Source: a virus
Virus record (IMG/VR): IMGVR_UViG_3300027801_001506
Span: 1-27,387 of that record
Direction: 5' to 3' (one strand)
Length of the DNA stretch: 27,387 nt
Shown here: piece by piece, positions 1 to 27,387 of the stretch
Layout: every line of letters starts with the position of its first letter
Numbering within the stretch: position 1 is the first letter of the stretch
Notes under the pieces: model-generated
Databases searched by the model: none
Told to the model about the DNA's origin: nothing
Seen by the model: the letters and a program-made list of their open reading frames with translations, nothing else
Program-made: the position numbers and the translations under genes

Positions 1-21
1 TATTTCTGGGTCTTAAACCTG

Positions 22-29
22 TATAAATA
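22..29 (+). promoter_or_regulatory. T4-type late promoter TATAAATA
   Basis: Exact match to the T4 late promoter -10 element TATAAATA, which in T4 is recognised by the gp55 sigma factor with the gp45 clamp as activator; both genes are in this window. It lies 20 bases upstream of the first ATG (position 50), which predicts a leader of about 15 nt. It probably drives the oxygenase/cupin block that follows. Confidence 0.75.
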
Positions 30-49
30 ACTATATAATATATTAAATT

Positions 50-700
50 ATGGCATGTGAAATGAGTGATATAAAAGAACACGAAATTAACAAACAAGAT
101 GACTTATTCATTAAGGGTTATTATGCACCTGATGATGTTATTAATCCTGTAATTGATTGGACTAATACTTTAGATTTGTATGGTGGCACTTCAATGAACT
201 CATCATCTGGCGAAATAGAAACATGGGATGGCATAAACAATTCTTATAAAGAATGCTATGAAAGAAGTATAACATGGCCAACTTTAGATTGTCCACCCCT
301 AAGATATATGTTAGACTGGGTTCAGTTTGCACTGGACAATTACACGGATGCATATCCTATGTTAAAAGAGGGGGGTGCATTTAAAATGGACCCTGATTTT
401 AACTTTCAAAAATATCCTAAAGGTCATGCATATAACGGTTGGCATTCTGAGAGAGGAGATATTATATCTACTAAACGAATGTTGGTCTGGATGATTTATC
501 TGAATGACTGTGAAGATGGTGGTGAAACATCATTCTTATATCAAAAATATAATATGAAACCAGAGAAAGGATTATTAGTATTTTGGCCTTCAGATTTTAC
601 ACATACTCATAGAGGTATGCCTAGTTATAAAACAGAAAAAATGATTATGACTGGTTGGTATTCATATGTAAATAAAGGTAATGCATTATCATGGAATTAG
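50..700 (+). CDS. 2OG-Fe(II) oxygenase, prolyl 4-hydroxylase-like
   Basis: A 216-residue protein whose C-terminal half has the double-stranded beta-helix pattern of the P4H-type 2-oxoglutarate/Fe(II) dioxygenases. The first metal pair is probably H132 and E134 (WHSERG), an HxE form rather than the common HxD. The strand MLVWMIYLND followed by GGETSF is typical of the family, the distal metal histidine is H185 or H187 (FTHTHRG), and K194 or K197 is a candidate 2OG-carboxylate binder. Such enzymes hydroxylate proline or other side chains, and marine T4-like phages often carry them; the substrate here is unknown. ATG 50 follows a late promoter; ATG 62 is an alternative start. The last ten bases overlap the next gene. 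The family call is firm, the substrate is not. Confidence 0.85.
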   Translation: MACEMSDIKEHEINKQDDLFIKGYYAPDDVINPVIDWTNTLDLYGGTSMNSSSGEIETWDGINNSYKECYERSITWPTLDCPPLRYMLDWVQFALDNYTDAYPMLKEGGAFKMDPDFNFQKYPKGHAYNGWHSERGDIISTKRMLVWMIYLNDCEDGGETSFLYQKYNMKPEKGLLVFWPSDFTHTHRGMPSYKTEKMIMTGWYSYVNKGNALSWN

Positions 701-1242
701 AATTTAAAGAATTATTAGAAGAATATACTATACATCTTGAAGAAAGGGATGTGTTAAACTTTTGGAAAATGAGAAGAAGATTTCCTCATGAGTTTCATAC
801 ACAGTCTGCTAGTATAGAAGTTACAAACTCTTATGATGGTGAATCTTACCATAAGGGAATGTTTGATTCTGAAGGTTATTTAGAATATAATAAAATATTA
901 AATTACTATGAAAACGGTCATACAATTATAATGTCTAATGTTTTTGATTTAACTAAAGAATTGAGGATGTTAGAGAATGTAATATCAGATAGTTTTGCAT
1001 TTTATCCTGTGTATGGTAATTTTTATATGAGTAAAACTGATAAAGGGGGTTTTCAAAGTCATGACCACCCACTATTTGATGTTTATGTAAAACAAATTTA
1101 TGGTACTTCACATTGGGTTTTAAATGAAACTGAAGATGTTATATTGCCACCGGGAGATGTATTGTTTATATCTAAAGGAACTAAACACTATATAAAAAAC
1201 ACAGATGGTCCTAGACTATCATTATCAATTCGTATGAGATAA
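691..1242 (+). CDS. Cupin/JmjC-like protein, tandem copy 1
   Basis: A 183-residue protein whose second half looks like a JmjC/cupin-8 double-stranded beta-helix. The run from about residue 121 (SHDHPLFDVYVKQIYG, then HWVL) resembles the metal-binding strand of that superfamily. PPGDVLFISKGTKHYI near residues 153-168 resembles the P-G-D-x-L-x-x-P/S-x-G-x-x-H strand carrying the distal histidine. The first half (EEYTIHLEERDVLNFWKMRR) looks helical. It overlaps the upstream oxygenase by ten bases and is followed without a gap by a close paralog. It may be an Fe/2OG hydroxylase or a non-catalytic cupin; spacing around the HDH cluster does not fit the classic HxD exactly, so catalysis is uncertain. 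Confidence 0.6.
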   Translation: MELEFKELLEEYTIHLEERDVLNFWKMRRRFPHEFHTQSASIEVTNSYDGESYHKGMFDSEGYLEYNKILNYYENGHTIIMSNVFDLTKELRMLENVISDSFAFYPVYGNFYMSKTDKGGFQSHDHPLFDVYVKQIYGTSHWVLNETEDVILPPGDVLFISKGTKHYIKNTDGPRLSLSIRMR

Positions 1243-1794
1243 ATGAAAGAAGAATTTAAAGAATTGTTGGAAGAATATACTATACATCTTGAAGAAAAGC
1301 ATGTGTTAAACTTTTGGAAAATGAGAAGAAGATTTCCACATGAATTTCATACACATAGTCCTAGTATAGAAGTTATAAACTCATATGATGGTGAATCTAA
1401 TCAAAAAGGAATGTTTGATTCAGAAGGGTATTTAGAGTATTCTAAGATATTAGATTACTATGAAAAGGGTCATACATTAATAATATCTAATGTTTTTGAT
1501 TTAACTGAAGAATTACGAATGTTAGAGGCTGCAATGTCAGATAGTTTTGCGTTTTATCCTGTTCGTGGTAATTTTTATATGAGTAAAGAAGGTAGAGGTG
1601 GATTAAAAAGTCATGACCACCCACAATATGATGTTTATGTAAAACAAATTTATGGTACATGTCATTGGGTTTTAAATGAAACTGAAGATGTTATATTGCC
1701 ACCGGGAGATGTATTATATATACCTAAAGGAACTAAACATTATGTAAAATCAACAGATGGTCCTAGACTATCGCTAACAATTAATATGTTATGA
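1243..1794 (+). CDS. Cupin/JmjC-like protein, tandem copy 2
   Basis: Same length (183 residues) as the preceding gene and starting on the base after its stop, so this is a direct tandem duplicate. Over the first 52 residues the two proteins differ at only seven positions. The cupin-like elements are conserved: SHDHPQYDVYVKQIYG, then PPGDVLYIPKGTKHYV. PKG replaces SKG here, which fits the family pattern better. Changes elsewhere are conservative and both reading frames are intact, suggesting that both copies are selected. The function is unknown; a hydroxylase or other metal-binding cupin is the best guess. It ends in an ATGA overlap with the next gene. Confidence 0.6.
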   Translation: MKEEFKELLEEYTIHLEEKHVLNFWKMRRRFPHEFHTHSPSIEVINSYDGESNQKGMFDSEGYLEYSKILDYYEKGHTLIISNVFDLTEELRMLEAAMSDSFAFYPVRGNFYMSKEGRGGLKSHDHPQYDVYVKQIYGTCHWVLNETEDVILPPGDVLYIPKGTKHYVKSTDGPRLSLTINML

Positions 1795-2447
1795 TAATAG
1801 ATAAATCAATAAACGAGTGGTTAATAACATACATGTATGAAAAAACTCATATAGACCACATTGGACAATATCCGATAGGTTTGAGATTTCACTTGGGTGT
1901 TATAGATAATCATAAAGAAATAAGAAAAATATATGAATCTCCAGATGAGTTTTATTCTGATAAACTTATGGGTAAAGAAGGTATTACTGAAGAATTAAAA
2001 AATCTAAGAAACTCTGGTGCATATCTCTTTGAGAACAATGAAGCTTATGATTATGAAAATTGTACGCCCACACTTATGAAATCAGTAAAAAATGACCATT
2101 GGGAATATTTAAGAACAAATACCTGGTGGGGTGAAAGATGTCGTACAGTATTTGGATTTAAAGTACACACATATTTTCCAGAAGAAGGGTATAGTTATGT
2201 ATTGTTTTGGAATTGGGTATATCAAGAGTTTCTGCTAAGAAATAGAGTAAAAACTGAGAGACCCACATCTACAATAAATCCTGATGATACTGTTGAAACT
2301 CATACTTTTTCACATGATGGTCTAGATAGAGAAATACAAATAGTAACATCAACTAAAGATACTTATAGAAATCACACAGAATCATTAAAAGAAACTAAAA
2401 TATTTTGTAAACCTGGTGAAAATGCGTTGCGGGTTCTTTATAAATAG
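1791..2447 (+). CDS. Hypothetical protein (218 aa)
   Basis: A 218-residue protein that I do not recognise. It is soluble-looking and rich in aromatics (YLRTNTWWGERCRTVFGFK, then YVLFWNWVYQEFLL), with no signal peptide, clear membrane segment or nucleotide-binding motif. It starts in an ATGA overlap with the second cupin-like gene, so it is probably translated with it. Its 3' end contains the late promoter of the next gene. Histidine pairs near the C-terminal third (ETHTFSHDG) could bind metal, but no family pattern is convincing. Confidence 0.6.
   Translation: MIIDKSINEWLITYMYEKTHIDHIGQYPIGLRFHLGVIDNHKEIRKIYESPDEFYSDKLMGKEGITEELKNLRNSGAYLFENNEAYDYENCTPTLMKSVKNDHWEYLRTNTWWGERCRTVFGFKVHTYFPEEGYSYVLFWNWVYQEFLLRNRVKTERPTSTINPDDTVETHTFSHDGLDREIQIVTSTKDTYRNHTESLKETKIFCKPGENALRVLYK
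2439..2446 (+). promoter_or_regulatory. T4-type late promoter TATAAATA
   Basis: Exact TATAAATA inside the last codons of the preceding gene, covering most of its TAG stop. It lies five bases before ATG 2452. With the usual T4 late spacing the transcript would begin at or next to that ATG, so the mRNA would be nearly leaderless. Confidence 0.55.
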
Positions 2448-2451
2448 TACT

Positions 2452-2895
2452 ATGGCAATTACAATTACAGACAGAGCATTAGAACACTTTACTGATTTAT
2501 TTACATTAGGTGTAAATAATTATATGCGGTTATACAAAAGAACAATAGTTTTTACTGAATCCGTTACAGTACAAGGTACTGATGTGGGTACAACAATACC
2601 TATATTAAATTTTGACCCACTTATAGAGCAGTCTACTCCATCATCTGCTGATGTACATAGATTATCGGGTGATAATCAATTTACTACACAAGATTTTTTT
2701 CATTATGTTTCTGCAACAAGAACTGGAAGGTCGGTAAGTCAATCAGGACAAACATCTGAAAGTGATAACAAACAACAAATAGGAAGTCTAGATTTATATC
2801 TAACTTGGTCTGATGATGACCATTCTTTTATAGGTGATTCTACTGTGAATTTTGATGAAAATTTAGATACACTTACAATAGATATTACCCCATGA
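2452..2895 (+). CDS. Unknown protein, probable virion component
   Basis: A 147-residue protein from ATG 2452 (MAITITDRALEHF). A longer GTG-initiated frame from 2416 exists, but it would start inside the preceding gene and the late promoter, so ATG 2452 is preferred. I do not recognise the family. The composition (many T, S and D, alternating hydrophobic residues, no cysteine) suggests a beta-rich structural protein. The late promoter in front of it and the tail-tube-like gene that follows with a 4-base overlap suggest a neck, tail or baseplate role. Confidence 0.6.
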   Translation: MAITITDRALEHFTDLFTLGVNNYMRLYKRTIVFTESVTVQGTDVGTTIPILNFDPLIEQSTPSSADVHRLSGDNQFTTQDFFHYVSATRTGRSVSQSGQTSESDNKQQIGSLDLYLTWSDDDHSFIGDSTVNFDENLDTLTIDITP

Positions 2896-3518
2896 CCGAA
2901 ACAAACTCATTATCAAGACAACCTACTAAGCTAGACTATGCAGCTGCAACCCAGTTTAAGTTTAATATTAATAAACTACCCAAAGTAGAATTTTTCTGTA
3001 CATCTATTAATGTGCCTGGAATTACATTGGGTGAAACTTCACAATCAACGCCACTGAAATCTATACCAATACCTGGTGATAATCTATCATATGGTTCTTT
3101 AAATATGGATTTTATGGTTGATGAAAACTTAGAGAACTATCGTGAAATACATGGTTGGTTAACCGGTCTAGGATTTCCCAAAAGTCATACACAGTTTGAA
3201 ACTTTTATTAATGCTGGTAGTGATAGATTTCCTACAGGCAATGCAACTGCAAATAGTAGAGAAGCAGGTAAAGTAGATGATATAGGATTTGATGTTGGTG
3301 CTCAATACTCAGACGCCACTTTAATGATACTATCAAGTAAAAACAATCCTGTGATAGAGGTACGATTTAGAGATTTATATCCTACTTCACTATCAGGGTT
3401 ATCTTACGACCAACAAGCTGGCGATACTTCATATCTCACAGGTAGTGTAGCGTTTAGTTATCTGATATATGAATTTGCAGATGTTGGCGCCGCCCGAACT
3501 ACTGAAACTACTACTTAA
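2892..3518 (+). CDS. Tail tube / baseplate-like structural protein
   Basis: A 208-residue protein starting in an ATGA overlap with the upstream gene. The sequence FKFNINKLPKVEFFCTSINV, then PGITLG, IPIPGDNLSYGSL, FMVDENLENYREIHGWL and GLGFP, follows the pattern I associate with the gp19/gp54-type tail-tube and tube-initiator fold of T4-like phages: a beta-sandwich around a 'P-G-D-x-L-x-Y-G-x-L' strand and a 'D-E-x-x-x-N-Y-x-x-I-x-x-W' helix. In T4 the genes next to uvsY (25, 26, 51, 27 and others) are baseplate genes, so the position fits. Which tail protein it is (gp19, gp48, gp54 or a marine-phage-specific relative) cannot be settled by eye. Confidence 0.6.
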   Translation: MTETNSLSRQPTKLDYAAATQFKFNINKLPKVEFFCTSINVPGITLGETSQSTPLKSIPIPGDNLSYGSLNMDFMVDENLENYREIHGWLTGLGFPKSHTQFETFINAGSDRFPTGNATANSREAGKVDDIGFDVGAQYSDATLMILSSKNNPVIEVRFRDLYPTSLSGLSYDQQAGDTSYLTGSVAFSYLIYEFADVGAARTTETTT

Positions 3519-3520
3519 CA

Positions 3521-3540
3521 TCTAACTAAATATAGTTAGA
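3521..3540 (+). terminator. AT-rich perfect hairpin between virion and recombination blocks
   Basis: TCTAACTA, a four-base AATA loop, then TAGTTAGA: an 8-bp perfect stem starting just after the stop of the tail-like gene. It is followed by ATTTATATAATT rather than a pure T-run, and the stem is weak (2 GC pairs). It could be a weak terminator, an mRNA 3'-end stabiliser or an operator. A TATAAT hexamer at 3546-3551 lies directly behind it, but I see no good -35. Confidence 0.4.
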
Positions 3541-3568
3541 ATTTATATAATTAACCGGTGATTTTATT

Positions 3569-3997
3569 ATGACATTAGAAGAACTACAAGAGCAGGTTGA
3601 TAAAGACCTCAAAATGAATGAGGCAGAACTAGATTTAGAATCTTTAAAAACACCGGCACTTCATAACAAATATCTTAAACATCTAAATAACTTTAAACTG
3701 TTATTAACTAGAGCTGAATCTGATTACAAAATACTTAAACGAGTAAAATGGGAATACTATACCGGTAAGGCAAGTCCAAAGATATACCAAGACAAACCTT
3801 TCAGCTTAAAAATAATGAAGTCAGATGTAGACAAGTATCTTGAATCTGATGAAGAATTAATTAAGTCATCACAAAAAATAGATTACTTAGAAACGGTTGT
3901 CAACTACTTAGACAGAACGCTTAGACAAATTAGTAATAGAGATTGGCAAATTCGCAACTCTATAGAATGGAGAAAGTTTACCTCTGGTGCTATCTAA
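3569..3997 (+). CDS. uvsY: UvsY recombination mediator
   Basis: A 142-residue protein, close to the T4 UvsY length of 137. UvsY loads the UvsX recombinase onto gp32-coated single-stranded DNA during recombination-dependent replication. Recognisable sequence includes LHNKYLKHLNNFKLLL, the basic segment RVKWEYYTGKASPKIY and the acidic helix MKSDVDKYLESDEEL, then a C-terminal helical region (KIDYLETVVNYLDRTLRQI) that in T4 mediates oligomerisation. ATG 3569 follows the hairpin and has an ATTATG context without a strong Shine-Dalgarno. The stop overlaps the next start by one base (TAATG). Confidence 0.92.
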   Translation: MTLEELQEQVDKDLKMNEAELDLESLKTPALHNKYLKHLNNFKLLLTRAESDYKILKRVKWEYYTGKASPKIYQDKPFSLKIMKSDVDKYLESDEELIKSSQKIDYLETVVNYLDRTLRQISNRDWQIRNSIEWRKFTSGAI

Positions 3998-4581
3998 TGA
4001 AAACACATAGAATCTTTCCTACTGTACTAACAGAATTCAGTTATGATATTTCTAAAGAAGAAGAATCAACAGTACATAAAGAATTTGATAGATTTGAATA
4101 TCGAACAGATGTTTTTCCGATAAACACTATTACTGATTTACATATTCATATACCACAATTTACAAAATTTATTCTTGATACATCTGATACTATATTGACT
4201 GATACTCTTAGATATAGTTATGATAGTATAGAGATTACTAATATGTGGGCAAACAAATTAGTTAAAGGTCAATCTCATGCGCCACACATACATTCAAATA
4301 ATATTTTGTCTGGTGTTTATTACTTAACAGGTGGAACACCTTTACAGTTTTCTGACCCTAGACCTCATGCTCATGTTTTATCACCTACCTGTATTGAAAA
4401 TACTATTGACAATGTAACTAGATTTGACTTTAAGGCTGTAAAAGGTTCGGGCATTATTTTTCCTTCTTGGATGCAACATTGGGTACCTACTACTTCTGAT
4501 ACTAGAATTAGTATATCGTGGAATATAATACTAAGAGGTCACTATGGTGGTCATCTTAATTTACAAAATGCAAATATATGA
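3997..4581 (+). CDS. 2OG-Fe(II) oxygenase (phage-type, PF13759-like)
   Basis: A 194-residue protein beginning at ATG 3997, which overlaps the uvsY stop; a longer frame from 3943 would start inside uvsY and is not preferred. The sequence matches the short 2OG-Fe(II) oxygenase family common in marine T4-like phages: MWANKLVKGQSHAPHIHSNN with H97 and H99, SGVYYLTGG, then FPSWMQHWV with distal H161 and TRISISWNI with the 2OG-binding R170. The metal pair reads HxH rather than HxD, as is usual for this family. The reaction is probably hydroxylation of a protein or nucleotide substrate, which is unknown. It lies between uvsY and uvsW and is presumably co-transcribed with them. Confidence 0.85.
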   Translation: MKTHRIFPTVLTEFSYDISKEEESTVHKEFDRFEYRTDVFPINTITDLHIHIPQFTKFILDTSDTILTDTLRYSYDSIEITNMWANKLVKGQSHAPHIHSNNILSGVYYLTGGTPLQFSDPRPHAHVLSPTCIENTIDNVTRFDFKAVKGSGIIFPSWMQHWVPTTSDTRISISWNIILRGHYGGHLNLQNANI

Positions 4582-6044
4582 GAAACTTAATACTTACAAA
4601 AAAGAATGATGTACATCTAGTAGTAGACGCTGATGAAGATGTACGGAGAGATTTAGGTTCACACTTTACCTTTGAAGTACCCGGTGCAAAATTTATGCCT
4701 TCTGTTAGAAATAGAAGATGGGATGGCAAAATCAGGTTATTTTCATATACTAATGGTCAAATATATACTGGTCTATATCCGTATCTAGTTAACTGGTGTA
4801 AAGAGAATGATGTTGAGATTGTAGATAGAACTGATATTAAGGACGCCAGTGTAGATGAAAAACTAGTAGATAGTTTCATCAAGAAATTAAACATACCTTT
4901 TGAAGTAAGAGATTACCAAAAATCGGCGTTTATTTACTCTATGGTTAAATCAAGGTGTTTATTGTTGTCGCCTACGGCCTCGGGAAAATCTCTGATAATT
5001 TATCTGATGGTTCGTTTTAATCTATTACGGCTGAAAGAAGAAGAAAACAATAAGATACTTATAGTAGTACCGACTACTTCTCTAGTAGAACAATTATATA
5101 AAGATTTTAAAGACTATGGTTATGATAGTCTAAAGAATGTCCATAGAATATATCAAGGGCATGAAAAAGAAAGTAATAAAAGAGTGTATATCAGTACATG
5201 GCAATCAATCTATAAACAAGATAAGAGATGGTTTGAACAATTTGGTATGGTCGTTGGTGATGAGGCACATTTATTTAAGGCAGTTTCTTTAACTAAAATT
5301 ATGGCAAGATTAGAAAACTGTAAGTATCGTATTGGTCTTACAGGTACACTTGATGATAGCAAGACACACAAACTCGTTTTAGAGGGTTTATTTGGTGCTG
5401 TGAACAAGATAGTATCAACCACAGAATTGCAAGAAAAACAACATCTAGCGCAACTTAAAATACATTGTCTAGTTTTAAAACATGATAAGATGTCAATAGA
5501 CTTTCTTAGAGGTAAGACATATCAAGAAGAAATGGATTTTCTTGTTTCAAATACAAAACGGAATAAATATATAAGAAATCTTTGCCTGTCGCTAAAAGGT
5601 AATTCATTGTGTCTTTTTCAATATGTAGAAAAACATGGTGCAATTTTAAAAGAATTAATTGAAGAAAACAATGAAGATAACCAAGTATTTTATGTCCATG
5701 GTGGTGTCGCAACCGAAGAAAGAGAGCGTATACGAAGTATTACTGAATCCTCAGACAATGCTATTATTATTGCAAGTTATGGTACATTTAGTACCGGCAT
5801 AAATATTCGTAATCTACACAATATAATATTCAGTAGTCCAAGTAAGTCTAGAATAAGAAACTTACAATCAATTGGTCGTGGGCTACGATTGAAAGATAAC
5901 AAATCAACGGCACATCTATATGATATATCTGATGACCTATCGTATCAAGAAGAACAAAACTATACGCTATCGCATTTTACTGAAAGGATAAATATATACA
6001 ACGAAGAAGGATTTGACTATGACATTCACAATGTCGAGTTATAA
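4578..6044 (+). CDS. uvsW: UvsW RNA-DNA / DNA helicase
   Basis: A 488-residue superfamily 2 helicase. The N-terminal region (1-100) is the UvsW-specific DNA-binding part (RNRRWDGKIRLFSY). RDYQ at 111-114 is the Q-like motif, SPTASGKS at 131-138 is the Walker A motif, DEAH at 228-231 is motif II and GLTGTLDD at 253-260 is motif III. SIGRGLRLKD is motif VI in the second RecA domain. UvsW unwinds R-loops and drives branch migration and fork regression, and in T4 switches replication from origin- to recombination-dependent mode. It begins in an ATGA overlap with the oxygenase. The length is normal for the family. Confidence 0.95.
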   Translation: MRNLILTKKNDVHLVVDADEDVRRDLGSHFTFEVPGAKFMPSVRNRRWDGKIRLFSYTNGQIYTGLYPYLVNWCKENDVEIVDRTDIKDASVDEKLVDSFIKKLNIPFEVRDYQKSAFIYSMVKSRCLLLSPTASGKSLIIYLMVRFNLLRLKEEENNKILIVVPTTSLVEQLYKDFKDYGYDSLKNVHRIYQGHEKESNKRVYISTWQSIYKQDKRWFEQFGMVVGDEAHLFKAVSLTKIMARLENCKYRIGLTGTLDDSKTHKLVLEGLFGAVNKIVSTTELQEKQHLAQLKIHCLVLKHDKMSIDFLRGKTYQEEMDFLVSNTKRNKYIRNLCLSLKGNSLCLFQYVEKHGAILKELIEENNEDNQVFYVHGGVATEERERIRSITESSDNAIIIASYGTFSTGINIRNLHNIIFSSPSKSRIRNLQSIGRGLRLKDNKSTAHLYDISDDLSYQEEQNYTLSHFTERINIYNEEGFDYDIHNVEL

Positions 6045-6049
6045 AGGAG
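6043..6049 (+). promoter_or_regulatory. Strong Shine-Dalgarno AAAGGAG
   Basis: AAAGGAG overlaps the uvsW stop codon and sits six bases before ATG 6056. Most starts here lack a good Shine-Dalgarno, so this fixes the start of the Sm-like gene. Confidence 0.75.
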
Positions 6050-6055
6050 AGTTAC

Positions 6056-6463
6056 ATGGAAGCAATTAAAATAATAAAATTGGTTAATGGTGATGATATT
6101 GTTTGTACAATACCAGAAAGATTATTGGATGATAAATCGCCGCTTGTTAAAATTGATAAACCTTTACAAATAAAATACATACCTGCTATGGAAGATATGG
6201 GTCTTAAAGATTATGTTGCCCTTATTAAATGGACTTCATATTCAGATGATTGTATTATTTCTATACCTAAAGATAAGATAATGACTATCACATCTGCTGG
6301 TAAAGCTATGACTAACTCATATATAAATGTATCTACTGGATATGATAAGGCGACCATGACTGAACATAAACAAGAATCATATGATAGAGAAGAACTAGAT
6401 GATGATGTATCTAAGAAGTTGAATGATATATTTGATAACCTTGATGATAGCACTAAACACTAG
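6056..6463 (+). CDS. Small Sm-like phage protein, copy 1
   Basis: A 135-residue protein with an N-terminal beta-rich domain (MEAIKIIKLVNGDDIVCTI, then KIDKPLQIKYIP). The opening x-I-K-I-I-K-L-x-x-G-[DE]-D-I-x-x-x-I matches a small family in marine T4-like phages for which I recall an Sm-like fold in a cyanophage-derived crystal structure; I cannot verify that here. The C-terminal third (REELDDDVSKKLNDIFDNLDD) is acidic and probably extended. A paralog lies at 25328, next to DNA polymerase. Sm folds bind RNA or single-stranded nucleic acid, but no function is established here. It is translated from a clear AAAGGAG site. Confidence 0.65.
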   Translation: MEAIKIIKLVNGDDIVCTIPERLLDDKSPLVKIDKPLQIKYIPAMEDMGLKDYVALIKWTSYSDDCIISIPKDKIMTITSAGKAMTNSYINVSTGYDKATMTEHKQESYDREELDDDVSKKLNDIFDNLDDSTKH

Positions 6464-6501
6464 CTACTCTGAACCTCGGTGGGAGAACACAGCTAAAATA
6501 A

Positions 6502-6518
6502 CATAAATATAACATAAT
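6502..6518 (+). promoter_or_regulatory. Weak promoter-like elements before the desaturase array
   Basis: The 72-base gap before the desaturases is the only break for several kilobases. It contains CATAAATA at 6502-6509 (one mismatch to the T4 late element) and CATAAT at 6513-6518 (one mismatch to a sigma70 -10) with no recognisable -35. Either could start desaturase mRNA, but the evidence is weak and read-through from uvsW is equally possible. Confidence 0.25.
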
Positions 6519-6535
6519 GTCAAGCATGGTTGAAA

Positions 6536-7276
6536 ATGAATTTATATCTTAAAATGAAGATGGTAATGTTGAGTGCATATTTAATATCAGCACTTGGTTT
6601 ATACTATTACTTTTCTTGGGTAAATATTCAAATTGCAGTATTTATGTGGGTACTATTTACAATAGGTGTATCTGGTGGATATCATAAACTATTATCACAT
6701 AAACAATTTAAAACAGGCAACACTTTTAAATATTTCTTAATCTTTCTAGGTACAATCTCTGGTCTAGGAAGTAGTATTGCTTGGTCAGCACAACACAGAT
6801 TACATCATAAGTATTCAGATGTTAAGGGTGATGACCCATACTACCCACAAGACAAACCAATATTAACAGGATTTCACGGATTCTGGCCAACCAAATCATT
6901 TAATTTAATGATAGGAAAAGACTTAATGAAAGACCCTATACAGATGTTTATACACAATCATTATTTTAAAATATTACTTACTTATATAATAATACTATTT
7001 GTAATCAATCCAGTACTAGTAGTTTATATGTGGGCATTACCATGCACAATGTATCTATTATGTGTACACTTTGGGGTTGGTGTATTGGGTCATGGTCAAC
7101 CATTTAAATTGGGTTGGAGAGACCATAATTTAGATGATAATAGTATAAATAGTCATATAATGAATATATTTACCTTAGGGGAAAGTTATCAAAATACACA
7201 TCATTATAACCCCTCTAAATTAATTTGTGGTAGATATGATATGTTAGGTTACTTAATGAGAGTTATATCAAAATGA
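6536..7276 (+). CDS. Membrane fatty-acid-desaturase family protein 1 of 5 (variant third His box)
   Basis: A 246-residue polytopic membrane protein of the acyl-lipid/acyl-CoA desaturase family, which uses a di-iron centre and external electrons to introduce double bonds in acyl chains. Hydrophobic segments lie near residues 10-45, 64-80 and 146-185. His box 1 is H50-x4-H55 (YHKLLSH) and box 2 is H87-x2-H90-H91 (HRLHH). In the third box the first histidine is replaced by glutamine: Q219-N-T-H222-H223 (SYQNTHH, codon CAA at 7190). An extra H186 (LGHGQ) matches the accessory histidine of delta-9 enzymes. ATG 6536 is preferred over TTG 6530; neither has a Shine-Dalgarno. It is shorter than typical bacterial DesC. 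The missing ligand may mean altered chemistry or a regulatory role. Confidence 0.85.
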   Translation: MNLYLKMKMVMLSAYLISALGLYYYFSWVNIQIAVFMWVLFTIGVSGGYHKLLSHKQFKTGNTFKYFLIFLGTISGLGSSIAWSAQHRLHHKYSDVKGDDPYYPQDKPILTGFHGFWPTKSFNLMIGKDLMKDPIQMFIHNHYFKILLTYIIILFVINPVLVVYMWALPCTMYLLCVHFGVGVLGHGQPFKLGWRDHNLDDNSINSHIMNIFTLGESYQNTHHYNPSKLICGRYDMLGYLMRVISK

Positions 7277-8025
7277 CAAGATATCAAATAGAAAATGGTA
7301 AACTTTGTTTATATCAAGGTCTATCAATAGTATGTGCAATATATGGTTTATTCGTATTGCCTCTATATCTATGGGTAATATTTTGCTTCGTAGGTTGGTT
7401 CTTAGGTGGTGTTATAGGACACGGTGTAGGTTTACATAGATATTGGGCTCATAGAAGTTTTGTAGTAAACAGATTTTGGCATTATGTATTGTGTTTTCAA
7501 TCTACAATGTGTGGCATGGGTTCACCAGCTACATATGCAAGTGTACATTTAAGACATCACAAACATTCAGATACAGATAAAGACCCTCATAGTCCTAAGT
7601 ACAAGGGTAAACTATCTGTCTTTTTTGGTTACTTTTTTAACATATATGCCGTTGATTTATCATATGCAAAAAGATTTTTAGTTAAATATCCAGAACAGAG
7701 ATTCGTACATCAACATTATAATAAATTTCATGTAGCATATATTACATTATTATTTCTAATTAATCCTATATTATTATATCCATTATATTTCTTTCCAATA
7801 ATTTGGGCAGTTTTGTTTGGGGCAATAGTTAATGTATACAATCATATACCTAGTGAGGGGGTATCAAACAAAATATGGATTGAATACTTATTAGCTGGTG
7901 AAGGTTGGCACAAAGAACATCATAGAAGGGCAACAGCAACTTACCCATATCCAGACTTTTCAGGCACTATAATAAAATTAATAGGAGAACCTAAGGTCAA
8001 ATATCATGATGAAACAACAGTCTAA
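7273..8025 (+). CDS. Membrane fatty-acid-desaturase family protein 2 of 5
   Basis: A 250-residue membrane desaturase with all three histidine boxes intact: H55-RYWA-H60, H92-LR-H95-H96 (VHLRHHKHSD) and H213-KE-H216-H217 (GWHKEHH). The accessory H191 lies in VNVYNH. The box-1 context (GHGVGLHRYWAHRSF) and box-2 context (SDTDKDPHSP) closely resemble delta-9 acyl desaturases such as DesC. Two hydrophobic pairs flank the boxes (about 13-48 and 155-187). It overlaps gene 1 by ATGA. It groups with the fifth gene by shared DPHSPK and VFFGYFF stretches. Substrate and regiospecificity cannot be read from sequence. The 3' end overlaps the next gene by 20 bases. Confidence 0.9.
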   Translation: MTRYQIENGKLCLYQGLSIVCAIYGLFVLPLYLWVIFCFVGWFLGGVIGHGVGLHRYWAHRSFVVNRFWHYVLCFQSTMCGMGSPATYASVHLRHHKHSDTDKDPHSPKYKGKLSVFFGYFFNIYAVDLSYAKRFLVKYPEQRFVHQHYNKFHVAYITLLFLINPILLYPLYFFPIIWAVLFGAIVNVYNHIPSEGVSNKIWIEYLLAGEGWHKEHHRRATATYPYPDFSGTIIKLIGEPKVKYHDETTV

Positions 8026-8755
8026 ATTATTACTAGTAAATTTCATAGTGCATGTTGCCACAATTTTTGGCATATATTATTACTGGTCAGAATTTATCTG
8101 GTTAGATTTTTTAATTATTAATCTAGCAATAATATTTTTTGCGATAACAGTTGCAGAGTGTTTTGTACATAGATATTGTACTCACATGGCATATAAATTA
8201 AACAAGGGCATGGAAACATTTTTGATATACTGTAGTACATTTACATTACACCCACCCATATTAGTTTGGGCACCCAATCACATAACACATCACAAATATC
8301 CAGACATAGACGGCGATTCACATCCTGCTAGTGATGGTTGGAAAACATGGTTTTGGTATGATACATATAAAAATAATATGATAAGCAGTCATACAGTAAA
8401 AAGATTATTAAAAAATAAACATTATAGAATACAATATGAAAACTTTTTTATAATATATGTTATTAGTATTATGACTGCTATGGTAATTAGTCCATTCTAT
8501 ACATTGTGTATATTACTAATACCTGCTGTATTTACATTTCATATCGCTGGTATTATAAATGTTTTATGTCATACTTTAAAGTGGGGATATAGAAATTTTG
8601 ATACAAAAGATACTTCAGTAAATATAAATATATTTCCATTTAGTTGTTCAACATTACATAACAATCATCACAAGAATCCCAGCTCTATAACTACTAGAGT
8701 ACATTGGTATGAAATAGATATAGGCGAATATATAATTAAGATGATAAGAATATGA
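8006..8755 (+). CDS. Membrane fatty-acid-desaturase family protein 3 of 5
   Basis: A 249-residue membrane protein with intact boxes H55-RYCT-H60, H92-IT-H95-H96 (NHITHH) and H218-NN-H221-H222 (LHNNHHKNPSS), plus H189 in NVLCH. Hydrophobic segments lie near 8-52, 70-88 and 145-185. The motif DIDGDSHPASDGW after box 2 is shared only with the next gene, its close paralog. The start may be ATG 8006 or the adjacent ATG 8009; both lie inside the end of gene 2, so translation is probably coupled. Sterol/alkane hydroxylase-like members of the superfamily cannot be excluded, but box spacing fits desaturases. Confidence 0.88.
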   Translation: MMKQQSKLLLVNFIVHVATIFGIYYYWSEFIWLDFLIINLAIIFFAITVAECFVHRYCTHMAYKLNKGMETFLIYCSTFTLHPPILVWAPNHITHHKYPDIDGDSHPASDGWKTWFWYDTYKNNMISSHTVKRLLKNKHYRIQYENFFIIYVISIMTAMVISPFYTLCILLIPAVFTFHIAGIINVLCHTLKWGYRNFDTKDTSVNINIFPFSCSTLHNNHHKNPSSITTRVHWYEIDIGEYIIKMIRI

Positions 8756-9483
8756 AAATATTTTCACTACAATATGCATGTCAAATACTAACCTTCTTTG
8801 GTATATATTACTATTGGAATGAATTTACTTGGGCATGGGGTTTAGTTATTGCATTGGGTATAACATTTTTTGCCCTTACATTACTTGAATGTTTTATGCA
8901 CAGATATTGTTGCCACAATGCATTTAAATTAAATCACTATGTAGAAACATTTATATTATATACTAGTACACTATGTACATTTGGTCCTGCAACAACACAT
9001 GCAGCCTATCACAAAAAACATCATAGACATTCTGATAAAGAAGGCGATTCACACCCAGCGTCAGATGGTTGGAGAAACTATCTATGGTTAAACATAAATG
9101 ATTATCATACAACATCTAGAGATATATTAAGTGTTAGAAAACTACTTAAAAAGAAACATTTTAATATACAGTCAGAACACTACTTTAAAATATGGTTCGC
9201 ATTGTTTATACCACTTGCAGTGATTAGTCCTATGTTTACATTGTGCTTTGTATTAATACCAATATATTATCAATGGCATATTTCAGGTATAGTAAATACT
9301 GTATGTCATAAATGGGGATATAGAAACTTTAATACTAATGATAATTCAGTAAATATAAACATACCACTTATTGCAAATGGTCTACATAACAATCATCATC
9401 AAAATCCAAGTGCAATAACAACAAGAGTAAAATGGTATGAGATAGATTTGGGCGAATACATTATTAAGATGATAAGAATATGA
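8752..9483 (+). CDS. Membrane fatty-acid-desaturase family protein 4 of 5
   Basis: A 243-residue membrane protein and the closest paralog of gene 3. They share GIYYYW near the N-terminus, the box 1 context (ECF-x-HRYC-x-H), DSHPASDGW, the SVNINI stretch, HNNHH-x-NPS and the C-terminal nine residues EYIIKMIRI. Boxes are H50-RYCC-H55, H87-KK-H90-H91 and H212-NN-H215-H216; the accessory histidine is H186. The final 21 bases of the two genes are identical (8735-8755 and 9463-9483), so duplication is fairly recent or kept uniform by recombination. It starts in an ATGA overlap and ends in another. Confidence 0.88.
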   Translation: MKIFSLQYACQILTFFGIYYYWNEFTWAWGLVIALGITFFALTLLECFMHRYCCHNAFKLNHYVETFILYTSTLCTFGPATTHAAYHKKHHRHSDKEGDSHPASDGWRNYLWLNINDYHTTSRDILSVRKLLKKKHFNIQSEHYFKIWFALFIPLAVISPMFTLCFVLIPIYYQWHISGIVNTVCHKWGYRNFNTNDNSVNINIPLIANGLHNNHHQNPSAITTRVKWYEIDLGEYIIKMIRI

Positions 9484-10187
9484 TTAATAAAATGAGAATA
9501 ATGTGGACATTGTTGTGGGTAGGTTTTATATCGAGTTTCTTTTTTCTATCATTAGAACAATGGTTAGTCTTTTTATTAATAGGTTATATATTAGGTAACA
9601 TAGGGCAACCTATTGCAGTACACAGCTACTTTACACACAAGGCATTTGAAACAAATAAGTTTTGGCATTACTTCTTAGTGTATACATCTATTCTAGCAGG
9701 AACAGGTTCTACAATATTATATAAATCTGCACATATAAAACATCATAGATATGTTGATACAAAAGAAGACCCACATTCACCTAAACACATAGGTTTATTT
9801 AAAGTATTCTTTGGTTATTTTTTTGCAGAAGAACAAGGCAAAAAGAGTATGATATATGCAAAAGATTTACTTAGAGATAAAGAACAAGTTTTTATACATG
9901 AACACTATTTTAAAATACATACAATATATTTCTTTACATTATTAATGATAAGTCCTATTTTAGTTTATGCATTACATATATTTCCTGCCATGTATAGTAT
10001 TATAGGTGGGGGTGTTATAAATGGTTTAGGACATTATCCAGAAGAGGCAAAAAACAATAAATGGATTGCACTTTTATTTTCGGGTGGTTACCATAAGTAT
10101 CATCACGATAACCCATCAGATTGGTACATGCCTTTTTCGTGGTGGACAAATACATTTATTAAATTAATAAAGACCAACCAGCATTGA
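9480..10187 (+). CDS. Membrane fatty-acid-desaturase family protein 5 of 5
   Basis: A 235-residue membrane protein with boxes H48-SYFT-H53, H85-IK-H88-H89 (AHIKHH) and H205-KY-H208-H209 (GGYHKYHH), plus H185 (LGH). Residues 92-115 (VDTKEDPHSPKHIGLFKVFF) resemble gene 2, so the array seems built from at least three subfamilies: gene 1; genes 2 and 5; genes 3 and 4. The start may be ATG 9480 (ATGA overlap) or ATG 9492. Its TGA stop lies inside the -35 hexamer of the gp55 promoter, so the array ends exactly at a new transcription unit. Confidence 0.88.
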   Translation: MINKMRIMWTLLWVGFISSFFFLSLEQWLVFLLIGYILGNIGQPIAVHSYFTHKAFETNKFWHYFLVYTSILAGTGSTILYKSAHIKHHRYVDTKEDPHSPKHIGLFKVFFGYFFAEEQGKKSMIYAKDLLRDKEQVFIHEHYFKIHTIYFFTLLMISPILVYALHIFPAMYSIIGGGVINGLGHYPEEAKNNKWIALLFSGGYHKYHHDNPSDWYMPFSWWTNTFIKLIKTNQH

Positions 10188-10191
10188 CATT
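10173..10191 (+). repeat. 19-bp shared upstream element, gp55 copy
   Basis: ACCAACCAGCATTGACATT is identical to 21386-21404 in front of gp45. It includes the TTGACA -35 box and the 11 bases upstream of it. Here it lacks the downstream arm that forms an inverted repeat at the gp45 copy. Confidence 0.8.
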
Positions 10192-10212
10192 ACTTGTCTA
10201 ATGATATATAAT
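10184..10212 (+). promoter_or_regulatory. Consensus sigma70 promoter for gp55
   Basis: TTGACA at 10184-10189, a 17-base spacer and TATAAT at 10207-10212: a perfect host sigma70 consensus promoter, as expected for a phage early gene. The -10 covers the first two bases of the upstream-most ATG (10211), so transcription would begin near 10219-10220, at the second ATG. Confidence 0.85.
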
Positions 10213-10219
10213 GAGTAAC

Positions 10220-10756
10220 ATGAAATCAGATAAAAAGAAAGAACATTATGTGAACAATAAAGAGTTTCTAGCAGCTATGACTGAATATAGAAAACTCCGT
10301 ACGGACGCTGAAGAATCAGGTGAAGATAAACCACATGTTTCAAACTACATAGGTGAATGCTTTCTAAAGATTGCAAATCATCTATCATATAGACCAAACT
10401 TTATTAACTATACATTTAGAGATGATATGATTTCTGATGGTATAGAAAACTGTCTACAATATCTTGATAATTTCAATCCAGAAAAATCAAACAATCCATT
10501 CGCATACTTTACACAAATAATATACTATGCCTTTATACGAAGAATACAGAAAGAAAAAAAACAAACTACAATTAAGAATAGATTAATCATGGAAGGAAAC
10601 TATGATGATATGACTTTGAATGATGGTGAAGATAGAGAATTTAGAAATCAATTTTCTGAATTCCTACAAAGGAATGCCGACCCTAAAGATGTTCCTGTTG
10701 TTAAAAAGAAAACAACAAGAAAAAGAAAAGGCAAACTAGATAAATTTATAGAATAA
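10220..10756 (+). CDS. 55: gp55 late-transcription sigma factor
   Basis: A 178-residue homolog of T4 gp55 (185 residues), the small sigma factor that directs host RNA polymerase to TATAAATA late promoters with gp33 and the gp45 clamp. Recognisable features are YVNNKEFLAAM near the N-terminus, DDMISDGIENCLQYLDNFNP and NPFAYFTQIIYYAFIRRIQ followed by a KEKK run, which correspond to sigma region 2. The C-terminus is very basic (KKKTTRKRKGK). ATG 10211 would add three residues but overlaps the -10 box. From ATG 10220 the YVNNKE motif sits at the same distance from the start as I recall for T4. The three TATAAATA sites in this window are its expected targets. Confidence 0.9.
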   Translation: MKSDKKKEHYVNNKEFLAAMTEYRKLRTDAEESGEDKPHVSNYIGECFLKIANHLSYRPNFINYTFRDDMISDGIENCLQYLDNFNPEKSNNPFAYFTQIIYYAFIRRIQKEKKQTTIKNRLIMEGNYDDMTLNDGEDREFRNQFSEFLQRNADPKDVPVVKKKTTRKRKGKLDKFIE

Positions 10757-10760
10757 TATT

Positions 10761-11822
10761 ATGAAAATAGCCCTATTGAACGATACCCATTTCGGTTGTC
10801 GTAATGATAGTCCTCATTTTATGGACTATCAGAACAGATTTTATGATGAATTGTTTTTTCCTTATATAAAGGAAAACAATATTAAACACCTAATACATTT
10901 AGGTGATGTTGTTGATAGAAGAAAATTTATCAACTATAAAGTGGCACATAACTTTCAAGAGAAGTTTTGGAAAAGACTTTATGATATGAGAATAGATACT
11001 CATATTATATTAGGTAATCATGACACCTATTATAAGAACACAAATTCAGTTAATGCACTACAACAATTAGTTACCACATTCGATGGTAAATTTGAACCTT
11101 GGATATACGAAAAACCTACAACAGTTACATTCGGCGACTTACCTATATTATTAGTGCCATGGATATGTGATGATATCTATGATGAATCTATAAAAACAAT
11201 ATCTGAATCACAATCACAAATTTGCATGGGTCATTTAGAAGTTAAAGGCTTCCAAATGCATAAAGGTCATTTCAATGACCATGGTCTAGAAAAAAACTTA
11301 TTTAAAAGATTTGAAAAAGTAATATCTGGACACTTTCATAAAAAATCAGATGATGGTCAAATATATTATCTAGGCACACAATATCAAATAACTTGGAATG
11401 ATTATGAATGTCCTAAAGGGTTTCATATATTTGATACTGAGACAAGAGAATTGACTAGAGTACCTAATCCTATCACAATATTTAAGAAGATATATTATGA
11501 TGATAAGAAAACAAACTATGCTGAAGAAGATATATCAGTATATGATAAATCATTTGTTAAACTATTTGTAGTTAATAAAAACAATGAAGAAAAGTTTGAC
11601 AAGTTTGTTAATCGTTTACATACAGAAATAGACTTATACGAATTAAATATCATAGATGAAGATTCATCAGATATAACATCTTCAGTTAGAGAAGACATAT
11701 TAGACCAAAGTGAAGATACACTTACATTCTTAGGTAATTATGTAGAACAGATAGATACAGATTTAGATAGACAAAGATTAAAAGACTTTATCAACAAACT
11801 ATATAAAGAGGCTCTAGAGTGA
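10761..11822 (+). CDS. 47: gp47 recombination exonuclease subunit (SbcD/Mre11-like)
   Basis: A 353-residue calcineurin-like phosphoesterase. Metal-binding motifs are NDTHFG (D8, H10), HLGDVVDRR near residue 50, ILGNHD near residue 85, MGHLE and SGHFHKKS. With gp46 it forms the Mre11/Rad50-type nuclease that resects DNA ends for recombination-dependent replication and degrades host DNA. The length is close to T4 gp47 (339). It starts four bases after the gp55 stop in an ATTATG context. The stop overlaps the gp46 start as GTGA. Confidence 0.95.
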   Translation: MKIALLNDTHFGCRNDSPHFMDYQNRFYDELFFPYIKENNIKHLIHLGDVVDRRKFINYKVAHNFQEKFWKRLYDMRIDTHIILGNHDTYYKNTNSVNALQQLVTTFDGKFEPWIYEKPTTVTFGDLPILLVPWICDDIYDESIKTISESQSQICMGHLEVKGFQMHKGHFNDHGLEKNLFKRFEKVISGHFHKKSDDGQIYYLGTQYQITWNDYECPKGFHIFDTETRELTRVPNPITIFKKIYYDDKKTNYAEEDISVYDKSFVKLFVVNKNNEEKFDKFVNRLHTEIDLYELNIIDEDSSDITSSVREDILDQSEDTLTFLGNYVEQIDTDLDRQRLKDFINKLYKEALE

Positions 11823-13522
11823 TACATTTTAAATCTATATCATGGAAAAACTTTTTATCTACTGGTAATACACCAATAGAAATCAAATTAGATAATCACC
11901 CAACAAACTTAATTATAGGTAAAAATGGTTCTGGTAAATCTACTTTACTGGATGCTCTGTGTTTTGTACTATTTAATAAACCATTTAGAATTATTAAGAA
12001 AGAACAAATGGTAAACACCATCAATAATGGTGATTGTAATGTAACAATAGAATTTTCAGTAGGCACAAAAAACTATAAAATTATACGAAGTGTAAAACCA
12101 AACAAGTTTGAAATATACAAAGATGATGTACTAGTCAATCAGGATGCCTCAACAATTGATTATCAAAAATATCTAGAAAGAAATATAATGAAATTGAATT
12201 ATCGTTCTTTCATTCAAGTTGTATTATTAGGTTCCTCATCATACGAACCATTTATGAAGATGAAATCTAGATACAGGAGAGAAGCTGTAGAAGAAATTCT
12301 TGATGTTAGAGTTTTTACTCTCATGGACTACAATTTGAGAGACCAACAGAGAGATTTGGGAAAAAGCGTCTCGGATTTACGACACTCATGCGATTTAATT
12401 GGACAGAAGGTGTTACTACAAGCGGAACATTTAAAGTCTCTAAAATCACGCATAGGAGACGCCGAGGAGAGCTCTCGTGTAAAGATAGAACAAAACAACG
12501 AGGCAGATAGACAATATAGACAAGATTTACAGAAATTGAATGAAAATATTGTAAAACAACAAGAAATTACAAAGTTAAGACCAGATGTTGATAAAAAATC
12601 AAAACAATTATCTAAGTTAGAATCTAAAATAGAAAACAATTTAGAAACACACAGAGACACATTATCATTTTTTGAAACAAATGATGAATGTCCTACCTGT
12701 ACACAATCTATACCCAAAGATTTGAAATCTGAAAAAGTAGAAGAAGAAAAGAAAACAATAAAAAAATTAGAATCTGGTCTACAAGATATCATGTCAGAGA
12801 TTACAAAAGTTGAATCTGAATTGACAGATATGGATATAGTATCTAAAAAGATACAAGAGATGAATATTAATGTTGCAAAAATTCATTCTTCATTAGAAGG
12901 TATTAAAAAACATTCAGATGATGTTGAATTGAATACAGCAGATGGTCAAGATTCTGATAAACTAGAACAAGAGTTAAAAGATTTGTCAGAACAATTAGAT
13001 AATAATAAAACAGAATTACTTACACTATCAACAGAAAAAGATTATGTTGATGTCATTAGGGAGATACTTTCTGATAAAGGTGCTAGGGCTCAAATTATCA
13101 AGAAGTATCTTCCTATCATGAATCAGTTAATAAACAAGTATCTACAATCAATGGACTTTTTTGTATCATTTACATTAGATGAAGAATTTAATGAGACAGT
13201 TAAGAGTAGACATAGAGATACATTTAGTTATAATAGTTTTAGTGAAGGTGAAAAAATGAGAATAGACTTGGCACTTCTATTTACATGGCGTACAATTGCT
13301 AAGATGAAAAATAGTACAAATACTAATCTATTAATATTAGATGAAATATTTGATAGTAGTTTAGATGGCTCAGGTACAGAAGACTTCTTTAAGATACTAG
13401 CAACTATGTCAAATGAAAATGTTTTTATCATATCACATAAAGGTGATATATTATTTGACAAGTTTACAAATATTATTAAATTTGAAAAAGAACATAACTT
13501 TACACAATTAGAAGAGGTATAA
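11819..13522 (+). CDS. 46: gp46 recombination exonuclease subunit (SbcC/Rad50-like)
   Basis: A 567-residue SMC/Rad50-type ATPase, partner of gp47. Walker A is GKNGSGKS at 34-41. Long heptad-rich coiled coils flank a zinc hook C291-PT-C294. The signature motif SFSEGEKMRIDLAL lies near residue 475, and Walker B LLILDEIFDSSLD follows. The frame opens with GTG at 11819 overlapping the gp47 TGA; the first ATG downstream would remove the Walker A strand, so GTG is the real start. Its length is close to that of T4 gp46 (560). ATP hydrolysis by gp46 controls gp47 nuclease activity and end tethering. Confidence 0.95.
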   Translation: MIHFKSISWKNFLSTGNTPIEIKLDNHPTNLIIGKNGSGKSTLLDALCFVLFNKPFRIIKKEQMVNTINNGDCNVTIEFSVGTKNYKIIRSVKPNKFEIYKDDVLVNQDASTIDYQKYLERNIMKLNYRSFIQVVLLGSSSYEPFMKMKSRYRREAVEEILDVRVFTLMDYNLRDQQRDLGKSVSDLRHSCDLIGQKVLLQAEHLKSLKSRIGDAEESSRVKIEQNNEADRQYRQDLQKLNENIVKQQEITKLRPDVDKKSKQLSKLESKIENNLETHRDTLSFFETNDECPTCTQSIPKDLKSEKVEEEKKTIKKLESGLQDIMSEITKVESELTDMDIVSKKIQEMNINVAKIHSSLEGIKKHSDDVELNTADGQDSDKLEQELKDLSEQLDNNKTELLTLSTEKDYVDVIREILSDKGARAQIIKKYLPIMNQLINKYLQSMDFFVSFTLDEEFNETVKSRHRDTFSYNSFSEGEKMRIDLALLFTWRTIAKMKNSTNTNLLILDEIFDSSLDGSGTEDFFKILATMSNENVFIISHKGDILFDKFTNIIKFEKEHNFTQLEEV

Positions 13523-13523
13523 T

Positions 13524-14105
13524 ATGACAAATGAAATAGACATAGGCAGTTTAGAAAAAAATAGAGAATTAGAATTATTACCACCTTCAGACCCTAGAGT
13601 ACAAAGTGCAATTGCACCTTTTAGTGATGACATGTTAATAGAAGAAGGATTTAAAGATAGAAAAGAATTAACTGAAAAAATGTATAGTACTATGAAAAAG
13701 TATGGTGGTATAGGATTAACTTGCAACCAAGTAGGTCTACCTTTTAATTATTTTGTTATTGGTGGTCATATAGACCTCGAAGCAGGCTTGACTTTACATT
13801 GTTTTAACCCTATAATAGTATCATCAAGTGATGAAGATGTGCTTATGAAAGAAGGTTGCTTAACATTTCCTTTTATATTTTTATCTTTAAAAAGACCTAG
13901 AAAAGTCGTAGTCAAATATGAAGATGAGAATGGTGATTTAAAAGAGGCAAACTTAGATGGTATGATGAGTAGGATATTTCAACATGAATATGACCATATA
14001 CTCGGTAGAAACTTTACTGAACATGCAAGTAAAATAAAACTCGATAGAGCATTTGAAAAGGGCGCTAAAAAAATGGACAAACATAGAAAAAGAATACAAT
14101 CATGA
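13524..14105 (+). CDS. def: Peptide deformylase
   Basis: A 193-residue metalloenzyme that removes the N-terminal formyl group from nascent proteins. All three PDF motifs are present: G62-IGLTCNQVG (motif 1, usually GxGLAAxQ), E110-GCLTF with the metal cysteine C112 (motif 2) and H154-EYDH158 (motif 3). Two details differ from bacterial PDFs: TC replaces AA in motif 1 and T replaces S in EGCLS. The N-terminal 25 residues are longer than usual and the C-terminus is lysine-rich. Phage PDFs occur in marine cyanophages, where they were proposed to favour processing of phage or photosystem proteins. A GAGG sequence precedes ATG 13524. Confidence 0.93.
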   Translation: MTNEIDIGSLEKNRELELLPPSDPRVQSAIAPFSDDMLIEEGFKDRKELTEKMYSTMKKYGGIGLTCNQVGLPFNYFVIGGHIDLEAGLTLHCFNPIIVSSSDEDVLMKEGCLTFPFIFLSLKRPRKVVVKYEDENGDLKEANLDGMMSRIFQHEYDHILGRNFTEHASKIKLDRAFEKGAKKMDKHRKRIQS

Positions 14106-14296
14106 TGATAACATTAACAGTTATATTATTCATAATGATGGCATTTGTATTAACAATGAATCGTAGACCAGATATCTGGTATGCATTAACTCATTGGTTA
14201 CGAATAAGAACATCTATGTTAAGACCTGAAGTTAGTATTGTCGAAATGATAATATTACTACTACTTGCAGTAATAGTATTTAAATTATATTTATAG
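14102..14296 (+). CDS. Small membrane protein (64 aa)
   Basis: A 64-residue protein with two hydrophobic segments: about residues 2-18 and 45-63 (IVEMIILLLLAVIVFKLYL). A basic loop between them (RRPDIWYALTHWLRIRTS) probably faces the cytoplasm. It starts in an ATGATGA overlap with the deformylase stop. I do not recognise a family. The position between deformylase and a PLP-type protein gives no clear role; a spanin or holin is possible but unsupported. Confidence 0.55.
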   Translation: MMITLTVILFIMMAFVLTMNRRPDIWYALTHWLRIRTSMLRPEVSIVEMIILLLLAVIVFKLYL

Positions 14297-14299
14297 ATT

Positions 14300-15052
14300 A
14301 TGAAAAAGTATGAATTTCCAAAATTAGTAATAGAAGAACACGAAGGATTTTATGTTGTTCGTGATGACCTATTAGAAGGTGGCTCTAAAAGAAGATTTGC
14401 AGATAGACTTATTCGTGAAGAAATGTCAGAAGGTGCAAATGAATTTGTTTATGGTGGATGTCCTGCAAACGGATATGCTCAAATGTCAATCACACTTCAA
14501 GCACAAGTATACGGCGCTAAGGCAACATTCTTTATGGCCAAAAGAAATATGGAAAACTTACATGATTATCAAAAACAAGCATTAGAATATGGTGCAGATA
14601 TTCGTTGGGTACCCAATGGCATGTTACAAGTTACAAAGAAAAGAGCATTAGATTATTATAATGAGGACCCAGTAAATAGAAGATTACTACAATTAGGTTT
14701 AGATGATAATAGAGTACGAGAAGATATAAGAGATTTAGCAAAAAATATAGAAACAGATTATGATATTAATATAAGTGAGATATGGTCAGTAGGTTCAAGT
14801 GGTACATTAACAAGAGGATTGCAAATGGCATTTCCAGATAAAGATGTACATGTAGTATCTGTTGGACATACAATGAAACAATATGAAGTGGGTCGTGCAA
14901 TATTACACAGGTCAGATTTAAAATTTACACAAGAAGTAAAAGAAGAAGACATGCCACCATTTCCTAGTGTACCTACTTATGACGCTAAGGCATGGAAAGT
15001 TATGAGAGAACATGCAAAACCAGGTTCATTATTTTGGAATGTAGGCAAATGA
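14300..15052 (+). CDS. PLP-dependent enzyme-like protein (fold type II, ACC deaminase/cysteine desulfhydrase-like)
   Basis: A 250-residue protein resembling the tryptophan-synthase-beta superfamily. GGSKRRF at 28-34 offers K30 as the Schiff-base lysine, matching the GGNKxRK pattern of ACC deaminase and D-cysteine desulfhydrase. FVYGGCPANGYAQ at 49-61 fits the following G-G-x-x-S/A-N helix cap, and SVGSSGTLTRG at 163-173 fits the phosphate-binding glycine loop. It is shorter than family members of 320-340 residues. It likely acts on a small amino acid or amine, with the substrate unknown. It lies immediately upstream of the glycosyltransferase with an ATGA overlap, which suggests a shared pathway. 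Confidence 0.65.
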   Translation: MKKYEFPKLVIEEHEGFYVVRDDLLEGGSKRRFADRLIREEMSEGANEFVYGGCPANGYAQMSITLQAQVYGAKATFFMAKRNMENLHDYQKQALEYGADIRWVPNGMLQVTKKRALDYYNEDPVNRRLLQLGLDDNRVREDIRDLAKNIETDYDINISEIWSVGSSGTLTRGLQMAFPDKDVHVVSVGHTMKQYEVGRAILHRSDLKFTQEVKEEDMPPFPSVPTYDAKAWKVMREHAKPGSLFWNVGK

Positions 15053-16389
15053 GTTTATATCAAATAGAACAAAGACAATCTAAGACTACTAGAATTTTAG
15101 TCTATCCAAATATTACATTTGCAAAAGACTTAGAGAAAGATAGTTATATACAAGTTATTAAAAAACAAATAACATTACTAAATGAGATTCGTGATGACTT
15201 GTGGTTTTATTTAATCTTACCTAAAGAAGTACCTAGTTTAGTATTTGATAATGTTACACAATTAATAGTTTACTTACCTACACATTCACCTACAATGAGA
15301 GCTCACTTTGATACAGAAGCAATTAAAAAAGTTTTACCTAGAGAATATGATTTTGATTTAGTCATGTGTCATTTACCAGAACATGCATATGATTTAAAAA
15401 ATGTTTTATTTAATAAGACCCACCATTTACCTAAGTTTTTTGGATATGCACACTGGTTTGATTTTAAAGAAGTTGTAAACTGGCAGATGGATAGTTTCAA
15501 CAAAAGTATGATAGGTTTATTAGAATATGATAAGTGTTATATAAACACACAACATCAAAAAGAAATGGTCTTGAAACAAGCAGAAGAAATTTTTAATAGT
15601 GATACATTGTATAAGTTATCAAACATATTAGAAGTTCAACATATAGGAGTTGATGGTAAAGACATAGTATCAGAGATTAATAAAACTCCAGAAAAAATAA
15701 TTGTATTTAATCATAGACCAGAAACATATAAAAACTATAAACAGTTTCTAGAAATTACAGATGAATTATATAAACAAAGACAAGATTTCAAAGTATGGGT
15801 GCCACTTGCAAGTAAACCTGATAGAGAATATATTACAGTAGAAAAGGGTGATAAAGATTTTTATTATAAAAAACTTCAAGAGTGTTGTGTAGGATTTTCA
15901 CCCAAACAAGCATATGGTGGTTGGTCAGTTGCAACAACAGATGGCATGATGAATGGTGTACCTTATATAATGTATGATGAAATGTATTATGAAGAATTAA
16001 ATGCTGAAGCAGATTTTTTTAGAAGTGATGTAGTCGCAATAGATTTACTAAACAAGTATTTGAATAATACAAAATATCGTAACAAAATGGCAGAACAGGC
16101 TAAGAGTTGTGTACTAAATGATTTAGTTTATAAAGATTCAATACAATTAATGAGTATGTATATTGACAGTCTAGTTGATAAATTACCTATGGTAGGTGAA
16201 ACAGAAAAAGTTGATGAGATAATTGAATGGATTAAAAATGAAGGAATAATATCTAAGAAAAATCTAATAGATAGATTAAATTGGGGTGTTGGAATAAAGT
16301 TTACACAATATAGGCGTAGGCTCTTGACAAACCCAAATATATATGATACTATAAGTGAATACCCTAACTATTGTTGGAGACCAAAGTGA
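15049..16389 (+). CDS. GT-B-type glycosyltransferase with possible C-terminal DNA-binding domain
   Basis: A 446-residue protein from ATG 15049, which overlaps the previous stop; a frame from 14992 starts inside the previous gene and is not preferred. The middle resembles the second Rossmann domain of GT-B glycosyltransferases: KIIVFNHRPETYKNYKQFLE, then FKVWVPLAS, YYKKLQECCVGFSPKQAYGG and VATTDGMMNGVPYIMYDEMY (the nucleotide-sugar-binding region with a late acidic residue). The last 60 residues (VDEIIEWIKNEGIISKKNL, then WGVGIKFTQYRRRLL and YDTISEYPNYCW) read like a winged-helix or HTH domain and are unusual for a glycan glycosyltransferase. The DNA methyltransferase follows with a one-base overlap. 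DNA or surface-glycan glycosylation are both possible. Confidence 0.65.
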   Translation: MSLYQIEQRQSKTTRILVYPNITFAKDLEKDSYIQVIKKQITLLNEIRDDLWFYLILPKEVPSLVFDNVTQLIVYLPTHSPTMRAHFDTEAIKKVLPREYDFDLVMCHLPEHAYDLKNVLFNKTHHLPKFFGYAHWFDFKEVVNWQMDSFNKSMIGLLEYDKCYINTQHQKEMVLKQAEEIFNSDTLYKLSNILEVQHIGVDGKDIVSEINKTPEKIIVFNHRPETYKNYKQFLEITDELYKQRQDFKVWVPLASKPDREYITVEKGDKDFYYKKLQECCVGFSPKQAYGGWSVATTDGMMNGVPYIMYDEMYYEELNAEADFFRSDVVAIDLLNKYLNNTKYRNKMAEQAKSCVLNDLVYKDSIQLMSMYIDSLVDKLPMVGETEKVDEIIEWIKNEGIISKKNLIDRLNWGVGIKFTQYRRRLLTNPNIYDTISEYPNYCWRPK

Positions 16390-17471
16390 TGGCAAATAAT
16401 GAATGTATAATGGATGTTCTTGATAGATTTAAAAAGAAAGGTTTTCCATATTACTCTACTGATACAAAATGGCGAAATGATAAGTTTAATGTATTGATGA
16501 ATACAAAACTTGAAACCATCATAGACAGAAGACAAAATATTATAGGTCAAAATCCTAATGGTCTATCACTTGCATGGTCTTATATGGAACATGCTTGGGC
16601 AATTAAATGTGGCAAGATGAGAACACCAATGGAAGTTTGGGAAGATGAAGAACATCTAAAGAAAGGTATTAATAAAATACTATCAGGCACATTCTTTACA
16701 AAAAGAGAACATTACGAAATATCAGATTCAGACATGAGGTCAATGTTGAGAAGATATTCCGGCACACAAATGGTATCTAACTTTAGACCTACAGCTGCAG
16801 CCGCAATGTATAATATATTTGTAGATAGAGATTCTATTCTTGAAGGCACAACAGCAGGAACAGTTTGGGATCCTAGTATGGGTTATGGTGGTAGATTACT
16901 CGGTGCTATTTTAGCAGGTGTCAATTATATTGGTACAGACCCATGCATACCTACATATCAAGGATTAGAAAAGATTAGAGATGAATATGGTCATCAAGAT
17001 AAAAAATATGACTTACTTAGACAAGGTAGTGAAACATTTATACCAGATGAAGAAAGTTTAGACTTTGTATTTACAAGTCCACCTTACTTTGGTTGGGAAG
17101 CATATGGTGATGAACCAGAACAATCAAGTATTAAGTTTGATACATCTGAAGTATGGAAAGAAAAGTTTTTAAAACAAACAATTAAAAATGCACATAGAGG
17201 ATTAAAGAAAGGTAAGTTTCTTGCATTGAATGTTGCAAACACAAAACAATATAAAACATTTGAAGAAGACACAGTTCAACTTGCAATTGAATCCGGTTTT
17301 AAACATACAGATACATGGTGGTTATCTTTATCAACACAACAAGGTAAAGTAGAACAAGGTTCTCTAGAGGGTGTAACTGAAGTTAAACAGAAACAGCGAT
17401 ATATGGGCGAGTATGTTAGACCAGATGTTCCTGGTAGAAAATTTGAACCTACATTTATATTTCAAAAATGA
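16389..17471 (+). CDS. DNA methyltransferase (SPPY-type, N4-cytosine or N6-adenine)
   Basis: A 360-residue protein starting at ATG 16389 (TGATG overlap with the glycosyltransferase). VWDPSMGYGGRLLG at 159-172 is the SAM-binding motif I region, DPCIP supplies the acidic residue after the next strand, and FTSPPYFGWEAYG with S230-PPY233 is catalytic motif IV. Motif I precedes motif IV. SPPY is commonest in N4-cytosine enzymes but does not exclude adenine. A 150-residue N-terminal region with RRYSGTQMVSNFRP may be a target-recognition part. No restriction endonuclease is next to it, so it is an orphan, possibly for self-protection or as part of a DNA-modification route. Confidence 0.87.
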   Translation: MANNECIMDVLDRFKKKGFPYYSTDTKWRNDKFNVLMNTKLETIIDRRQNIIGQNPNGLSLAWSYMEHAWAIKCGKMRTPMEVWEDEEHLKKGINKILSGTFFTKREHYEISDSDMRSMLRRYSGTQMVSNFRPTAAAAMYNIFVDRDSILEGTTAGTVWDPSMGYGGRLLGAILAGVNYIGTDPCIPTYQGLEKIRDEYGHQDKKYDLLRQGSETFIPDEESLDFVFTSPPYFGWEAYGDEPEQSSIKFDTSEVWKEKFLKQTIKNAHRGLKKGKFLALNVANTKQYKTFEEDTVQLAIESGFKHTDTWWLSLSTQQGKVEQGSLEGVTEVKQKQRYMGEYVRPDVPGRKFEPTFIFQK

Positions 17472-18421
17472 AAATCTTAGGTATCAATACTTCTCATCAA
17501 CCTTCAATATGTCAATTAACAGATGGTAAAATTGATTTTCATTTAGATGAAACTAGAGTACGAAGAAATAAGTATTTTATGCCTAGAGAAGATGACAGTT
17601 TCTTTCATTCTATTGATAAACTAAAAGATAAAAACTTTGATGGTGTTGTAGTTGCTTCATATGATAGAAGATTTGAATCAGTTCGTAATGGAACAAGTCC
17701 AGAAGCAGATAAAATTATTTTAAAATCACTACAAGAACAATTGCCTAATTGTCCATTTTATTCTCAACCAGAACATCATCTATATCATGCATTATCATCT
17801 CATTCATATTCTAAAAACAAAGAATCATTAGTTATAGTTATGGACGGAGGTGGTGCTCAATTATTTCCTACATATCAAGAAATGGAAAGTATATACTTAA
17901 TGAATGAATCTGTTCTTAAATTATATTCTAGACATTCTAATATACGAACACAAGAAATTTTAGATGATTCACATGTTCAAGACATGTTTTTTAAAATAGA
18001 TGAAACTGATTATGAATTTAATTCAGAAACTTCATCAGGCGGATTATTTGCTGATATGGCAGCCTCTTTTGATATGCCAGTTTTTAGTGAAGGTAAAGTT
18101 ATGGGAATGTCGGCATATGGTCATCACAATCAAGGGTATGTAGAAGAAGAAGAATTATTATCACCAGCTGATAAATCATTAAGATTACAAAATAAAACCT
18201 TTAATGATACAATAGAATTAATAAAACATGCAATAACATATTCAGACTGTAAAAATATTGTATTGTCAGGTGGTTATGCTTTAAATTGTGTAAATAATTA
18301 TAGATACTTAGATGAGTTTCCTAAACACAATTTTTTTGTAGACCCAAATCCAGGCGATAGTGGTACTTCAACAGGGGCTGCTATATGGTTACATTTTTAT
18401 TTAAAGGCAGGAGGCTTTTAA
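17468..18421 (+). CDS. Carbamoyltransferase, N-terminal (Kae1-like) part of a split gene
   Basis: A 317-residue protein equal to the N-terminal ASKHA/Kae1-like domain of NodU/CmcH/TobZ-type carbamoyltransferases. Supporting segments are MKILGINTSHQPSICQL, PEHHLYHALSSHSYS (metal-binding HxxxH area), VIVMDGGG, SGGLFADMAASFD, GKVMGMSAYG and NIVLSGGYALNCVNN, then NPGDSGTSTGAAIWL. This domain transfers carbamoyl from carbamoyl-adenylate to the acceptor hydroxyl. The family is normally one chain of about 550 residues; here it stops at 18421 and the C-terminal domain is a separate gene. It begins in an ATGA overlap with the methyltransferase. Its last bases carry the AGGAGG site of the next small gene. 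Confidence 0.87.
   Translation: MKILGINTSHQPSICQLTDGKIDFHLDETRVRRNKYFMPREDDSFFHSIDKLKDKNFDGVVVASYDRRFESVRNGTSPEADKIILKSLQEQLPNCPFYSQPEHHLYHALSSHSYSKNKESLVIVMDGGGAQLFPTYQEMESIYLMNESVLKLYSRHSNIRTQEILDDSHVQDMFFKIDETDYEFNSETSSGGLFADMAASFDMPVFSEGKVMGMSAYGHHNQGYVEEEELLSPADKSLRLQNKTFNDTIELIKHAITYSDCKNIVLSGGYALNCVNNYRYLDEFPKHNFFVDPNPGDSGTSTGAAIWLHFYLKAGGF
18409..18414 (+). promoter_or_regulatory. Perfect Shine-Dalgarno AGGAGG
   Basis: AGGAGG lies six bases before ATG 18421, inside the last codons of the carbamoyltransferase N-part. It is the strongest Shine-Dalgarno I found in the window and argues that the small ORF is a translated gene and not debris from a broken carbamoyltransferase. Confidence 0.75.
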
Positions 18422-18573
18422 TGGCAATTAAAAAAGAAGACTACGAGACAGTAAAATCTGCAATACATACGAGCATAGTTCCTATGTGTGTAAAAAAGTT
18501 ATGGTTAAAGGATAAGAAATTTAATAAATGGTTTAACAATGATACTACAGAACAAAGAAGAAGTCGTAAGTAA
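18421..18573 (+). CDS. Small basic protein inserted between carbamoyltransferase halves (50 aa)
   Basis: A 50-residue lysine-rich ORF (MAIKKEDYETVKSAIHTS, then KKLWLKDKKFNKWFNN and ending EQRRSRK) with a perfect AGGAGG. I do not recognise it. It overlaps the carbamoyltransferase N-part by one base and the C-part by 35 bases, in a different frame from both. It could be a subunit bridging the two halves or a small independent gene inserted at the domain border. Less likely, it is the old linker translated after two compensating frame changes. It does not look like the linker of known carbamoyltransferases. Confidence 0.6.
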   Translation: MAIKKEDYETVKSAIHTSIVPMCVKKLWLKDKKFNKWFNNDTTEQRRSRK

Positions 18574-19069
18574 ATTACTTGACCAAAAGACAGTTGCTAT
18601 TTTTAATGGCAGAAGTGAATTGGGACCTAGAGCATTAGGTTGTCGTTCTATTTTATTTGACCCTAGAAATGAAAACGCCAAAGAAATTATAAATAAAGTT
18701 AAAAATAGAGAATGGTATCAACCATTTGCTTGTACTATAATGTTAGAACATGTACATGATTATTTTGATATGAAACAATTGAAAGAATCACCATGGATGT
18801 CTTTTGCTTTAAACTGTAAACAAAAAGCAATAAATGAAGTTCCAGGAATAGTTCATGTAGATAATACTTGTAGAGTACAAACATTAACAAAAGAACAAGA
18901 TATATTTTACTATGAGTTGTTAGAAGAATGGTATAGACAAACTAAATGTCCTATTTTACTTAACACCTCATTTAATTTAAAAGGTGAGGCAATTGTAGAA
19001 ACTTTAGATGACGCTATTGATACAGTAAATAGGTCAGACATAGATATTATATATGTAAGTGAGAAATAA
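18539..19069 (+). CDS. Carbamoyltransferase, C-terminal (YrdC-like) part of a split gene
   Basis: A 176-residue protein equal to the C-terminal domain of NodU/CmcH-type carbamoyltransferases. FNGRSELGPRALGCRSILFD at residues 23-42 is the diagnostic motif. REWYQPFACTIM, VHVDNTCRVQTL and CPILLNTSFNLKGEAIVETL complete the family pattern. This domain forms carbamoyl-adenylate from carbamoyl phosphate and ATP. It has no Shine-Dalgarno and starts inside the small ORF, so translation is probably coupled to it. It is in the same frame as the N-terminal part, but four stops (18452, 18476, 18491, 18506) separate them. The two parts presumably assemble into one enzyme. Confidence 0.87.
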   Translation: MILQNKEEVVSKLLDQKTVAIFNGRSELGPRALGCRSILFDPRNENAKEIINKVKNREWYQPFACTIMLEHVHDYFDMKQLKESPWMSFALNCKQKAINEVPGIVHVDNTCRVQTLTKEQDIFYYELLEEWYRQTKCPILLNTSFNLKGEAIVETLDDAIDTVNRSDIDIIYVSEK

Positions 19070-19070
19070 A

Positions 19071-19883
19071 ATGAACGATATAAATATTGAAAATTCAAAA
19101 AGAGACCCTAAATCACTTGTATTAGTAACAGGTGGATTTGACCCAATACATTCAGGTCATATACAATACTTGAAAGAAGCCGCAAAGTTAGGTGAAAAAC
19201 TAATTGTAGGTGTAAATTCAGATGAATGGTTAACAAGAAAAAAAGGAAAACCATTTATGCCACTAGAAGAAAGAATGGCATTACTAAATGAAATGTTAGT
19301 CGTAGATGAAGTCATAGATTTTAATGATGATGATAACACAGCTTGTGGTGCCATAGAAAAAGTAAAAGAAATGTATAAGGATGTATATAGTCATAAGTTT
19401 CATAAACCTATTATTTTTTGTAATGGGGGAGATAGAACATCAAACAATATACCCGAAGAAGAAGTATATGCTGGAAAAGATGAATGGGTAAAATTTAAAT
19501 TTGGTGTTGGGGGAGAAAACAAAAAAAATTCATCAAGTTGGATACTAGAAGATTACAAAAATGCAAAGACAATAAGAAATTGGGGGTACTATAGAGTAGT
19601 ACATCAAATAGGAAAAGGCATTAAAGTAAAAGAATTAGTAATCGAACCTGGTAAATCACTATCAAATCAATTTCATAATAAGAGAAGTGAAATGTGGTAT
19701 GTTATGAAAGGACAATGTGTTGTAAATGGAATCGTACAATTTGCACATGGACCCAGTTTTGTATTTCCCGAAGGGGCATGGCACGAGGCAAAGAATCTAA
19801 CAAGTGAACCATGTCATATTCTAGAATGTCAGTATGGAGAAGAATGTACAGAAGATGATATAGTCAGAGATTATCGAAAATAA
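19071..19883 (+). CDS. Nucleotidyltransferase-cupin fusion
   Basis: A 270-residue two-domain protein starting at ATG 19071, one base after the preceding stop. Residues 15-145 are a cytidylyltransferase-type domain: GGFDPIHSGH with H27 and H30 (HxGH), KKGKPFMPLEERMALL and VVDEVIDF, as in RfaE-C, TagD and related enzymes. Residues 168-258 are a mannose-6-phosphate-isomerase-type cupin: RNWGYYRVV, KELVIEPGKSLSNQFHNKRS with H202, EMWYVMKG with E207 and PEGAWHEA with H238. The fusion suggests activation and isomerisation (or regulated binding) of a sugar phosphate, feeding the glycosyltransferase and carbamoyltransferase upstream. The cupin could also be purely structural. Confidence 0.85.
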   Translation: MNDINIENSKRDPKSLVLVTGGFDPIHSGHIQYLKEAAKLGEKLIVGVNSDEWLTRKKGKPFMPLEERMALLNEMLVVDEVIDFNDDDNTACGAIEKVKEMYKDVYSHKFHKPIIFCNGGDRTSNNIPEEEVYAGKDEWVKFKFGVGGENKKNSSSWILEDYKNAKTIRNWGYYRVVHQIGKGIKVKELVIEPGKSLSNQFHNKRSEMWYVMKGQCVVNGIVQFAHGPSFVFPEGAWHEAKNLTSEPCHILECQYGEECTEDDIVRDYRK

Positions 19884-19896
19884 GTGAAAAAATAGC

Positions 19897-19925
19897 TTGA
19901 CAGACGCTCAAAAACAGTGTATAAT
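19897..19925 (+). promoter_or_regulatory. Consensus sigma70 promoter
   Basis: TTGACA at 19897-19902, a 17-base spacer and TATAAT at 19920-19925. Transcription should begin near 19932 and give a leader of about 25 nt before ATG 19957. The leader contains AAGAGA, a possible Shine-Dalgarno. Confidence 0.85.
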
Positions 19926-19956
19926 GGTATATAAACAACAAAAGAGACAATATACT

Positions 19957-20145
19957 ATGAAAGACTTAAATATAACTGTAAAACCAAACGAAAACCTATA
20001 TATGACCACTTATGAAGATAACGAAGTAGAGTATGTAGTATGCACACCTGAAGATAAAGAAAAAGAAGAAAAGAGATTGAGAAATCTTGAAGTAAAATTT
20101 ACTACTGAAATACGAAATGATTTAGTAAGAGTATTTGACTATTAA
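19957..20145 (+). CDS. Small hypothetical early protein (62 aa)
   Basis: A 62-residue acidic protein (MKDLNITVKPNENLYMTTYE, then EYVVCTPEDKEKEEKRLRNL). A longer frame opening with TTG at 19897 is rejected because that TTG is the -35 box and the next ATG (19924) lies in the -10 box; ATG 19957 is the first usable start. The family is not recognised. The central charged segment may form a helix. It stands directly behind a consensus early promoter, so it may act in early host takeover. Confidence 0.65.
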   Translation: MKDLNITVKPNENLYMTTYEDNEVEYVVCTPEDKEKEEKRLRNLEVKFTTEIRNDLVRVFDY

Positions 20146-20160
20146 AACAGTAAAATAATT

Positions 20161-20589
20161 ATGCCAAAATGTATGCATTTAGTGCCGGGTATGACTACAC
20201 TCAGCACTAAAAAAACAAAAGTCAAAATTACGAAAGCAAAAATGCTTCAATTTAGAGAAGACCATAAGCTTCATAATAAAGAATACAAACACGATAAACA
20301 TCTTGCACCTCTCATGGTCATGGATTTTGATACATATCTAAAATATCGTTTTGGCAAACTCAAACCTAAAAAGAAAAAATCAGAAGAATGGAAACCAGCC
20401 GCTATGCCTAATATAGTTGATGATAGAAAAGTACAGGTTAAAGTAGAACCTCATGCTTGTATAAAAAAACCACCTAAAGTATATGATGGTGAAAGAAAAC
20501 TAATAGGTATCGGCATGTTACACAAATCTAATCTCATACCTATCTTTGATAAAGAACATGCAATAGATATTGCAAAGATGAGAAGATGA
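20161..20589 (+). CDS. Hypothetical basic protein (142 aa)
   Basis: A 142-residue, very basic protein (KKTKVKITKAKMLQFREDHK, then KLKPKKKKSEEWK). No membrane segment or catalytic motif is evident. The N-terminus has MPKCMHLVPGMTT, and a second cysteine occurs near residue 100 (PHACIKKPP). High lysine content suggests nucleic-acid binding. It starts in an ATTATG context 15 bases after the preceding gene and probably shares its early promoter. The function is unknown. Confidence 0.6.
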   Translation: MPKCMHLVPGMTTLSTKKTKVKITKAKMLQFREDHKLHNKEYKHDKHLAPLMVMDFDTYLKYRFGKLKPKKKKSEEWKPAAMPNIVDDRKVQVKVEPHACIKKPPKVYDGERKLIGIGMLHKSNLIPIFDKEHAIDIAKMRR

Positions 20590-20774
20590 AATTTGTAACT
20601 ATATTACCATTTATAATATTTCCTTTTATTTTTACTGCAACCATATCGTGGATTATATTTTTATTATTAGTTGCTACACTAAATGACTTCAATTTATTAA
20701 ATCCAGAATATAATATCTATTACTATTTTACAATACTTATTACATTAATAAGTTTAAATATTTCTAAAAATTAA
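20586..20774 (+). CDS. Small membrane protein (62 aa)
   Basis: A 62-residue protein, almost wholly hydrophobic, with two predicted membrane spans (about 3-32 and 42-58) joined by a short loop containing NDFNLLNPEYN. It starts in an ATGA overlap with the basic protein. No family is recognised. A short two-span protein could be a holin-like or membrane-remodelling factor, but nothing in the sequence proves it. Confidence 0.5.
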   Translation: MKFVTILPFIIFPFIFTATISWIIFLLLVATLNDFNLLNPEYNIYYYFTILITLISLNISKN

Positions 20775-20785
20775 GTTATAACTCT

Positions 20786-20793
20786 TATAAATA
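20786..20793 (+). promoter_or_regulatory. T4-type late promoter TATAAATA for hsp20
   Basis: Exact TATAAATA in a 77-base intergenic gap. The predicted transcript start is near 20799, giving a leader of about 50 nt. A perfect 10-bp palindrome AGTTATAACT (20774-20783) lies just upstream and might be a regulator site. Confidence 0.75.
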
Positions 20794-20798
20794 GTAGT

Positions 20799-20822
20799 AG
20801 AAGTTGCCATAATGGGACTTCT
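20799..20822 (+). promoter_or_regulatory. 5'-leader hairpin of hsp20 mRNA
   Basis: AGAAGT (20799-20804) pairs with ACTTCT (20817-20822), and inside it CCA pairs with TGG around a TAA loop. The hairpin would lie at the very 5' end of the late hsp20 transcript. It may protect the mRNA 5' end; it does not include the AAAGGAG site, so a simple RNA thermometer is not obvious. Confidence 0.4.
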
Positions 20823-20838
20823 ATAAAACTTGCTTAAC

Positions 20839-20845
20839 AAAGGAG
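20839..20845 (+). promoter_or_regulatory. Shine-Dalgarno AAAGGAG of hsp20
   Basis: AAAGGAG six bases before ATG 20852, one of the few strong ribosome-binding sites in the window. It suggests high expression and confirms the hsp20 start. Confidence 0.8.
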
Positions 20846-20851
20846 AAAACT

Positions 20852-21376
20852 ATGACGGTATTTAGTTCACTACATCCGTTTACCATAGGTTATGAAGATG
20901 TCTTTAGACATTTTGATAGACTATTAGAACAGACACAACCAAACTATCCACCATACAACATCAGAAAAACAGGTGATTATTCACATGTTATCGAAGTTGC
21001 ATTGGCTGGTTATTCTAAGGCAGAAGTTGAGGTGATTCTTGCAGAGAACACTTTAACAATTAAATCATCAGATTTACCTACCACAGATAAACCTAAAAAA
21101 ATTAAAGATGAAGATGTCCAGTATAGTACTGATAAAAACCAATGGAGTCTAAAAATGAGTCCAGATGGTTCAACATCATACGGTCAACATACTGAAGATT
21201 GGAGAACATCTACTTTAATTCACAAAGGCATTGCTAAGAGGGCGTTCAAAAGAACATTTACTCTTGCAGAAGATGTCATTGTAAATAGTGCTGTTTTGAA
21301 AGATGGTCTTCTAAAAGTGGAACTTGAAAGAGTTGTACCTGAAGAAAAAAAACCTAAAGTAATCAAAATCAAGTAA
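20852..21376 (+). CDS. hsp20: Small heat-shock protein (Hsp20/alpha-crystallin family)
   Basis: A 174-residue small heat-shock protein, an ATP-independent holdase. The opening FSSLHPFTIGYEDVFRHFDR and PPYNIRKTGDYSHVIEVALA, then GYSKAEVEV and NTLTIKS, start the alpha-crystallin domain. The domain ends with HKGIAKRAFKRTFTLAEDV, NSAVLKDGLLKVELERVVPE and a C-terminal KPKVIKIK resembling the IxI anchor. An insertion of about 40 residues between the strands (about 76-120) is larger than in bacterial Hsp20. Such genes are near-universal in marine T4-like phages and may help capsid or tail assembly, which fits the late promoter here. Confidence 0.93.
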   Translation: MTVFSSLHPFTIGYEDVFRHFDRLLEQTQPNYPPYNIRKTGDYSHVIEVALAGYSKAEVEVILAENTLTIKSSDLPTTDKPKKIKDEDVQYSTDKNQWSLKMSPDGSTSYGQHTEDWRTSTLIHKGIAKRAFKRTFTLAEDVIVNSAVLKDGLLKVELERVVPEEKKPKVIKIK

Positions 21377-21384
21377 CATCTAAG

Positions 21385-21419
21385 TACCAACCAGCATTGA
21401 CATTTAGTGTTGGTTGGTA
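21385..21419 (+). repeat. Inverted repeat overlapping the gp45 promoter
   Basis: TACCAACCA (21385-21393) and TGGTTGGTA (21411-21419) are a perfect 9-bp inverted repeat with a 17-base loop that holds the -35 hexamer. The right arm abuts the -10. It could be an operator for a dimeric repressor or a weak terminator of hsp20 mRNA; no T-run follows. Confidence 0.65.
21386..21404 (+). repeat. 19-bp shared upstream element, gp45 copy
   Basis: ACCAACCAGCATTGACATT, identical to 10173-10191 in front of gp55. Both copies end in the -35 TTGACA plus TT, so they are a shared promoter-proximal element. Confidence 0.8.
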
Positions 21420-21425
21420 TATAAT
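21397..21425 (+). promoter_or_regulatory. Consensus sigma70 promoter for gp45
   Basis: TTGACA at 21397-21402, a 17-base spacer and TATAAT at 21420-21425. The transcript would start near 21432, leaving a leader of about 28 nt with AAGTGAG before ATG 21460. It probably drives the gp45-gp44-gp62-regA unit. Confidence 0.88.
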
Positions 21426-21459
21426 GTACACATATATAATTAACAAGTGAGAATATATT

Positions 21460-22125
21460 ATGCAATTATCAAGTGATACAGTCGCTGTCTTAAAAAACTT
21501 CGCAGATATTAATCAAAATATCTTAGTTAAACAAGGCAACACACTAACAACAATATCAACAATGAAAAATATATTAGCAGAGGCAGAGATATCAGATTTG
21601 ATTCCTCAAGAATTTGCTATATATGATTTACCAGAGTTTTTAAGGTCTATTGATTTATTTCAAAAACCAGCATTAAACTTTGAAGGTGAATCACATTTAA
21701 CTATCGCAGACGGAAATTCTAAACAATCAGTTAAGTATTTCTTTGCAGATAAATCAGTCATTGTTGCACCAACAAAAACAATAACAATGCCAGACACATT
21801 TGTTTCATTCACATTTAAGAAAAGTATGTTTGAACAACTTATGAAAGGTATTAATACATTAGGTTTACCAGATGTCGCAGTTATAGGTGATGGCACAGCA
21901 ATTAAAATGGTTGCTACTGATAAGAAGAACAAATCTTCTAACACTTATTCTGTAGATATATGTGAATCTGATAAGAAGTTTACAGCATACTTCAAGGCAG
22001 AAAATTTTAAAATGGTACCAGATGATTATGATGTCGCAGTTTCATCACAAAAAATTAGTCATTTCGTGAATCGTACTAAACCAGTCAAATACTGGATTGC
22101 ATTAGAACCCGATTCAATATTTTAA
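21460..22125 (+). CDS. 45: gp45 sliding clamp
   Basis: A 221-residue homolog of the T4 trimeric sliding clamp (228 residues), which tethers DNA polymerase to DNA and also activates late transcription. Recognisable segments are MQLSSDTVAVLKNFADINQN, KTITMPDTFVSFTFKKSMFE, LGLPDVAVIGDG and YFKAENFKMVPDDYDVAVSS, with a C-terminal end VKYWIALEPDSIF. The position upstream of gp44/gp62/regA is the conserved T4 order. ATG 21460 lies in an ATTATG context with AAGTGAG upstream, as in the Sm-like gene at 25328. Confidence 0.95.
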   Translation: MQLSSDTVAVLKNFADINQNILVKQGNTLTTISTMKNILAEAEISDLIPQEFAIYDLPEFLRSIDLFQKPALNFEGESHLTIADGNSKQSVKYFFADKSVIVAPTKTITMPDTFVSFTFKKSMFEQLMKGINTLGLPDVAVIGDGTAIKMVATDKKNKSSNTYSVDICESDKKFTAYFKAENFKMVPDDYDVAVSSQKISHFVNRTKPVKYWIALEPDSIF

Positions 22126-22150
22126 ATTTAACTAACTTGAGGCTTATATT

Positions 22151-23098
22151 ATGGCAAAAGACTTCCTTTGGACGGAGAAATACCGTCCGAAACGAATCAA
22201 AGATTGTATCTTGCCCGAAGATACTAAAAAGACTTTTCTTGAGTTTTTAAAACAAGGTCAAATACCTAATTTATTATTATCAGGCACAGCAGGTACAGGT
22301 AAAACTACAGTTGCTCGTGCATTATGTGAAGAATTGGGTGCTGACTATATTGTTATAAATGGTTCTGATGAAGGCAGACAGATTGATACATTGCGAGGTA
22401 AAATTAAAAACTTCGCAAGTACTGTTTCTTTAACAGAATCAGCTAATCATAAAGTAGTTATCATAGATGAGGCAGATTATACAAATGCTGAATCTGTACA
22501 ACCTGCTTTAAGAAACTTCTTAGAAACATTCCATTCAAATTGTAGATTTATATTTACATGTAACTACAAAGCAAAAATTATAGAACCACTTCATAGTAGA
22601 TGTACTGTTATTGATTTTAGAATCATAAATGGTCAAAGAATCAAAACAGCAACAGCATTTATGAAAAGATGTTCTAAAATTTTAGATGATGAAGGAATAC
22701 CTTTTGAAGAAAAGATACTTGCAGAGTTAATTCAAAAACATTATCCTGATTTCAGAAGGTCAATTAATGAATTACAAAGATATTCTGTAAGGGGCAAAAT
22801 AGATAGTGGTATTTTATTCTCTATGTCTGAAGTCAGTCATAAAGAATTATTAGAATCACTAAAAGAAAAAAGATTTAACGATATGAGAAAGTGGGTCGTA
22901 CAGAACCTAGATAAAGAACCAGCGTTCTTATTTAGAAGTATCTATGATGTACTTTACAAAGCGTTATCGCCAAATTCTGTTCCACAAGCAATTCTAATAA
23001 TCGCAGGTTATCAATACAAGGCAGCTTTTGTTGCTGACCAAGAGATTAATATGGTTGCATGTCTAACAGAGATAATGGCAGGGTGTAAGTTTAAATAA
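22151..23098 (+). CDS. 44: gp44 clamp loader ATPase subunit
   Basis: A 315-residue AAA+ ATPase, homolog of T4 gp44 (319 residues). Walker A is GTAGTGKT at 45-52, Walker B is VVIIDEAD with DEAD at 106-109, and the arginine-finger SRC motif is at 149-151. TEKYRPKRIKDCILP at the N-terminus is the clamp-loader signature. With gp62 it opens gp45 and loads it onto primer-template DNA. GAGG at 22139-22142 is the ribosome-binding site, eight bases upstream. The stop overlaps the gp62 start (TAATG). Confidence 0.96.
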   Translation: MAKDFLWTEKYRPKRIKDCILPEDTKKTFLEFLKQGQIPNLLLSGTAGTGKTTVARALCEELGADYIVINGSDEGRQIDTLRGKIKNFASTVSLTESANHKVVIIDEADYTNAESVQPALRNFLETFHSNCRFIFTCNYKAKIIEPLHSRCTVIDFRIINGQRIKTATAFMKRCSKILDDEGIPFEEKILAELIQKHYPDFRRSINELQRYSVRGKIDSGILFSMSEVSHKELLESLKEKRFNDMRKWVVQNLDKEPAFLFRSIYDVLYKALSPNSVPQAILIIAGYQYKAAFVADQEINMVACLTEIMAGCKFK

Positions 23099-23493
23099 TG
23101 GCTTACGAACTTCGTGATTATTTAAATGCAATAAATTTTTCTAAAGAAAAGTTATTAGATACTGATGATACAGAGTGGGCAAGGAAATATCCACCCTTTG
23201 TTATTAACAAGTGTTTGTCTATGTTCTATGATTGTATTGCACAGGCAAACGAGATGAATGGGTATCACTTTCTAGATAAAGATGTTCAGTTTAATTTTTT
23301 CATAAATAGTATAAGAAAAAAGAAGCGATTTGGTGGTAAGTGGCTAAAACAAGATGTTTTAAAAGATATAGAATATGTCAAAGAATATTATGATTACAGC
23401 AACGAAAAGGCAAGAGAGGCCTTATCAATACTATCCAAAGAGCAAATTGAATCAATCAAATTATCAGTTGATAAAGGTGGGAGAAGAAAATGA
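23098..23493 (+). CDS. 62: gp62 clamp loader small subunit
   Basis: A 131-residue protein at the exact position of gp62 between gp44 and regA. T4 gp62 has 187 residues, so this is a short form, as seen in other marine T4-like phages. Sequence features are YELRDYLNAINFSKEKLLDT, YPPFVINKCLSMFYDCI and FFINSIRKKKRFGGKW, consistent with the all-helical collar subunit. It lacks a nucleotide-binding motif, as expected. It starts one base overlapping gp44 and ends in ATGA overlap with regA, so translation is coupled. Confidence 0.88.
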   Translation: MAYELRDYLNAINFSKEKLLDTDDTEWARKYPPFVINKCLSMFYDCIAQANEMNGYHFLDKDVQFNFFINSIRKKKRFGGKWLKQDVLKDIEYVKEYYDYSNEKAREALSILSKEQIESIKLSVDKGGRRK

Positions 23494-23918
23494 ATGATGA
23501 GATAGAATGGACTCCAGACAAAATGCTCGAAGTTACAATCAAACAACCAGATGACTTTCTTAAAGTAAGAGAAACTTTAACAAGAATAGGTGTTGCAAGT
23601 CGTAAAGACAAAACACTATATCAGTCATGTCATATACTACATAAACAAGGTAGATATTATATTGTACACTTTAAAGAATTATTTGCATTAGACGGCAAGA
23701 CAGCAACATTATCAGAAAATGATATACAAAGAAGAAACACAATATCTGTATTGTTGCAAGACTGGAATTTAGTTGACATTGTAATTAAAGAACAATCAGA
23801 AAATAAAGCACCATTAAGTCAGATAAAGGTTTTACCTTTTAAAGAAAAGAATGAGTGGACATTATCTGCAAAATATAACATAGGTAAAAAAATAGAAGAT
23901 GAAAATACCGAAGTTTAA
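23490..23918 (+). CDS. regA: RegA translational repressor
   Basis: A 142-residue homolog of T4 RegA (122 residues). RegA binds the initiation region of many early mRNAs and blocks ribosome binding. The sequence LEVTIKQPDDFLKVRETLTR, then IGVASRKDKTLYQSCHILHK and YYIVHFKELFALDG, matches the family. RRNTISVLLQDWNLVDIV forms the C-terminal strand and helix. The extra 20 residues lie at the C-terminus (EKNEWTLSAKYNIGKK). In T4 its targets include gp45, gp44 and regA itself, all in the same unit here. The 3' end overlaps the next gene by 20 bases. Confidence 0.93.
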   Translation: MNDEIEWTPDKMLEVTIKQPDDFLKVRETLTRIGVASRKDKTLYQSCHILHKQGRYYIVHFKELFALDGKTATLSENDIQRRNTISVLLQDWNLVDIVIKEQSENKAPLSQIKVLPFKEKNEWTLSAKYNIGKKIEDENTEV

Positions 23919-25284
23919 TGAATTTTTGACAGAACAAACTGATAGTAAACTAAAAATTTTAGTGTTATCAGATGAACCTGAAAACGCTGAATTATATCAT
24001 ACTGCTAAGAGAATTAAAGATGAAGGACCTAAGTTAGGTCATGCTGTCTATATTGTTCTTATTGATGGTGCATATATTAAAAATGAAGACAATATAAAAA
24101 CTATTCACAATATAGATGATGACAAAGGTTTTGTAATAGATAGACATAATACTATTGCAATAGTTAGAGGTTCTATTACAAGAAAAGATTCTTGGTTAAA
24201 CTTATTATCACAATTAGAAAAGGCAGGTGTTGCTTGTATTAATAGTAGAGAATCTATTCAAATCTGTGCTGATAAATATAGGGGTTATTTAAGACTTGCA
24301 GAATATGGTCTAAATCAACCACATACAGTTTTAATTCCTAATAAGGATGCTGTTAAAAAGGCAGTTAAAAGTTTAGATAGAGATTATCCTATAATAATGA
24401 AAACACTTAGAGGTAGTAAAGGTGTTGGAGTTTTATTTGTAGAATCAGAAAGAGGTTTAGATAGTATTGTACAATTAATATATAAAGAATCAGAAGACGC
24501 TGAATTGTTAATTCAAGAATATATTAAGACAGACTTTGATGTAAGAGTATTAGTTTTAGGTGGTAAAGTTTTTGCTTCAATGAGGCGTGATGTTATAAAG
24601 GGAGATTTTAGGTCAAACTTTTCACAAGGTGGAAAAGTTAAAATGTTTAAATTGACAGAACAAGAAATAGAAGACTGTATATTAGCCTCAAAGGCAGTTA
24701 ATGGTCATTACACAGCAGTTGATTTCATACCTGCTAAAAATAGAATTAAAGATAGACCTTATATTATAGAAGTAAACTCATCACCTGGTACAGAAGGTAT
24801 TGAAAAGGCAACAGGTGAAAATTTAATCAAAGGATTAATACAACATTTTGAAGATAAAAAAACTAGAATTAAAACACCATCAGAATGTGGTTATAGAGAA
24901 GTTGTTAATGTAAAACCTTTTGGTGATATAGTTGCAAAGTTTGATACAGGCAATAGTGGTACAAATGTTATACATGCAGAAAATATAAAAGTAAACGGAA
25001 GTAATGTAACATGGACATTAAACGATAAAACTATTACATCAAAGATTATCAAAAAAGTTGAAATTGGTGTTGGTGGTTTAAGAAATTATGATGAAGAAAG
25101 ATATCTAATTAATTTAGATGTTGAGTTTATGGGTACAATATATACAGAAGTTGATTTTACTTTAGACAATAGAGAGGGTAGACAAAAAATATTATTAGAC
25201 AGAGAATTTATGAATAGACTTAATGTTATGGTAAATCCGAGTAGAAGATTCGTAGTTACTAGTCCGTACACCATTGACAAATAA
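23899..25284 (+). CDS. RimK-like ATP-grasp ligase fused to retropepsin-like (RimB/zinc-protease-type) domain
   Basis: A 461-residue two-domain protein. Residues 18-320 are a RimK-type ATP-grasp amino-acid ligase: INSRESIQICADKYRGYLRL, YPIIMKTLRGSKGVGVLFVE (ATP lysine and glycine loop), LLIQEYIKTDFDVRVLVLGG and YIIEVNSSPGTEGIE (Mg-binding E and N). Residues 330-461 resemble the 'ATP-dependent zinc protease' (DUF785/RimB) domain with a retropepsin-like D349-TG motif, then VEFMGTIYTEVDFTLDNREG and ILLDREFMNRLNVMVNPSRR. In bacteria RimK adds glutamates to ribosomal protein S6, and RimB is a putative modulator or protease. Here both are in one chain. It is translationally coupled to RegA. The target may be a ribosomal or RNA-polymerase protein. 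Confidence 0.85.
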   Translation: MKIPKFNEFLTEQTDSKLKILVLSDEPENAELYHTAKRIKDEGPKLGHAVYIVLIDGAYIKNEDNIKTIHNIDDDKGFVIDRHNTIAIVRGSITRKDSWLNLLSQLEKAGVACINSRESIQICADKYRGYLRLAEYGLNQPHTVLIPNKDAVKKAVKSLDRDYPIIMKTLRGSKGVGVLFVESERGLDSIVQLIYKESEDAELLIQEYIKTDFDVRVLVLGGKVFASMRRDVIKGDFRSNFSQGGKVKMFKLTEQEIEDCILASKAVNGHYTAVDFIPAKNRIKDRPYIIEVNSSPGTEGIEKATGENLIKGLIQHFEDKKTRIKTPSECGYREVVNVKPFGDIVAKFDTGNSGTNVIHAENIKVNGSNVTWTLNDKTITSKIIKKVEIGVGGLRNYDEERYLINLDVEFMGTIYTEVDFTLDNREGRQKILLDREFMNRLNVMVNPSRRFVVTSPYTIDK

Positions 25285-25302
25285 AGTTTTTTATATTATA
25301 AT
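25274..25302 (+). promoter_or_regulatory. Consensus sigma70 promoter before the gp43 unit
   Basis: TTGACA at 25274-25279 (inside the last RimK codons), a 17-base spacer and TATAAT at 25297-25302. The leader of about 20 nt contains ATTAACAAGTGAG, which is also found in the gp45 leader. It probably drives the Sm-like gene and DNA polymerase. Confidence 0.85.
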
Positions 25303-25327
25303 ACATTATTAACAAGTGAGGTAAATT

Positions 25328-25645
25328 ATGGCAGATGTGAAACTGTTTCGTTTGACAACAGGCGAAGATATAATCGGAAAAATCAAAGAGGAACTATTTG
25401 ATGAAAATGGTAAAGAAACACATGTTGTTTTAGAAAAACCCTATGTGATTATTCCACAACAAGAAGCACCAGGCAAACCAGTAACATTAGGATTTCATTC
25501 TTATATACCATATGGTGATTGTGATGAAGTTACATTTAAACAAGAGAATGTAATTACTACTGTTGCACCAAACAAGGAACTATTAAATACATATACACAA
25601 AATACAGGTGGTATAGTACAAGTTGAAAAGCAGTTGATTACTTAA
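25328..25645 (+). CDS. Small Sm-like phage protein, copy 2
   Basis: A 105-residue beta-rich protein, paralogous to the 6056 gene: MADVKLFRLTTGEDIIGKI matches the N-terminus of the other copy with the same x-G-[ED]-D-I pattern. VVLEKPYVIIP and VTLGFHSYIPYGDCDEVTF follow with similar spacing, and ENVITTVAPNKELLNTY aligns with its C-terminal strand. It lacks the acidic tail of the first copy. GAGG precedes ATG 25328. It is the gene directly before DNA polymerase (one-base overlap), so a role in replication or in polymerase mRNA metabolism is possible. The Sm fold is from memory of related proteins. Confidence 0.65.
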   Translation: MADVKLFRLTTGEDIIGKIKEELFDENGKETHVVLEKPYVIIPQQEAPGKPVTLGFHSYIPYGDCDEVTFKQENVITTVAPNKELLNTYTQNTGGIVQVEKQLIT

Positions 25646-27387
25646 TGAATTTCTATAAAAATATTGTAGAATATAAAGGTAAGTTATTTGTTAGAGGAAT
25701 ATTAGAAGGACAAGAATTTCAAGAAAAGGTTGATTTCAGTCCAACATTTTTTACTCTAACAAATAAAGAATCTAAACATAAAAATCTGCAAGGTCAATAT
25801 TTACAACCAACAGTATTTCAAAGTATTGCAAAGGCAAGAGAATTTAGAAAGACTTATGATAATTCTAATTCTCCTATCTATGGTATGGAGAGATTTGCTT
25901 ATCAATATATTTCTAATGAATATAGAGATGATATAGATTGGCAAAAAGATAAAATTAAAATCTTTACTATTGATATTGAAACAAGTTGTGAAAATGGTTT
26001 TCCAGATATAGATAATCCTATTGAAGAATTATTATGTCTAACAGTTAAGAATCAAACCAACAAACAAATTCTAACATGGGGTACAGGTGATTTTGTAACT
26101 GATAGAGAAGATGTTACTTATGTAAAATGTGATTCAGAAAAAGAATTAATAAAAGAATTTATGTCTTTCTGGATGAAAAACTATCCTGATATTATTACAG
26201 GCTGGAACTGTAAGTTTTTTGATATACCTTATTTACTAGGTAGAATATCTAGACTAACAGATAACAAAGTTATTCGTAAACTATCGCCATGGGGATTAGT
26301 TGAAAAGAAAGAAGTGATTGTAAGAGGCAGACCTAAAACTGTATTCAGTATTATGGGTATTGCAATGTTAGATTATATTGACTTGTATCAAAAATTTATT
26401 CCTGTAAGTCAAGAAAGTTACAAACTAGATTATATTGGTAAAGTTGAATTGGGTATTGGTAAAGATGAAATGCCTTATGAAACTTTTAGAGAGTGGTACA
26501 CTAATGACTTTCAATCATTCGTAGACTATAACATACAAGATGTTGAAATTGTTGATAGACTAGAAGACAAACTAAAACTTATTGAATTAATATTGACAAT
26601 GGCATATGAAGCCAAAGTAAACTATGATGATGTATTCTCACAAGTAAGAGTGTGGGATGTTTTAATTTATAATTATCTAAGAAAAGAACATATTGTAGTT
26701 CCTGAAAAATCTGAACAAGTTAAAGATTCAAAATATGATGGTGCATATGTAAAAGAACCTATGACAGGTATGCATGACTGGATAGTATCATTTGATATTA
26801 ACTCACTATATCCTCATTTGATTATGCAATATAATATATCACCAGAAAAAATAGTAGGTATGAATCCAGAAGGCACATCTGTAAATAAATTATTATCTAG
26901 AAAATTAAATCTAGACCATCTGAAAGGACAAGATGTATGTATGACACCAAATGGGGCAACATTTAAAAGAGATAATGCAGGTTTTTTACCTAGACTATTA
27001 GATGAGATGTATCAAGACAGAGTTGTCTACAAAAAGAAAATGATGGAGGCTAAAAAACTTCATCAAAAAACTGGTGATGACAAATATAAAAATGAGATTG
27101 CAAGATGTCATAACATTCAATGGGCAAAAAAGATTGCATTAAATAGTGCCTATGGTGCTATTGGTAATCAATACTTCAGATATTATGATGTTAGACAGGC
27201 AACAGCAATTACATCATCTGGTCAATTAGTTATTAGACATATTGAAACTGAAGTAAACAATTATATGAATAAGATTTTGCAAACTGAAAATGTAGATTAC
27301 ATTGTGGCATCCGATACAGATTCTATCTATCTAAAATTAGATAGTCTAGTAGAAAAAACATGTAAAGATAAAACACTAGACCAGAAA
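25645..27387 (+). CDS. 43: gp43 DNA polymerase (family B), 5' part
   Basis: The reading frame is open from ATG 25645 to the window end, 581 codons, so the gene is truncated by the window; T4 gp43 has 898 residues. Exonuclease motif I is FTIDIETS with D110 and E112, and IITGWNCKFFDIPYLLGR is exonuclease motif II. Polymerase motif A is D384-INSLYP, motif B is K496-IALNSAYG and motif C is SD557-TD559-S. The order and spacing match T4-like family B replicases with proofreading. It overlaps the Sm-like gene by one base. It should act with gp45 and gp44/gp62 encoded upstream. Confidence 0.97.
   Translation, partial: MNFYKNIVEYKGKLFVRGILEGQEFQEKVDFSPTFFTLTNKESKHKNLQGQYLQPTVFQSIAKAREFRKTYDNSNSPIYGMERFAYQYISNEYRDDIDWQKDKIKIFTIDIETSCENGFPDIDNPIEELLCLTVKNQTNKQILTWGTGDFVTDREDVTYVKCDSEKELIKEFMSFWMKNYPDIITGWNCKFFDIPYLLGRISRLTDNKVIRKLSPWGLVEKKEVIVRGRPKTVFSIMGIAMLDYIDLYQKFIPVSQESYKLDYIGKVELGIGKDEMPYETFREWYTNDFQSFVDYNIQDVEIVDRLEDKLKLIELILTMAYEAKVNYDDVFSQVRVWDVLIYNYLRKEHIVVPEKSEQVKDSKYDGAYVKEPMTGMHDWIVSFDINSLYPHLIMQYNISPEKIVGMNPEGTSVNKLLSRKLNLDHLKGQDVCMTPNGATFKRDNAGFLPRLLDEMYQDRVVYKKKMMEAKKLHQKTGDDKYKNEIARCHNIQWAKKIALNSAYGAIGNQYFRYYDVRQATAITSSGQLVIRHIETEVNNYMNKILQTENVDYIVASDTDSIYLKLDSLVEKTCKDKTLDQK

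Follow-up and report, generated by a model that had tools for sequence, protein, structure and literature searches.

A five-gene array of membrane fatty acid desaturases in a modular locus of a T4-like, probably SAR11-infecting phage

Lipid desaturases of cyanophages (vFAD) are reportedly among the auxiliary genes of marine phages. Roitman et al. 2018 (ISME J) are said to have found two vFAD families that yield C16 chains desaturated at the delta-9 position, the genes being single ones without an array or a core pair; we draw this likeness by description. Pelagibacter phage Mosig EXVC030M (MT647606), a member of the same phage group as the phage analysed here, has an annotated FA_desaturase domain protein. 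It is a single gene in another region of the genome, 26–30% identical to the members of our array, and the uvsW–gp55 slot of Mosig is empty. Another pelagimyophage lipid gene, compared by description, comes from freshwater: the paper on these phages mentions a stearoyl-CoA desaturase and fabF in a single sentence and describes no array (PMC7029224). Two Arctic cryopeg Pseudomonas phages have five desaturase (FAD) genes each (Zhong et al. 2020, PMC7300359; Microbiome 2023, PMC10405475). According to these papers, the genes encode three-histidine boxes, are SCD1-like by Phyre2, are under purifying selection and have low-level transcripts. Unlike the present phage, the cryopeg phages are 222–230 kb long with Pseudomonas as the predicted host, and they are set against our array by description. 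Single phage desaturases and phages with five copies are already known, and in IMG/VR desaturase arrays of three to seven genes recur in other aquatic phages; a five-gene array is therefore neither unique nor the maximum. The sequence-only reading that preceded this work had called the run unusual and a candidate for an undescribed system, which in the strong sense does not hold. The searchable literature gave no description of the slot, of the modularity of its gene sets or of a core pair common to T4-like and T7-like pelagiphages.

The window, i.e. the whole 27,387-nucleotide stretch of IMG/VR record IMGVR_UViG_3300027801_001506 that was analysed, contains five intact consecutive + strand reading frames (D1–D5) at positions 6536–10187, with neighbours overlapping by 4, 20, 4 and 4 bases. 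Since the frames overlap, D1–D5 are suggested to form one operon. The array is flanked by the phage core genes uvsY, uvsW, gp55, gp47 and gp46. It was initially placed directly between uvsW and gp55; this position is right, except that a 135-aa gene intervenes between uvsW and the array. From left to right the features are:

6056..6463, + strand: Sm-like/DUF6561-related gene ('methylamine utilization', phrog_471), 135 aa, left border gene of the slot
6464..6535, no strand: left intergenic border, conserved, CTAGCTACTC...GAACACAGCTAAAATAACA...AATGTCAAGCRTGGTTG
6536 (ATG)-7276, + strand: D1 membrane desaturase, 246 aa (248 aa if started at TTG 6530), PF00487 54.8 bits
7273-8025, + strand: D2 membrane desaturase, 250 aa, PF00487 50.5 bits, sister clade of D5 in the tree
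8006-8755, + strand: D3 membrane desaturase, 249 aa, PF00487 47.9 bits, D3/D4 clade in the tree
8752-9483, + strand: D4 membrane desaturase, 243 aa, PF00487 48.7 bits, also placed in the tree
9480-10187, + strand: D5 membrane desaturase, 235 aa, PF00487 38.2 bits
10184..10212, + strand: sigma-70-type promoter, TTGACA-17-TATAAT, perfect 12/12, right border of the slot at the array/gp55 junction
10211..10756, + strand: gp55 late sigma factor, right border gene, phrog_234 E 3e-63

The 135-aa border gene matches PHROG 471 and, under the curated cut-off, Pfam PF16243 (E 8e-4); it has the same position in relatives with and without the array. An assembly artefact is ruled out because a second IMG/VR contig (3300009420_001223) has the same five-gene array (identity about 100%) and orthologues of D1, D2, D3 and D5 are present in further contigs. 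The D5 orthologues in L029–L036 are 71–75% identical; D4 was seen in no contig but the one analysed here and 3300009420_001223.

All five proteins match Pfam PF00487 (FA_desaturase) at 38.2–54.8 bits (E 1e-9 to 1e-14), above the curated cut-off of 29.7 bits, and in a profile search they are the only PF00487 matches in the window. Each has HxxxxH, HxxHH and [H/Q]xxHH boxes and one more invariant histidine. The original description of five consecutive, overlapping desaturase-family genes with three histidine boxes is borne out by the intact frames and the profile scores. Across 58 phage sequences H50, H55, H87, H90, H91, H186, H222 and H223 (D1 numbering) never vary, and conservation of H219 is 90% or higher. 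In D1 itself residue 219 is Gln, which makes the third box QxxHH in D1 and H-type in D2–D5; the Gln is retained in the D1 orthologues of two relatives (L016 and L018). The nine-histidine metal-ligand set of the array is complete but for this one conserved His-to-Gln change. NCBIfam NF049918 (DesA family fatty acid desaturase, equivalog) gives D1–D5 26–86 bits where more than 400 are required, and its matches stop by model position 232 of 385.

Our statement on the fold covers D1 and D4, the two modelled members. The AF2 models (pLDDT 93.0 for D1 and 92.9 for D4) have the predicted fold of SCD1, with TM 0.76–0.80 and 0.76–0.79, respectively, and SCD1 structures are their only strong structural matches. 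The phage proteins and SCD1 (PDB 4ymk, 4zyo, 6wf2) have in common the fold (TM up to 0.80), the histidine boxes and the extra histidine, and in a profile comparison the phage ligand histidines align with the SCD1 boxes (E 1e-34). Identity is 18–20%, and the phage proteins are about 50–80 residues shorter than the solved chains. Another membrane protein family, the outcome that would have overturned the first assignment, is ruled out by HMM, profile and fold. Chemistry related to desaturation, that is acyl hydroxylation, epoxidation or modification of tail or surface glycolipids, is in our judgement quite improbable. Hydroxylation is another reaction of the membrane di-iron fold, as in AlkB, which matches the phage desaturases weakly in structure and profile, and the Mosig FA_desaturase gene shares its island with aminotransferase, dioxygenase and cofactor genes. 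Nevertheless, the D1 and D4 models fit SCD1 far better than AlkB (structure search E 1e-6 to 1e-8 vs about 1).

The five genes might simply raise the amount of enzyme for one reaction, such as delta-9 desaturation, during a short infection. Family and ligand set are common to all five, the two modelled members share a fold, and the adjacent D3 and D4 are relatives with 53% identity. We regard such a dosage effect as unlikely because all other pairs of paralogues are only 22–41% identical. The paralogues form old separate clades, and D4 is not a fresh duplicate since its branch lies outside all D3 alleles; the identities and the tree rule out recent duplication of a single gene. The difference in the third box between D1 and D2–D5 also speaks against dosage, as does the behaviour of the core pair described below: it is swapped for a different pair and not for extra copies, and Y always has a partner. 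Dose amplification, which the sequence-only reading had left as an option, is therefore disfavoured, and the multi-step or multi-substrate acyl remodelling that it had also put forward is retained as the best reading, as a prediction.

The slot, from the small gene after uvsW to the gp55 promoter, holds three, four or five desaturase genes within one clade and is empty in the sister phages L078–L080 and in all more distant relatives. The left intergenic border is mostly retained in L078–L080. The clade was sampled chiefly via desaturase queries, which biases the array frequency; with gp55 as a query, six contigs were closest (gp55 at least 93% identical), and 3 of these 6 had an array. Besides the empty allele, seven gene sets occur at the slot within the clade. 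Their contents are modular: a core pair, either D1–D2 or another pair, X–Y, that is exchangeable with it at the same slot, plus variable D3, D4 and D5. X has diverged within the family, and in some records it scores too low to pass the PF00487 search threshold. Y is immediately preceded by another desaturase gene in all 82 cases where the sequence upstream of it is intact. The X–Y pair, at times followed by a D3-like gene, is also present in T7-like pelagiphages, whose terminase is 84% identical to that of Pelagibacter phage HTVC109P.

The desaturase genes are under purifying selection. In this array's genes dN/dS is 0.14–0.16 for D1, 0.11–0.19 for D2, 0.36–0.38 for D3 and 0.36–0.43 for D5; over the groups it is 0.08–0.19 for D1, D2, X and Y and 0.28–0.47 for D3 and D5. 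The accessory genes D3 and D5 thus evolve faster than the core-pair genes. Pseudogene decay is ruled out by the intact frames and dN/dS below 0.5. The seven gene sets with the empty allele and the faster evolution of D3 and D5 would also fit a hot spot of gene content, at which gain and loss of paralogues adapts the phage to the acyl chains of different SAR11 ecotypes or to water temperature, each phage requiring no more than part of the set at any time. However, the constraint on the core pair and its constant occurrence as a pair suggest a fixed function, and we give such a lipid-matching locus a small chance.

Established here are the structure and family of the genes, the fold predicted for D1 and D4, the set of metal ligands, the slot with its modular contents, and the purifying selection. 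That the enzymes are active and not redundant, on which substrates and with which electron donor they work, in which host and to what gain for the phage, is inferred. Most likely, several non-equivalent acyl desaturases would remodel host lipids with host electron donors. The cassette would consist of five co-translated small (about 240 aa) membrane acyl desaturases of the di-iron type, differing in substrate position or chain preference and acting during infection on host membrane lipids (or acyl-CoA/ACP). The host would provide the electrons, through ferredoxin or another donor, and O2 would serve as the oxidant. The need for host donors was foreseen at the outset and is in line with the contigs searched, which are incomplete and in which no 2Fe-2S ferredoxin (Fer2) or rubredoxin was found. 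Basic activity may come from the constrained core pair (D1 and D2 here, X and Y in relatives), and the faster-evolving accessories D3, D4 and D5 may tune or extend it. Through membrane fluidity the phage could benefit in replication, in making virions or at lysis. Taken as a whole, a co-translated five-enzyme acyl-remodelling cassette of SCD1 fold, with a constrained core pair and tuning accessories, in a T4-like probable SAR11 phage, is the reading to which we lean.

Desaturases acting one after another could also yield fatty acids that are acetylenic or highly unsaturated. As here, several membrane desaturases are co-encoded in bacterial polyyne clusters, whose hallmark is three joint membrane desaturases, each of them essential (PMC8406139). 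The ligase, carrier protein and rubredoxin of those clusters are absent beside the phage array: a search of 13 records with an array or a pair, none of them complete, gave no fatty acyl-AMP ligase (PF00501), acyl carrier protein (PF00550) or rubredoxin (PF00301). A polyyne- or alkyne-like pathway is very improbable.

Regarding the origin of the array, the core genes of the window are nearest to those of Pelagibacter phages Mosig and HTVC008M; the phage is T4-like and nearest to pelagimyophages, and the host is probably SAR11 (Pelagibacterales), judging from these relatives. Among named isolates, homologues of D1, D2, X or Y were found only in Mosig and two Acinetobacter phage records, at about 30% identity or less, and D4 as a query gave no named-isolate homologue. 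Recent capture of a host gene appears unlikely: among bacteria sampled with one motif set, the nearest matches reach about 31% identity and occur as single copies at their loci. A more tentative and less probable extension of the preferred reading is that a transferable module of several acyl-remodelling enzymes is present in SAR11 phages from two families that are not related. Its obligate desaturase pair and interchangeable accessories would work one after another or together in a complex, and infected cells would obtain polyunsaturated or otherwise non-host lipids. If this is true, it would be a virus-encoded lipid pathway and not a single auxiliary gene.

The gene sets of the slot suggest that these viruses actively rebuild the membrane fats of their host. 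SAR11 are among the commonest marine bacteria. If their phages carry desaturase sets, infection could alter the unsaturation of a large marine lipid pool, and the membrane state needed by these phages could be revealed. As the slot naturally has alleles with no, three, four and five genes in closely related backgrounds, the old question of why phages carry desaturases becomes testable.

As to expression signals, no T4 late promoter is claimed before the array, since the motif TATAAATA, with one mismatch allowed, occurs as often as chance predicts (161 matches vs 161 expected). A sequence similar to the promoter at 10184..10212 is found in empty sites, too. The listed start of gp55 at 10211 overlaps the −10 box of this promoter, and the in-frame ATG at 10220 is therefore the likelier start.

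Five ORFs, all above the Pfam FA_desaturase cut-off, follow one another on the + strand at 6536-10187 of the window, with neighbours overlapping by 4, 20, 4 and 4 bases:

6536-7276 (+), desaturase D1
7273-8025 (+), desaturase D2
8006-8755 (+), desaturase D3
8752-9483 (+), desaturase D4
9480-10187 (+), desaturase D5

The run of five overlapping desaturase-family genes described by the sequence-only reading thus stands, its suggested Pfam search (PF00487) being passed by 5/5 proteins, and no further PF00487 match was found in the window. The alternative D1 starts that it gave, TTG 6530 and ATG 6536, agree with the sequence. GC content of the array (0.28-0.32) is close to that of the window (0.30), so base composition gives no sign of a foreign origin. 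The phage is T4-like, since UvsY, tail tube, UvsW and gp55 are all present. Its top DNA match is Pelagibacter phage Mosig, followed by HTVC008M, which suggests a SAR11 host.

The array occupies a slot between the small 'methylamine utilization' gene after uvsW (6056-6463) and the gp55 promoter (10184-10212). Mosig has uvsW followed by the 'methylamine utilization' gene, a tiny ORF and gp55, and no desaturase between uvsW and gp55. We compared loci fetched around gp55 and around desaturases. Where gp55 is at least 87% identical to that of the window, contigs have 3, 4 or 5 desaturases in the slot, except L078-L080 (gp55 93%), where a 157-base empty site has left and right border sequences recognisably as at array sites. 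Below 86% gp55 identity the slot is empty in all contigs with a complete interval. With gp55 as query, 3/6 closest contigs carry an array; array and empty counts give no frequency, because many array contigs were retrieved by desaturase queries. On its right the slot is bounded by a perfect sigma-70-type promoter of gp55. The array lies upstream of it and would therefore be transcribed from the uvsW side. Within 10184-10220 the -10 box of this promoter overlaps the first listed gp55 ATG, and a start at ATG 10220 would make the gp55 transcript nearly leaderless.

Desaturase gene sets found in the slot (X and Y, alternative core pair standing where the window has D1-D2)
D1-D2-D3-D4-D5: window and its copy
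D1-D2-D3-D5: L016, L017
D1-D2-D5-like: L018, L019, L022
D1-D2-D3/D4-like: L020, L021
X-Y-D3-D5: L030-L036, L038, L039
X-Y-D3: L037
X-Y-D5: L029, L175

In the tree, X and Y form clades distinct from D1-D5, D2 is sister to D5 and D3 to D4, and D4 branches outside every D3 allele. dN/dS (NG86) is 0.08-0.19 for the core genes D1, D2, X and Y and 0.28-0.47 for D3 and D5. The X-Y pair is present in dozens of further marine contigs, where it commonly has tail-fibre genes on one side and a small gene, then terminase, on the other. This terminase is 84% identical to that of Pelagibacter phage HTVC109P, which identifies these contigs as T7-like pelagiphages; some have a third gene of the D3/D4 clade, in the order X-Y-Z (L179-L182, L216-L220). 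Upstream sequence is intact for 82/86 Y genes; a desaturase lies directly upstream in 82/82, and it is X in 73/82. One X-Y-D3-D5 contig of the window's phage clade (G006, IMGVR 3300048023_000188) also bears a 427-aa gene (L244:3430-4710, - strand) matching alkane 1-monooxygenase AlkB structures (E 6e-29; motif NYLEHYGL), a putative phage-borne AlkB-like enzyme.

The proteins are likely to catalyse acyl-chain desaturation, judging from family, fold and ligands. Among 58 phage relatives eight histidines and one Asp are invariant, and at least 90% of the sequences keep a ninth histidine, at position 219; the conserved histidines line up with the SCD1 histidine boxes (profile alignment, E 1e-34). 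The structure prediction proposed earlier agrees: AlphaFold2 models of D4 and D1 (pLDDT 93 each) match SCD1 structures at TM 0.76-0.80, and nothing else in the PDB at E <0.001. Box 3 of D1 is QxxHH, not HxxHH; front-end desaturases typically have the Q form. D1 orthologues at 85% and 76% identity keep the Q, one at 48% has H, and the Q form also occurs in 3/7 members of another phage's array. Pairwise identity within D1-D5 is 22-41%, except for D3-D4 (53%). Multi-step or multi-substrate remodelling and dose amplification had both been proposed. Several non-equivalent activities are favoured over dosage: the paralogues have diverged, the pair is obligate, H- and Q-type boxes are mixed, and modules are exchanged. 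Substrate, double-bond position and benefit of the array to the phage can only be inferred. No phage-encoded 2Fe-2S ferredoxin or rubredoxin was found on the contigs searched, all incomplete; if there is none, electrons must come from the host, as had been expected.

Five desaturases in a row, earlier considered unusual, are not a record among aquatic viruses. The longest run seen is seven genes in tandem (L372:1953-7484), on a viral contig of 76.9 kb that has T4-type head protease and scaffold genes a few kilobases further downstream; 5/7 pass Pfam, and the other two, detected only by a profile built in this analysis, have all three boxes. L364 and L395 have five in a row each. In large aquatic viral contigs (L379, L384, L386, L236) several desaturases are interspersed with other biosynthetic-looking genes, radical SAM in L236. 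Nor is the array undescribed in the strong sense, since desaturases are already known among the auxiliary genes of phages: Zhong et al. 2020 (PMC7300359) described 12 in four viral populations, ten of which come from two cryopeg viruses that have five each. A later study (PMC10405475) extended the cryopeg viruses to phages of 222-230 kb, with Pseudomonas as predicted host and low transcription of the desaturase genes. A stearoyl-CoA desaturase in pelagimyophages (PMC7029224) and a desaturase on a probable pelagiphage scaffold (PMC11480375) have also been mentioned. The uvsW-gp55 slot, the exchangeable sets and the X-Y pair were not found described in the open-access literature, where absence is weak evidence.

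Elsewhere in the window, a carbamoyltransferase (NodU-like) gene (17468-19069) is split across different frames, so it is frameshifted, decayed or an assembly error. Two very similar 183-aa JmjC/cupin-like genes stand in tandem at 691-1794, adjoining a 2OG-Fe(II) oxygenase gene.
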